The notes beneath the pieces are model-generated. The model ran no database searches. It was not told the DNA's origin and saw only the letters and a list, made by a program, of their open reading frames with translations. A program made the translations under genes and the position numbers. From Peptococcaceae bacterium BRH_c4a (GTDB lineage: Bacteria; Bacillota; Desulfotomaculia; Desulfotomaculales; Desulfocucumaceae), in contig LADN01000004.1 in NCBI GenBank assembly GCA_000961585.1, positions 1 through 54,796 of the forward strand: DNA of 54,796 nt. Reading direction: 5' to 3'. Positions 1 to 54,796 of the stretch are shown here, in pieces. Position 1 is the stretch's first letter; every line of letters begins with the position of its first letter.

Positions 1-250
1 TCCTTGCGTCGATTCCGGCTTCCGGCTGCGTCCTGCAGCCGGCTCGGCATTCCGTAGGCTCGGTCGTTAAGAGACAGTAGCAGCCTCCGGTACATTCCGC
101 ACGGACTTAAATCACTCCCCCTCACTGCATGTCACTGTGGGGTCTCTTGAGGGTCGCTTTTAAGGCAGGCTGTCACTATTCTGGCTCCTGGCTTCTGGCT
201 TCTGAATTCCGCCGTCTGCAAGACGGCACCGCCGATAAGGCGGTTATTTT
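1..250 (-). repeat. Left half of long inverted-repeat element (copy A)
   Basis: Read on the minus strand, this stretch matches the left half of the element at 30450-30700 almost base for base: a GC hairpin around 222-245, 7-nt-period repeats at about 181-210, the conserved block with GTGAGGGGGAG, the stem arm ending TTTAAGTCC, then the interior region. The window starts inside the interior, so the right half lies outside. The near identity with copy B suggests recent duplication or gene conversion. The remaining bases 251-390 are AT-rich and hold the ribosome binding site of the next gene; I see no clear promoter there. Confidence 0.85.
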
Positions 251-390
251 ATTGGTTTGTCGGGACAAATCACAATTAATTAATAATTAATATTCTAAAG
301 GGGAATATTTTAACTGTTTCCGATTCCGCAGTATCGCATGGAAATAAATCCCTAAAAGCCTTTTGACTTCTGATTTCTTCAGGAGGATTT

Positions 391-3300
391 ATGATTCTAA
401 ATACTCAACAACTCCGACAAAAAGCTCATGAACTTGCAATGACACACGATCCTTGCCTGAGACATGGGCCGTCAAAAGCCCTGTGGCGGGAGTTTTATGC
501 GGACGTCGAGAATTTACGCAAGTTTATACGCTCCCTGCAGGATGACTGCGCAAGCTGTTCTCAGCCTGCCGAAGAATGGCTGCTCGATCATGCCGAGTTC
601 ATCGAAGAACAGGTGCTGGCCGTCCGGCATCAGCTTTCCAATGACTTCTTGCGGGATCTGCCGAATCTGCGCAAGGCCGGCAATAAAAGGATACTGTCTA
701 TCTGTGCTGATTATCTCGAACATGTGGATGGGAATCTGGACGAGGATACGTTCGTTTCGTACATAAATTTTTACCAGGAAATATCGGTTTTAACCATTGC
801 TGAGACGTGGGCAGTCCCACTTATTCTGCGCATCGCCTTGATCCGGCGCCTGGCCGAAGGCATGGAACCGGTTCGCAAACGACGGGAGGTGTGTGCGTCA
901 GTCGAACGGTTGCTGGCGCAAATAGAGTCGTCCAGGCTGAATCCTGAGGTTCTTAATGCTGCCCTTGAAGAAGCCGGCCAGGATATTCCGCTTTCCGGGC
1001 CGCTCATCGTCCACCTGGTCAGACACCTGAGTGAGTGGGCGGACGATTCGGCAGCCGTACGGGAATGGCTGATCTGCAAACTGGAAAATGGCCCTGACAG
1101 CCTTGATCGAATCGTCTCCTATGAGTATCAGCTTCAGGCTGCCTACCAAGTGACGACGGGTAACCTCATCGGAAGTCTGCGCAAAATTTCGCGCCTGGAC
1201 TGGAGCAATCCCTTCGATCAGATTTGCATGGTTGAGCACACTCTGCGCAAAGAAATTGCAGGCAGCTACCCAATGCTTGATTTTTTCAGCCGCGATGTGT
1301 TGCGAAAGTGCGTTGAGCAATTGGCCCGCCGCTTGCGTGTGCCGGAAAATCTGGTGGCTGCCAAGGCCGTCGAGCTTGCGGAGAAGGAATACCGGCAGGT
1401 GTGCGCAGAGGAAGATTCAGACCTGCCGCGCCAGTCATTTGCCGCATACTACCTGCTCGAACCGGATGGCCTCAAGGAGCTGCGGCACGCACTGAAAATG
1501 TGCAGTGTTCCCCGATATTTGCCCGAAATAGAAATTTTGCGCCATACCACTGGCGCATATTTCACCATACTTACAGCGTTGTTCGGGGCCGCCCTGCTGG
1601 GATTCGCCGCGTGGCTGGGAGGGGGTGCGCACTTCACCGCTACCCAGTGGGCGATGACTCTGCTTGCACTGTCATTACCCGTCAGCGAGTGGGCCGTCAC
1701 GGCTGTACACTGGCTTATTGAGTGCGCCAAGCGGCCGCGACCGCTGTTGAGATACGATTTCTCGCACGGGATTCCTCCTGAAGCCAAAACCATGGTCGTC
1801 ATTCCCGTAATCTGGTCCACGGTCAAAGAGGTGGAGGAATTGGCGCAACGGCTGGAACTGCATTACCTGGCCAACCGGGACTCGAATATTCACTTCGCTC
1901 TCCTGGGAGATTTTCTCGATGCGGACGCCGAGAGACTTCAGTCAGATACTGCCGTCCTTGCAGCCGCCCGGGTAAATATTGAGGAATTAAACTGCAGGTA
2001 CTCCAGCCCGGGCGGCTGCACCTTTCACCTCTTTCAGCGCCGGAGATTATGGAACCAGTCCCAGGGAGCATGGATGGGTTGGGAGCGCAAGCGAGGCGCA
2101 CTGGTAGAATTTGTAGAGATGGTTAAAGGTCGGGCTGATACCACTTTTGATTTCATTGTCGGGAACACAGCTATTCTTCCGGGCATCCGTTACATCATCA
2201 CCCTTGATGCGGATACCCAACTGCCCCTGGGAAGCGCCCGGAGGATGATCGGCGCCCTGCATCTGCCCTACAACCGGCCGCGGTTAAATGCTGCGCGGAC
2301 ACGGGTTATCGAGGGCTACGGCGTACTGCAGCCGCGTATCGGCATTAGCCACGGTGCGGCCTTACGTTCGCGATTTGCCTATTTATGGTCGGCGGATCCA
2401 GGAATCGATCCGTACGCCTTTGCCTTCTCCGATCCATACCAGGACGGTTTAGGCCAGGGCATTTTTACAGGAAAGGGCATATTCGATGTTGACGCCTTTG
2501 CTCAGGTACTGTGTGAACGTATTCCAGAAAACCGGGTACTCAGTCACGACCTGTTGGAAGGCGGATTTTTACGCTCCGGCCTGCTGTCGGACATCGAATT
2601 AATCGATGAGCACCCATCCACCTTCAGCGCTTACCAGAAAAGAATGCACCGCTGGGTGCGTGGCGACTGGCAGTTGCTCCCCTGGCTGTTTCACCGTGTC
2701 AGCGACCGGCGGGGAACGCTTTTGCCGGTTAATTTATCCCCCCTCACCCGCTGGCAGATGATCAATAATCTGCGGCACAGTTTACTTGCGCCGGCGTTGT
2801 TAGCAGTATTGCTGCTTGGCCTGACTTTCTTGCCCGGCTCTCCCTGGCGGTGGCTTACTTTTGTGCTGGCCACATTGTTTTTACCGCTGATCCGCCAATT
2901 GGCGGCGATCAGGCGGACGGTTTGGCGTCCGCGGAGCTTGTTGGCTACAACCGGTCAGGTTTTGCTGACCATTATGACACTGCCCTATCAAAGCGTGCTT
3001 TTGCTGGACGCAATCGCCAGAACCCTGTACCGCTTATTGGTGTCAAAACGCTATTTGCTGGAATGGGTCAGCGCAGCGGAAATTGAACGCCGCAGCCTGG
3101 GCGGGCGCTATCCCGCATTGCTGGGCATGTACCGAGGTTATGCGCTGGCATTCCTCTTTGGGCTGACAGCGGCGGCCAGTATTGTTCCTGCGCTGAAGTG
3201 GACAGGCCTGGCCCTAAGCACTATATGGGCCATGGCTCCGCTGGCGGTCCGCTGGCTGGACCGGCCTGCGCAGAGGCCTGAACGCCCCGTTGGGGCTGCT

Positions 3301-6300
3301 GAGGAAGCAGAACTGCGAAAGCTGTCGGGACAGATTTGGGCGTTCTTCGAGGATCACCTTACTGAAACAGATAATTGGCTGCCGCCTGATAATGTTCAAA
3401 TCGATCCGCCCAACGGGATCGCTCACCGCACCTCGCCAACCAATATCGGGCTTTATCTCGCCTGCGCGCTGGCTGCCAGGGATTTCGGGTTCATCGATAC
3501 GCCCGGATTGATTGAGCGTTTGGAGCGCACCATCAGTACGGTTGAGCGCCTGGATAAATGGAAGGGCCATCTTTACAACTGGTACGACACGGTCGCACTG
3601 GAACCCCTTCCTCCGCTGTACGTGTCTACGGTGGATTCCGGCAACCTCGCGGGCTGTTTGATGACGGTCAAAGAGGGGCTGGCGGAGTGGCTTGAGTCGG
3701 ACATCAAAGGATACCAACATCCGGATTCCGATCAGTATCCCGGTAAGGCGGCGGAAGCTATACTCCGGAAGGATTGGCCGGTACGCGGTCAAAATCTGAT
3801 CGTTCGCTTAGAGACGCTGATTAACGGAACAGACTTCCGCCCGCTATACAACCACAAGGCCAAATTGTTCACCCTGGGCTACAACGCAGGGCTGCGCGAG
3901 CCTGATCAGATCTTATACGACCTGCTGGCTTCAGAGTCAAGGCAGACAAGCTTTATTGCCATCGCCCTCGGCCATGTGCCTGTATCGCACTGGCATATGC
4001 TGGGGCGGACAATGACCAGGGTAGGGCGGCGGGTCACGCTGCTCTCATGGTCCGGGACAATGTTTGAATATCTAATGCCCTGGCTCTTTATGCGCACTTA
4101 TAGGAACACCATCTGGGACAGCACCTACCGTGCGGTGGTCAGGCGGCAGGTCCGGTATGCGCATCAACGGGGAGTTCCGTTCGGCATATCCGAATCCGGC
4201 TACTATGCCTTTGATTATCAGATGAACTATCAATACAGGGCTTTTGGTGTTCCCGGTCTCGGATTCAAGCGCGGCCTCGAACAAGATTTGGTTGTGTCGC
4301 CGTACGCCACAATTCTTGCCTTACCTTTTGCCAGGCGTCAGGGGCTGGCGGATTTGCGCAAGATGGAGGAGCTTGGCGGGCGTGGAAAATACGGCTATTA
4401 TGAAGCCATTGATTTTACCTCCCAGCGGCTGCCAAAGGAGCAGACCAGCATGGTGATCCGTAGTTTTATGGCACATCATCAGGGAATGAGCCTGCTGGCC
4501 CTTGCTAATTTATTGTTGCCGAAAAAAATATACCAGCGCTTTCACCGTGACAGACGCGTGCAGGCAGCGGAACTGCTGCTGCAGGAACGTATTCCCGCGC
4601 GGCCCAAAATCATTAAACATCCTGCCATGACCTGTGTACACGCGCCTTATACAAGGCCGGCAGCGACCGGCGCCCTGCGTGAATACCTCCATGCGGACAC
4701 GCCTGCACCCGAGGTGTGCGTCCTTTCAAACGGGACATTTATGACTATAGTGACCAACAGCGGCAGCGGATTCAGCCGGTACGAGGGTATGGCCGTTTCC
4801 CGTTGGCGGGAGGACCCGGTGTTGGATAGTTGGGGGAACTACATGTATATCCGTGACGTTACCCGCGATGCGGTATGGTCGCCGACGTTTCAGCCCTGCC
4901 GTGTCCCGTCTTCTGAGCAGCGGGCGCAATTTTCCCTTGATAGAGCCACCTTTATGCGCATGGACGAAGACGTGCAGACGAGCCTTGAAATATGTGTATC
5001 CCCGGAATGGAATGCCGAAATCCGGCGGCTGACGCTCACCAATACGGGAAATAATGCGCGGATCTTCGAAGTAACAACGTTTCTTGAACTGGCCCTGGCC
5101 CCTCCCAGCGCCGATGATGCGCACCCGGCCTTTAACAAATTGTTCATCAAAACCAACTATGTGGAGGAGGCCCACTGCCTTCTGGCCTGTCGGAGGCCCC
5201 GCCAGGAAAGCGAGAAACCGTTATGGGCGGCGCATTCTCTTATGATCACAGAACCAACGCTGGGACCGGTGGAATACGAGACCGATCGGGCTGGCTTTAT
5301 TGGACGTGGCCATACTCTCTCCCAACCCCAGGGAATCCGTTCCCGCCTGCGCGGAACGGTGGGATCTGTGGCCGACCCCGCCTTTATCATGCGGAGACGA
5401 TTAAGCGTCGAGCCCGGCGAACAGGCGCAGCTGTTCGCTGTCACTGCTGTGGCAGGCGCAAAGGAAGACGCCCTTGATATTGTCAGCCGGTTCTCGGGGG
5501 ACCTGGTGGTGGAGCGAACCTTTCAACTGGCCTGGAACCGCAGTCAAATCGAACTTCGGCATTTGCACATGACTTCCGACCAGGCTATGGCTTTTCAAAC
5601 TTTTGCGGGCCTGATGCTGTATACTCCACCGCTGCGGCAGGAGCGGAAGCAAAGCATCACCGCCAATGTAAAAGGGCAGTCCAGCCTCTGGGCATACGGA
5701 GTTTCCGGAGACCTGCCCATGATCCTTGTACGGATCCAGAATCGGGCCAATATGCAGTTTATCGTTAAACAGCTGACCGGGCACGAGTATTTACGACGCC
5801 TGGGGTTAATTTTCGATCTGGTCATTTTAAACGAATCGCCGGGAGGCTACCAGCAGGATTTGCAGGAAGCGTTAAGGCGGGCGGCGGAACAGGTGGTTGC
5901 CCTGCATGGCGCAGGAGGCGGAGTTTTTATCATAAATGCCAATCAGCTGCCGGACGGTGACAGGACACTTCTATTTGCCGCAGCCCGCGTTGTGCTGCGG
6001 GCGGACGGTCCTAGTCTCAAGGCGCAAACAAAACTGCCTCCGCAGGATGATTTATTACCCGCGCCCCTGATGACGGCAGTGCCGTTAAACAGGTTCGCTA
6101 CCCCTCCGATGGATAACGAGCGCCAATTGATGTTTTTCAATGGTTGGGGAGGATTTTCACCGGATGGCCGGGAGTATCAGATTATTGTCAAAAACGGCCA
6201 CCATCTGCCGGCCCCGTGGATCAATGCAATAGCCAATCAGCGCTTCGGCTGCCTTGTCTCCGAGCTCCATTTGGGCTACACCTGGTGGCGCAACAGCCGT

Positions 6301-8619
6301 GAGTGCAAACTGACCCCGTGGTCCAATGATCCTGTGCTCGACCCGCCGGGTGAAGTGTGTTATCTGCGGGATGAAGAGAGCGGCGAACTATGGTCCGCCA
6401 CACCGTCCGCCACACACGCTGACAATCCTTACACCGTTACCCACGGCCGGGGGTTCACGTGTTTTTACCACGAAGAACACGGTATCAGGCATGAAATGAC
6501 CGTTTTTGTTCCCCTGGACGATCCTGTCAAGGTAGTCGGATTAAGGTTGCAAAACAGGAGTATCGGTAAGCGGCGCCTTTCCGTCACATATTTCGCGGAA
6601 TGGGTGCTGGGTGTACGGCGGGAGGCCAACGCCTCTTTCATCCTCACCGAATGGGACCAATCTGTCCACATCATGCTGGCTAAAAACGCCTACCAGGAGA
6701 CTTTTCGCGATGCCACAGCCTTTTTAGGGGTGTACCCGCAACCGGAAATATCTGCAGAGCCACCGACTTCGACAGAATTCGGAGCCAGGCGGAACACCTC
6801 CAGGGCGGACGATCTGTCCTGGACGGCAGACCGCAACGAATTTCTCGGCCGCAACGGTACGTATGAAAATCCCGCCGCCATGGGCCGGGAAAGCCTGTCA
6901 GGCAAAACCGGAGCTCTTTATAACTCTTGCGGCGCCGTGCAGACCAAACTCACACTGGAGCCGGGAGCCGAACAGACAGTCTACATCCTGCTTGGCTGCG
7001 GACATTCCAGGGACGCTGCCGTGAAACTGGCGCAAAAATACTGCCAAGGGCATGTCTGTGAACAGGCATTTAAACAAGTACAAGAATTCTGGGATGGTGT
7101 TTTGGACCAGGTCTCGGTTTCCACGCCATGTCCGGAGATGGATGTCCTTATGAACGGCTGGTTGCTTTACCAGGCCCTTTGCTGCAGAATGTGGGCGCGA
7201 TCGGCTTTCTACCAGGCGGGAGGAGCGTACGGCTTTCGCGATCAACTGCAGGATTCTCTGGCCCTCCTTCACTCCCGTCCCGACCTTACCCGGGAGCAAA
7301 TTTTGCTGCACGCCGCACATCAATATGAGGAGGGCGACGTGCAGCATTGGTGGCATGAAGAGACCCGGCGCGGGATTCGGACGCATATCTCCGACGATTA
7401 TCTGTGGTTGCCGTATGCCGTAGGACGCTACGTCGATCATACGGGGGACGACAGTATACTTTATGAGGCGGCGCCGTTTCTTCATAGCGAGCCTTTGCGA
7501 GAGGGTGAACATGAACGATACGAACCGACCCAAATCTCTGCCCAGAGCGGCACCGTTTTCGAGCACTGCCTCCGTGCCGTCGAAAGGGCTTTACAGCGCT
7601 TCGGTGAACACGGGCTGCCGCTAATGGGAATAGGCGACTGGAACGACGGAATGAACCGTGTCGGCGCTGAAGGCCGCGGTGAGAGCGTGTGGCTAGGCTG
7701 GTTTCTCTATGACGTACTGAACCGGTTCACGGATTTATGCCGGCTGCGCGGTTATGCTGAGCGGGCGGAACGCTACCGGGATGCATGCGAACAACTGGCC
7801 TTCTCGCTTGAAGAGCATGCCTGGGATGGGCAGTGGTACCGGCGGTCCTTCACCGACGCCGGACAATGGCTGGGTTCAATTAACAATGAAGAATGCCGTA
7901 TCGACGCCATCGCCCAGTCGTGGTCGGCAATCTCCGGAGCCGCGCCGAAAGAGAAGTCACTGCAGGCCATGCAGTCTTTTGACCGCGAGCTTGTGGACCG
8001 GGATCTTTCCGTGGCGCATCTTTTGACTCCGCCCTTTGACCAAACGGATCCCAATCCCGGCTACATTCAGGGCTATCCGCCCGGAATCCGGGAGAACGGA
8101 GCCCAGTATACGCATGGTGTCATATGGAGCATTATTGCCTGGTGCCGGCTTGGAAACGGAGATAAGGCTTTTGAATTGTTTAATATGTTAAATCCCCTAA
8201 ACCACACGCGCACGCCTAATGAAGCGCGGCACTATGCCGGCGAACCCTATGTAATGGCGGCGGACGTCTACACGGTGGACCCGCACAAAGGACGCGCCGG
8301 CTGGACGTGGTACACCGGAGCTGCAGGCTGGATGTATCAGGCGGGAGTTGAGTGGATTCTCGGCCTTCGCCGCCATGGAAAACGGCTGTACATTGACCCT
8401 TGCATTCCTTGCCAATGGCCGGAATTTTCCGTGAGCTACCGTTTTGGCAGCGCGCGCTACCTTATAACCGTCAAAAATCCGTCACGCAATTCCGGCGGAA
8501 CCTCTTTACAAATTGACGGGCGGAAAGTTACGCTTACGGATCAAGATTTGAAGAAGGGGCCTTATGTTGAATTGAACGACGACGGGCAGGTCCATCATGT
8601 GGTGCTGGTGCTGGAATAA
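391..8619 (+). CDS. Cyclic beta-1,2-glucan synthase-like GT84/GH94 protein
   Basis: A 2742-residue membrane enzyme resembling NdvB/ChvB-type cyclic beta-1,2-glucan synthases. Visible order: a soluble N-terminal region (to about 385), membrane segments near 389-445, a processive glycosyltransferase domain with the DADTQLP metal-binding motif near 604 and a Q-x-x-RW-type motif (RMHRW) near 749, further membrane segments between about 795 and 955, a glucoamylase-like domain (about 990-1365), then two GH94/phosphorylase-like halves. The second carries GDWNDGMNRVG near 2413, the catalytic-acid motif of GH94. The family builds a beta-1,2-glucan on itself from UDP-glucose, trims it and cyclises it; the product here is inferred. 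AGGAGG lies 5 bp before the ATG. It stands alone, with a separate promoter for the next gene just after its stop. Confidence 0.85.
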   Translation: MILNTQQLRQKAHELAMTHDPCLRHGPSKALWREFYADVENLRKFIRSLQDDCASCSQPAEEWLLDHAEFIEEQVLAVRHQLSNDFLRDLPNLRKAGNKRILSICADYLEHVDGNLDEDTFVSYINFYQEISVLTIAETWAVPLILRIALIRRLAEGMEPVRKRREVCASVERLLAQIESSRLNPEVLNAALEEAGQDIPLSGPLIVHLVRHLSEWADDSAAVREWLICKLENGPDSLDRIVSYEYQLQAAYQVTTGNLIGSLRKISRLDWSNPFDQICMVEHTLRKEIAGSYPMLDFFSRDVLRKCVEQLARRLRVPENLVAAKAVELAEKEYRQVCAEEDSDLPRQSFAAYYLLEPDGLKELRHALKMCSVPRYLPEIEILRHTTGAYFTILTALFGAALLGFAAWLGGGAHFTATQWAMTLLALSLPVSEWAVTAVHWLIECAKRPRPLLRYDFSHGIPPEAKTMVVIPVIWSTVKEVEELAQRLELHYLANRDSNIHFALLGDFLDADAERLQSDTAVLAAARVNIEELNCRYSSPGGCTFHLFQRRRLWNQSQGAWMGWERKRGALVEFVEMVKGRADTTFDFIVGNTAILPGIRYIITLDADTQLPLGSARRMIGALHLPYNRPRLNAARTRVIEGYGVLQPRIGISHGAALRSRFAYLWSADPGIDPYAFAFSDPYQDGLGQGIFTGKGIFDVDAFAQVLCERIPENRVLSHDLLEGGFLRSGLLSDIELIDEHPSTFSAYQKRMHRWVRGDWQLLPWLFHRVSDRRGTLLPVNLSPLTRWQMINNLRHSLLAPALLAVLLLGLTFLPGSPWRWLTFVLATLFLPLIRQLAAIRRTVWRPRSLLATTGQVLLTIMTLPYQSVLLLDAIARTLYRLLVSKRYLLEWVSAAEIERRSLGGRYPALLGMYRGYALAFLFGLTAAASIVPALKWTGLALSTIWAMAPLAVRWLDRPAQRPERPVGAAEEAELRKLSGQIWAFFEDHLTETDNWLPPDNVQIDPPNGIAHRTSPTNIGLYLACALAARDFGFIDTPGLIERLERTISTVERLDKWKGHLYNWYDTVALEPLPPLYVSTVDSGNLAGCLMTVKEGLAEWLESDIKGYQHPDSDQYPGKAAEAILRKDWPVRGQNLIVRLETLINGTDFRPLYNHKAKLFTLGYNAGLREPDQILYDLLASESRQTSFIAIALGHVPVSHWHMLGRTMTRVGRRVTLLSWSGTMFEYLMPWLFMRTYRNTIWDSTYRAVVRRQVRYAHQRGVPFGISESGYYAFDYQMNYQYRAFGVPGLGFKRGLEQDLVVSPYATILALPFARRQGLADLRKMEELGGRGKYGYYEAIDFTSQRLPKEQTSMVIRSFMAHHQGMSLLALANLLLPKKIYQRFHRDRRVQAAELLLQERIPARPKIIKHPAMTCVHAPYTRPAATGALREYLHADTPAPEVCVLSNGTFMTIVTNSGSGFSRYEGMAVSRWREDPVLDSWGNYMYIRDVTRDAVWSPTFQPCRVPSSEQRAQFSLDRATFMRMDEDVQTSLEICVSPEWNAEIRRLTLTNTGNNARIFEVTTFLELALAPPSADDAHPAFNKLFIKTNYVEEAHCLLACRRPRQESEKPLWAAHSLMITEPTLGPVEYETDRAGFIGRGHTLSQPQGIRSRLRGTVGSVADPAFIMRRRLSVEPGEQAQLFAVTAVAGAKEDALDIVSRFSGDLVVERTFQLAWNRSQIELRHLHMTSDQAMAFQTFAGLMLYTPPLRQERKQSITANVKGQSSLWAYGVSGDLPMILVRIQNRANMQFIVKQLTGHEYLRRLGLIFDLVILNESPGGYQQDLQEALRRAAEQVVALHGAGGGVFIINANQLPDGDRTLLFAAARVVLRADGPSLKAQTKLPPQDDLLPAPLMTAVPLNRFATPPMDNERQLMFFNGWGGFSPDGREYQIIVKNGHHLPAPWINAIANQRFGCLVSELHLGYTWWRNSRECKLTPWSNDPVLDPPGEVCYLRDEESGELWSATPSATHADNPYTVTHGRGFTCFYHEEHGIRHEMTVFVPLDDPVKVVGLRLQNRSIGKRRLSVTYFAEWVLGVRREANASFILTEWDQSVHIMLAKNAYQETFRDATAFLGVYPQPEISAEPPTSTEFGARRNTSRADDLSWTADRNEFLGRNGTYENPAAMGRESLSGKTGALYNSCGAVQTKLTLEPGAEQTVYILLGCGHSRDAAVKLAQKYCQGHVCEQAFKQVQEFWDGVLDQVSVSTPCPEMDVLMNGWLLYQALCCRMWARSAFYQAGGAYGFRDQLQDSLALLHSRPDLTREQILLHAAHQYEEGDVQHWWHEETRRGIRTHISDDYLWLPYAVGRYVDHTGDDSILYEAAPFLHSEPLREGEHERYEPTQISAQSGTVFEHCLRAVERALQRFGEHGLPLMGIGDWNDGMNRVGAEGRGESVWLGWFLYDVLNRFTDLCRLRGYAERAERYRDACEQLAFSLEEHAWDGQWYRRSFTDAGQWLGSINNEECRIDAIAQSWSAISGAAPKEKSLQAMQSFDRELVDRDLSVAHLLTPPFDQTDPNPGYIQGYPPGIRENGAQYTHGVIWSIIAWCRLGNGDKAFELFNMLNPLNHTRTPNEARHYAGEPYVMAADVYTVDPHKGRAGWTWYTGAAGWMYQAGVEWILGLRRHGKRLYIDPCIPCQWPEFSVSYRFGSARYLITVKNPSRNSGGTSLQIDGRKVTLTDQDLKKGPYVELNDDGQVHHVVLVLE

Positions 8620-8625
8620 ATAAAC

Positions 8626-8654
8626 TTGAAATGGGCAATGGTAATTGGTAATAT
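8626..8654 (+). promoter_or_regulatory. Sigma-A-type promoter for the HTH/aminotransferase pair
   Basis: TTGAAA at 8626-8631 and TAATAT at 8649-8654 are 17 bp apart, 38 bp before the start codon at 8692. The spacer and -10 box have a 7-nt period (units like ATGGTAA and TTGGTAA), the same kind of periodicity seen in intergenic arrays elsewhere in the window. AAAGGAGG follows at about 8679-8686. Confidence 0.6.
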
Positions 8655-8691
8655 AATCATGAGCACAACTCTGTGCACAAAGGAGGGGGCC

Positions 8692-9222
8692 ATGAATTTT
8701 ATCCGTATTGGAGACAAGGTGCTGAGCCCCGACCGGGTTCACCGCACGGTGGATCAGATTTTGCTGCTGCGCCAGGAAGGGCTGTCCCAGCAGGAAGTGG
8801 CCGATCGCCTGGGAGTTGACCGCACCCTGATTTCCCGGCTGGAAAGCCTGGGCGAAATCCGCAAGGGGCCGCAACTGGCCCTGATAGGTTTTCCGGTGTC
8901 CAACTGCCAGGAGCTGACCGAGGTGGCCAGGGCCGGAGGCATTGATTTTATACTGCTCATGAATGAAAAGGAACGGTGGAGGTTCGTTGAGGAAAAAAAC
9001 GGGGCCGAGCTTATTAACCATTTTATGAGCCTGATTTCCCAGATGAAGGGCTATGACGCAGTTATATTCATCGGCTCTGACATGCGCATCAGGCTGGTGG
9101 AAGCCATTCTGGGGAACAGGGTGATAAGCTGGGAAATAGGTATTTCCCCAATAAAAGAGGACCGTTGGGTCAATCCCGATCAGCTGAAAGCATTGATACA
9201 TCAGCTGAAACACCCCGTCTGA
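8692..9222 (+). CDS. Small HTH-domain regulator
   Basis: A 176-residue protein. Residues about 18-50 form a helix-turn-helix of the XRE type (EGLSQQEVADRLGVDRTLIS). The rest looks like an alpha/beta domain with no motif I recognise, although phrases such as LALIGFPVSNCQEL suggest a Rossmann-like sheet. The start at 8692 is chosen because it follows AAAGGAGG; the longer reading frame from 8626 would run through the promoter. The downstream aminotransferase/reductase gene begins 77 bp after the stop with no terminator between, so the two are probably cotranscribed and this protein may regulate that gene (inference). Confidence 0.7.
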   Translation: MNFIRIGDKVLSPDRVHRTVDQILLLRQEGLSQQEVADRLGVDRTLISRLESLGEIRKGPQLALIGFPVSNCQELTEVARAGGIDFILLMNEKERWRFVEEKNGAELINHFMSLISQMKGYDAVIFIGSDMRIRLVEAILGNRVISWEIGISPIKEDRWVNPDQLKALIHQLKHPV

Positions 9223-9299
9223 CCTTTGACGGCATGTCTTTCTACATACTCCTGCACACCGAAATTGCCGATAAGTATAAAAATAAAGAGGTATCGCCG

Positions 9300-11936
9300 A
9301 TGCATAATTTCACCAAATACGTCAATCCCCACCTGGGCCGGCTTTTGGAACAGGTACGCATGGATAAGGTGTTTACCCGGGGGGAAGGTCAATACCTGTA
9401 TGATTCCGGGGGTAAGCGGTACCTTGATTTTATTGCGGCTTACGGGGCGCTGCCCTTTGGATATAATCCCCCGGAAATCTGGCAGGCGCTGGACGAAGTG
9501 CGCGCCCAGGCACAGCCCAGCTTTATCCAGCCCTCGGCCCTGGAGGCCGCCGGTGATCTGGCCCGGCGCCTGGTGGAACTGGCCCCGGGAGATCTTCAGT
9601 ATGTAACCTTTACCAACAGCGGGGCTGAAACAGTGGAGGCCGCCATAAAAATGGCCCGGTCGGCCACAGGCCGGATGGGTATTCTCAGCACCACCAACAG
9701 CTTCCACGGCAAAACACTGGGAGCGCTTTCAGCCACTGGAAGGGAGTATTATCAAACACCCTTCGGGGCGCCGGTGGAGGGTTTTAAATCAATTCCTTTC
9801 GGTGATTTGGAATCACTGCGGGAGGAACTGGAAACCAACGGGTCAGATTACGCCGCCTTCATACTGGAGCCCATCCAGGGGGAGGGCGGGATCGTGACGC
9901 CTCCCCCCGGCTACCTTCCCCGGGCACTGGAGTTGTGCCACCAGCACGGCCTGCTGTTTATTCTGGATGAGATTCAGACCGGACTGGGCAGAACCGGGAA
10001 GCTATTTGCCTGTGAGGATGAGAATATATGCCCTGATCTGCTGCTGCTGGCCAAGGCCCTGGGCGGGGGACTTTTCCCCATAGGGGCGCTCCTTTCCACT
10101 GCCCCGGCCTACACCAGGGACTTCGGAGACCGGCACTCCTCCACCTTTGGCGGCAACACCCTGGGCTGCCGTGTGGGGCTAAAGGTACTGGATATACTGA
10201 CCAGGGATGATCAGGCGCTGATAACCCGGGTGCGGGACAATGGCCGGCGGCTGTTACAGGCCCTGGATCAGCTGCAAAGACGTTTTCCCAGGGTGCTTAA
10301 AGCAATTCGGGGCCGCGGCTACATACTGGGACTGGAGTTTGGGATGTCCAGGTCGGATTTTACCGACTGCTTCTTAAGCGTTCTCTCGGAGCAGGATAAC
10401 CTGACCCCCCTTATCTCCAGCTATCTGTTAAACGCCGAGGGACTGAGGGTGGCCCCAACATTAAACGGAAACAGGGTTATCCGCCTGGAGCCCTCACTGA
10501 CCGCCACCTGGGAGGAATGCCAAATGGCCCTTAAATCCCTGGAAAATGTTCTGTCGGTTCTGGATTCAGGCAACACCCTGGAAATACTGCGACCGGTACT
10601 GGAGCTGGATGAAAAAAGCACACAGCCGGTTCCCCTGAAGGAGAAACATTCCTGGGACCGCTACCAGCCTTCACCCGACCCCAGGGAAGGCCGCTTTGCC
10701 TTTCTTATCCACCCTTTGGACCTGTACAATTATCACCAGTTTGACCCCAGCCTGAAGGCGCTGCCTGCGGAAAAGCTGCAGGAGCTGGCTGATTTGGGCG
10801 CCAACATCCTGGATCCCTTTGTAATCGGTCGCACAACGGTTATATCCAAAGCCGGTTACCGGGCTTACGGGGAGTTCATCACCCTCCCGTACACCGCCAG
10901 AGAAATGCTGGATCTTAAAACCGAGGTAATCTTAAAGGAACTGGAAAAAGCCCTGGATCTGGCCTCGAGCAGGGGGGCCCGCCTGGTGGGGCTGGGCGCT
11001 TACACCTCGGTGGTATCCCGCAGCGGAACCCTTCTGCAGGGGCGCTTCCTTCCGCTTACCACGGGAAACAGCTATACCGTGGTGGCCGGAGCAGAGGCCA
11101 TCAAGCTGGCCGCCCGGAGGTTCTCCATGGACCTGGGCCGGTGCGCCGCCGCGGTCATAGGCGCCACAGGATCCATAGGCAGAACCATGGCCATACTGAT
11201 GTCCGAAGAAATGGAAAGAATCATACTGGTGGGCAATTCCCGCCATCCCCAGGCCAGTTCCCGGCGCCTTCGCCGGGTGGGGGCGGATATATGCATTCAC
11301 CTGTCCGGGCAAATGAGCCAGGGCAAGGCTCCGGCATCGGCCCTGGCGGCCCGCCTCAGGCAGATGGAGCTGCCTGCCCCGGAACAGCCCCAGGAGGACT
11401 GGCTGCCGGTGGCGGAGGAGATGGAAAAGGAAGGACTCCTGGTGGTCACCACTGAACTGAGCCAGGCGCTACCCCACGCCCAGGTTGTAATAACGGCCAC
11501 CAGCAGCGTTGACGATCTGATCAACCCCATGTGGGTGGCCCCGGGGGCCATAATCTGCGATATATCAAAGCCCTCCAACGTCCGCCCGTCCCTGCGCCAG
11601 GTGCGCCCGGACGTGCTGGTTATCGACGGGGGGGTGGTGGCCGTGCCAGGCCGTCCGTCCCTGGGCTGGGATTTTGGATTTGAGCCCGGTCTGGCTTACG
11701 CCTGCATGGCGGAAACAATGATGCTTGCCCTGGAACACCATTACACAGACATGAGCCTGGGGACCAACCTATCCCTGGACAATATGATTTACCTGAGGAG
11801 CCTGGCTCATAAGCACGGCTTTGACCTGGCACAATTGCGCAGCTTTGACCTGCCGCTCAGTGAGGACCAGTGGCGGCAGGTGGCCGAAGCCCGGTCCCAA
11901 ACCGACAATCCCCTCAAATTTGGATCCATAAGCTGA
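9300..11936 (+). CDS. Class III aminotransferase fused to acyl-ACP-reductase-like dehydrogenase
   Basis: An 878-residue two-domain protein. Residues about 1-430 are a PLP-dependent class III aminotransferase: GAETVEAAIK, FHGKTLGA, EPIQGEGG, the DEIQTGLGRTG block and the Schiff-base lysine in LLAKALGGG at about K252. Residues about 470-870 resemble cyanobacterial acyl-ACP/acyl-CoA reductase and shikimate-dehydrogenase-like folds: LTTGNSYT precedes a nucleotide-binding glycine motif GATGSIG at about 621-627. That family reduces acyl thioesters to aldehydes, and class III aminotransferases can aminate aldehydes. One polypeptide might therefore turn an acyl thioester into an amine (inference). 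Start at 9300 follows AGAGGT; an upstream in-frame ATG overlaps less convincingly. A strong terminator follows at 11969. Confidence 0.75.
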   Translation: MHNFTKYVNPHLGRLLEQVRMDKVFTRGEGQYLYDSGGKRYLDFIAAYGALPFGYNPPEIWQALDEVRAQAQPSFIQPSALEAAGDLARRLVELAPGDLQYVTFTNSGAETVEAAIKMARSATGRMGILSTTNSFHGKTLGALSATGREYYQTPFGAPVEGFKSIPFGDLESLREELETNGSDYAAFILEPIQGEGGIVTPPPGYLPRALELCHQHGLLFILDEIQTGLGRTGKLFACEDENICPDLLLLAKALGGGLFPIGALLSTAPAYTRDFGDRHSSTFGGNTLGCRVGLKVLDILTRDDQALITRVRDNGRRLLQALDQLQRRFPRVLKAIRGRGYILGLEFGMSRSDFTDCFLSVLSEQDNLTPLISSYLLNAEGLRVAPTLNGNRVIRLEPSLTATWEECQMALKSLENVLSVLDSGNTLEILRPVLELDEKSTQPVPLKEKHSWDRYQPSPDPREGRFAFLIHPLDLYNYHQFDPSLKALPAEKLQELADLGANILDPFVIGRTTVISKAGYRAYGEFITLPYTAREMLDLKTEVILKELEKALDLASSRGARLVGLGAYTSVVSRSGTLLQGRFLPLTTGNSYTVVAGAEAIKLAARRFSMDLGRCAAAVIGATGSIGRTMAILMSEEMERIILVGNSRHPQASSRRLRRVGADICIHLSGQMSQGKAPASALAARLRQMELPAPEQPQEDWLPVAEEMEKEGLLVVTTELSQALPHAQVVITATSSVDDLINPMWVAPGAIICDISKPSNVRPSLRQVRPDVLVIDGGVVAVPGRPSLGWDFGFEPGLAYACMAETMMLALEHHYTDMSLGTNLSLDNMIYLRSLAHKHGFDLAQLRSFDLPLSEDQWRQVAEARSQTDNPLKFGSIS

Positions 11937-11968
11937 CATTATAATATTCCGCACAACACCCCAATAAA

Positions 11969-11989
11969 AACCCGCCCTTAGGGCGGGTT
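11969..11989 (+). terminator. Intrinsic terminator after aminotransferase fusion
   Basis: Inverted repeat AACCCGCCC / GGGCGGGTT with a short TTA loop. The plus-strand T run is short, but the stem is strong and it lies 33 bp after the stop. A 7-nt-period array begins directly after it. Confidence 0.7.
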
Positions 11990-12026
11990 GGAATCCAGAA
12001 TTCAGAATCCAGAATCCAGAATTAAG
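11990..12026. repeat. 7-nt-period array, AATCCAG type
   Basis: Four consecutive 7-nt units of the form AATCCAG or AATTCAG lie between two terminator hairpins. The same unit recurs next to hairpins at about 12545, 23672, 24963, 30490 and 54695. Confidence 0.8.
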
Positions 12027-12027
12027 A

Positions 12028-12055
12028 AAACCCTCCGTACATTAGCGGAGGGTTT
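12028..12055 (-). terminator. Terminator overlapping the end of the 12042 gene
   Basis: Stem AAACCCTCCG / CGGAGGGTTT. On the minus strand it is followed by TTTTCTT. The stop codon of the minus-strand gene (12042-12044) lies in the loop, so translation termination and the hairpin overlap physically. Confidence 0.75.
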
Positions 12056-12410
12056 GTTTTGCTTTTTCGGTGCCGGAACCGTTTACCTGGGGGTTTTGCC
12101 GGTCACTCAGACTGTGTTCCTGCCCGCAAATGCAGGCCAGCTCCCTGGAGGATTCCCTTAATCTTTTTTTCATCTTTCTTTCCAACAGCTGCAGCCTGAC
12201 CAGAAGCTTTTCCTGACTGGTTATAAAATCATTCTCTTCCGGAAGGAACAGCTCTCCGGAGCTAAATCCCCGGACAACGTGTTCCCTGCAATAGTTCAGT
12301 CCCATTTTTGCCGAGTCTATGTATCTTCTTATGATAACCAGTTCGGTAATCAGCTTGTCCATGGCGGCAAAATGTTTCCTGATCTTATAATCCAAAAAAT
12401 CCCCAGTCAT
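12042..12410 (-). CDS. Unknown 122-aa protein
   Basis: I do not recognise this protein. It is charged and largely helical, with a leucine-rich basic stretch in the middle (EKLLVRLQLLERKMKKRL), two cysteines in a C-x-C pair near residue 93-95 and a polar C-terminal tail. There is no signal peptide or membrane segment. GGGGGA precedes the ATG by 6 bp, which supports this start. It is transcribed away from the repeat element at 12507-12893 and ends inside its own terminator hairpin. The base composition is similar to that of its neighbours. Confidence 0.55.
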   Translation of the reverse strand: MTGDFLDYKIRKHFAAMDKLITELVIIRRYIDSAKMGLNYCREHVVRGFSSGELFLPEENDFITSQEKLLVRLQLLERKMKKRLRESSRELACICGQEHSLSDRQNPQVNGSGTEKAKQTLR

Positions 12411-12506
12411 AGAGTTCCCCCGCCGGATAAATTAAATTGCTGTTACTAATTATTTTCGTTAATTAAATTAAAATCTTAAATGGTAATTAATTACATGCCG
12501 GTGTAA

Positions 12507-12893
12507 AAAAACGCCCTGACGGGCGTTGCCGTCTTGTAGACGGCGGAAGCCAGAAGCCAGAATCCAGAAAAAGCAAGCGTGACCCTCAAGCGACATGCAG
12601 TGAGGGGGAGGGGTTTGAGTCCAGGCGGATGCTGGAATAGTCGTCAGTCGTAGGACTTCAGACGTCGGAATAGTTTCATTTTACCTCTGGTCAAAAGACT
12701 TTAAGACCTACGACTGAAGACTGACGACCGACGACTGATACAGCCAGTTCAGCCGGAGGATAAGTAGATCGGACTCAAACCCCTCCACCGGCCACAGAGT
12801 GACCCAGGAGCGACCCCAGAAAAACTCTGGGCTTGCATAAAAATGCTTTGGTGCTTCAGTACTTCAGCGCTTTAATGCGTCATATACTTTCCT
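12507..12893 (+). repeat. Long inverted-repeat element, complete copy C
   Basis: A complete copy of the element family. In order: hairpin ACGCCC/GGGCGT, hairpin GCCGTCT/AGACGGC, three 7-nt units, a conserved block with ACATGCAGTGAGGGGGAG, and stem arm GGAGGGGTTTGAGTCC (12607-12622). Then comes a private interior (12623-12770), itself made of two inverted heptad arrays, and the perfectly complementary arm GGACTCAAACCCCTCC (12771-12786). The right end holds hairpin CCCAGA/TCTGGG (12816-12832), GCATAAAAATGC, an 8-nt-period array (about 12850-12880) and ATATACTTTCC. No ORF with coding character was seen. Its right edge abuts the rpmA terminator. Confidence 0.8.
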
Positions 12894-12907
12894 AAACGAC
12901 AAAAAAA

Positions 12908-12925
12908 ACCTGCCCTAAGGCAGGT
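12908..12925 (-). terminator. Terminator of the rplU-rpmA operon
   Basis: Hairpin ACCTGCC / GGCAGGT followed on the minus strand by a run of eight T. It lies 12 bp after the rpmA stop. Confidence 0.85.
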
Positions 12926-12936
12926 CTTTTTTGCTC

Positions 12937-13206
12937 TTAGACAACAACTTCTGTCCTGGGAAGGATATTAACTTCCTTTTTATCGTTACCCCTGGTTATA
13001 AACTCAACCACTCCGTCCATTTTGGCAAACAGGGTATCATCCCTGCCTCTGCCCACATTACGGCCCGGATTGATCCTGGTTCCCCGCTGACGCACGATGA
13101 TGGATCCCGCCGATACGAACTGCCCGTCGGCACTCTTCACACCAAGCATTTTCGGATTGGAATCCCGTCCGTTTCTGGAACTTCCAACACCCTTCTTATG
13201 TGCCAT
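12937..13206 (-). CDS. rpmA: 50S ribosomal protein L27
   Basis: 89 residues beginning [16 protein letters not shown], the conserved N-terminal arm of bacterial L27 that reaches the peptidyl-transferase centre. Most Firmicutes make L27 with an extra N-terminal peptide removed by the protease Prp. Here the protein starts directly at the mature-type end, and no prp gene lies between rplU and rpmA (34 bp gap). A GGAGGTGAAT ribosome binding site precedes the ATG. It is cotranscribed with rplU and followed by a terminator. Confidence 0.97.
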
Positions 13207-13240
13207 TAAAATTCACCTCCGTTAATAGAAAAGAAAATAT

Positions 13241-13552
13241 TTAAGCCTCTATTTTTTCCACCGTTACCTGGGTAAAAGGCTGGCGGTGGCCGGTTTTACG
13301 CCGGTAATTCTTTTTGGCCTTATACTTGAAAATGATTATCTTAGAACCCTTGCCATGACGTACCACCTTCAACATAACCCTGGCCCCGTCCACTGTGGGC
13401 ATCCCAACTTTTAGCTGGCCGTCTTTCTCCACCGCCAGCACATTGCTGATTTCCACAATTTGGCCGGGCTCACTGTGCAGCAGCTCAACATAAAGGGTGT
13501 CCCCTTCCTGTACTTTAAACTGCTTTCCCCCTGTTTCAATAAGAGCGTACAT
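13241..13552 (-). CDS. rplU: 50S ribosomal protein L21
   Basis: 103 residues, the usual length for L21, starting [17 protein letters not shown]. The C-terminal [12 protein letters not shown] block is the 23S rRNA-binding signature. Start at 13552 is chosen because GGGGGAGG lies 5 bp upstream; the frame is open 15 bp further. It is the first gene of a two-gene operon with rpmA; the usual middle gene prp is absent. Confidence 0.97.
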
Positions 13553-13569
13553 ATTAACCTCCCCCATAA

Positions 13570-13652
13570 TTTTTAGGACTCGCCGGATCAGGTACGGTCA
13601 GCCGTTTTAATAAAACCTGCTCCGTGCGGTGGTCATTTGATTTAGAGCCTAC
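13570..13652 (-). promoter_or_regulatory. Structured 5' leader of rplU, L21-leader candidate
   Basis: The transcript between the promoter and rplU holds about 85 nt with short complementary segments (a CGCACGG-containing arm and a later CCGTACCTG segment). Many Firmicutes carry an autoregulatory L21 leader at this position. The assignment rests on position and rough complementarity, not on a matched covariance model. Confidence 0.4.
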
Positions 13653-13657
13653 AATTC

Positions 13658-13688
13658 TATATATTAACACAACACATGAATTTGTCAA
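13658..13688 (-). promoter_or_regulatory. Promoter of rplU-rpmA
   Basis: On the minus strand TTGACA (13688-13683) is followed after 19 bp by TATATA (13663-13658). A shifted -10 choice gives 17-18 bp spacing. It is about 105 bp before the rplU start. Confidence 0.6.
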
Positions 13689-13713
13689 GGAATGATGCCG
13701 AAAATACTAGGGT

Positions 13714-13738
13714 AAAGGCCGGCATACCGCCGGCCTTT
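13714..13738 (-). terminator. Terminator downstream of the symporter and MITE
   Basis: Perfect 10-bp inverted repeat AAAGGCCGGC / GCCGGCCTTT. Its position suggests it is the original terminator of the symporter gene, now separated from it by the MITE at 13763-13949. Confidence 0.7.
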
Positions 13739-13762
13739 ATCTATCTTGGTTTTGAATTGTGA

Positions 13763-13949
13763 CTAGGAGGCTGTTGAAAAAGTCCATCTGCGGCGTTGCG
13801 GCGGCGGCTTCAATGCTCAACGTACAAGGAGTACGCCTCCGCTTGAAGCCTTGCCGCGCCTTGCATCTGGAGCTTTTTGAACAGCCTCCGGTTGTAGTCG
13901 AATAAGTACTTTGTTGACCTCTTAATATAGTTTTGCAACACTCTCCTAG
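13763..13949. mobile_element. MITE-like element, copy 1 (187 bp)
   Basis: Non-coding element with imperfect terminal inverted repeats: CTAGGAGGCTGTTG at one end and CAACACTCTCCTAG at the other, 12 of 14 positions complementary. Inside, a long hairpin forms from GGAGGCTGTTGAAAAAG and CTTTTTGAACAGCCTCC, with a second stem GGCTTCAA/TTGAAGCC. A 60-bp tail follows. It is almost identical to 53009-53192. The ends resemble those of transposase-driven elements, but no transposase is present in the window. The terminal CTAG supplies the TAG stop of the symporter gene. Confidence 0.85.
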
Positions 13950-15562
13950 GCCCGCATTTCTTCCCCGGATGAGATTTCCGGTGTCTTCCTTATTTTCTGG
14001 AAGCACCTGTCCAGGTGTTCCTTGGGCAGCGGGCTGGTAAGGAAGGTTATGATAATCAATGCCGCAGTCGATACAATGATGCTGTAGAACAGAGGGTCCA
14101 CGTGGGTCCAAGGAAAAAGCAGCAGTGTGGGCTTGCCGAATATGGCCTTGGAGATACCGAAGGGAACGGCCTCGGAAGCATGCAGGAATACGAATCCGAA
14201 TATGGAAACACCGTAGCCCAGGGCCACGCTCCAAACAGCCGCCTGCCTGGTCACCCGCCTCCAGAAGATGGCGCCGATGAGGGCGGGCAGTATGCCGGCG
14301 GCGCAGATTCCGAACCAGAAGGCGGTGGCCCGGGCTATGATGCTTATGGGTAGAGTATAGGCCAGCGCTACCGCCCCCACGGTTCCCAGGACAACCCCTA
14401 TACGGGAAAGCAGCAGGGGGCTCATCTTAACATTCCAGGTGGCCATGAGATCCCTGGAGAAAGCCACGCTCTGCACATGGATAAGCCCGTTGACGGTGGT
14501 AATACAGGCCGATAATAGGGTTACCATAAACATGTAAATATAGGCCGGAGGCATGACGGAGTTTATAAAAGTGGGAATAATCAGGTCGGTATTGCCCTTG
14601 GCCACTACAATCGAAATTTTGCCCAAGGTTTCATAGAAATAGACGTTTGTCAGGGGGCCCACCATAAATGCGGTGCCGGTGAAAAGGAATATGCATACCC
14701 CGCCGGTAAGCACCGCTCTATTTAAGGCGCGCTTGTTGGGAACGGTAAGAAAACGCAGTATAAGCTGGGGCTGGGCCAGAACACCTATACCCACTCCCAT
14801 GACGATGGTGCTTATGACAGTCCACCAGATGGGTGATCCCAGCTTTGGCATGGCGGTCCAGCCCAAGTGCCCACCCTTGGCCAGATTCTCCGGCACCAGC
14901 TGGGCCATGTTGGTCAGTGCCTGGTGCCCGGCGGTAACGCCTCCCACCACGGCATAGCTCTTGAACAGCAGCACAACCATTCCAAGAATCATCATACCGC
15001 ACATAAAGGCATCGGCGTACATAATGCCCTTAAGCCCGCCCCAGCCCACGTAAAGGGCGATGATTAAGGCCAGCGCCAAAAGGGCCAGGTTGAAATCTAT
15101 TTTCAGCGACTCCTCTACAAACCGGGCTCCTCCAATGAGAACAACCCCGGTGTAGGCCGGCATCAGCAGAAAAATCATCAGCCCTATGAACCAGGTAATA
15201 AACTTTGACTGGTACCTCTCACCCAGCATGGAGGCCAGGGTGCTGGTGCCAAGATTATTGGTCATGCGGCGGATGGGCTCGCCCAGGAGAATAAATGACA
15301 CAAAGATTCCCAGTATTATATTGAAAAATGACAGCCACATCAGCGTAAAGCCGAAAACCCCGGCGGCCCCGCCAAACCCGACAATGGCCGAGGTGCTGAT
15401 AAAGGTGGAGGCGTATGACAGCGCCATTACCCAACCGCTCATCTGCCGCCCGGCCACCATATAGTCCTCTGCGTTCTTGGTCTGCTTATAGCCGAGATAA
15501 CTGAGGTATGTCACCACGATAATGTAACAAACCAGCACTACCGATAATATTCCAAGATTCAC
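13946..15562 (-). CDS. Sodium/solute symporter (SSS family), T-box controlled
   Basis: 538 residues with about 13 hydrophobic segments. An N-terminal segment is followed by AEDYMVAGRQMSGWVMALSY, the typical SSS opening, and by GFGGAAGVFGF and LAQPQLILRFL, which place it among the pantothenate/proline/acetate-like symporters. The substrate cannot be read from sequence alone, but a T-box upstream implies an amino acid. The start is GTG at 15562, overlapping the stop of a 38-aa ORF by 4 nt. The last codon is directly followed by a TAG formed by the CTAG end of the MITE, so the native C-terminus may have been altered. Confidence 0.85.
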   Translation of the reverse strand: MNLGILSVVLVCYIIVVTYLSYLGYKQTKNAEDYMVAGRQMSGWVMALSYASTFISTSAIVGFGGAAGVFGFTLMWLSFFNIILGIFVSFILLGEPIRRMTNNLGTSTLASMLGERYQSKFITWFIGLMIFLLMPAYTGVVLIGGARFVEESLKIDFNLALLALALIIALYVGWGGLKGIMYADAFMCGMMILGMVVLLFKSYAVVGGVTAGHQALTNMAQLVPENLAKGGHLGWTAMPKLGSPIWWTVISTIVMGVGIGVLAQPQLILRFLTVPNKRALNRAVLTGGVCIFLFTGTAFMVGPLTNVYFYETLGKISIVVAKGNTDLIIPTFINSVMPPAYIYMFMVTLLSACITTVNGLIHVQSVAFSRDLMATWNVKMSPLLLSRIGVVLGTVGAVALAYTLPISIIARATAFWFGICAAGILPALIGAIFWRRVTRQAAVWSVALGYGVSIFGFVFLHASEAVPFGISKAIFGKPTLLLFPWTHVDPLFYSIIVSTAALIIITFLTSPLPKEHLDRCFQKIRKTPEISSGEEMRA

Positions 15563-15675
15563 CAGTCTTCACCGTCCTTGTTCCAGTTGACTACTCCATA
15601 AACCACACACAACAACATGGACGCAACGTTCAAAATCCATACCAACGCCGTCCAACCGTCCGCCATCCCCAGCAT
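15559..15675 (-). CDS. Small membrane partner of the symporter (38 aa)
   Basis: A very short ORF with a strong AAGGAGTGAG ribosome binding site 4 bp before its ATG. The protein has one membrane segment (about residues 9-29) and a polar tail ending WNKDGEDW. Its TGA overlaps the GTG start of the symporter, so the two are probably translationally coupled. Very small proteins preceding SSS symporters are known as symporter small accessory proteins; this ORF fits that pattern by position and topology. Role at protein level is unproven. Confidence 0.75.
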   Translation of the reverse strand: MLGMADGWTALVWILNVASMLLCVVYGVVNWNKDGEDW

Positions 15676-15727
15676 AAAACTCACTCCTTGTACTTAATAT
15701 AATAAATAAGGTGATAAAATAGATAAA

Positions 15728-16040
15728 AGCCGTTAATCCCCATAGGGACGACGGCTCGCGGTACCACCCTACTTGACCCCGGGAAGGGCCCAGCTCTTTC
15801 GAAAGGCACAGGAAGTTATTAACCCATACCCCTTCCCTGTAACGGAGGAAATCCGTTTCGGCCTACTTTCCCGCTATCCGGCTTCAGGATTGCATCCTGG
15901 TTTCAGCCTCAAAGCTCGGGGGCGAACTTCAACCGGTCCTAACCTGAAAACGCTCACAGCCAACGGCGCTTTCTCCCTGGAAGGAGGTTTCCTGCCTACT
16001 TTTCCCCGTCATTACTTTTTATTTGTAAATATTCAACTAA
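15728..16040 (-). ncRNA. T-box leader of the symporter operon
   Basis: On the minus strand the T-box consensus AGGGTGGTACCGCG lies at 15770-15757. It is followed by a terminator stem AGCCGT/ACGGCT (15756-15728) and a T-rich tail. Upstream are the expected Stem I parts: GACGGGGAAAAGTA, an AGGGAG segment, a GGCTGTGAG segment, and GAAGTTCGCC followed by CCCGAG. T-boxes bind an uncharged tRNA and prevent termination. By the usual placement of the specifier after GAA, the best candidate codon is TTC (Phe) at 15926-15924, with GTT (Val) as alternative. The specifier assignment is tentative; the T-box call is firm. Confidence 0.92.
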
Positions 16041-16045
16041 TGGAT

Positions 16046-16074
16046 ATGATAGCTGGTAAACCTATAGTTGTCAA
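16046..16074 (-). promoter_or_regulatory. Promoter of the T-box/symporter operon
   Basis: TTGACA (16074-16069), a 17-bp spacer and TATCAT (16051-16046) on the minus strand, placing the start of transcription just before the T-box Stem I. Confidence 0.8.
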
Positions 16075-16238
16075 TACTTTTTCACTTACCCTGACGTCTT
16101 TGACATTCTTTATCCAGTGTATTCACGGTCGTTCCCGGTCGTTGAAAAATTTAGTAACTTGCAGGTAATTATTGCACCAACACCAATTCCAACCAAACTC
16201 TCATCTGAACTGAGATAAGAACTGCGGTATGGTTCCAG

Positions 16239-16263
16239 AAAAAAAACCGCAGCAAAACTGCGG
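16239..16263 (-). terminator. Terminator after the SelW-like gene
   Basis: Hairpin CCGCAG / CTGCGG with a TTTTG loop, followed on the minus strand by eight T. It lies 30 bp after the stop codon of the selenoprotein ORF and closes the rng transcription unit. Confidence 0.85.
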
Positions 16264-16292
16264 TGCATGTCCTTAACCAAATATATCAAGGG

Positions 16293-16529
16293 TTACCTTA
16301 AAAGTTGGCTTATTTTCTCCTCCACTTCTCCCTCGTCGGGAAACCGTCCCTCATTAAGCTTGGAAAAAACCACCCGATCATTCACCGACACCTCGAAGGC
16401 CCCTCCACTGGACGGCATTAATGATACATCATCAACACCCACCTGCTTCTTCAGAATATCGGCCAGACTGGCCGCCCTTGAACGGTAGCCTCACGACGTA
16501 CAGTATTTAACGGTTATCCTGTCCTGCAC
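16293..16529 (-). CDS. SelW-like (Rdx family) selenoprotein with in-frame UGA
   Basis: A 78-residue ORF visible only if the TGA at 16493-16491 is read through. It starts near GTG 16529 (TTG 16532 is possible) behind AAAGGTGG. The N-terminus reads ITVKYCTS-U-GYRSRA, matching the C-x-x-U redox motif and following GY of SelW/SelT/SelH family proteins. The downstream frame is open for 65 codons and has the family's SSGGAFEV segment (a G-x-F-E/D-V hairpin) and an NEGRFPD-like segment. A hairpin sits 16 nt after the UGA. The start lies 38 bp after the rng stop, so it is probably expressed with rng. The family is thought to have a thioredoxin-like redox role. Confidence 0.85.
16460..16474 (-). promoter_or_regulatory. 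Candidate bacterial SECIS hairpin
   Basis: The minus-strand RNA CGGCC-AGUCU-GGCCG forms a 5-bp stem beginning 16 nt after the UGA codon. A G and U in a small apical loop at this distance resemble the E. coli fdhF SECIS, which binds SelB. Confidence 0.6.
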
Positions 16530-16567
16530 CAACCTCACCACCTTTAAAAAACAGAATACAGCCCCTG

Positions 16568-18253
16568 CTATTTGACCAGCCGGGCTTTGGCGTAGGTCCT
16601 GTATACCCTGTGCACCTCCACCGGGATCTTCTCGCCCACCAGGGATCCAGCCCCCTCGATATCCAGTATGAATCCGTCAATCCTGGCAATCCCGTCGTTG
16701 GTATTGGTAACATGGGGCTCCTCAACCCTTACTTCCAAAATCTGGCCCTGTCTTACGGGCAGGGTGTTGGCCAGTATTTCAGCCTGGTTGTGCAGTGGGC
16801 GCACATTAACCGACTCTATGTGCTGGCCCTGGGAGCCTCTGATGTACAGACTTTTTCCGGTGCGCTGCTCCAAATCCCGCAGGTTGGCGCCTCCGCTGCC
16901 GATGAGCCTGGCCGCCACCAGCGGATTGGCCTCCACCAGTATGGTGTCCGCCGAGGTCTGGCGGGCCAACTGGCAAATATAATTTTTAAACTGGATACCC
17001 ACCGTCTCCTCGGAAAGAACCTTGCCCCGCCCTTCACAGTAGGGGCACGGCCTCTGCATTACCTCGCTGAGACTGGAGCGGACCTTTTTGCGGGTCATTT
17101 CCACCAGGCCCAGTTGGGTGATACCCAGTATGTTTGTCTTGGTTTTGTCCTTTTTAATCTCCTCTTCCAGTACCTGAAGAACCTGCCGGCGGTGCTCCTC
17201 CAGATGCATATCGATAAAATCTGCGATAATGATGCCGCCCAGATTTCTAAGCCTGAGCTGGCGGGCGATTTCCACGGCGGCATCCAGGTTGGTGCGCAGC
17301 ACTGTGTCCTCCAGATTGGTGGTACCCACAAACTTTCCGGTATTTACATCTATGGCGGTTAGGGCCTCGGCCTGGTCGATGACTATATATCCCCCGCATT
17401 TAAGCCAGACCTTTCTTTTAAGGGCTTTTTCCAGTTCCTGCTCTATTCCGTACTCCCTGAATATGTCCTCCCTTTCATCCAGGGAAACCTTGAATTTCAG
17501 CCTGGGTCCTGTAATATCAAGCAAATCCAGCATTTTTTCATACTCATAGCGGGAATCGATGGTGAGGCGGCCCACGTCCTCGGTAAAGGTATCTCTCATT
17601 ATCCGTTGAATCAGCTCCAGGTCCCGGTGAAGTAAATTGGGCGCCGGCCCGTGGGCTGACCGGTGTAAAATTTTTTTCCAGAGCCTGGTCAGCATGACAA
17701 TATCCTGCCGCAGATCCTCCTCATCCACACCCTCGGCCACAGTCCTTACGATAACGCCCATATTTTCCGGCTTGACCCGTGAGGCCAAATCCTTCAGGCG
17801 ATCCCGCTCCTTTTCATTTTCTATGCGGCGGGAAATACCTATATAATCCATGGTGGGCATGAGGACCAGATAGCGTCCCGGCAATGTTATATGGGTTGTT
17901 ACCCGGGGACCCTTTGTCCCGATGGGCTCCTTTACTATCTGTACAATAACTTCCTGCCCGTGCTTTAATATGTCGCATATATTGGTTCCCAGGGCCGATC
18001 CGTGCCCCTGTCCGTCGGGGGAGCGGGCCGGAAGGGCATCCTCAACGTAAAGAAAGGCATTTTTATCCAGCCCTATATCCACAAAGGCGGCCTGCATACC
18101 GGGAAGAACATTTTCTACCCGCCCCCTGAAAATATTGCCCACCAGCCTCTGGGTCACCGATCTCTCAATAAAAAGCTCCACCGGGTTTTTGTCTTCCAGT
18201 ACGGCGACCCTTGTTTCCTCGTCGCTAACATTTATAACTATTTCTCTCAGCAT
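16568..18253 (-). CDS. rng: Ribonuclease G/E family endoribonuclease
   Basis: 561 residues, the length of RNase G rather than full RNase E. An S1 RNA-binding region near 35-130 (NIFRGRVENVLPGMQAAFVDIGL) leads into the catalytic domain. This contains AIDVNTGKFVG, whose acidic residues bind Mg, and the zinc-link motif CPYCEGRG near 400. It processes rRNA and mRNA 5' ends. A C-terminal TRAM-like region follows (EVRVEEPHVTNTNDGIARIDGF). It lies downstream of the two radical-SAM-linked genes, an arrangement common in clostridia, and upstream of the SelW-like ORF. Confidence 0.93.
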   Translation of the reverse strand: MLREIVINVSDEETRVAVLEDKNPVELFIERSVTQRLVGNIFRGRVENVLPGMQAAFVDIGLDKNAFLYVEDALPARSPDGQGHGSALGTNICDILKHGQEVIVQIVKEPIGTKGPRVTTHITLPGRYLVLMPTMDYIGISRRIENEKERDRLKDLASRVKPENMGVIVRTVAEGVDEEDLRQDIVMLTRLWKKILHRSAHGPAPNLLHRDLELIQRIMRDTFTEDVGRLTIDSRYEYEKMLDLLDITGPRLKFKVSLDEREDIFREYGIEQELEKALKRKVWLKCGGYIVIDQAEALTAIDVNTGKFVGTTNLEDTVLRTNLDAAVEIARQLRLRNLGGIIIADFIDMHLEEHRRQVLQVLEEEIKKDKTKTNILGITQLGLVEMTRKKVRSSLSEVMQRPCPYCEGRGKVLSEETVGIQFKNYICQLARQTSADTILVEANPLVAARLIGSGGANLRDLEQRTGKSLYIRGSQGQHIESVNVRPLHNQAEILANTLPVRQGQILEVRVEEPHVTNTNDGIARIDGFILDIEGAGSLVGEKIPVEVHRVYRTYAKARLVK

Positions 18254-18286
18254 AACAAAACCATCCTTAACGTCATGTCCGTAGTG

Positions 18287-18982
18287 TTAAAGGCAAATGA
18301 ACAGATCTCTCCCCCCGGGTCCGACGATCCCGGTACGGGTAAAATAAAGGTGACAGTCATTATTCAAAAGGCCGCAGCGTCCCCTTACGGCCTCAATTAC
18401 TTCTTCCGGGCGAACATTGAGGCTGCTGCTGGTCATAAGTTCCATTTCAATGATCAGGGCAGCCTCCTCCTCTCTCACCGAAAAAGCCAGTAATCCCGGA
18501 CGGATGTCAAAAATTACATTTCGCCCATCCTTTTTCCGGCGGCCAATGGTTATTTCCCGCATTCCCATCATATCTTCCAGACATTTTCTCAGGGTTTCCA
18601 CACCTTTGGGCAGTTCTTCCCGGGCAGCCCGGACCTGATAAACCGAACGCTCAATCTGGGCCATCAGCGCCGGTGACTTTTCCTCCACCAGGCACGCCCC
18701 GGTAACCCTTAAGCCGGGGGGCATAACCCTTTCCAGGGAGCATACAATTTGCTCAGGATCCATTGCACTGTCCAGCATTAAGTCCACGTACTCGTTCTGC
18801 CCGGCCATCCCCACCGGCAATGGAAAGCCAAAGCCAAATTTGGGATGGGGATTAAACCCCTCACTGAGGGAAAGCGGCAGAGAAGCCCTGCGCACTACCC
18901 GCTCGAAGGTCCGCACCATATCCAGATGTGATATGAACCTGGCGGCGCCTTCCTTAGAATACCTGATCCTGTAACGGGTCAC
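18287..18982 (-). CDS. TIGR03936/DUF2344 radical-SAM-linked protein
   Basis: About 231 residues. The N-terminus RYRIRYSKEGAARFISHLD and the LSEGFNPHPKFGFGFPLPVG block are the hallmark of the TIGR03936 family, always encoded beside a TIGR03960-type radical SAM protein. The biochemical role is not known; a part in RNA or ribosome modification is often guessed from the company of rng and rplU. It overlaps the upstream gene by about 29 nt. I place the start at GTG 18982, 8 bp after GGTGGAGG; GTG codons at 18997 and 18991 are alternatives. Confidence 0.9.
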   Translation of the reverse strand: MTRYRIRYSKEGAARFISHLDMVRTFERVVRRASLPLSLSEGFNPHPKFGFGFPLPVGMAGQNEYVDLMLDSAMDPEQIVCSLERVMPPGLRVTGACLVEEKSPALMAQIERSVYQVRAAREELPKGVETLRKCLEDMMGMREITIGRRKKDGRNVIFDIRPGLLAFSVREEEAALIIEMELMTSSSLNVRPEEVIEAVRGRCGLLNNDCHLYFTRTGIVGPGGRDLFICL

Positions 18983-20846
18983 AGCCGCCACCTCCACCCA
19001 TCTCAGGTTTTACTCCCATTTCGGTGCATACACCGCAGCCCGGGCACCTTCCTGTCCGGCAGTCCGGTGTGGTGGAAGCCTCCATGGCGTTCCTGTGCTC
19101 CCTCACCAGGAAATTTCTGCTCATTCCGGCCTCCACATGATCCCAGGGAAGCTTGTCGTCATAGTCATACCTGCGGTGCGCATACCACCCCGGATCCAGC
19201 CCGGTGTCCTCAAAGGCGGTCATCCACGTCCTGAAGTTAAAACACTCCGACCACCCGTCAAAGCGGGATCCCAGCTGCCAGGCCCTTTCCAGTGCGGCTG
19301 AAAGTTTCCGGTCACCCCGGGCAATAACCCCTTCCAAAAAACTTACCCCCGGATCATGCCATTTAAAGGAAATCCTTTTATCCCTTAACAGGGATTTTAT
19401 ATACATTTGTTTTTCCCTTAATTCCTCAATGGTGTTCTGGGGCTCCCACTGGAAAGGCGTATGGGACTTTGGCACAAAGGAGGATACGCTGACCGTAACT
19501 TTCAGCCGGCCCCTCTTTACCCCCATCTCCTCTCCCTTTTTCAGCACCAGCCCTGCCAGTGAGGCAATACCGTCCAGATCTTCCCTGGTCTCGGTGGGCA
19601 GCCCTATCATAAAATAAAGCTTTACCGCCTGCCAGCCGGCCCCAAAGGCTGCGGACACCGCCTCCAGCAGGTCTTTTTCGGTGACCCCTTTATTAATTAC
19701 GTCCCGGAGGCGCTGGGTTCCTGCCTCGGGAGCAAAAGTCAGGCTTGACCGGCGCACCCTTTGCAATTCTCCGGCCAGATCCACCGAAAAGGCGTCAACC
19801 CGCAGTGAAGGAAGGGAAACACCTACTCCCAGTCCGTCCATTCTATCCAGCAGCCCCTTCACCAGAGGGTTTATTCCCGAATAATCGGCGGAACTGAGGG
19901 AGGTGAGGGATATCTCATCATAACCGGTGTTTTTTACCAGGGCTTCAGCCTGCCGGATCAGTGTGTCCGGGGATTTTTCCCGCACCGGGCGGTAAAGGGC
20001 CCCGGCCTGGCAGAATCTGCAGCCCCTGGTGCAGCCCCTCAAAACCTCCAGCATTATCCGGTCATGCACCACACCTGTGTTGGGAACAATGGGTTTTTCC
20101 GGAAAGGTTACCCGGTCATAATCCTCCACCACCCTTTTCACCACCCTGGCCGGGGCCCCTTCCCGGGGGGACACCGCACACACAGATCCGTCGGAATTAT
20201 AGCCGGCCCGGTAAAAAGCTGGCACATAGATCCCCTGAATCCCCGCCAGTTCCCGGAGAAGGCGCTCTCTTCCACGCTCTTTGGCGGATTTATAAACATC
20301 AATTATGTCGTGAAAAAGCTCTTCCCCCTCGCCAATGGCAAAGACATCGATAAATTCGGCCAGAGGCTCGGGGTTAAAGGCGCAGGGCCCTCCGGCTATG
20401 ACCAGGGGAAACCCGGATTTCCGGTCAGATGATCTCAGGGGAATGCCCGCCAGATCCAGCATATTTAAAATGTTGGTAAAGCTCATTTCGTACTGCAGCG
20501 TAAAGGCTGCAATATCAAAATCGCCCAGGGGCCTTTTGGACTCAATGCTTAAAAGGGGTATCCGGTTCTGGCGAAGCTTTTCCTCCATGTCTCCCCAGGG
20601 CGCAAAAACCCTTTCCATAAGCGTGTCCGGACGCCGGTTGACAGTATCGTACAGTATCTGCAGGCCGAGGTGGGACATCCCCACCTCGTAAACGTCAGGA
20701 AAGGCAAAGGCTATTTTTACGGCGGTCTCTTCCCACTCTTTACAGACCGAGTTCCACTCCCCTCCGGCGTAGCGGGCCGGCTTCTGAACCCGGGCCAGCA
20801 GTCTGTCCAATTCTTTTGCGTAATTTCTTTTGTCTGTTAAAATCAA
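18954..20846 (-). CDS. TIGR03960 family B12-binding-like radical SAM protein
   Basis: About 630 residues. An N-terminal B12-binding-like domain (DVYEVGMSHLGLQILYDTVN) precedes the radical SAM core with the 4Fe-4S motif C-TRG-C-RF-C near residue 285. The C-terminus carries a cysteine-rich CRTGRCPGCGVC tail. The gene is partner to the DUF2344 protein downstream. TTG at 20846 is preferred as start because GGGAGGT lies 6 bp upstream; earlier starts at 20867 (ATG) and 20918 lack a good ribosome binding site. The substrate is unknown. Confidence 0.92.
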   Translation of the reverse strand: MILTDKRNYAKELDRLLARVQKPARYAGGEWNSVCKEWEETAVKIAFAFPDVYEVGMSHLGLQILYDTVNRRPDTLMERVFAPWGDMEEKLRQNRIPLLSIESKRPLGDFDIAAFTLQYEMSFTNILNMLDLAGIPLRSSDRKSGFPLVIAGGPCAFNPEPLAEFIDVFAIGEGEELFHDIIDVYKSAKERGRERLLRELAGIQGIYVPAFYRAGYNSDGSVCAVSPREGAPARVVKRVVEDYDRVTFPEKPIVPNTGVVHDRIMLEVLRGCTRGCRFCQAGALYRPVREKSPDTLIRQAEALVKNTGYDEISLTSLSSADYSGINPLVKGLLDRMDGLGVGVSLPSLRVDAFSVDLAGELQRVRRSSLTFAPEAGTQRLRDVINKGVTEKDLLEAVSAAFGAGWQAVKLYFMIGLPTETREDLDGIASLAGLVLKKGEEMGVKRGRLKVTVSVSSFVPKSHTPFQWEPQNTIEELREKQMYIKSLLRDKRISFKWHDPGVSFLEGVIARGDRKLSAALERAWQLGSRFDGWSECFNFRTWMTAFEDTGLDPGWYAHRRYDYDDKLPWDHVEAGMSRNFLVREHRNAMEASTTPDCRTGRCPGCGVCTEMGVKPEMGGGGGCDPLQDQVF

Positions 20847-21030
20847 TAAACTACCTCCCGCCGTCATGAAGAAGTGCCTTTTGTTACCGCTTGGGCCGGG
20901 CCCGGATATATTTAACAAAATATACCTGTTTTACGGCTTTATATCCTTTCTACAAACTTTGTTATTTACCTGCGATACTGATAAAAAGTATTACAAATAA
21001 GCAAAGAAAGCCATATGCTTTTTTTAGCGG

Positions 21031-21783
21031 TCAGCCGTATATTTCTTCATTCTTATTTGCTGTCACTTTAATAACATTGAGAGGAACATCATTTCTCAAA
21101 ATCCTGATCTGCTCCATATAACCCTCACCTATCAGCCTGTTCATGGCGACAATTATTTTCTTGAAATAACAATCCCTGTATTCCGGGGGGGCCTGGACTT
21201 TTTCCATGTACGCCTGGGCCGTTTTAACGAAGGTCAGGTATCTGTAGCGCTCCTCCTGGCTCAGTATAAACCGCTTCAAATCCTCAAGATCCACCTCGAA
21301 GCTTACGCCGGTTATTTCGATAACGTCATCCCTGCCTGCCGCCATCTGCAATTCCCGGCTTATGGAACCCCTGACACCCACCACCACCAACTTTTTGCCG
21401 TCCCTTATCTTGAGCCTAGCCACAATATTTGAAAAATGGCCGTCTCCGGTGGCAAGAACTATGTTTTCCACCTCTTTGTTTTCCTCTTTAAAAACAAATA
21501 AATCCTCCACAATTTTAAAATCGGTATAGGACTTCTCCTTACCACCCACCGTTTCTGTTCTGGTATGGACCACTTCGAAGCTGGCAGCCCTGAGTTTTGG
21601 CACCTCGTTTTTGATATAGGGGTTTTTTTCAAAGTCCCCGTAGGCCCTGGCCGTTATTATATGGCCATACTGGCGGGAAATCCTGATTATTTCCATGGGA
21701 TCGGGCTGAGCCTGAAACTTGTTGTACATACTGTAAAAAAGATTTTCATAATCTGCGAAAATAGCCACCTTGCACATTTCCAA
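21031..21783 (-). CDS. NYN/PIN-like domain protein (LabA/DUF88)
   Basis: 250 residues. The N-terminal 165 residues have the NYN nuclease fold: IFADYENL with the first catalytic Asp, ARAYGDF, VLATGDGHFSNIV with two further conserved acids, and a VVVGVRGS strand. The C-terminal part is helical and basic and may bind nucleic acid. NYN proteins are predicted or shown ribonucleases. TTG 21783 is favoured by the GGGGGTG 7 bp upstream. It sits between the radical SAM pair and spoIVFB on the same strand with 82-bp and 184-bp gaps. Confidence 0.85.
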   Translation of the reverse strand: MEMCKVAIFADYENLFYSMYNKFQAQPDPMEIIRISRQYGHIITARAYGDFEKNPYIKNEVPKLRAASFEVVHTRTETVGGKEKSYTDFKIVEDLFVFKEENKEVENIVLATGDGHFSNIVARLKIRDGKKLVVVGVRGSISRELQMAAGRDDVIEITGVSFEVDLEDLKRFILSQEERYRYLTFVKTAQAYMEKVQAPPEYRDCYFKKIIVAMNRLIGEGYMEQIRILRNDVPLNVIKVTANKNEEIYG

Positions 21784-21865
21784 TTTCTATCACCCCCTCG
21801 GCTGGATTTATTTAAAGTATTGCCTCATTGCTTTGAATCCATGCCCGAAAGGTTAGTTTGTCTTA

Positions 21866-22738
21866 TCATATAGCACTTATCCGACCCACCTGATGATCGA
21901 ATCCAAATTTAAATAATCCGTCAATTATCCTGTTCTCGGGAAGAATTCCTTTTAATTCCATTTCCCCCGAATAAACCGCCACAAAGTGAAATCTTTCCGG
22001 CATAAAAAGGCGGACCACCTCACCCAGGGTGGCGTCCTCCCGGGCCACCAGAGTAACTGACGGAATTACCCCTTCCCTGAGAAGGTCGTCCTTTTTTTGC
22101 ATCATGTGGCGCATGAAGAGAAAAGGAGCCGTAACCCGCTCCCTGGTGGCCGCGTAGAATAGAAAAAGCCCGGTGGCAAGAATGTCCAGGCCGGACCAGC
22201 CCGTTATCAGACCAGCAGTCCCGGCGGTAATGATTACCACAGCCATAAATTGACCCAAACCGGCCGCCTGGTATGTGGCCTTTTTTATCCCCACCCTTTT
22301 TGCCAAGAAGGCCCTGTAAACCCGCCCCCCGTCCAGAGGCAAGGCCGGAAGCACGTTAAATGCCGCGATTAGTATATTGCACTGCAGGAAAAAGGACAGG
22401 TTGTCATCCCGGAACCCGTAATTACTTAAAGCGGCGCCGGCCAGAAAAAGCCCCAGATTAGCCGCAGGGCCGGCCACCGCTATGTATATTTCCTGCCGGG
22501 GGTTCACCGGCATGTCCCCTCCCATCCTGGTAACCCCTCCAAATGGCAGCAGCTCCACGTCGGCCACCGGAACCTTCAGCTTTCTGGCCATAACTGCGTG
22601 GGCAAATTCATGAACCAGAACCACTCCAAAGGCAATCAGCCCCTTGTCCAATATGCCGGCTACAAAAAACAGGCCCAAAAGGGCCATGAAAAACGGGTTT
22701 AGATAAATGTTTACACCCCGGAGCCTGCCAATCTTCAA
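21866..22738 (-). CDS. spoIVFB: SpoIVFB-like M50 site-2 protease with CBS-like tail
   Basis: 290 residues. Zinc ligands are in HEFAH (43-47) and the third ligand in NVLPALPLDGG (about 126-136). About five membrane segments are followed from residue 205 by a soluble tail resembling one CBS-type repeat (VTLVAREDATLGEVV). SpoIVFB cleaves pro-sigma-K in the mother-cell compartment during sporulation. The gene directly follows the SpoIVFA-like M23 gene with 9 bp between, the classical spoIVFA-spoIVFB order, next to rplU-rng as in Bacillus. Regulation by sporulation sigma factors is expected but no promoter was identified. Confidence 0.88.
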   Translation of the reverse strand: MKIGRLRGVNIYLNPFFMALLGLFFVAGILDKGLIAFGVVLVHEFAHAVMARKLKVPVADVELLPFGGVTRMGGDMPVNPRQEIYIAVAGPAANLGLFLAGAALSNYGFRDDNLSFFLQCNILIAAFNVLPALPLDGGRVYRAFLAKRVGIKKATYQAAGLGQFMAVVIITAGTAGLITGWSGLDILATGLFLFYAATRERVTAPFLFMRHMMQKKDDLLREGVIPSVTLVAREDATLGEVVRLFMPERFHFVAVYSGEMELKGILPENRIIDGLFKFGFDHQVGRISAI

Positions 22739-22747
22739 ATCGGTCCC

Positions 22748-23569
22748 CTACCTTTCCGACCGCAGATCAAGCCTTGACAGCGGATCCACCAGGGCGCCTT
22801 TTTCCCTCAGCTCAAAATGCAGCCCACCGCCTTTAATATCACCATTTTTAGCAATATCACCCAGGGATTCCCCCGCCTTTACCACCTGTCCCTCAGTAAC
22901 CTTTACGTTCCCAAGTCCTGCGTAGAGGGTATATACACCGTCACCATGATCCATCAGAATATACCGTCCGTACTGAACACTGACGCCTATTTTCTTTACC
23001 TTGCCCGGCAGGGCTGACCTCACCGCTGATCCCGGGCCCACCGCAATATCTATGCCGGGGTGAAACCGATCCAGATCATCCATGGAGTCTTTGTTCCATC
23101 CATACTCACGGATCACCTTGCCGGACACCGGTATCATCAGCCGACCCGCCGGTGTGGAGTTGCCCATGGCCTCCTTAACTGTGCCCTCCTGGGGCATTCC
23201 ACTGTCCAACTGGCTTTCCGCCCCGGCCATCTGCAGACCGAACTTAACGGCCTTTTCCATGGCCGGCCTGACATTCCAGTCGGTGGTCAGTATGTAGCGC
23301 AAGCCCACCCTCACATCTTCACCAACCGGGCTGTTCATCTGCCTGACGGCCAGCAGCAGGGCCAGAATGGAGAGAACGGCTATGATGCGGTAAACTGTCT
23401 TTTGACCGGATCCGGCCCCCGGAGGCTCACCCCAACCGTACCCGCCCCCCTTTCTGTTGGGCCTGTAGTAATTTGACCAGTCATAGTCCTGGATGTTTTT
23501 ATTCTGATAAAACTCATTCAGTGTCTGCGATTTCTTTTTTTCCTTACTGCCCCAAAACATTATCATCAC
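22748..23569 (-). CDS. spoIVFA: SpoIVFA-like membrane protein with degenerate M23 domain
   Basis: 273 residues. A cytoplasmic lysine-rich N-terminus (about 60 residues) precedes one membrane segment (about 61-78), a linker and a LytM/M23 domain from about 145. The M23 H-x3-D metal motif is kept in HPGIDI and the last His in LHFEL. The usual G-H-L histidine of the HxH motif is replaced in LYAGLGNV, so the domain is probably not an active peptidase. That matches SpoIVFA, which anchors and restrains SpoIVFB through an inactive LytM domain. It is translated just before spoIVFB. Confidence 0.8.
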   Translation of the reverse strand: MMIMFWGSKEKKKSQTLNEFYQNKNIQDYDWSNYYRPNRKGGGYGWGEPPGAGSGQKTVYRIIAVLSILALLLAVRQMNSPVGEDVRVGLRYILTTDWNVRPAMEKAVKFGLQMAGAESQLDSGMPQEGTVKEAMGNSTPAGRLMIPVSGKVIREYGWNKDSMDDLDRFHPGIDIAVGPGSAVRSALPGKVKKIGVSVQYGRYILMDHGDGVYTLYAGLGNVKVTEGQVVKAGESLGDIAKNGDIKGGGLHFELREKGALVDPLSRLDLRSER

Positions 23570-23639
23570 CCCCAGAAATTTCCTTATAGGTTATAAAATA
23601 TATATTTGCCTGGGTGGACAAATATGACAAGCCCTGGGA

Positions 23640-23764
23640 AAACAAAATACCCGCCCTGCAGGCGGGTGGGAATCCAGAATCCAGAATGAGCTGGAGTGAC
23701 CCTAAATAGAAATACCCTGACCATTCTGACTCCTGACTCCTGACTCCTGTATTCTGACGGGAAA
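23640..23764. repeat. Terminator hairpin flanked by heptad arrays
   Basis: Hairpin ACCCGCC / GGCGGGT at about 23648-23668 is followed by AATCCAG units and a weak GAGTGACCC remnant of the long element's conserved block. A second array of TCCTGAC units follows at about 23724-23760. No ORF was seen in this gap between the FRG and SpoIVFA-like genes. It may be a truncated or nascent relative of the long inverted-repeat elements. Confidence 0.7.
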
Positions 23765-23773
23765 GCATTACAG

Positions 23774-24571
23774 TTATAGCAAATTTCCGTGCGGGCTGTA
23801 GTGCCGCTTCAGCCAGTTGGAAAGCCCGTCCAGCCCCGGGAACAACACTCTCTCGGTTATATTGGTCTGATCCAGTTTATCCCGGATCTCCCACTTCAGT
23901 GTACTGGGAATTATTATTCTCCGGCAAAGTCCGGGGTGATCAGCCAGCCACTGGTTCAGCAGGGCTGCGGGATTGGAGATGGTTGAAAAAAGAGCATACT
24001 GGTTCACTATGCGATCGTCAAGGGACGGCGGCTCAAAAAAGACCACAAAATCAGCAGGCGACAGCCTGTCGAATTCCGGCAGCGTTCCGGCGGCCCGGGT
24101 GAGCATTTCAACGGTAAAGCCGTTGGCCCCCTCTTTTTCCAGTATCCCCCTCAGTGACGGCGGCAGGTATTTATGAGCCTCAACATAGTCTACGCACCAT
24201 ATAACCCCGTCCACCCCCAGATGTTCTATATTGGCAGTGGCAAAATGCGCCGCCACATAGGGGGAGAATGTCCAGTCCAGCAGACGGGTGGGCAGTCCGT
24301 GATGCTGGGCCACCGCCAGCCAGTTCCAGATAGAATCACCACTGACAGCGTCCCGGTGGGCGTATTTTCTAAAATTACGGAGAATGTGATTCTCCAGCCT
24401 CTCATATGCGCCCCCCAGCCTTATCAGACTGGTTTTCAGTTCATAGGACGAGTGCGAAAGTCCCCTGTACACATAATTGGATCGAAACCTTTTCAGCGGC
24501 TCCTGCCAGGACCCCTCAAACAATTGGTGGTTTAGATCACTCCAACTGTTTACCGTTATGTCATCAATCAC
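23774..24571 (-). CDS. FRG domain-containing protein
   Basis: About 265 residues. The N-terminal part contains YVYRGLSHSSYELKTSL, the R-G-x8-L motif that defines FRG domains, followed by LAVAQHHGLPTRLLDWTFSP, the second conserved block with its invariant QH-G-P-TRLLDW. No signal peptide or membrane segment is seen. The biochemical function of FRG domains is not established. GTG 24571 is preferred because AGGAGG lies 10 bp upstream. The gene is flanked by heptad repeats and absent from the usual spoIVFA-rodA neighbourhood as I know it, so it may be an insertion. Confidence 0.82.
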   Translation of the reverse strand: MIDDITVNSWSDLNHQLFEGSWQEPLKRFRSNYVYRGLSHSSYELKTSLIRLGGAYERLENHILRNFRKYAHRDAVSGDSIWNWLAVAQHHGLPTRLLDWTFSPYVAAHFATANIEHLGVDGVIWCVDYVEAHKYLPPSLRGILEKEGANGFTVEMLTRAAGTLPEFDRLSPADFVVFFEPPSLDDRIVNQYALFSTISNPAALLNQWLADHPGLCRRIIIPSTLKWEIRDKLDQTNITERVLFPGLDGLSNWLKRHYSPHGNLL

Positions 24572-24718
24572 TGCCCTCACCCCTCCTGAAATCTGTTTAT
24601 TTTGCTGAAATCCTGCGGGACAGGCCATTCTCTGTCAATACATTGCGGCTGCAATCACCGTTGTAGTAGAATAGTGTTGCAGGAATAACCGGATTGGTTT
24701 GTGAGGTATTGTAAAATT

Positions 24719-24925
24719 ATGGATAATAACAGGCGGCAGTCCAGGGTCTACCAGTTCGACCCCAATAAAAAAAAGCTTAAGTCCGTGAATTATGTTGATC
24801 CGGAAAAAAAGCATATGGCGAAGGAAAGAAAACAGGCCCAAAAAGACCGCAGGAATTTTATGATCGGAGTTGCCCTGCTGGTTCTGGCGGTGGTGGCCCT
24901 GACATTTTTCAAACTGGGATTTTAA
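24719..24925 (+). CDS. Small single-pass membrane protein, unknown
   Basis: 68 residues. A charged, lysine-rich N-terminal half (residues 1-47) is followed by one C-terminal membrane segment (about 48-66) and FKLGF at the end. This is the topology of a tail-anchored or N-in protein. I recognise no family. GAGGT lies 11 bp before the ATG; a GTG at 24701 is an alternative start. It is transcribed divergently from the FRG gene and followed immediately by a hairpin and the heptad array of the next repeat. Confidence 0.5.
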   Translation: MDNNRRQSRVYQFDPNKKKLKSVNYVDPEKKHMAKERKQAQKDRRNFMIGVALLVLAVVALTFFKLGF

Positions 24926-24926
24926 A

Positions 24927-25223
24927 AAACCGCCTTGTCGGCGGTGCCGTCTTGCAGACGGCGGAATCCAGAAGCCAGGAGTCAGGAGCCAGAATGGTGA
25001 AGGCATTCCTTAAGGTCCATTGCCCAATTGCATCTATAGGTTTGTAATCGGCCAGAGGTCTACTTTAGGGGTGGATGAAAAAGCTGCCTTCAATAATTAT
25101 TACTTAGCAGAGGACACAGAGAAATTGGTATTTGAAATCTAAACCCCCATTAACTGGCTCAATTAAGAAAAGCAAATAAGGAATGCCTTGGCCAACTCCT
25201 GTCTCCTGTCTCCTGACGGGATA
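24927..25223. repeat. Hairpin, heptad arrays and a second repeat type
   Basis: Starts with terminator-like ACCGCC/GGCGGT followed by GCCGTCT/AGACGGC, identical in layout to the left end of the long elements. AATCCAG-type units follow to about 24997. At about 25108-25195 lies a different repeat that contains GAGGACACAGAGAAAT and AGCAAATAAGGAATGCCTTGG, shared with 41450-41540. A TCCTGTC array closes it at about 25196-25220. No gene was seen in this roughly 320-bp gap. Confidence 0.7.
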
Positions 25224-25245
25224 TTTTTTCAGATATGAACAGTTT

Positions 25246-26622
25246 TTAAAATATAAGCTTCTGCCTCCGGACATATACATTCAGAAGCACACCCAGGCCC
25301 GCCAGATTCATAATCATGTTGCTGCCGCCGTAGCTGAACAAGGTCAGGGGAATCCCGGTGACCGGCGCAATTCCGGCAGTCATTCCTATATTCAGGAAAA
25401 TGTGGAAGGAAAACATGGAAACAACGCCGGCCGCCAGAAGCATTCCGTAATGATCCCTGGCCAGCGCAATTATCCGCACACCCCGGCAGATCACTATAAA
25501 AAACAGCCCCAGCAACACCGTAACTCCTATGAAGCCGAACTCCTCACCCACCACTGAAAAAATAAAATCGGTATGGCGTATGGGAAGAAAGGTATAATGG
25601 CTCTGGGTTCCTCCCAAAAGGCCCTTGCCGGTTATACCGCCGGATCCTATGGCGATCCGGGACTGCCACACATGGTAGCCAGCCCCCAGCAGATCACTCT
25701 CGGGATTTACAAATATGGTCAGCCTGGTCATCTGGTATTCCTTGAGGGTGTACTTGTGGAAACGTTCATGACTATTCTTGATTCCCTGATGTCCTTCTTT
25801 AAGCTGGTTCAGATACTGGTTCAGATCCTTGGCTGAATTGGTAAAACCCTTTTCCTTGATGTCCCTCTGCAGATCCGGATCATTTCTCAGATACCAGTCA
25901 CCGCCGTCTATTGCCCTGGTAACATGAGATATCCTTTCCTGTGTCTTTATATCCGGCTGGTGCACCATATCGTGGAAAGCATAGATGGAGAAAGCCATAA
26001 CCAGCCCCAGGCTGATAATCCCCAGCAAAATGGACAGCCGGGCTCCTGCCGCATAGAGCATCCCGAACATTATCGCCACAAGAACAAGGGAGGTGCCAAG
26101 GTCGGGCTGCTTTAGTATAAGCAGCATGGGAATACCTACATACATGAAACATGGTATCAATTCCCAGATGGTGTTTAACCTGCCCTTCCGCTTGGACAGA
26201 AAGTCAGCGAAGCTAATAACAATAATCAGCTTGGAAAACTCCGACGGCTGAAAAGAGAAGGGGCCGATGTAAATCCACCTCTGGGCCCCCAGGGCTGTAT
26301 GCCCCACAAATATAACCGCCAGCAGTATGGCCAGGTTTATCACGTACAGATGCCTGGAATACTTGGCCATATCCTCGTAGTCAATGTAAATCAATGCCAT
26401 GGCGGCTATGATACCCATGATAATCCAGCCGATCTGCCTTATAACAAAATAATAGTCCAGGTGCAAAAGCCGCACCAGTATATTCATACCCTGTATCTGC
26501 TCTAAAGAAGCGTCAGTGAACTCCATGGTTGCGCTGCCTATGGTGACCAGGCTGAAAAGAAGCAGTATAAGCGCGGCTGTCAACAATGGATAATCCAGAC
26601 TTTTCACCAAACGGCTGTACAA
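25246..26622 (-). CDS. rodA: RodA peptidoglycan glycosyltransferase (SEDS family)
   Basis: 458 residues with about ten membrane segments. SEDS signatures include [20 protein letters not shown] in the first half and [34 protein letters not shown] and the C-terminal [12 protein letters not shown]. It polymerises lipid II for side-wall growth with PBP2. The large extracytoplasmic loop between about residues 200 and 320 is longer than in most RodA proteins (typically 370-420 aa overall). It is separated from minE by the divergent chemoreceptor gene, although in related genomes rodA commonly follows minCDE. Confidence 0.94.
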
Positions 26623-26866
26623 AAGGCTACCCCTTTCTGCTTATGAACCTTATTTCCGGAGCCTGTCTAAATTATACCTGATATACCCTTATATACAAAG
26701 TTGTTTATGTTCTCAGTGGATCCAAATTAAATATTTGCAGGAATATATACCAATTTGTCGAATTGTAAAAAACGGATTGTCGGGGCGACATTCTGTGGGC
26801 GGCTGGCGGGATGCCGGTGTAAAACGCCCAGGCCGAGCGGGAAAAACAGTGGGGGGTAGTTTTGAG

Positions 26867-28729
26867 ATGACAGTTATGGGTATTCCACTAAGATTTAAGG
26901 CCATGTTGCTGATCGTGGGATTGGTTTTTCTGGTGGCCAGCATTAGTACGTACATCGGCGTCAGCCAGGCCAGAAGCAATATGGACCGGCAAACGCAAAA
27001 GGAAATCATCGCCAAACAGGCGGCAGCGGACACTTTTATTCGTCAGCGGGAAAAAGAAGCCCTTGAGAAAACCAGGTTGATAGCTCTCAACCCGGATGTG
27101 ATCGCAGGAACCAAGGCCGGGAGCCGGGAGCGCCTGCTGGCTGTCACAACCCCCCTCATGAAGGAATCAGGTTTGGAATACCTGGTGATCACCAACGAAA
27201 AGGGGGTCACCATGGCTAAAGTCCACGAGCCCGGCAGTTTTGGCGACAACATAATTAAGCAAGCTGCTATTAAGAATGCGGCCGATGGCCGGCCCAACGT
27301 CGGAATAGAACATGGCAACATCGTAAAATTGTCCATCAGGGCCGGGGCGCCGATCAAGGATGAAAAGGGGACAGTCATCGGCGTGGCAACGGCCGGGTAT
27401 ATTTTCAGCAAGAACAGTGTAGCTGAAGAAATAACCAAGCTGCTTGGTGTCAGGATCCTCCTCTCACACGGGAGTGAAGTGGTAAGCAGCAGTTTCGATG
27501 GCGTCAAAACAGGCAGTGTTATCAGTCAGAAGGTAGAAGCCGAAGTGCTGCAGAACGGGGGCGACGTTAAAGAGAAGGCGAGCCCCGGCGGCCAGCCGTA
27601 CATGATCAACTACATTCCGCTAAAGGGTCCTGACGGCAAGGCCATCGGGGTAATCGGAGTCGGACTGCCCCTCTCCGAAAACATCGAAATGATCAATTCC
27701 ACGTTAAAGCAAATGGTTCTTGCCGGCTCAATTCTGTTAATACTGATCAGCCTGTTGGGCATCTGGGCCACCGGGAAGGCGGTAAAGCCCATCGTCCTGG
27801 TTGATGGCGCAGCCGCCAGGATTGCCGCCGGCGACCTTGACGGGGAAGAAATTAAGGTCAAGGCCAGGGATGAGGTGGGCCGCCTGGCGGCATCCTTCAA
27901 CTCAATGCTGGTCAACCTCAGGGAAATCGTTGGGCAATTGCAGGAAAAAGCGCAGAATCTCGCCTCGTCTGCAACCCAGCTTTCGGCCAGTGCCGAAAAT
28001 GTTGCAGCCGGAACAACCGAAACCGCCTCAACCATAAGCCAGGTGGCCTCCACGGTGGAGCAGGTGGCTGCCAATGCCCAGCGCGTCGCCAACACTTCCA
28101 GCCAGGCGGTCGGATACTCCCGGGAGGGCAGTGACAGCATCGGGAATATCAAAAGGGAAATGGAGGCCATCCGGATAGCCGCCGCCAACAGCAGGGAAAT
28201 AATTAATGCGCTGTATGCAACGACAGGCAGGATAAGCCAGATTGTCGAACTGATCACCGGCATTGCCGACCAAACCAACCTGCTGGCGCTGAACGCCGCC
28301 ATCGAGGCGGCCCGGGCGGGGGAACAGGGCAGGGGTTTTGCGGTGGTTGCCGAAGAAGTGCGCAAACTGGCCGAACAATCTGCAGAAGCGACCAGAGAAA
28401 TCCACGGGCTGATTACTTCCATTCAGCAGGATTCACAAAAAGCCGTGCATAGCATGGATCAGAGCGCGGACCAGGTGGCGGCCGGGACGGAAGTGGTGCA
28501 GGAAGTGGGCGCCGTCTTTGAAAAAATTATCGCCGCTGTCCAGGGGCTGGCGGGTGAGATTGGTTCGGTAGCCGCGGCCACCGGGGAAATGTCGATGGCT
28601 GTGCAGAACGTGACGGCGACAGTTGAGGAACAAACCGGATCTGTAGAGGAGATCAGCGCCACCGGCCAAAGTCTGGCCAGACTGGCGGAAGAGCTTGAAA
28701 CCCTGGCCGGAAGGTTTAAAATGGGTTGA
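26867..28729 (+). CDS. Methyl-accepting chemotaxis protein with Cache-like sensor
   Basis: 620 residues. Membrane segment 1 (about 12-32), an extracellular single-Cache-like sensor (about 35-278, with [19 protein letters not shown] and [11 protein letters not shown]), membrane segment 2 (about 283-303), a HAMP linker and the signalling domain whose tip contains [20 protein letters not shown] and [10 protein letters not shown]. Methylation-type helices flank the tip. ATG 26867 follows GGGGGT; the frame is open 132 bp upstream but without a binding site. It is the only plus-strand gene in the cell-shape cluster, so it was probably inserted between rodA and minE. The ligand is unknown. Confidence 0.92.
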
Positions 28730-28750
28730 CAGGCATTGCAGCAAAAGGAA

Positions 28751-28782
28751 AAGCCGAACGTATTTTAAATCCACGTTCGGCT
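28751..28782. terminator. Bidirectional terminator between MCP and minE
   Basis: Perfect 11-bp inverted repeat AAGCCGAACGT / ACGTTCGGCTT lying between two converging genes. Confidence 0.85.
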
Positions 28783-28807
28783 TAAACTCCTATTTCAGGT
28801 ATTATGT

Positions 28808-29077
28808 TTAAGAGACCGGCCTTCTGACATTTTTCACCGGTATATTTGCAATAAGGGCCACCTGGTTTTCCGAGTTCTCAAAATTAACCTCCAGGGCCTC
28901 CTCGTCAATTTCCAGATAACTGGATATCACCTTTATCAGGTCGGCCTTAAGGTCCTGAAGCAACTGCGGCGAAACGTTGGCCCGGTCATGGACTAATACC
29001 AGCCTCAGCCTCTCCTTTGCCACATTCTTGCTGGCCACGCCATCCTTGTTGAATATCCGGGTAATAAACTCCAGCAC
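28808..29077 (-). CDS. minE: Cell division topological specificity factor MinE
   Basis: About 89 residues with the MinD-activating N-terminus (FITRIFNKDGVASKNVAKERL) and the dimerising C-terminal sheet (LIKVISSYLEIDEE). It stimulates MinD ATPase and drives Min oscillation. GTG 29077 is chosen because AAAGGGG lies 8 bp upstream and the resulting length is typical; a longer frame to 29110 would overlap minD. Third gene of minCDE. Confidence 0.93.
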   Translation of the reverse strand: MLEFITRIFNKDGVASKNVAKERLRLVLVHDRANVSPQLLQDLKADLIKVISSYLEIDEEALEVNFENSENQVALIANIPVKNVRRPVS

Positions 29078-29096
29078 TGCATTCACCCCTTTTAGC

Positions 29097-29888
29097 CTAT
29101 TTAAAACCAATCATACGGCGAATTTTACCCATAAACCCGCCTTCATCCAGGGAAAGAAGGGGAACCTGCTCACCGGTTATGCGGCGCACTATATTACGAT
29201 ATGCCGCTCCCGACCGGCAACGGTCGTCCGAAACAACAGGCTCACCACGGTTGGTGGTAATAACAACCATTTCATCCTCGGGAACCACTCCCAACAGATC
29301 AATGGCGAGAATATCAATTATATCATCAATGCTCATCATATCCCCGGCTTTTACCATTTTATAGCGAACCCGGTTCACTATCAGCTTGGGGTCCCTGAGC
29401 TCGGCAGCCTCCAGAAGCCCCACAATGCGATCGGCATCCCTGACTGCCGACACCTCCGGTGTGGTAACCACTATAGCCCTGTCCGCACCGGCAATGGCGT
29501 TTCTGAATCCCTGCTCTATGCCCGCCGGGCAGTCGATGATTACAAAATCAAATTCCTGTCTTAAGTCCTCACATAAAACCTTCATCTGATCGGGGTTCAC
29601 TGCCGATTTGTCTTTTGTCTGGGCTGCCGGCAAAAGGAACAGTCCGTCATAACGTTTGTCCTTGATCAAAGCCTGGCGCATACGGCAGTGACCACCGGTA
29701 ACATCAGTAATATCGTATACTATCCTGTTTTCCAGTCCAAGAACAACGTCCAGGTTGCGCAGCCCGATATCGGCATCCACCAGGCTTACCTTATAGCCCA
29801 GTTGGGCCAGCCCGGTCCCCAAATTTGCAGTGGTGGTGGTTTTACCCACACCGCCTTTTCCTGAAGTGACAACAATTACCTCGCCCAT
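29097..29888 (-). CDS. minD: Septum site-determining ATPase MinD
   Basis: 263 residues. Deviant Walker A TSGKGGVGKTTTTANLG at 8-24, switch region DADIGLRNLDVVLG, Walker B-like IIDCPAGIEQG, and the C-terminal amphipathic membrane-targeting helix GKIRRMIGFK. It binds the membrane with ATP, recruits MinC and is released by MinE. Gaps of 19 bp to minE and 76 bp to minC indicate one operon. Confidence 0.97.
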   Translation of the reverse strand: MGEVIVVTSGKGGVGKTTTTANLGTGLAQLGYKVSLVDADIGLRNLDVVLGLENRIVYDITDVTGGHCRMRQALIKDKRYDGLFLLPAAQTKDKSAVNPDQMKVLCEDLRQEFDFVIIDCPAGIEQGFRNAIAGADRAIVVTTPEVSAVRDADRIVGLLEAAELRDPKLIVNRVRYKMVKAGDMMSIDDIIDILAIDLLGVVPEDEMVVITTNRGEPVVSDDRCRSGAAYRNIVRRITGEQVPLLSLDEGGFMGKIRRMIGFK

Positions 29889-29964
29889 TATATGTCCTCC
29901 CTCGTAGCTTTAACCTTTGAAAATGGATTCCCACTGTGATCATTACGGGGTAAGAGTCTTTCCG

Positions 29965-30369
29965 TCACCTGAAAACCCGGTCCAGCCCGGTGGGATAACT
30001 CTCTATGGTGACCACACCGTTTTTAATCCTGGCTATCTCCGGCACTGTACTGCTGGGCACCTCATCGTCGGGTGGACGGGTAATGTGGTTGGCTATCCTC
30101 AGCTGGGTGGGAAGCAGGCGGAATGCCATCACCATGGCTGCTTCGTCCCCCTCGGCCCCTGCATGCACCACGCCTCTCATCTGACCCATAACAATAATGT
30201 TTCCGGTAGCCGCCACCTGGGCGCCCGGATTAACATCACCCATTATTATCACGTTGCCGTTATAGTAGAATTTTTGCCCGGATCTAAGCGTCCGCCTGAT
30301 CAGTATTGTATTCTCGTCCCCCTCGATTTCGTCGGAAACCGGACCATTCGGGGTTCTTTTGCTGTCCAA
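29965..30369 (-). CDS. minC: MinC lacking its N-terminal domain
   Basis: 134 residues corresponding to the C-terminal beta-helical MinC domain: TLRSGQKFYYNGNVIIMGDVNPGAQVAATGNIIVMG, then GVVHAGAEGD and RIANHI. This domain dimerises and binds MinD. The usual N-terminal domain of about 100 residues, which binds FtsZ, is absent. A TTG start at 30369 follows AAGGGGAGATAG, so the short form has its own translation signal. The gene lies just inside the long repeat element at 30450-30916, leaving no room upstream for the missing part. Whether it still inhibits FtsZ is open. Confidence 0.85.
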   Translation of the reverse strand: MDSKRTPNGPVSDEIEGDENTILIRRTLRSGQKFYYNGNVIIMGDVNPGAQVAATGNIIVMGQMRGVVHAGAEGDEAAMVMAFRLLPTQLRIANHITRPPDDEVPSSTVPEIARIKNGVVTIESYPTGLDRVFR

Positions 30370-30449
30370 TGCTATCTCCCCTTAATAACGACTGGTGTTA
30401 TGAATTCTACAGGTAATACCCAAATCCTTCTAACAAAAAGCCCTAAATA

Positions 30450-30916
30450 AAAATAACCGCCTTGCCGGCGGTGCCGTCTTGCAGACGGCGGAATCCAGGA
30501 GCCAGAAGCCAGAATCCAGAATGGTGACAGACTGCCTTAAAAGCGACCCTCAAGCGACCCCACAGCGACATGCAGTGAGGGGGAGTGATTTAAGTCCGTG
30601 CGGAATGTACCGGAGGCTGCTACTGTCTCTTAACGACCGAGCCTACGGAATGCCGAGCCGGCTGCAGGACGCAGCCGGAAGCCGGAATCGACGCATGGAT
30701 GCGGCGTTGGAGGCGGTCGGCATTCCGTTGGCGACCGAGTTTAGAGACAGTTGCAGCAGGAGGTTATGCAGGCCGGACTTAAATCGCTCCGCCTACCCAT
30801 TAGCGACAATGCAGCGACCCTCAAGTGACCCAGGAGCGACCCCGGAAAAACTCTGGGCTTGCATAAAAATGCTTTGGCGATTTAGCGCTTTAATGCTTTA
30901 AAGCGTCATATACTTT
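30450..30916 (+). repeat. Long inverted-repeat element, complete copy B
   Basis: Same architecture as 12507-12893. Hairpins ACCGCC/GGCGGT and GCCGTCT/AGACGGC, four heptads (30490-30520), the block with ACATGCAGTGAGGGGGAG, stem arm GGAGTGATTTAAGTCC (30582-30597), interior, complementary arm GGACTTAAATCGCTCC (30775-30790), hairpin CCCGGA/TCTGGG (about 30840-30857), GCATAAAAATGC, an 8-nt array and ATATACTTTCC. The interior folds back on itself (ACTGTCTCTTAACGACCGAG near 30625 against a reverse copy near 30738-30772). It differs entirely from the interior of copy C but matches copy A. It lies between minC and the ger operon; no coding potential was seen. Confidence 0.85.
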
Positions 30917-30933
30917 CCTTAACAGTAAAAAAA

Positions 30934-30947
30934 CGCCCTGACGGGCG
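30934..30947 (-). terminator. Terminator of the ger operon
   Basis: CGCCC/GGGCG hairpin with TGAC/GTCA loop bases, followed by seven T on the minus strand. Confidence 0.75.
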
Positions 30948-30976
30948 CCGGAGTTCTGAGTTCTCATAACTGATCG

Positions 30977-31192
30977 TCACCTCAGCCAGTCTGAAAGAGG
31001 CCTGAACAGCGCCTCGATGGCAATGTTCGGGCTGGGCACAGCAAAACCCAGCACCTGGGGGAGAGCCAGGGCAAAGCCCAGGACCAGGAAAAACGAAAAG
31101 GCCGCCAGTTCGCGCCACGCCTTTTTCCTTAAGAGGCCCGGCGCTTCCAGCGCAATAATTGCAAGAAGGGCCAGAACCAACAGAGCAACCAT
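30977..31192 (-). CDS. Small two-pass membrane protein of the ger operon
   Basis: 71 residues with two hydrophobic segments (about 2-17 and 28-48). The start at 31192 is chosen because AAGGGGT lies 6 bp upstream; an ATG at 31228 and TTG at 31231 lengthen it without a clear binding site. It follows the GerC-type gene by 73 bp on the same strand. Small membrane proteins are common at the ends of ger operons and some modulate germinant receptors, but this one matches no family I know. Confidence 0.65.
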   Translation of the reverse strand: MVALLVLALLAIIALEAPGLLRKKAWRELAAFSFFLVLGFALALPQVLGFAVPSPNIAIEALFRPLSDWLR

Positions 31193-31265
31193 AATCTTAC
31201 CCCTTGCCTGAAAATCAACAGCCCGCATCAACCGCTATCAGGCCTGCGCTCCCCAATAAAACCCG

Positions 31266-32462
31266 TTACTCCAGGTGCAAGCTGGCCCGCCTGGTTAAGA
31301 GACCGCTGCGCCGCAGTTGGGCCTCCACGGCGATATTGACCTCCGCCTTTGCAAACTCTTCGTTCCAGCGGTACTTCAATTCCTTCCACTCCTTTTTGTG
31401 CTTCCGGTGGAATGCCTCCCCGAAGTTGAATATGTCCGTGCCGTATTCCCCCTGGGCCTTTTCCAGTGCGTCCGAGCACCTCCTGAATACATCCTCGGCC
31501 GCCGCCATTTCGACGGCCTTGATTTTTTCCGGCGTGGTCAGGTCTTCGGTGGACTGCTGCTCCAGCAGATCTACCTCAAAACTTATGCTGACGTTGAACC
31601 GGACCGTTTCCCCGTCGTATTCCGGCTCCACCCTTGTTTTGCCCCGGACAATACTGAGGGAGAGCAGTTTGTCCGGCTGGCCCGGCGAGGGGATGATAAT
31701 CCCGCCCTTCCTCACCTCACCCCGCAGCCACAGGAGGCCCCTGGTTTCGGAAGTGTCCAGCCAGCCCACCAGGCGATCTTCTTTAAAAACCCCCGTACCG
31801 GTGATGGCCACCTCCTCGTGCTGCAACTTTTCTTCCATTCCCGGCCCCTGGGGCCCTCCCAATTTTTGCAGCTCCACCCTGGGAGCGGCGGGGTTGGTAC
31901 CCCGGGAAGCCAGCGCCATCTGAAAATCCTTCAACATCACCGAAAGGCCGGCCCTGTTCCTAACCAGAAAGCCCACCGACTGGGCCGAGGTCTTTTCCAG
32001 CTCTGAGTGGCTCTCCAGCAGTTTTTCGGCCTTCCCCTTGCTTACCAGCACCCAGATGGTCTCCCGGGTCCGGGGATAGCGCATGAAAAAATTGCTGATC
32101 TTGCGCACCCCCTCCCTGGCCATCTCTTCCCCGATTACCAGGATCACATCGTGTCCCCAATAGATGTGGCGGGATACCTTCAGGGCGAGGTTCCGTTCAG
32201 CCTCGTAGACGGTGCTGCCCGTCTCGGAAATCACCCAGGTAATATTCTGCTTTGGCGCAGCCCCGCCGCCTGCCTCGGTGCCGCCGGCGAAGGCCGAGGG
32301 CCTGGCCAGTTGCAGGGTGATTCGGATATTGTTGTCCGGTGTGCGGTCCACCCCGGCCCCCAGGACTATGGCCAGCTCGTTCATCTCATGGCGGCTCCAG
32401 CAGCCGCCGAGAAGCGCCAGCGGCAGAATTATCAACAGCAGGCAGGCGGCTTTTTTGCTCAA
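31266..32462 (-). CDS. Ger(x)C family germination lipoprotein
   Basis: 398 residues with a lipoprotein signal peptide ending LLGGC-W (about residue 20-21) and an N-terminal ELAIVLGAGVDRT segment typical of GerAC/GerKC proteins. It is the lipid-anchored C subunit of a spore inner-membrane germinant receptor. The start overlaps the stop of the GerB-type gene by 4 nt, so translation is coupled. Confidence 0.93.
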   Translation of the reverse strand: MSKKAACLLLIILPLALLGGCWSRHEMNELAIVLGAGVDRTPDNNIRITLQLARPSAFAGGTEAGGGAAPKQNITWVISETGSTVYEAERNLALKVSRHIYWGHDVILVIGEEMAREGVRKISNFFMRYPRTRETIWVLVSKGKAEKLLESHSELEKTSAQSVGFLVRNRAGLSVMLKDFQMALASRGTNPAAPRVELQKLGGPQGPGMEEKLQHEEVAITGTGVFKEDRLVGWLDTSETRGLLWLRGEVRKGGIIIPSPGQPDKLLSLSIVRGKTRVEPEYDGETVRFNVSISFEVDLLEQQSTEDLTTPEKIKAVEMAAAEDVFRRCSDALEKAQGEYGTDIFNFGEAFHRKHKKEWKELKYRWNEEFAKAEVNIAVEAQLRRSGLLTRRASLHLE

Positions 32463-33568
32463 CCGGGTTTACCTCCCTTTCCCCTTGCCAGGGCCGTAAC
32501 CAGCAGCAACAGCGGTATGCCTATCTCGAAGATGGACAGCGCATAGGGCGGCCACACCATCCACCGAAAATTCAGCAGATCCAGTATGCTGCTGTGGAGC
32601 ATGATGGACATGGCCACCACCACCGCACCCACCGGTAAGGCCAGCGGGCGGTAGTCTTTCAACTCCAGCACCTGTGCACTCCCCAGCGCCGCCGCCCATA
32701 CATAAAAGGAGACCTTGGTGTAAGCCCCGGTGATCCAGATAATAATGTTTACCGCCTCCATCCGCTCTAAAAAATTAGCGATGCTGATAATCCGGGTCTC
32801 GTTCAGGGTGGGGAACAGATATGCCCCGGCGAGGTCCGGGCCGTAAATCGCCAGGATGCCAAGCGTCACCAGCAGGAAGAAGGCGCCGCTGGACAGAACG
32901 GCCGCAACCGCCACCCGGCAGGCTTCATGCGGCTTGCTGAGGTAGGGAAGCAGCACGGCTATGGCGACGATTTCGCCGAAATAAGCCAGCGCAACCGCCG
33001 CCCCTTTGAAAACCTGTACGGCGCCCACGTCGGCCACCGGCAGCAGCCTCTGGAAATTCATCTGGCCGCTTGCCAGAATAAAAATAATAACAACCGACCC
33101 GAAGGTCAGGGGCAGGAAGATTTCATTGGCCCGGGCGATGACTTCCAGACCGTTCCTGACTGCGTAGGTAGTGCCGGTCACCCCCAACAGTATAAGGGCG
33201 GCGACCGGGGTTTCGGGCAGGTAGGCGGCTACCAGAAATTCGCCGAATTCTCTGGACGACTCCGCAGCCGTGTGCAGAAACCACCAGACGTACAGCAGGC
33301 CCACCAGTTTCCCCGGCCACCTGCCCAATATTTCACCCGGATATTCAAATATCGTCTGATCCGGGAAGCGCCGGCCCAGGGTCGTCGCCAGCAGGCCGAT
33401 CAGAAGCCCGGCCCCGGCGGCCAGAATAATTGAGATCCAGGCGTCCTGCCGGGCGTGCTTGGCTAAGATGTCCGGCAAGAAGATGATCAGCGTGGCAAAG
33501 ATCACGTAGGCCATCAAAAATTTGCCCTGCCTGCTGCTGATTTTACCCCCTTCCGGCACTCCCTCCAC
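32459..33568 (-). CDS. GerB family germination permease
   Basis: 369 residues with about ten membrane segments and the APC-superfamily start SSRQGKFLMAYVIFATLIIF. It is the B subunit of the germinant receptor and is likely to carry the germinant-binding pocket. It overlaps the GerA-type gene by 26 nt. The GTG at 33568 and another at 33559 are both possible starts. Confidence 0.92.
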   Translation of the reverse strand: MEGVPEGGKISSRQGKFLMAYVIFATLIIFLPDILAKHARQDAWISIILAAGAGLLIGLLATTLGRRFPDQTIFEYPGEILGRWPGKLVGLLYVWWFLHTAAESSREFGEFLVAAYLPETPVAALILLGVTGTTYAVRNGLEVIARANEIFLPLTFGSVVIIFILASGQMNFQRLLPVADVGAVQVFKGAAVALAYFGEIVAIAVLLPYLSKPHEACRVAVAAVLSSGAFFLLVTLGILAIYGPDLAGAYLFPTLNETRIISIANFLERMEAVNIIIWITGAYTKVSFYVWAAALGSAQVLELKDYRPLALPVGAVVVAMSIMLHSSILDLLNFRWMVWPPYALSIFEIGIPLLLLVTALARGKGGKPG

Positions 33569-35198
33569 CCCCTTTGCCGCCGGGCCCGGTTTCCGGAGGG
33601 GCGGGTTTTTGGCCTGGTTCCTGCCTTTGCAGTTTCTTCCAGCCGATCAGCCGCGGACGGGCGTCCATGGCCCACCAGGGCGCCCGGACGATCAGGTCTT
33701 TCAGATCACCTGAGCTCATCGGGATCACCGGCGACAGGTAGGGCATTCCGAAGGAACGCAGGGTGCACAGGTGCACCACGATACCCATAACGCCCATAAT
33801 CAGCCCGAACAGCCCCATGGTGGCCGACAGGATCATCAACGGGAAACGCAGCAGGCGGGTGGCAATACTTGCCGAGTAGAAAAATATGAAGGAGGAGATC
33901 CCGGTAAGGGCCACCACGATCACCGTGGCCGGGGCTACCAGGCCGGCCCGCACGGCGGCCTCCCCGATGATCAATGCGCCCACGATGCTGACCGCCTGGC
34001 CCACCTGCCTGGGCAGGCGGAGCCCGGCCTCCCTTAATATTTCAAAGGACACTTCCATTGCCAGCGCCTCCACAAAGACCGGAAAAGGCACCGTCTCCCG
34101 CTGGGAGGCGAGGCTTAAGAGGAGTGCGGTGGGCAGCATTTCCTGGTGGAAAGTGACGATGGCGACATAAAAAGAAGGCGCCATCAGAGACAGGAACATC
34201 GCCAGAAAACGAATCAGCCTGCTGGCCGTGGCGATGGGGTAGCGCTCGTAGTAATCCTCAGAGGCGTGCAGGTATTCGAAGAAGCTGCAGGGAACTGTGA
34301 GGACAAAGGGCGTCCCGTCAACCAGTATCGCCACGCGCCCCTCCATGAGCCGCGCCGCCAGCCTCTCCGGTCGCTCGGTGTGGTTCACCTGGGGAAAGAG
34401 ACTCCGGGGGTTGTCCTCGATCAGTTCCTCGATATACCCGCTTTCCAGTACGCCGTCGATGTCGATCCTCAAGAGCCGTTTCTTTACCTCCTCCACCAGC
34501 TTATCGTCGGCGATTCCCTTGATATAGACCACGGCGATGTCGGTTTTGGTCACCCGGCCCAGTTTCATTGATTCTATTTTCAGTTCTGGGTTTTTGATCT
34601 TACGGCGGATCAGGGCAGTGTTGGTCCGCAAAGTTTCCACAAAGGACTCCCTCGGCCCTCTTACCATCATTTCCGTTTCCGGCTCGGTGATCTTGCGCGA
34701 TTCCCAGCCCCGCACCCCGTTCAGGATGGCGCACGGGTGACCGTCCACCAGCAGGGCGGCGTCCCCGGACAGGACGGCCTCGATCACCTCTTCCAGCCTC
34801 CCCGTTTCTTTCACCTGGTGAACGCACAGACAGCGCTCCTTGATCAGGTGGTAGGCCCGCGCTTTGGTGATCTCGGCGCCGGCTACCGCCACAGGCGCAT
34901 CCAGCGCCAAGGTGCGCATAATTTGATCGCTAAGCTGTTTTTCATCGACAAGGCCGTCGGTGTAGATCAGGGCCACCCGGATGTCCTCCCGCTGGGCAAA
35001 AAGAAACTGGCGGTAAATAATATCGCTGCAGCCCTCTAAGATTTCCTTTACCTGCGTTAGGTTGGTTTGAAGATCCGGACTGAGGGAGTGGTTTTCCTTT
35101 AACAGGCCCGCGGATTCTTTTTCGCTTTCACCCTGGTGGCCCGCACTTTTTCCTTCAGCCGCCGAAGCGGCCCTGGCAGGCTTAACGAACTTGCGCAT
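33543..35198 (-). CDS. GerA family germination protein (A subunit)
   Basis: 551 residues. A polar N-terminus leads into the soluble GerA domain (from about 45: VKEILEGCSDIIYRQF), containing DGTPFVLTVPCSFFEYLHASEDYYERY, then five or so membrane segments from about 330. GerA-type subunits form the oligomeric channel of the receptor. First gene of a four-gene unit lying between mrdA and minC; sporulation-specific transcription is expected, but I found no convincing sigma-G promoter in 35199-35334. Confidence 0.94.
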   Translation of the reverse strand: MRKFVKPARAASAAEGKSAGHQGESEKESAGLLKENHSLSPDLQTNLTQVKEILEGCSDIIYRQFLFAQREDIRVALIYTDGLVDEKQLSDQIMRTLALDAPVAVAGAEITKARAYHLIKERCLCVHQVKETGRLEEVIEAVLSGDAALLVDGHPCAILNGVRGWESRKITEPETEMMVRGPRESFVETLRTNTALIRRKIKNPELKIESMKLGRVTKTDIAVVYIKGIADDKLVEEVKKRLLRIDIDGVLESGYIEELIEDNPRSLFPQVNHTERPERLAARLMEGRVAILVDGTPFVLTVPCSFFEYLHASEDYYERYPIATASRLIRFLAMFLSLMAPSFYVAIVTFHQEMLPTALLLSLASQRETVPFPVFVEALAMEVSFEILREAGLRLPRQVGQAVSIVGALIIGEAAVRAGLVAPATVIVVALTGISSFIFFYSASIATRLLRFPLMILSATMGLFGLIMGVMGIVVHLCTLRSFGMPYLSPVIPMSSGDLKDLIVRAPWWAMDARPRLIGWKKLQRQEPGQKPAPPETGPGGKGGGGSAGRG

Positions 35199-35334
35199 AC
35201 CGGTTTTCCCTTTCCAAAGTCAAGTATTCATAACAATCATTATTTTACCCAATTGTGTTAATTATGCGCCGGACAATTTATGTACCGCGGAATTTCAATC
35301 TTTTGCCGGAGGCAGCCATTACTGCCCCGGTGGT

Positions 35335-37341
35335 CTAATCAGTCCGTTCCCCGGGCCTGACTGCGCCCTGTCCGCTTCCTCCGCCGTTAGCCGGTGTCTG
35401 CGGGCTTCCGGGAGGGGGGGCTGCGTTGGCATCCCTTCTTGCCGGGATCTGGCCGGGCTGCCGGGTTCCGGGCTGCTGGGTTACAATAGGCTTTTTACCC
35501 TCTGCGTCGTCCTTTTGGTATTGGAAGTAAGCATCGATAATCTTCCTGGCCACCGGCCCGGCAATGCTGCTTCCCTTGGCGCCGTATTCTATTATAACCG
35601 AAACGGCAATCTCCGGCTTATTAAAGGGAGCATAGGCCACAAACAGGGCATGGTCGTTCTTGGCGGCATCCCCCACCTCGGCCGTGCCTGTCTTGGCCGC
35701 CGCGGTGTACTTGGCTCCCGCAAACACCGCCGAGGCGGTGCCTCCTCCTACCACCTCGTGGATGCCCTGCCTGATAATATTGAGGTTTTCCGGAGCTGCG
35801 TTTATTTTCCTTATGACTTCCGGCTTGTAACTTTTTAACTCGTCGCCGTCCGGGCTTATCACCCTCTTGACCAAATGGGGCCGGTATATGGCGCCTCCGT
35901 TGGCAATGACGGACATATAATTGGCAAGCTGCAGGGCCGTGAATTTACTCTCCTGCTGCCCGATGGCCATATCCATGCTGTCATACTCACGCCACTGGGA
36001 TTCCCAGGCATTACCCTCCCATATTTTTTTCTTCAGTTCCCGGGAGGCAATCCTGCCAGCCTCCTCTCCGGGCAGCTCAATTCCAGTAAGCTCACCCAGA
36101 CCGTATTCCGCCGCATATTTGCCAATCAATTCCGGTCCGGCCTGTATCCCGAATATATAAAAGAAGGTATCGCAGGAATCCCCCAGAGCCTTTACCACAT
36201 TGACAATCCCGTGTCCTCCCGGCTTCCAGTCTTTCTTGTACTTGTAGTAGCCGGGGTCGGAAATCCTGGTATTGATGTCCACTATTTTATTTTCCAGCAA
36301 GGCCGTGGCCGTTACCATTTTAAAAGTGGAGCCCGGGGTGTAGGTGGTCTGTATGGTGTGGTTGCGCAACGCCCCGGTGGTAACCAGTTCATTATACTTT
36401 CTGGCCGGCAGCTGCCCTGAAAAAATATTCAAATCATACGAGGGAATGGAAGACATGGCCAGAACTTCCCCTGTATTGACATCCAGTGCCACAGCGGCGC
36501 CGGAAATGGTCTTTCCGGGAGGAATCCTGGCATAGTTCTTGGCCTGCCTGATGGCTTCCACGACGGCATCCTGGGCCACCCTCTGCAGGCGGTGGTCCAC
36601 GGTAAGAACCAGATCATTGCCGGGGATGGGCTGTTTTAGTCCCAGGTCCCTCACCGGGCGCCCCTGGGCGTCCACTTCCACCTGCCTGGCCCCCTTTATA
36701 CCCCGCAGGTATCCCTCGAAGGTGTTTTCCAGTCCCACCTGTCCGTAGGAATCCCCCATGGCATAGCCCTTATTCCGATGAGCTTCCAATTGATCATTGG
36801 TTATCTCGCGGACGTAGCCCAGCGCCTCTCCCATCAGGTCGGCGTAAGGATAATATCTCACCGGCCCAATATCAATGTTTACACCGGGCAGTTCCAGGCG
36901 CTGTTCCTCAATTCTGTTTATGGTGGCCTGGGAAACGTTTGTTACAACCCTGATGGGCTCGTACAGGCGCTTGTGGCCTTTTATCTTCTCCCCTATCTCC
37001 TGCTCGATCTGTTTGGCGGTCATCCCCTGAAAATTACTTTCCCCTTCCAGTAAAGCGGAAAGACGGTTTATAACAGGGGAAGAATCCTCCAATCCCAGGT
37101 AAACCAGGGAAATGGTATAAACCGGCTTATTACTGACTATACGAATGCCGTTGCGGTCAATAATCTCTCCCCTGGGGGCCTCCACCATAATAAGCCTCTG
37201 GTGGTTCTGGGTAGCCAGGGTGCGGTACCGGTTGCCGTCAACAATCTGCATAAAGGCCACTCTCACCAGTAATACCGCAAAAAGAACGGCCAGAAGACAG
37301 CTAAATGCTTTCATTTTCTTTTCAATAATCTTTTTGTCCAC
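35335..37341 (-). CDS. mrdA: Penicillin-binding protein 2 (elongasome transpeptidase)
   Basis: 668 residues. One N-terminal membrane anchor (about 10-30), a pedestal domain with APRGEIIDRNG, and a transpeptidase domain with the active-site serine in GSTFKM, SCD as the S-x-N/D motif and AKTGTAEVG as the K-T-G motif. The C-terminal 60 residues are proline- and glycine-rich and low in complexity. It cross-links wall made by RodA. The gene follows mreD with a 73-bp gap in the mreB-mreC-mreD-mrdA order. GTG start at 37341 follows GGAAGGGTG. Confidence 0.95.
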   Translation of the reverse strand: MDKKIIEKKMKAFSCLLAVLFAVLLVRVAFMQIVDGNRYRTLATQNHQRLIMVEAPRGEIIDRNGIRIVSNKPVYTISLVYLGLEDSSPVINRLSALLEGESNFQGMTAKQIEQEIGEKIKGHKRLYEPIRVVTNVSQATINRIEEQRLELPGVNIDIGPVRYYPYADLMGEALGYVREITNDQLEAHRNKGYAMGDSYGQVGLENTFEGYLRGIKGARQVEVDAQGRPVRDLGLKQPIPGNDLVLTVDHRLQRVAQDAVVEAIRQAKNYARIPPGKTISGAAVALDVNTGEVLAMSSIPSYDLNIFSGQLPARKYNELVTTGALRNHTIQTTYTPGSTFKMVTATALLENKIVDINTRISDPGYYKYKKDWKPGGHGIVNVVKALGDSCDTFFYIFGIQAGPELIGKYAAEYGLGELTGIELPGEEAGRIASRELKKKIWEGNAWESQWREYDSMDMAIGQQESKFTALQLANYMSVIANGGAIYRPHLVKRVISPDGDELKSYKPEVIRKINAAPENLNIIRQGIHEVVGGGTASAVFAGAKYTAAAKTGTAEVGDAAKNDHALFVAYAPFNKPEIAVSVIIEYGAKGSSIAGPVARKIIDAYFQYQKDDAEGKKPIVTQQPGTRQPGQIPARRDANAAPPPGSPQTPANGGGSGQGAVRPGERTD

Positions 37342-37414
37342 ATTGGCACCCTTCCATGATGTTTTTTTGATACCAATATCTCACAGGCTGATCAGGCGCA
37401 TTTCTACGTTGCCC

Positions 37415-37912
37415 CTAAATTCTCCTGACGTAAAGCAAGCCCTCCTGATTGGACCTGAAAAACCTCCGGTATAAAAAGAGAACCAAAACAGCGGTGTAGG
37501 TGGCGGAAGGTAATGCCACCCTGAACAGGGCAATGCCCAAAGAGATGTACACCCCCATGAAAGAAAGCATAATGTAGGTAAAAATCTGGGTAAACATGGC
37601 CGACAGCCACACCAACACCAATACAATAAAGGGGCTGTCCTTATACAGCTTGGATTCGGCTATCCCCACCAGGTAACCTGCCGCCATCAGCGCAAGGGCA
37701 TTCATTCCTATATAGCTGCCCACCGCCAGGTCTTCCATCAACCCCCCCAAAAAGCCCACCATGGCGCCATGTCCGGATCCCCTCAGAAAGGCGTTGAATA
37801 CCACAAAAATCAGTACAAGGTCAGGCTTTACCCCTAAAACCGGGAAAAAATTAAGCAGCGTGACCTGAAGAAAAAGAGCAATGCCTAAAGTAAAAAACCA
37901 GTTGAGTCTCAC
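37415..37912 (-). CDS. mreD: Rod shape-determining protein MreD
   Basis: 165 residues with five to six membrane segments and the usual acidic-free core (FFPVLGVKPDLVLIFVVFNAFLRG, then GFLGGLMEDLAVGSYIGMNAL). It bridges MreC and the elongasome in the membrane. Its start overlaps the mreC stop by 4 nt. Confidence 0.93.
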   Translation of the reverse strand: MRLNWFFTLGIALFLQVTLLNFFPVLGVKPDLVLIFVVFNAFLRGSGHGAMVGFLGGLMEDLAVGSYIGMNALALMAAGYLVGIAESKLYKDSPFIVLVLVWLSAMFTQIFTYIMLSFMGVYISLGIALFRVALPSATYTAVLVLFLYRRFFRSNQEGLLYVRRI

Positions 37913-38865
37913 CTGTTAATCACCCCACCCTGTTCCCCTGACCTGACAGCTCCGGGTGAACGGCCCCTGACATCGGTATTCCCCTGCCCCCACGGGTGCG
38001 GCAGGCCGGAAATGCCGGAGACCGCCATCGGAGTGCGGGACCCGGTAACCACCATTACCTCTTCCAGTCGGTTAAAATCAACAAAAGGAGCGACCTCGGC
38101 GCTGATAAAAAGACCCGAAGGCTCCCTCCCGGATTCCTGTATCCTGCCGATGGGAATCCCCTTGGGGTATATGCTTCCGAAACCGGAGGTTACCACAACA
38201 TGCCCCCGGCCTAACTCAGTACCCAGGGGAATATGAACCATCCTCACTTTGCCGGGATAACTTGCCTCCCCCTGAACCATTCCCGGGGCTCTGGTTTCCT
38301 GTATCAGCGATCCCACACCACTGCGGGGATCGGTTATCAGCAGAACCTCGGCGGTGCTGCTGCTGACTGATGTAATCCTTCCAATGAGCCCCTGATCGTT
38401 CAGGACTGTCATGTTGGCCTTGATGCCGTGCCTGCTGCCCTTATTTATGGTGATCATCCCGAACCAGTTGCCGGGATCGCGCCCGATAACGGCCGCCCCT
38501 GTCGCATCAAGCCCCACGGCCGAGGCCACCCCGGTCTTGAAGTCCAAAAGTTTTTTCAGCCTGTCGTTTTCGCTTCTCAGTTCCTCGCTCAGCCTTATGC
38601 GCCCTTCCAGTTCATTCACTCTCTTTTTCATCAACTGATTTTCTTCAGAGATGTTAATGAGGGTAAAAGGAAAGGACACCAGCCCTCTTAAGCGGTGCCC
38701 CAGGTTCATGGCCAATCCTTGCGCAGGGGCCAGAATGTCTCTCACAGCAGACTCCATGGGGGAAACACCGACCCGGTCGAATTCAGTATAGTTCATTATT
38801 GTCAGAGTAAAGATTACCAAAATGCCAAAAAGAATAATCTTTTTGGTGTTCCCCTTGCCAAACAC
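37909..38865 (-). CDS. mreC: Rod shape-determining protein MreC
   Basis: About 318 residues. One membrane segment (about 8-26), a coiled coil (about 70-110, ENQLMKKRVNELEGRIRLS) and the beta-barrel region with VIGRDPGNWFGMITINKGSRHGI and the LITDPRSGVGSLIQETRAPGMVQG block. GTG 38865 follows GGGGTGAT and gives a typical N-terminus; the longer frame to 38952 begins in the mreB-mreC spacer. The C-terminal 40 residues are low in complexity. Confidence 0.93.
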   Translation of the reverse strand: MFGKGNTKKIILFGILVIFTLTIMNYTEFDRVGVSPMESAVRDILAPAQGLAMNLGHRLRGLVSFPFTLINISEENQLMKKRVNELEGRIRLSEELRSENDRLKKLLDFKTGVASAVGLDATGAAVIGRDPGNWFGMITINKGSRHGIKANMTVLNDQGLIGRITSVSSSTAEVLLITDPRSGVGSLIQETRAPGMVQGEASYPGKVRMVHIPLGTELGRGHVVVTSGFGSIYPKGIPIGRIQESGREPSGLFISAEVAPFVDFNRLEEVMVVTGSRTPMAVSGISGLPHPWGQGNTDVRGRSPGAVRSGEQGGVINR

Positions 38866-38997
38866 ACCATCACCCCGGGTAAAAATCTTATTTGCGCATT
38901 CAATATTGTATCTCTTTAAAAAGAGTAAAGCACCAGGAAATTTTATGTCCAATCAGTAATTTGTGCCCCCGCAAAAAATCCCCGGAAAACATGGGTA

Positions 38998-40050
<1,053 letters not shown>

Positions 40051-40100
40051 TTAAGCGTTATATAAATTTTTTACTCAATACGGCTTTTTTACGCAAAAAG

Positions 40101-40787
40101 TTATAATAAACCCTTTGCCTTAAAACTACAAAATTTATTGTCCCCTATTATTATGTGATCCAGGACCTCAATTCCTATAATTGAGCCGGCGTCCTGAAGC
40201 CGCCTGGTTATTTCCAGGTCTTCCCTGCTGGGATCCGGATCCCCGCTGGGATGATTGTGCACCAGTATAACGGCGGCAGCGCTTTTCTTAATGGCTGCCT
40301 TGAACAGCTCCCGAGGGTGCACCACTGATGCGTTCAGTGTACCCACCGAAATGGTTTCCCTGGCCAGAACCTGGTGCTTTGTGTTCAAAAGGAGGGCGCA
40401 GAAGTGCTCCCTGTCCAGGTGCCTCATCTCTTCCATGACCATTACCGCGGCATCCTCGGGACCCTTTATGGAAGGGCGGCTGCTTTCCGAAACTGTGGCC
40501 ACCCTTCTGCCTATCTCCAGGGCCGCCTTCAACTGGGCGGCCTTGGCCGCGCCCATGCCTTTAACGGCGCTGAGCTCTTCTACGCCGGCCTGGACCAGAT
40601 TTTTCAAGCCTGCAAACAGGCTTAAAACATCTGTTGCCAACTCCACAGCGCTTTTCCTGGAGCAGCCCGTGCGCAGTACAATGGCCAGCAGCTCCGGATC
40701 GCTCAGAGCCCGTACTCCCTCTCTGATTAACCTTTCCCTGGGACGCTGATCCTCCGGCATGTCCTTTATCTTGGCATGATATAACAT
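40101..40787 (-). CDS. radC: RadC family JAB1/MPN protein
   Basis: 228 residues. An N-terminal helix-hairpin-helix region (VEELSAVKGMGAAKAAQL) precedes the metal-binding JAMM motif in LVHNHPSGDPDPSREDLEIT. The family's cellular role is unsettled in spite of the DNA-repair name. It lies 22 bp after maf and before mreB, the usual clostridial and Bacillus order. Confidence 0.95.
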   Translation of the reverse strand: MLYHAKIKDMPEDQRPRERLIREGVRALSDPELLAIVLRTGCSRKSAVELATDVLSLFAGLKNLVQAGVEELSAVKGMGAAKAAQLKAALEIGRRVATVSESSRPSIKGPEDAAVMVMEEMRHLDREHFCALLLNTKHQVLARETISVGTLNASVVHPRELFKAAIKKSAAAVILVHNHPSGDPDPSREDLEITRRLQDAGSIIGIEVLDHIIIGDNKFCSFKAKGLL

Positions 40788-40809
40788 CTAATCCACTCCC
40801 GGCAGAGGT

Positions 40810-41409
40810 TTAACCAGGGCCGCCGCCCAGCACATCTACACCGAACTGTTTTAAAACGCCTGCCAGCCGCGCCAGGGGTAATCCCACCACGTTGGAATAA
40901 CAGCCCTCAATACCCTTTACAAAAATCGATCCAAGTCCCTGGATAGCATAGGCTCCGGCCTTGTCCCACGGTTCCCCGGTATCCACGTATCTTTCAAGCT
41001 CCTCCATGCCCGCCGGCCTGAATGTCACACGGGTTTTTTCATGAGACAGATGGGTCATGCCGGTTTCAGCATTGATCACAGCCAGCCCGGAATAAACCAC
41101 ATGCTCGTCACCCTGCAGGCACTTCAGCATTTCCAGTGCGTCCTGTCTGTCCCCGGGCTTTCCCAAAATCCTGCCTCTCCAGACCACCACGGTGTCGGAC
41201 CCGATTACCAGTCCCCGGTCCATTCCCCGGGCCACCTGGCTGGCTTTTTTCAGGGACAGATCCTCCACCAGCCTCCCGGGAGGCATATTCTCACCCAGCC
41301 CGGCGCCTTCATCAATATTGCTGATCACAACTGAAAATTTTAAGCCCAGTTGCTCCATTAATTCCCTGCGCCTTGGCGATGCAGAAGCCAGGTATATAGG
41401 TAACAACAA
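40810..41409 (-). CDS. maf: Maf-like nucleotide pyrophosphatase
   Basis: 199 residues. The ASASPRRRELMEQLGL loop at the N-terminus and SDTVVVWRGRILGKP are Maf signatures; the family hydrolyses non-canonical or methylated dTTP/UTP. The start is TTG with GAGGGG 5 bp upstream. It begins the run maf-radC-mreBCD. Confidence 0.95.
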   Translation of the reverse strand: MLLPIYLASASPRRRELMEQLGLKFSVVISNIDEGAGLGENMPPGRLVEDLSLKKASQVARGMDRGLVIGSDTVVVWRGRILGKPGDRQDALEMLKCLQGDEHVVYSGLAVINAETGMTHLSHEKTRVTFRPAGMEELERYVDTGEPWDKAGAYAIQGLGSIFVKGIEGCYSNVVGLPLARLAGVLKQFGVDVLGGGPG

Positions 41410-41449
41410 ACCAGCCCCTCATTCCGACATTGATTTGACGGACTCACAG

Positions 41450-41620
41450 CGTTCGGCGGCACCACAGAGGACACAGAGGGCACTGAGAAATTTTAATTAT
41501 ATTAGAGCAAGCAAATAAGGAATGCCTTGGCCATTTAATACTTTGTGTTCTTTTGTTCTCTGTGATCTCTGTGGCTAAAAAAGCTTACCGCTTATAGCTT
41601 ATAGCTTATACTATAATTTC
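41450..41620. repeat. CACAGAG-type inverted repeat and TTATAGC array
   Basis: The segment contains ACCACAGAGGACACAGAGG near 41460 and a roughly reversed counterpart, TCTGTGATCTCTGTGGCT, near 41560, so it can fold into a loose hairpin. It shares AGCAAATAAGGAATGCCTTGG with 25170-25195. Four 7-nt units of GCTTATA type follow at about 41583-41611, abutting the stop codon of the DUF4321 gene. No gene was seen. Confidence 0.65.
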
Positions 41621-41865
41621 CTGTACACCCAGTAACCAATAATTAGCCCCAGCGCCGTCAAGGGGCCCAGCGCCATTTTAAAGCCCACCGTGAGACTCAT
41701 AAAATGCAGGTTCAGCGTAGACGGATCAAAACCAATTTTGGCCGTTGATTTGACAAAGGGCAGATAGGGAGCCACAGCATCCGCTGCGGCGCTGCCGGCC
41801 AGACCGCCGATTAAAAGCAGTAAAACCAGTACCATAATATTTTTACTGTTTTTATAAGATGCCAT
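41611..41865 (-). CDS. DUF4321 family small membrane protein
   Basis: 84 residues with two membrane segments (about 10-30 and 62-81) and a conserved-looking outer part TAKIGFDPSTLNLHFMSLTVG. This matches the DUF4321 family, small proteins of unknown function found upstream of maf in many clostridia. ATG 41865 is supported by GCGGGTGAT; a longer frame to 41922 has no binding site. The stop codon borders the heptad array. Confidence 0.85.
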   Translation of the reverse strand: MASYKNSKNIMVLVLLLLIGGLAGSAAADAVAPYLPFVKSTAKIGFDPSTLNLHFMSLTVGFKMALGPLTALGLIIGYWVYRKL

Positions 41866-42092
41866 GCAATCACCCGCAAACTTGTTTGATAGTGTTACGC
41901 CACAGATGCAACTATTCTGCAATACCTTAATAAGTTTATCATTTATAGACTCATTGTGACAAGGCGTTTAAGCCAAAATTAAATAAACATGGCAGGTATT
42001 GGTGGAACACCGCCGAAATATTATTGTTCCATAAAGTAATGTTTGGAATAAAATAAGGAAGAAAAGTCATTTATGGGGACGGTATCGCTATT

Positions 42093-42575
42093 ATGAAAAA
42101 AGTGCTGTTTTTACTGGCTTCTTTAGCCATTCTGGCCGGTTGTGGAAGCGGGGCGGGGGACCAGCAAAAAGGGGAAGACCGAAACTGGGTCAGGGTGGCC
42201 CGGGTCATTGACGGGGATACCTTCGAGATAATCAACAAGGGTAAGAGTGAAAGGGTGAGGCTTATCGGTGTAGACACCCCGGAAACCGTCAAGCCCAACT
42301 CCGGGGTGCAGCCTTTCGGGCCCGAGGCCAGCAGCTTCACAAAAAAAATGATAGAGGGCAAGCTGGTCAGACTGGAATTTGACGTCCAGGAGCGGGATAA
42401 ATACGGAAGACTCCTGGCCTATGTTTACCTGGAAGACGGAACACTATTAAACTCCAGGCTGCTGGAGGAAGGGCTGGCCACCATCATGACGGTGCCGCCC
42501 AACGTTCGCATGGCGGATACCTTCCTGGGCATACAGAAAAAGGCCCGGAAACAAAAAAAGGGCATTTGGCAGTGA
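42093..42575 (+). CDS. Thermonuclease-family lipoprotein
   Basis: 160 residues. A lipoprotein signal peptide ends LAGC (C17). The staphylococcal-nuclease-like domain follows with RVIDGDTFEI (Ca-binding Asp), RLIGVDTPET (catalytic Arg and Glu region) and ERDKYGRLLAYVYL (second catalytic Arg). A surface-anchored enzyme likely to degrade extracellular DNA or RNA. Single gene; the stop codon lies in the loop of its terminator. Confidence 0.92.
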   Translation: MKKVLFLLASLAILAGCGSGAGDQQKGEDRNWVRVARVIDGDTFEIINKGKSERVRLIGVDTPETVKPNSGVQPFGPEASSFTKKMIEGKLVRLEFDVQERDKYGRLLAYVYLEDGTLLNSRLLEEGLATIMTVPPNVRMADTFLGIQKKARKQKKGIWQ

Positions 42576-42589
42576 TACCGCCAAATGCC
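42561..42589 (+). terminator. Terminator overlapping the nuclease stop codon
   Basis: 10-bp inverted repeat GGCATTTGGC / GCCAAATGCC followed by TTTC. The TGA stop at 42573-42575 lies in the loop. Confidence 0.8.
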
Positions 42590-42673
42590 TTTCAATATTA
42601 GGGACTGTCGGCACAGTCACCAATGAAGGAACGGTGGACATATCACCCCTTCGGGAATATCCCCGTCCAACGA

Positions 42674-44083
42674 TTAATCCTTTCGAACAACACCGGTTTT
42701 GGCCTGTTCACCCTGGGCCTCCAGTTTCTTGGAGATGGGCGCCAGTATAAGGGCGATTATTGCTCCCACCGCCAGTGTGCCCAAAAGCGATATCACACCG
42801 GGGTAATAATACCAAAAGAGCAGGTATCCCGTTGACACAATTATTGACATTAGCATCAGTGGAAAGGCCACCTTCATGAAGCCCAGGAAGCTGATCTGGG
42901 TACCCCTCTTTTCTGCCATTCCTATTACCACCACATTGGCCGAGGCCCCAATTATGGTGCCGTTTCCACCCAGGCAGGCGCCCAGGGACAGGGCCCACCA
43001 CAGGAAGTTGAGGTTTTCAATTCCGCCCAGCCTGCCCATATCCTGAATCATGGGGATCATGGTGGCCACAAAGGGTATATTGTCCACAAAGGCCGAGGCT
43101 ATGGCCGAGATCCACAGAATGAGTATTGCCGAGGGGACTATTGCGCCCCCGGTAACTCCCAGGGAGAACTTTGCAACCGCCTCAATAACCCCCACATGCT
43201 CCAGTGCCCCCACAATTACAAATAACCCCACAAAAAAGAATATAACCGGCCACTCAACGGCATGCAGGGCGTGTTCGGGGTCCTCCCTGGAAAGGAGCAG
43301 CAGAAGGCTGGCGCCGCTCAGGGCGATGACAGAGGATTCCAGGTGAACGAACTGGTGCAGTATGAAACCGGTTATGGTCAGGGCAAGTACAATAAGGCAC
43401 TTTCTCAAAAGCGCAGTGTCCTTAATTTCATCATCTTCATCCAGCTTCAGTATCTCCAGCTGCAGCGCCGGATCGGCAACCAGTTGCTTTTTATAAATAA
43501 ACCTCAGGGCAAACATAGTCAGTACGTAAATCACTACTATGACGGGGGTCAGATTAATAATAAAATCCATAAACCCCAGTTTTGTGGCGCTTCCTATCAT
43601 TATATTGGGAGGATCTCCAATAAGGGTGGCCGTCCCTCCTATGTTTGAAGCCAGAATTTCCACAATCAGGTAAGGAAGGGGGTTTATTTCCAGCTTCTTG
43701 GCGATGGCGAAGGTTACCGGAACAATGAGCAGGACGGTGGTAACATTGTCCAGTAACGCCGACAGCACCGCAGTTACCAGAGCCAGGGCTACCATGATTT
43801 TAAGCGGGTGCCCCCCGGATCTCTTGGCCGCCTTTATGGCCAGGTACTCAAAAACACCGGTTTGCCTGGTAATTCCCACAATAATCATCATACCCACCAG
43901 AAGGCCGATGGTGTTGAAGTCAATGGCCCGGACGGCTTCTTCCGGACCTAAAACCTTGGTCAGGGCCATCAGGGCGGCGCCCACCAGGGCCACCACCGTA
44001 CGGTGTATTTTTTCGGAAACAATAACAGCATAAGTAATCAGGAATACCGCGGTAACAAAAATAACCTGATAATTTTCAAACAA
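42674..44083 (-). CDS. ArsB/NhaD-type ion transporter
   Basis: 469 residues with about 11-12 membrane segments, an internal two-fold repeat and the family motifs DNVTTVLLIVPVTFAIA, ASNIGGTATLIGDPPNIMIGS and, in the second half, FVDNIPFVATMIP and GACLGGNGTIIGASANVVVIG. These define the ArsB/NhaD branch of the ion transporter superfamily (sodium/proton or arsenite/anion transport); the substrate is not decidable by eye. The start is TTG with GGGAGG 7 bp upstream. Transcription begins about 270 nt earlier at a strong promoter and passes through a structured leader and terminator. Confidence 0.88.
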   Translation of the reverse strand: MFENYQVIFVTAVFLITYAVIVSEKIHRTVVALVGAALMALTKVLGPEEAVRAIDFNTIGLLVGMMIIVGITRQTGVFEYLAIKAAKRSGGHPLKIMVALALVTAVLSALLDNVTTVLLIVPVTFAIAKKLEINPLPYLIVEILASNIGGTATLIGDPPNIMIGSATKLGFMDFIINLTPVIVVIYVLTMFALRFIYKKQLVADPALQLEILKLDEDDEIKDTALLRKCLIVLALTITGFILHQFVHLESSVIALSGASLLLLLSREDPEHALHAVEWPVIFFFVGLFVIVGALEHVGVIEAVAKFSLGVTGGAIVPSAILILWISAIASAFVDNIPFVATMIPMIQDMGRLGGIENLNFLWWALSLGACLGGNGTIIGASANVVVIGMAEKRGTQISFLGFMKVAFPLMLMSIIVSTGYLLFWYYYPGVISLLGTLAVGAIIALILAPISKKLEAQGEQAKTGVVRKD

Positions 44084-44203
44084 AGGTGCTTCCTCCCGCC
44101 TTTTTAAAAACTTGTCTTTTTTAATAACTTCTTTATTTTAAAGTATGATCAATTTTAATCTCTTTACTCACCCCCTGTGGATGACAGATATCCAGAATAT
44201 TGC

Positions 44204-44240
44204 AAAAAAAAGGAGATAGCCTTTAGGGCTACCTCCTTTT
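44204..44240 (-). terminator. Strong terminator inside the transporter leader
   Basis: 14-bp stem (AAAAGGAGGTAGCC against GGCTATCTCCTTTT, one G-U pair) with loop CTAAA, followed by eight T on the minus strand. It lies between the promoter at 44392 and the transporter start at 44083, so it must be read through for expression. Confidence 0.9.
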
Positions 44241-44357
44241 GTCACCACAAACTGGATATCAAGACACAAAAAAGGATGGAAGCCACAAAGACTACCCACC
44301 CCAGTAAGTCTGAACCTTGAAACCCCTAAGGGGCCAACTCGATTTCATTATTCAGTT
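44241..44357 (-). ncRNA. Structured leader, candidate aptamer of an unassigned riboswitch
   Basis: The transcript downstream of a promoter can fold in three elements. CCCC/GGGG hairpin (44333-44330 with 44326-44323) is flanked by GAAA/TTTC. AGACT/AGTCT hairpin (44311-44307 with 44293-44289) has a loop holding GGGTGG (44301-44296). CCATCC (44279-44274) can pair with that loop as a 6-bp pseudoknot. A terminator follows. This is the architecture of a transcription-attenuating riboswitch. I could not match it to a class I remember, including ydaO, fluoride, guanidine or manganese leaders; I cannot exclude sodium or lithium classes. Confidence 0.55.
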
Positions 44358-44363
44358 AGTATA

Positions 44364-44392
44364 ATTATATATTATTTTCACCCTTCTGCCAA
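44364..44392 (-). promoter_or_regulatory. Sigma-A promoter of the transporter leader
   Basis: TTGGCA (44392-44387), 17-bp spacer, TATAAT (44369-44364) on the minus strand, 28 bp after the spoVD-like stop codon. A near-consensus promoter, showing the leader is transcribed on its own. Confidence 0.85.
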
Positions 44393-44419
44393 TATGTTTT
44401 TAGGTTCATTACAGTCCCC

Positions 44420-46615
44420 TCAGTTTTGCCTTTTCGGAGGGGCAAACTCCACCGTAACCGGAGTGCCTCTGGGAACCCTCCGACCAGGCCGGGGGGTTTG
44501 GCCCACTGCAATTCCACTGCCCACCGATCTGAAGTCCAGATCCAGCCCCTGCAGTATTATTCCTGCCCTCCGGATGGTCAGCCCCCTGAAATCGGGAACC
44601 AGCACATCGGCAGACGGGGTTGAGCCCCCCGCCCAGATGCTGACCACCGATCCTCTTTTTAAAAGGCTTCCTCCCGTTGGCTTTTGATCATGGATTAATC
44701 CCTGCTTACCCACCACGTCTGGACGCAGCCCGCTTTCCACCAGGAAGTTCCGGGCTTCTTCCACGGGGAATCCCAGCACCGAGGGTATTCTAACCAGCCC
44801 GCTGCCTCCGGCGGACGCCGGTCTCTCTTCCGTCTTGGGGGCATTTTTCTGTTTTGGCAGGTCCGGGTTTTCGGGTGCGTTGAGGTAGTGCAGGGTATCC
44901 CCGGCCAGTGTCTGAAAAGCCGGGGCAGCCACATCACCGCCATGGTATCTTTCGCCTTTGGGATCGTCCACCATTACCAGCACCGCGATCCTTGGGTTTT
45001 CGGCCGGAGCAAATCCGGCAAAGGAAGATACATATTTGTCCGCCTTATACCCTTTTTGGCCCGGCACCTCTGCGGTTCCGGTTTTTCCCGCCACTGCGTA
45101 ACCTTCCACATAGGATTTTTTGGCCGTACCCTCCAGCACCACTCTCTGTAAAATCCTGTTTATCTGGCTGGAAGTGCCCTTGGTAACCACCTGTCTGACC
45201 ACCTGGGGTTGATAACTATTTAAAGCCTTATTCCCGGGGTCTTCCATTGCCCGGATTAGCCGGGGTTTAATAAGGTATCCCCCGTTGGCCAGGGAAGAAA
45301 CTGCAGTTACCAGCTGTATAGGTGTAACCGCCACAGACTGGCCTATGGACATGGTGGCCAAATCCAGCTCACTGGCCTTTGCCTCCGGAATCACCAGCCC
45401 GCCTTCTTCCCCGGGAAGATCGATCCCGGTGGGCTTTCCAAAACCAAATCCATTTATGTATTTATATAGAAGCCGCTTTCCCGACCGGAGGCCGACCTCG
45501 GCAAACACCGGATTGCAGGAATTCATAACCCCCTCGGCAAAGGTCTGTAATCCGTGCCCCCCCCAGTCCCAGCATCTAATCTTAATACCGCTTACCACAA
45601 TGTACCCGGGGTCGTTTAAAATGTCCGTCTCCCGTATGGTTCCCTCTTCCAGGGCCATGGCCGCCACAAACATTTTGAAGGTGGAGCCCGGTTCATAGTT
45701 GAAGTGCACCGCAGGGTTAAAATCCCAGGTGGACTGAGGATAGGAGGAATACACGGCGGGGTTGTAGGTGGGCCTTGCGCCCATGGCCAGTATTTCCCCG
45801 GTGGCCGGGTCCATCACTATTATTGAGGACCTGGAAGGCTTGTAGGTTTGCTCAAGTTTGTCCAACTCCCGTTCAACATAATACTGAATGGTGCTGTCTA
45901 TGGTAAGAATAAGGTTTTTCCCGGGAACCGGGGGAATGTATGTTGATTTCGTCTGGGGAAGTTCCAGCCCAGTGGCGTCCTTTTCAGCCACCAGGCGGCC
46001 CGGCGTTCCGTTTAGCTGGCTGTCGTAACTCCTTTCTATTCCTCCCCGGGCGGACGGGTCCATTCCCACAAAGCCCAGCACATGGGCTGCCAGGCTGCCC
46101 TGGGGATATGATCTCCTGGTTCCTTCGATAAATCCTATTCCCGAGGCCTTATGCTCCTTCAGCATGTCCGTAAGCTTTTGACAGGTGTCGTAGTCCACTT
46201 TGTGCTTCAAAATAACAAAAGCCTTTTTGGAGTTCATCGCCGAAATGGTTTGTCCCTCATCCAGGGACAGTATGGAAGCAATCTGCTTTATTGTTTTTTC
46301 CTTAATTGCTCTTTCCTTTTCCTGTTTGTTTTCCCCGGCCTCTGTCTTAACCCTGACTGAAAATATGTCAGGATTGGCGTAGATGGTTTTGACCGGATAA
46401 TTACCTGCCAGTTCCACATGGTTTCGGTCGTATATCACTCCCCTTATGGGTTCCACAACCTCGTCACTGGCCCTGACATCGGTGGCCTTACGGCTCAGCT
46501 CTTCCCCTCTTACCAGTTGAAGCCATGACAGGCGAAAAACCATAACCACAAAAAGAATTGTCATGATTATGGTAAGAAATACGATCCTTTTTTTATTAAA
46601 AATACTGGCGGACAC
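44420..46615 (-). CDS. spoVD: SpoVD-like class B PBP with two PASTA domains
   Basis: About 731 residues. One N-terminal membrane anchor (about 10-28), dimerisation domain with PIRGVIYDRN, transpeptidase domain with GSTFKM (active serine), SCN as the S-x-N motif and AGKTGTAEVPG, then two C-terminal PASTA repeats (about 625-685 and 690-730). The domain order is that of SpoVD/PBP2B; SpoVD makes spore cortex. It sits alone rather than beside murE, so PBP2B-like function cannot be excluded. GTG 46615 is preferred, since the longer frame to 46705 would overlap the upstream phosphatase gene. Confidence 0.85.
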   Translation of the reverse strand: MSASIFNKKRIVFLTIIMTILFVVMVFRLSWLQLVRGEELSRKATDVRASDEVVEPIRGVIYDRNHVELAGNYPVKTIYANPDIFSVRVKTEAGENKQEKERAIKEKTIKQIASILSLDEGQTISAMNSKKAFVILKHKVDYDTCQKLTDMLKEHKASGIGFIEGTRRSYPQGSLAAHVLGFVGMDPSARGGIERSYDSQLNGTPGRLVAEKDATGLELPQTKSTYIPPVPGKNLILTIDSTIQYYVERELDKLEQTYKPSRSSIIVMDPATGEILAMGARPTYNPAVYSSYPQSTWDFNPAVHFNYEPGSTFKMFVAAMALEEGTIRETDILNDPGYIVVSGIKIRCWDWGGHGLQTFAEGVMNSCNPVFAEVGLRSGKRLLYKYINGFGFGKPTGIDLPGEEGGLVIPEAKASELDLATMSIGQSVAVTPIQLVTAVSSLANGGYLIKPRLIRAMEDPGNKALNSYQPQVVRQVVTKGTSSQINRILQRVVLEGTAKKSYVEGYAVAGKTGTAEVPGQKGYKADKYVSSFAGFAPAENPRIAVLVMVDDPKGERYHGGDVAAPAFQTLAGDTLHYLNAPENPDLPKQKNAPKTEERPASAGGSGLVRIPSVLGFPVEEARNFLVESGLRPDVVGKQGLIHDQKPTGGSLLKRGSVVSIWAGGSTPSADVLVPDFRGLTIRRAGIILQGLDLDFRSVGSGIAVGQTPRPGRRVPRGTPVTVEFAPPKRQN

Positions 46616-46652
46616 CCTTTCACCCCGCTTATGACTAAGATATCCGGCCCAT

Positions 46653-47294
46653 TTACCCGACCATGCGCGGTATTCCCATATCTTCCGGCAGGTGGCTGCG
46701 GTCATTCAAAAGAGCCACAACCCCTCCATTCCAGTCGGAAAAATCTATAATATTAAGGGCAGCGTTATCCTGGCGGATTTTCCAGTATTTATTCAGATCC
46801 ATGTTCAGAACGGTGCATACCAGGGATCGGATGGGCCCACCGTGGCAAACCACGGCCACCTGTTCTCCCTGGTGTTTTTCCACTATTTCTTTAACTGCCG
46901 GGACTACCCTTGAAACAAGGCCGGAAAGCCCCTCTCCCCCGGGAGTGTCCACACTGAGCGGAGTGGCCCACCAGCGCTGCACCAGATCTCCGTATTGTTC
47001 TTTTATTTGACTGAAGGTAAGACCTTCCCAGCGGCCGAAATTTAATTCCCTCAATGCCTTCTGCGGAATCATTTCCAGTCCCCTGGACACGGCTATGTGA
47101 CCGGCTGTCTCAACCGCCCGGCCTAGATCGCTGCAGTATACTGCTGATATTTCCCGGGAAGCCAGTCGCTGAGCCAGGGCTTTTGCCTGGGCAACACCGG
47201 TATCCGAAAGGGGGATATCGGTATGTCCCTGCAGCCTCATTTCACTATTCCAGATGGTTTCCCCATGTCTAATCAAGAAAATACGGCAGGTCAA
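46653..47294 (-). CDS. Histidine phosphatase, CobC-like
   Basis: 213 residues. FLIRHGETIWN holds the phosphorylated histidine; the second conserved His lies in VVCHGGPIRSL. Branch-1 histidine phosphatase fold. As the last gene after cobS, it probably acts as alpha-ribazole-phosphate or adenosylcobalamin-phosphate phosphatase (CobC), but general phosphoglycerate-mutase-like proteins look the same. The gap of 142 bp to cobS carries no terminator I could see. Confidence 0.82.
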   Translation of the reverse strand: MTCRIFLIRHGETIWNSEMRLQGHTDIPLSDTGVAQAKALAQRLASREISAVYCSDLGRAVETAGHIAVSRGLEMIPQKALRELNFGRWEGLTFSQIKEQYGDLVQRWWATPLSVDTPGGEGLSGLVSRVVPAVKEIVEKHQGEQVAVVCHGGPIRSLVCTVLNMDLNKYWKIRQDNAALNIIDFSDWNGGVVALLNDRSHLPEDMGIPRMVG

Positions 47295-47436
47295 TGCTCT
47301 TTCACTCCTTCAATACCACGGCCTGATCCATCCGGTATGAACGATCCGGTCCGAACCGGCCTCTCTTTTAACCAACGGTTAATAATTTGCCAAAGCACAT
47401 CCGTATTCCTTCTCAGATAATGCTGTTAGACCATTA

Positions 47437-48207
47437 TTAGCGGTCAGGAATAATACCGCTGAAGATATAAGGGGCATACCTGGCAAGGGGGATAAAAAGA
47501 GCCAGAATAAAAACTTCGGTGATTTCGTTTAGAAAGCCATAGGTGTCTCCGGTAAGCCCACCCAATACTCTATTCAGATAAACGCATATAAGGTGAACAA
47601 AAAAAAGCGAGGCACAAAATATCACCATGCCCCCCAACCCCCCGGTGGCGGCAACAACCACAAGAGCCGTCAGGGAAGCCGCGGCCAGCTCGAAATTTCC
47701 GGTGTGCAGGGAATGCAGTTTTCCCATGCCCTCATTCCTGGCGTAGGGAAACCTGGCGATGGCGTAAGTCATGGCCCACCTGCCCAAAACCGTCATCATT
47801 ATCAAGGCCTGGTATGTCCTGCCGGTCAGACCCGCTATAAGGCTGAACTTGAACAGCAAAAGGCAGAATACCCCCAGGGCGCCGAAGGCGCCGACCCGGC
47901 TGTCTTTCATTATTTCAAGCATTCGTTCCCGGGATCTTCCGCTGAATACACCATCCACTGTATCCATAAAGCCGTCCAGATGGATTCCACCGGTGAGAAG
48001 CACCAGCCCCACCACCACCGCCGCAGCAGCCGCAGTGGGAGGAAAAAGCAAACCGGCCAGCCGGTCCGTCAAAACCAGCATTAAGCCCAGTATTAGTCCA
48101 ACCAGGGGAAAGTACATCCCTGACCTCCCCAGTTGCCTCTGGTCAAAGGCGACTTCCGCCAGGTGAAGGCGGGTGAGATGCTGAAGGGCGAACACAAAGC
48201 TCTTCAC
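47437..48207 (-). CDS. cobS: Adenosylcobinamide-GDP ribazoletransferase
   Basis: 256 residues with six to seven membrane segments. The acidic motif GGIHLDGFMDTVDGVFSGRSRERMLEIMKDSRVG (Asp-rich, Mg-binding) near 70-105 is diagnostic. It joins adenosylcobinamide-GDP to alpha-ribazole phosphate in the membrane. The gene follows cbiA after 137 bp that include a short TCCCGAC heptad array. Confidence 0.95.
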   Translation of the reverse strand: MKSFVFALQHLTRLHLAEVAFDQRQLGRSGMYFPLVGLILGLMLVLTDRLAGLLFPPTAAAAAVVVGLVLLTGGIHLDGFMDTVDGVFSGRSRERMLEIMKDSRVGAFGALGVFCLLLFKFSLIAGLTGRTYQALIMMTVLGRWAMTYAIARFPYARNEGMGKLHSLHTGNFELAAASLTALVVVAATGGLGGMVIFCASLFFVHLICVYLNRVLGGLTGDTYGFLNEITEVFILALFIPLARYAPYIFSGIIPDR

Positions 48208-48344
48208 CGGGATCCCTCCTCAAATTTAATGGATATTTGCCCATGCCGCCACGGCACCATCAGAGAATGATAATACCCTGGATTGCGGCCTTTCCCATTC
48301 TGACTCCCGACTCCCGACCGGTGAGGATTTCAGCATGAGTATTT

Positions 48345-49745
48345 TCAGGGACGAAAACGGCGGCTATGGCGGAAGGCCGCACAGGCTCCCACAAAATTAC
48401 CCGCCTCCCTGGGGCACCCGGCAAAATGGATATGCAGGTAAGCAGCGATGAGGCTGCCGGAGGAATAACCGTCCGGCCTGGCGCCTTCCTCTCCTTCCTT
48501 TTTCAGCAGGTATGCGTGATGGGATGGGTCCATTCCCTGCAGCGTCGAGTAATGAAATTCATGTCCCTTTATCCGGCTGCCGGCCGGAGCCAGTATACTG
48601 TCTTTAAGAGAAACGGCGGTTACATAGCCAAGGGCGGCCCTTTTTTTCAGCATTACGGTCTCCCCGGGGATAATTCCGGCCATTTTGTGCCTTCGCCCGC
48701 TGAAATCGGTTACTGCCCCGGATAGGAAGATCATTCCTCCGCACTCGGCATAAACCGGCATCCCCCTGGCGCACCCCTCCCTGACCCCCATAATAAATTC
48801 CAGGTTTTGTGAAATCTCCCGGGCAAACATCTCAGGAAAGCCCCCGCCTATGTACAGCCCGTCCAGATCAGCAGGCAGCTTCCCCTCCAGGGAAGAGCAG
48901 TCCACCATTTCAGCCCCCAGGTGACCGAGAAGCTCCAGCCCATCCCTGTAGTAAAAATTAAAAGCCTCGTCCAGCACCAGTCCAATCCTTGCCCTGGGTT
49001 TTGCCGCATTTTCGGAAAAAATCAGTCTTTCCGGCTGCGGTGCGGGAGGAGCCTGGCCAGCCAGGCTCACCAGCCCCTCCAGACTGACGCCCTCCCTTAT
49101 TTTATGGGCCATTGTATCCAATAGGGAGGAAAGGTTGTTTTTTTCAGCAGTGGGCAGGAGCCCCAGGTGTCTTTCAGGCAGCTCCATTTCTGATCCATGG
49201 CCCAGCCTCCCCAGCACCGGAATACCGGTTGACTCCTCTATTGCCTCTGTTAAAAGGCGACAGTGCCTTTCGGAGCCCACCCTGTTCAGAATAACACCGC
49301 ACAGGTTCAGTTCCGGGTCAAAACTTTTATACCCCAGAACCATTGCGGCGGCGCTGCGGGCCATTGATCTGGCGTCCAGCACCAGTATTACCGGGGCTTT
49401 GAGCAGCCTGGCCACCTGGGCCGTAGACCCTTCGTCCCCGGAACCCCTGCCGTCATAAAGCCCCATGACCCCCTCTATCACCGATATGTCGGCCCCGGCA
49501 GCCGATCGCACAAACATTTCCCGAACCCCGTCAGCGCCCAGAAACCAGGCATCCAGGTTCCTGCAAGGACGTCCGGCGGCCGCCGTATGGTAGCCTGGAT
49601 CAATGTAGTCCGGCCCCACCTTGAAAGGCTGCACCTTTAAGCCCGTTTTGGCCAGGGCTTTCATCAGCGCCGTGGCCACAGTGGTTTTTCCGACTCCACT
49701 GTGTACTCCGGCAATAACTATCCTGGGCAAAAGCATACTCACCAT
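48345..49745 (-). CDS. cbiA: Cobyrinate a,c-diamide synthase
   Basis: 466 residues. An N-terminal ATPase domain begins IAGVHSGVGKTTVATALM (P-loop) and the C-terminal glutaminase-like domain carries GGGFPEMFA and the nucleophile cysteine in PVYAECGGMIFLS. It amidates side chains a and c of the corrin ring with glutamine. Overlaps cbiB by 7 nt. ATG 49745 and 49736 are both possible starts. Confidence 0.95.
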   Translation of the reverse strand: MVSMLLPRIVIAGVHSGVGKTTVATALMKALAKTGLKVQPFKVGPDYIDPGYHTAAAGRPCRNLDAWFLGADGVREMFVRSAAGADISVIEGVMGLYDGRGSGDEGSTAQVARLLKAPVILVLDARSMARSAAAMVLGYKSFDPELNLCGVILNRVGSERHCRLLTEAIEESTGIPVLGRLGHGSEMELPERHLGLLPTAEKNNLSSLLDTMAHKIREGVSLEGLVSLAGQAPPAPQPERLIFSENAAKPRARIGLVLDEAFNFYYRDGLELLGHLGAEMVDCSSLEGKLPADLDGLYIGGGFPEMFAREISQNLEFIMGVREGCARGMPVYAECGGMIFLSGAVTDFSGRRHKMAGIIPGETVMLKKRAALGYVTAVSLKDSILAPAGSRIKGHEFHYSTLQGMDPSHHAYLLKKEGEEGARPDGYSSGSLIAAYLHIHFAGCPREAGNFVGACAAFRHSRRFRP

Positions 49746-50734
49746 CCAAACACCCCATATGAACCTGGCCGGACTTCACCGGCCAGGTAATTTATTACGG
49801 CAAGAATAATCAGGCCTGCGGCCAGCCAAAGGAATGAACTCAGGTACATCAAATCCACCGCCTGCCGAATATGCGAAGGTTCCAGGGGGTATTGATCATC
49901 CCCCATATATTGGCGGAAAGACTGCCTTCCACCGTATACATTAAACCCGCCCAGCCTCACTCCCAGAGACCCGGCCACCGCAGCCTCGGGAATCCCGCTG
50001 TTGGGGCTGGGGTGTCTCCCGGCATCCCTTAAAACCGCCCGCAGGGCAGCACCGGCCCGCCTGCCGGTTATCCAGGCCGCAGCCGGAATGATCAGGCCGC
50101 TGATCCTGGCCGGGATGTAATTGGCCACATCATCCAGCCTAGCCGAAAAGCGGCCGAAGTACATATACCTTTCATTTTTATAGCCCACCATGGAATCCAG
50201 GGTGTTAACGGCCCTGTAGGCCAGGGCCAGCGGCGCGCCTCCCACAAGGGCATAAAAGAGGGGAGCTATAACCCCGTCAACAGTGTTTTCCGCCACCGTT
50301 TCCACAGTGGCCCTGACCACTCCCCGGGTGTCCATGGAAGCCGTTTCCCTCCCCACTATCCTGCCCACCATAATCCTGGCCGCCGGTAAATCACTGCGGG
50401 TCAGGGGATCCAGCACGTCCCTGGCAGCCCCGGCCAATCCCCTGGCTGCCAGGGTGGTGGATATGATCCATATTTCAGCGGCTGACGAAAGCCAGGGATT
50501 AATGGAATGCAAAAGGTGCAAAAGACCTGCCCCCGCCGCGTAAACCGATACCACCACAGCCAGGGCCGTCACGGCGCCGCCCAGCAGGCCCCGGGCACGT
50601 CCGGGGGAGTACAATATCCCTTCAAGGACTGAAATGGCTTTTCCAATGATGACCACAGGATGCGGCAGCCTTGGAGGGTCACCCACCAGCATATCCAAAA
50701 GATAAGCCAGGGGAACGGTGTATAACCCGGTCAA
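49739..50734 (-). CDS. cbiB: Adenosylcobinamide-phosphate synthase CbiB
   Basis: 331 residues, several membrane segments. Opening LAYLLDMLVGDPPRLPHPVVIIGK, then TVAENTVDGVIAPLFYALVGG and the PNSGIPEAAVAGSLGVRLGG segment are CbiB/CobD hallmarks. It attaches the aminopropanol arm to adenosylcobyric acid. Overlaps cbiP by 4 nt, indicating translational coupling. Confidence 0.95.
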   Translation of the reverse strand: MTGLYTVPLAYLLDMLVGDPPRLPHPVVIIGKAISVLEGILYSPGRARGLLGGAVTALAVVVSVYAAGAGLLHLLHSINPWLSSAAEIWIISTTLAARGLAGAARDVLDPLTRSDLPAARIMVGRIVGRETASMDTRGVVRATVETVAENTVDGVIAPLFYALVGGAPLALAYRAVNTLDSMVGYKNERYMYFGRFSARLDDVANYIPARISGLIIPAAAWITGRRAGAALRAVLRDAGRHPSPNSGIPEAAVAGSLGVRLGGFNVYGGRQSFRQYMGDDQYPLEPSHIRQAVDLMYLSSFLWLAAGLIILAVINYLAGEVRPGSYGVFGW

Positions 50735-52284
50735 TCCAGACCCTCCCCCGCAGAAAGTCCCAGCATACCGTAAACCTTACCCATATCAAGGCTTCCCCGG
50801 ACCACCTCGGCAAGCCTGTCATAATCCCTCTGCCTCTGCTCCCAGGCCGAAAGGGATACCGAATTGTCGATGGGGAGCAGCCCCTTTAACATTCTCAGAG
50901 AATTGATCATTTTCCGGCGGAAAGGAGCGCTGTCAAATATACCATGAATATAAGTGCCCCAGACCTTTCCATCCCTGGAGGAGGCTCCGTCCATGGTGCT
51001 GTGGCTGGCGCCGAACCTGTGGATTATTTCAAAGGCAGGCCTGGCCTCTTTACCCAAATCGGTCCTGCCCATATGTATTTCGTAGCCCACCACTTCAGTT
51101 CCCCCGGCTTCCTCCAGCAGCGCCCCCGGGCCGCATACCCCGGCCCTGACCTGGGTGGTGATTTTCTCCCTGGCAAAGGTGGTGGTAATATCCAGCAACC
51201 CCAGACCGTCAATGGCGGGTATGTTGGATTCGGCATGAAAAGGATCGTACAACTCTTTGCCCAGCATCTGGAAACCGCCGCAAATACCCACCACCGGCAC
51301 TCCTGTTTCCTGAAGCCTGCGTATTTCCCCGGCCACGCCGGTTCGCTTGAGGTAGGCCAGGTCCTCTATGGTGTTTTTGCTTCCTGGAATAATTACCAGA
51401 TCCGGTTTTCCCAGGGGAGTACCCCTGCCCACATACCTGACATTGACATCGGCCTCATCCTCCAGGGGATCAAAATCGGTAAAGTTAGATATATGCGGCA
51501 GGTGGATTACCGCCACCTCCACATCCCTGGCAGCTGCCTGCCTGGATTTTTTAATGGTGTCCTCATGCACGGTATCTTCTTCTTGTATCCTGAATCCCTG
51601 AAAGTAAGGAACAACACCCAATACGGGCTTACCCGTTCTCTCCTCCAGGAAATTCACCGCCGGCTGGAACAGTGAAAGATCCCCGCGAAACTTGTTTATT
51701 ATTATACCTGACACCCTATCCCTGTCCCCGGGATCAAGCAGCTCCAGTGTGCCCACTATGGCGGCCAGAGCACCGCCCTTGTCAATGTCACAGGCCAGCA
51801 GCACCGGCGACCCGGCCTCCCTGGCTACACTCATATTGACTATTTCGGTGGACTGCAGGTTGACCTCGGCCGGACTGCCGGCACCCTCAATAACAATAAT
51901 GTCATTGTTTTCTTTAAGCCTCTTCAGGGAATCGCATATTGTCCCCCAGGCGGTGGCTGCGAAATCATTGTGGTATTGCTGTGCCGACATGTTCCCCACC
52001 GGCTTGCCCAGCAACACCACCTGGGAAGAGGACTGTCCTGTGGGTTTTAACAGCACCGGGTTCATATCCACACTGGGAGTTCGGCCGGCGGCCTCGGCCT
52101 GCACCACCTGGGCCCGCCCCATCTCCCCCCCGTCCCCGGTAACAAAGGAATTAAGGGCCATGTTCTGGGATTTAAAGGGGGACACACGGTAACCATCCCT
52201 GTAAAAAATCCTGCACAGCGCCGCCACCAGCACACTCTTCCCCACGTGGGAAGCCGTTCCCTGAACCATAATGGTTTTAGCCAT
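50731..52284 (-). CDS. cbiP: Cobyric acid synthase CbiP
   Basis: 517 residues. P-loop-like start MVQGTASHVGKSVLVAALCR, FKSQNMALNS, and C-terminal glutaminase with GICGGFQMLG (nucleophile cysteine). It amidates side chains b, d, e and g. It is the second gene of the operon, 66 bp after cobU. Confidence 0.96.
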   Translation of the reverse strand: MAKTIMVQGTASHVGKSVLVAALCRIFYRDGYRVSPFKSQNMALNSFVTGDGGEMGRAQVVQAEAAGRTPSVDMNPVLLKPTGQSSSQVVLLGKPVGNMSAQQYHNDFAATAWGTICDSLKRLKENNDIIVIEGAGSPAEVNLQSTEIVNMSVAREAGSPVLLACDIDKGGALAAIVGTLELLDPGDRDRVSGIIINKFRGDLSLFQPAVNFLEERTGKPVLGVVPYFQGFRIQEEDTVHEDTIKKSRQAAARDVEVAVIHLPHISNFTDFDPLEDEADVNVRYVGRGTPLGKPDLVIIPGSKNTIEDLAYLKRTGVAGEIRRLQETGVPVVGICGGFQMLGKELYDPFHAESNIPAIDGLGLLDITTTFAREKITTQVRAGVCGPGALLEEAGGTEVVGYEIHMGRTDLGKEARPAFEIIHRFGASHSTMDGASSRDGKVWGTYIHGIFDSAPFRRKMINSLRMLKGLLPIDNSVSLSAWEQRQRDYDRLAEVVRGSLDMGKVYGMLGLSAGEGLD

Positions 52285-52299
52285 AAATACCTCCGTATA

Positions 52300-52375
52300 A
52301 GCTTTAAGCGTTAAGCTTTAAGTATTAGGTAATATGTAATTTGTAATAGCTTATAGCTTACAGCTCACATTTACT
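52300..52375. repeat. Ten-unit 7-nt-period array running into cobU
   Basis: The clearest heptad array: ten consecutive 7-nt units that drift stepwise, starting GCTTTAA and GCGTTAA, passing through GTAATTT-like units to CTTATAG and CTTACAG. Its last units form the stop codon and final codons of cobU on the minus strand, so the array crosses a gene end. Confidence 0.8.
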
Positions 52376-52935
52376 GCCCTAGATTTAATTTCCACAGCCA
52401 GCCCGGCCACCACCAGGAAAACCTCATCGGCCACCGAGGCCAGAAATCTGTTGGCGTTTCCTGATACATCCCGAAAAAGCCTGCCCAGGGGGTAGGGAGG
52501 CACCAGTCCCAGACCCACCTCATTGGAAACCACCAGAACTGTGGCGCCGGATTTACCTGCAGCCCAAGCCAGATCCTCAACCCTGGATTTTATGTACTCT
52601 TCCTTTTCGCTATCAGAAGCCCCGGGATGAGGCAGTCTGTCGTCCAGGAGCATATTTGACAGCCACCCGGTCAGGCAGTCAATCAGCAAAATACCTGTCT
52701 CCTGCCCCAACCGGGCTATAATTTCCGGTATTTGGAGAGTCTCCTCCACAGTGGCCCAGTCCGCCGGTCTCCTTTCCCTGTGAGTGGCCACCCGCCGGAT
52801 CATCTCGTCATCTCCTGGAGCCGAAGTAGCCATGTAAGTTACCGGCCCCCCGGCCTCAGCCGCCAGTTCTTCTGCAAACAGACTTTTACCGCTGCTGGCG
52901 CCCCCCAGAATGAGAACCAACCCTTTATCCGCCAT
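52351..52935 (-). CDS. cobU: Adenosylcobinamide kinase/guanylyltransferase
   Basis: 194 residues. P-loop LILGGASSGKSLFAEELA, the RVATHRERRPADWATVEE block with the guanylylated histidine, and LLIDCLTGWLSNML. It phosphorylates and GMP-activates adenosylcobinamide. ATG 52935 follows GGAGGG; the frame is open to 52953. First gene of the operon, with a MITE 73 bp upstream and no cobalamin riboswitch visible. Its last residues (about NVSCKL) are encoded by the heptad array. Confidence 0.95.
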   Translation of the reverse strand: MADKGLVLILGGASSGKSLFAEELAAEAGGPVTYMATSAPGDDEMIRRVATHRERRPADWATVEETLQIPEIIARLGQETGILLIDCLTGWLSNMLLDDRLPHPGASDSEKEEYIKSRVEDLAWAAGKSGATVLVVSNEVGLGLVPPYPLGRLFRDVSGNANRFLASVADEVFLVVAGLAVEIKSRAVNVSCKL

Positions 52936-53008
52936 AAAAATCCCTCCGTACAAATTAAAAAGAGGACATAAAAAAATAATCCCCCACCTTAACCGGGGAA
53001 AAATTTCC

Positions 53009-53192
53009 CTAGGAGGCTGTTGAAAAAGTCCATCTGCGGCGCGGCGGCGGCTTCAATGCTCAACGTACAAGGAGTACGCCTCCGCTTGAAGCCTTGCCGC
53101 GCCTTGCATCTGGAGCTTTTTGAACAGCCTCCGGTTGTAGTCGAATAAGTACTTTGTTGACCTCTTAATATAGTTTTGCAACACTCTCCTAG
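53009..53192. mobile_element. MITE-like element, copy 2 (184 bp)
   Basis: Same orientation and nearly identical sequence to 13763-13949, the only clear difference being a 3-nt deletion near 53040. Ends are CTAG on both sides. It lies between the terminator of the 53233 gene and the start of the cob operon, where that operon's promoter or leader would be expected. Confidence 0.85.
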
Positions 53193-53227
53193 CAAAAAGC
53201 CCTCTTTACTCGCAAAGTGGCTTTTTG
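53193..53227 (-). terminator. Terminator after the 53233 gene
   Basis: 9-bp inverted repeat CAAAAAGCC / GGCTTTTTG with an inner CTTT/AAAG stem, immediately after the stop codon and touching the MITE. Confidence 0.7.
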
Positions 53228-53232
53228 TAAAA

Positions 53233-53622
53233 CTACACCCAGTATTCATAAAACCTTAGTTTAAGCTCCTTCAGATGAATACGCCTTCTTGAAACGCTGT
53301 TCAGAATACTGGCCGCCGTCTCAAGGGCATATACGCTTACGCCGATCTCCCTGGGGTCAATCTCATCCAGGTCAATCTCATGGCCGCCCCGTCCGGCCGA
53401 CCGGATTCGGCTCCACAGGCTGGGAAGAATTACCCCCGCATAATCCCTGTCCTCGGGAACAATTATTACCTCACATACCTTCTTGGCGACGCCTTGAAAT
53501 TCGAATTCCACCTTCATTGCCCGGTCAACCCTGGACTCGTAATTTTCCCAGTCGATGACATCATCGTAGATAAGCAGTCCCACACCAAAATGCCTTATCA
53601 TTCCAGACCTTATTTTTGTCAC
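53233..53622 (-). CDS. Unknown small protein next to DUF3842 gene
   Basis: 129 residues, soluble, mixed alpha/beta, not recognised. A hydrophobic N-terminal strand (HFGVGLLIYDDVIDW) is followed by an acidic loop (DLDEIDPREIG) and a basic C-terminal helix. It lies 25 bp after the DUF3842 gene and probably shares its transcript. GTG 53622 has GGGGTGG upstream; ATG 53601 is an alternative start. No sign of truncation. Confidence 0.6.
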   Translation of the reverse strand: MTKIRSGMIRHFGVGLLIYDDVIDWENYESRVDRAMKVEFEFQGVAKKVCEVIIVPEDRDYAGVILPSLWSRIRSAGRGGHEIDLDEIDPREIGVSVYALETAASILNSVSRRRIHLKELKLRFYEYWV

Positions 53623-53647
53623 AAAACCACCCCGGCAAAAAAATACC

Positions 53648-54070
53648 TTATACTGATGACCTTATTAAACTCCTCCGAACCCTGGCCACCAGATCTTCTA
53701 TCATGTGGGGGAGGGGCTCCGACCTGAGGCCCACGATCTCAACCCCGCTGCGAGCCAGAGGAATCAAAACTTTCTTAGCTGGGCTGGAGCTTATGGCAGT
53801 GGCCATTGAGGGGGTCATTTCCCCCAGCATGGCGTTAGGAAACATTATGCTCACAGGCCCCAGTATCAAGTCAACCCTGGGTGCATTGAACACCACAGCG
53901 TTTTCCCCGGTGGCCCCCTCGTTGGCCCCGGCCTTCAGCATCACCGATGTGGCCAGGGCATTGGTCCCTATGGCCAGAATTTCAACATCCTCGGGAAACT
54001 CACGTCTTAATTTCTCCACGATGTGCTTTCCTATTCCCCCGCCCTGACCATCAATAATTGCAATCCTCAC
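53648..54070 (-). CDS. DUF3842 family protein
   Basis: 140 residues. The N-terminus RIAIIDGQGGGIGKHIVEKL is a glycine-rich nucleotide-binding-like loop, and TNALATSVMLKAGAN with GPVSIMFPNAMLGE are family features. DUF3842 proteins are small Rossmann-like proteins of anaerobic Firmicutes with no assigned function. An extended -10 promoter lies just upstream. Confidence 0.85.
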   Translation of the reverse strand: MRIAIIDGQGGGIGKHIVEKLRREFPEDVEILAIGTNALATSVMLKAGANEGATGENAVVFNAPRVDLILGPVSIMFPNAMLGEMTPSMATAISSSPAKKVLIPLARSGVEIVGLRSEPLPHMIEDLVARVRRSLIRSSV

Positions 54071-54090
54071 AAATATCGCCCCAGTTATAT

Positions 54091-54099
54091 ATTATACCA
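54091..54099 (-). promoter_or_regulatory. Extended -10 promoter of the DUF3842 gene
   Basis: TGG-TATAAT on the minus strand, 21 bp before the start codon; no good -35 box is seen, which is usual for extended -10 promoters. Confidence 0.5.
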
Positions 54100-54114
54100 C
54101 AAAAGCAAACTTAA

Positions 54115-54138
54115 GGGCGGATCAGTTTTGATCCGCCC
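54115..54138 (-). terminator. Terminator upstream of the DUF3842 promoter
   Basis: Perfect 10-bp inverted repeat GGGCGGATCA / TGATCCGCCC. It separates the coiled-coil gene from the DUF3842 unit. The AT-rich stretch 54139-54306 holds no gene I can see. Confidence 0.75.
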
Positions 54139-54306
54139 TATAAATGGTTTTACTCCGTATAATAAATAATCTTCTACCGAACTTGACAAGTATTCTTTAC
54201 CATCCGATCGATCCACAGCTGAGTTATGTTAAACATTATATCGAAATACAACAGCCCTTGTCACATTATACATATATTTCCACTATCCCCAGCATGTGCA
54301 TATCTT

Positions 54307-54315
54307 TGTGGATAA
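54307..54315 (-). promoter_or_regulatory. Single perfect DnaA-box sequence
   Basis: TGTGGATAA, the reverse complement of TTATCCACA, just after the stop of the coiled-coil gene. A weaker match (GATCCACA) lies near 54208. One box is not evidence for an origin. Confidence 0.35.
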
Positions 54316-54316
54316 G

Positions 54317-54604
54317 TTATGAATTTGCAGAATCACCAGAAGCCTGGCCCTGCAATCTTGATTCAAGCTCCACTATTTGGCGGTTTTTGCACAGCAGGCT
54401 GCGGGCGTAACGATAATTGTTGTGATGAAGCTTTTTGTTTTCTTTTTCCAGGCGGTTTAAAAAGCTGTTCCTGTCTTTTTCCATCTTTTCTATGAGGTTC
54501 ATTAAAACCCGGCGGCTGAGCCTCAGCTGCTCTACCTTTTCTTCCAGCTCCCTTACTCTTTTTCGCAGGTTAGCCGCATCATAGTCATTGTTCACCAGCT
54601 TCAC
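54317..54604 (-). CDS. Small coiled-coil protein, unknown
   Basis: 95 residues, almost entirely heptad-repeat helix from about 10 to 85 (RKRVRELEEKVEQLRLSRR), strongly basic and acidic alternating, with a short polar C-terminus. No membrane segment. The GTG at 54604 is preceded by a weak GTGTGGG; a GTG three codons later is possible. It lies between a long-repeat element and the DUF3842 unit. Function unknown. Confidence 0.55.
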   Translation of the reverse strand: MKLVNNDYDAANLRKRVRELEEKVEQLRLSRRVLMNLIEKMEKDRNSFLNRLEKENKKLHHNNYRYARSLLCKNRQIVELESRLQGQASGDSANS

Positions 54605-54689
54605 CCCACACAGATCTAGTTGGGCATACTACTTGGCAGGATCTTTGGTCTAAGTATATGCCCCCCGGGGTGCGTTTAGACATACCGGC

Positions 54690-54796
54690 CAGCAGAATCC
54701 AGAATCCAGGAGCCAGAATCCAGAAAAAGCAAGCGTGACCCTCAAGCGACATGCAGAGAGGGGGAGGGGTTTTAGTCCAGGCGGATGTTCCGGAGG
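54690..54796 (+). repeat. Left end of long inverted-repeat element (copy D, cut by window)
   Basis: Heptads of AATCCAG type from about 54697, then the conserved block with GACCCTCAAGCGACATGCAG, stem arm GGAGGGGTTTTAGTCC and the first interior bases, most like copy C. The window ends before the right arm. Confidence 0.8.

Follow-up and report, generated by a model that had tools for sequence, protein, structure and literature searches.

A probable Na+-I riboswitch with two terminators precedes an ArsB/NhaD-type transporter gene in Peptococcaceae bacterium BRH_c4a

What does the structured leader ahead of an ArsB/NhaD-type transporter gene in Peptococcaceae bacterium BRH_c4a sense? The gene lies in the window, by which we mean the whole stretch of contig LADN01000004.1 that was analysed (54,796 nt). 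It occupies positions 42674–44083 of the minus strand, starts with TTG and encodes a 469-residue protein of the ion transporter superfamily (PF03600 CitMHS, 344.8 bits; PF02040 ArsB, 67 bits). Upstream, also on the minus strand, a gene for a spoVD-type penicillin-binding protein stops at 44420. The leader runs from 44392 to 44084 of the minus strand. A first-pass annotation described a near-consensus promoter, a leader of about 270 nt and a compact pseudoknotted aptamer of an orphan riboswitch class. The promoter is present. Its −35 element, TTGGCA (44392–44387), and −10 element, TATAAT (44369–44364), are 17 nt apart and match the consensus at 11 of 12 positions. The leader length is also sound, at about 274 nt of RNA up to the TTG at 44083. 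A putative ribosome-binding site, GGGAGGA (44097–44091), was located by eye. The original observation is confirmed, and its interpretation as a whole is partly supported. Control of a single transporter gene by a terminator-based riboswitch is borne out. The orphan status is not, and our main reading, at a probability of about 90%, is that the leader is a Na+-I riboswitch working as a sodium ON switch for the transporter gene.

All Rfam matches in the leader are sub-threshold. The best by far is to RF03071, the Na+-I riboswitch, formerly known as the DUF1646 motif. The match is complete and colinear, spans 50 nt (44339–44290, minus strand) and scores 32.1 bits against a gathering score of 40.5. 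The E-value was 9.3e-5 in an Rfam search of 701 bases (43900–44600) and 1.1e-4 over the whole genome, where this is the sole match to RF03071. Compared with the published Na+-I RNA (White et al. 2022, PMC9337991), the window aptamer has a short P1 with a 3-nt loop, and one additional U bulges out of P2 on its 5' side. These features probably account in part for a score below the cut-off. We also built a model, R1, from an alignment (A1) of 35 aptamers; these came from different genomes within the order and phylum, and the window was left out. R1 scored the window aptamer at 44.3 bits (E 2.4e-10 over the genome) and the next-best match in the same genome at 13.2 bits (E 1.2). Furthermore, the window copy has all invariant and near-invariant bases of the class alignment; namely GUUG, UUUCAAG (including CAAG) and GGGGUGG. 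The published RNA lost its response to Na+ when the corresponding CAA and loop G positions were mutated (PMC9337991). The first-pass annotation had proposed an Rfam search that included the Na+ and Li+ classes. Apart from Na+-I, the region 43900–44600 gave no match to the Li+ classes nhaA-I and nhaA-II, or to any other riboswitch class, at E up to 10. The nhaA RNAs (PMC9646797) share with our leader that they are ion-sensing and precede cation transporter genes. By the first-pass annotation's own reckoning, a direct match to a known class would make this RNA known rather than new. Hence, judged by its sequence, the leader belongs to a known class, and the window aptamer is an additional Na+-I member.

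Both 5' hairpins of the first-pass annotation are there, though P1 and P2 describe them better. P1 (44337–44317) has a UUG/CAA base, a UU bulge and a GCCCC/GGGGU stem, and together with the CAAG motif reads UUGGCCCC-UUA-GGGGUUUCAAG (44337–44316). P2 (44310–44290) pairs GACUuACU with GGUAGUC around the loop GGGGUG (44302–44297), which is near-invariant in A1. Covariation was assessed in 46 distinct aptamer sequences, whose alignment was fitted to the model and is hence biased towards the structure. In this set, 93.4% of cells were paired and ten pairs had changed on both sides (6/10 in P1 and 4/7 in P2). None of 500 shuffles reached the same covariation score. When the helices were slid out of register, the paired share dropped from 93% to at most 62%. 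Both helices thus covary, and this comparison, also proposed beforehand as a check, leaves the RNA standing.

The supposed pseudoknot joined GGGTGG (44301–44296) to CCATCC (44279–44274). This complementarity is real, but it extends into a closed 11-bp hairpin of −13.1 kcal/mol, and we rejected the pseudoknotted aptamer as a candidate. The hairpin (44301–44274; T1) consists of GGGTGGG-t-AGTC (44301–44290), a loop (44289–44285) and the 3' arm GGCTTCCATCC (44284–44274), and is followed by the U-tract TTTTTT (44273–44268). Its 5' arm is drawn from P2, with which it competes; folding with P2 enforced abolished T1, so P2 and T1 are mutually exclusive. The arrangement is visible in nearly all relatives. 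T1 is the normal Na+-I expression platform, as described by White et al. (PMC9337991), whose RNA has in common with ours the UUG/CAA base and UU bulge of P1, the GGGGUGG loop of P2, a terminator built from the 3' strand of P2 and a site before a transporter gene. A new, pseudoknotted class, as originally envisaged, would accommodate the lack of any leader match above the Rfam gathering score. However, it conflicts with a specific Na+-I match by two models and with the identity of the supposed pseudoknot as the inner part of T1, and we consider it highly improbable.

Class membership points to Na+ as the ligand, and class and anatomy together suggest ON control. Briefly, a transcript would start from the promoter at 44392–44364 and present the 50-nt aptamer as its first structured element. 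At low Na+, the 3' strand of P2 would pair with 44284–44274 to form T1, and transcription would halt at 44273–44268. With Na+ bound, P2 would be held, T1 would be blocked and the polymerase would continue to the transporter gene.

Orthologous leaders were compared next to the same neighbour. The transporter gene sits in the same place after spoVD in four other genomes of the family (G001, G002, G005 and G007). Their leaders all have a promoter, an aptamer of Na+-I type, T1 and a second terminator, T2. In the place of the window's −35 element these promoters have TTGATG or TTGCTG, and a conserved TATAAT follows after about 17 nt. A leader missing from orthologues had been named beforehand as a sign against the RNA; it is present in five of five syntenic orthologues. 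The aptamers have not all kept their sequence. G001 and G002 carry a U to G change in the conserved P2 loop, and in G005 the P1 base has decayed (UCAG, UUCAAAGG) and R1 misses the aptamer. An aptamer of Na+-I shape might have drifted to another ligand, either another monovalent ion or none, while keeping the P2/T1 switch. The window score below the Rfam cut-off, the loop change in same-genus orthologues and the decayed P1 of G005 are in keeping with such drift, and White et al. (PMC9337991) leave altered specificity possible for some members of the class. Yet the window copy retains every invariant and near-invariant class base, and sodium-coupled transporters stand under perfect aptamers in relatives. 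We therefore regard drift as unlikely here and retain Na+ as the probable ligand.

The orthologues L039 (1312–1361) and L040 (3010–3059) from the same genus have GGGGGG in place of GGGGUG in the P2 loop, as do most of the c-di-GMP-I composites described below. G037, G101 and G102 (L179:2894–3529, L023/L174, L024/L035 and L175:2511–2835) carry two or three Na+-I switches in a row, spaced by about 265 to 300 nt; several of these switches have T1 and T2-like hairpins of their own.

The transporter protein does not reach the NCBIfam cut-off for either ArsB or NhaD. Among proteins of solved structure, its relatives include an arsenical pump membrane protein and the sodium-coupled DASS/NadC symporters. 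Its substrate is probably Na+, or else an anion whose movement is linked to Na+. In relatives, a Na+-I switch with T1 only heads an operon whose products are a protein of about 330 residues, an ArsB/NhaD-type transporter and a DASS sodium-coupled symporter that scores over its NCBIfam cut-off. This content fits a sodium regulon. The first protein of the operon (L181:3270–4286, L182:4537–5526) gave no confident match in Pfam or NCBIfam; its start presumably resembles an IS1634-type transposase. In Desulfotomaculum-type bacteria this ArsB/NhaD-type transporter is poorly characterised, and probable sodium control narrows its likely function.

The 14-bp terminator of the first-pass annotation is real, and is the second of two. 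T2 (44240–44208) has arms at 44240–44227 and 44221–44208 that are 93% complementary, folds at −20.4 kcal/mol and ends in a T run that continues out of the 3' arm (44207–44204). It lies 27 nt from T1. The published Na+-I examples that we compared have one terminator per aptamer (PMC9337991); the window has a second one, and the 5' arm of T2 mimics the 3' strand of P2. This arm, AAAAGGAGGTAGCC (44240–44227), is a candidate antiterminator partner for the T1 3' arm and U-tract (44284–44268), with a pairing energy of −12.7 to −13.6 kcal/mol. T2 is found in five of five syntenic orthologous leaders, though its sequence has changed fully. All five leaders downstream of spoVD likewise allow the T2 5' arm to pair with the T1 3' arm, again with both sequences completely changed (for example UACCACC/GGUGGUA, GACCUUGCC/GGUGAGGUC and CGGCUUC/GAAGCCG). 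The second terminator is thus a mildly unusual addition that is common to the closest relatives.

We tentatively propose a two-terminator relay, which we hold to be plausible though somewhat doubtful. The T1 3' arm would choose between the 3' strand of P2, giving T1, and the look-alike 5' arm of T2, blocking T2. An occupied aptamer would leave the T1 3' arm unpaired, so that it could bind the 5' arm of T2 and hinder T2. Na+ would then disarm two serial terminators via one aptamer, and the OFF state would be tighter than in the published single-terminator Na+-I switch. If true, the relay would be a case of two terminators controlled by a single small ion aptamer. We infer the coupling of T1 and T2 partly from swapping arms between leaders, which are related, so that none of the following fractions is a true probability. 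With hand-set arms from eight lineages, 14 of 40,320 permutations fitted as well as the natural combination. Because arms set by hand could introduce bias, the comparison was redone with fixed-length arms in five leaders (3/120; 0.025) and then with one automatic rule in 28 leaders (349/20,000; 0.017). The signal was weaker, but still present. The automatic rule split the 28 leaders into 15 with pairing energies of −9 kcal/mol or lower, all five syntenic leaders among them, and 13 weaker than −7 kcal/mol.

Alternatively, T2 could be an ordinary terminator under no regulation, keeping the basal level low, with T1 alone being switched. This would be compatible with the class assignment, and we put it at roughly even odds. 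In the window alone, the antiterminator pairing is within chance when compared with shuffles (p 0.25). With P1 and P2 imposed on the fold, the T1 3' arm paired with the T2 5' arm once the latter was made, but the complete T2 won. At equilibrium T2, at −20.4 kcal/mol, outweighs the antiterminator (about −13 kcal/mol) and forms even with the aptamer enforced, so a relay in the window would need kinetics. Consistent with an unregulated T2, T1 is the sole terminator in most of the order's Na+-I leaders. The many such cases include the same-family loci G003 and G006 and the second loci of G005 and G007; by eye, T1 only is also seen in Na+-I leaders from the rest of the phylum. Conversely, the retention of T2 in all five syntenic orthologues, despite its fully changed sequence, and the better fit of own than of swapped arms argue for a regulated T2.

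The closest known arrangement is the tandem Na+/c-di-AMP riboswitch of Dehalobacter (PMC9337991). There too, a Na+-I aptamer is followed by two terminators, but a separate c-di-AMP aptamer serves the second. In the window, the 27 nt between T1 and T2 cannot fit a second aptamer, and we rejected one there in the absence of a credible Rfam match. We also rejected T2 as a mobile repeat, as it has one copy in the genome. A literature search on two-terminator riboswitches found nothing relevant, though such RNAs may have been described before. Two further observations concern the same region. The T1 3' arm (44284–44274) could also pair with the ribosome-binding region, GGCGGGAGGAAGC (44100–44088; −13.9 kcal/mol). 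This may be chance, and we give it little weight since any C/U-rich arm suits a purine-rich Shine-Dalgarno site. A perfect 9-bp inverted repeat, GATATCCAG/CTGGATATC, flanks T2 at 44187–44195 and 44252–44260; inspection by eye did not reveal it in G001, one of the syntenic orthologues.

The sensor before this transporter is not the same in all relatives. Orthologous transporters were collected by a protein-led search that was blind to RNA; the class-level genome search took in the same genomes as the order-level search. Eight orthologue leaders (L115, L099, L105, L110, L112, L122, L131 and L136) carry a c-di-GMP-I aptamer (RF01051, 56 to 70 bits), a class with no Rfam match in the window. Behind this aptamer stands a near copy of the Na+-I P2 hairpin; GACUGCCGGGGGGGGUAGUC, or GACUUUACUGGGGUGGGUAUAGUC in L115. 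The hosts belong to sister families; Desulfofundulus, Desulfotruncus, Desulfoscipio, Desulfallas, Pelotomaculum and one Peptococcaceae genome. The P2-like hairpin was absent from all 27 of the other c-di-GMP-I copies examined. A pattern search for the composite found 19 places in 18 of 113 genomes (L214–L232, position ~1500), and the reversed-pattern control found 0. In composites of the Pelotomaculum type, the c-di-GMP aptamer apparently takes the place of the apical part of Na+-I P1, between GUGUUGG and CAAGG (GUGUUGG[c-di-GMP-I]NNCAAGG). These leaders are possible composite c-di-GMP/Na+ riboswitches, a lead outside the window locus. Formate/nitrite transporters follow some composites, in one case with a molybdenum riboswitch after the composite, so Na+ need not be what the hairpin senses in these leaders. 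Since sodium-class and c-di-GMP-class sensors precede the same transporter in different relatives, riboswitch evolution can be studied directly at this gene. One more orthologue leader (L127:1195–1440) has a Na+-I-P2-like hairpin, GGACUUUACUGGGGCGGGUAUAGUU, behind about 200 nt that match no Rfam family. Elsewhere in the window, matches above the Rfam threshold were a T-box leader (15741–16021, minus strand), a TwoAYGGAY RNA (30608–30765, plus strand) and an L21 leader (13566–13641, minus strand).
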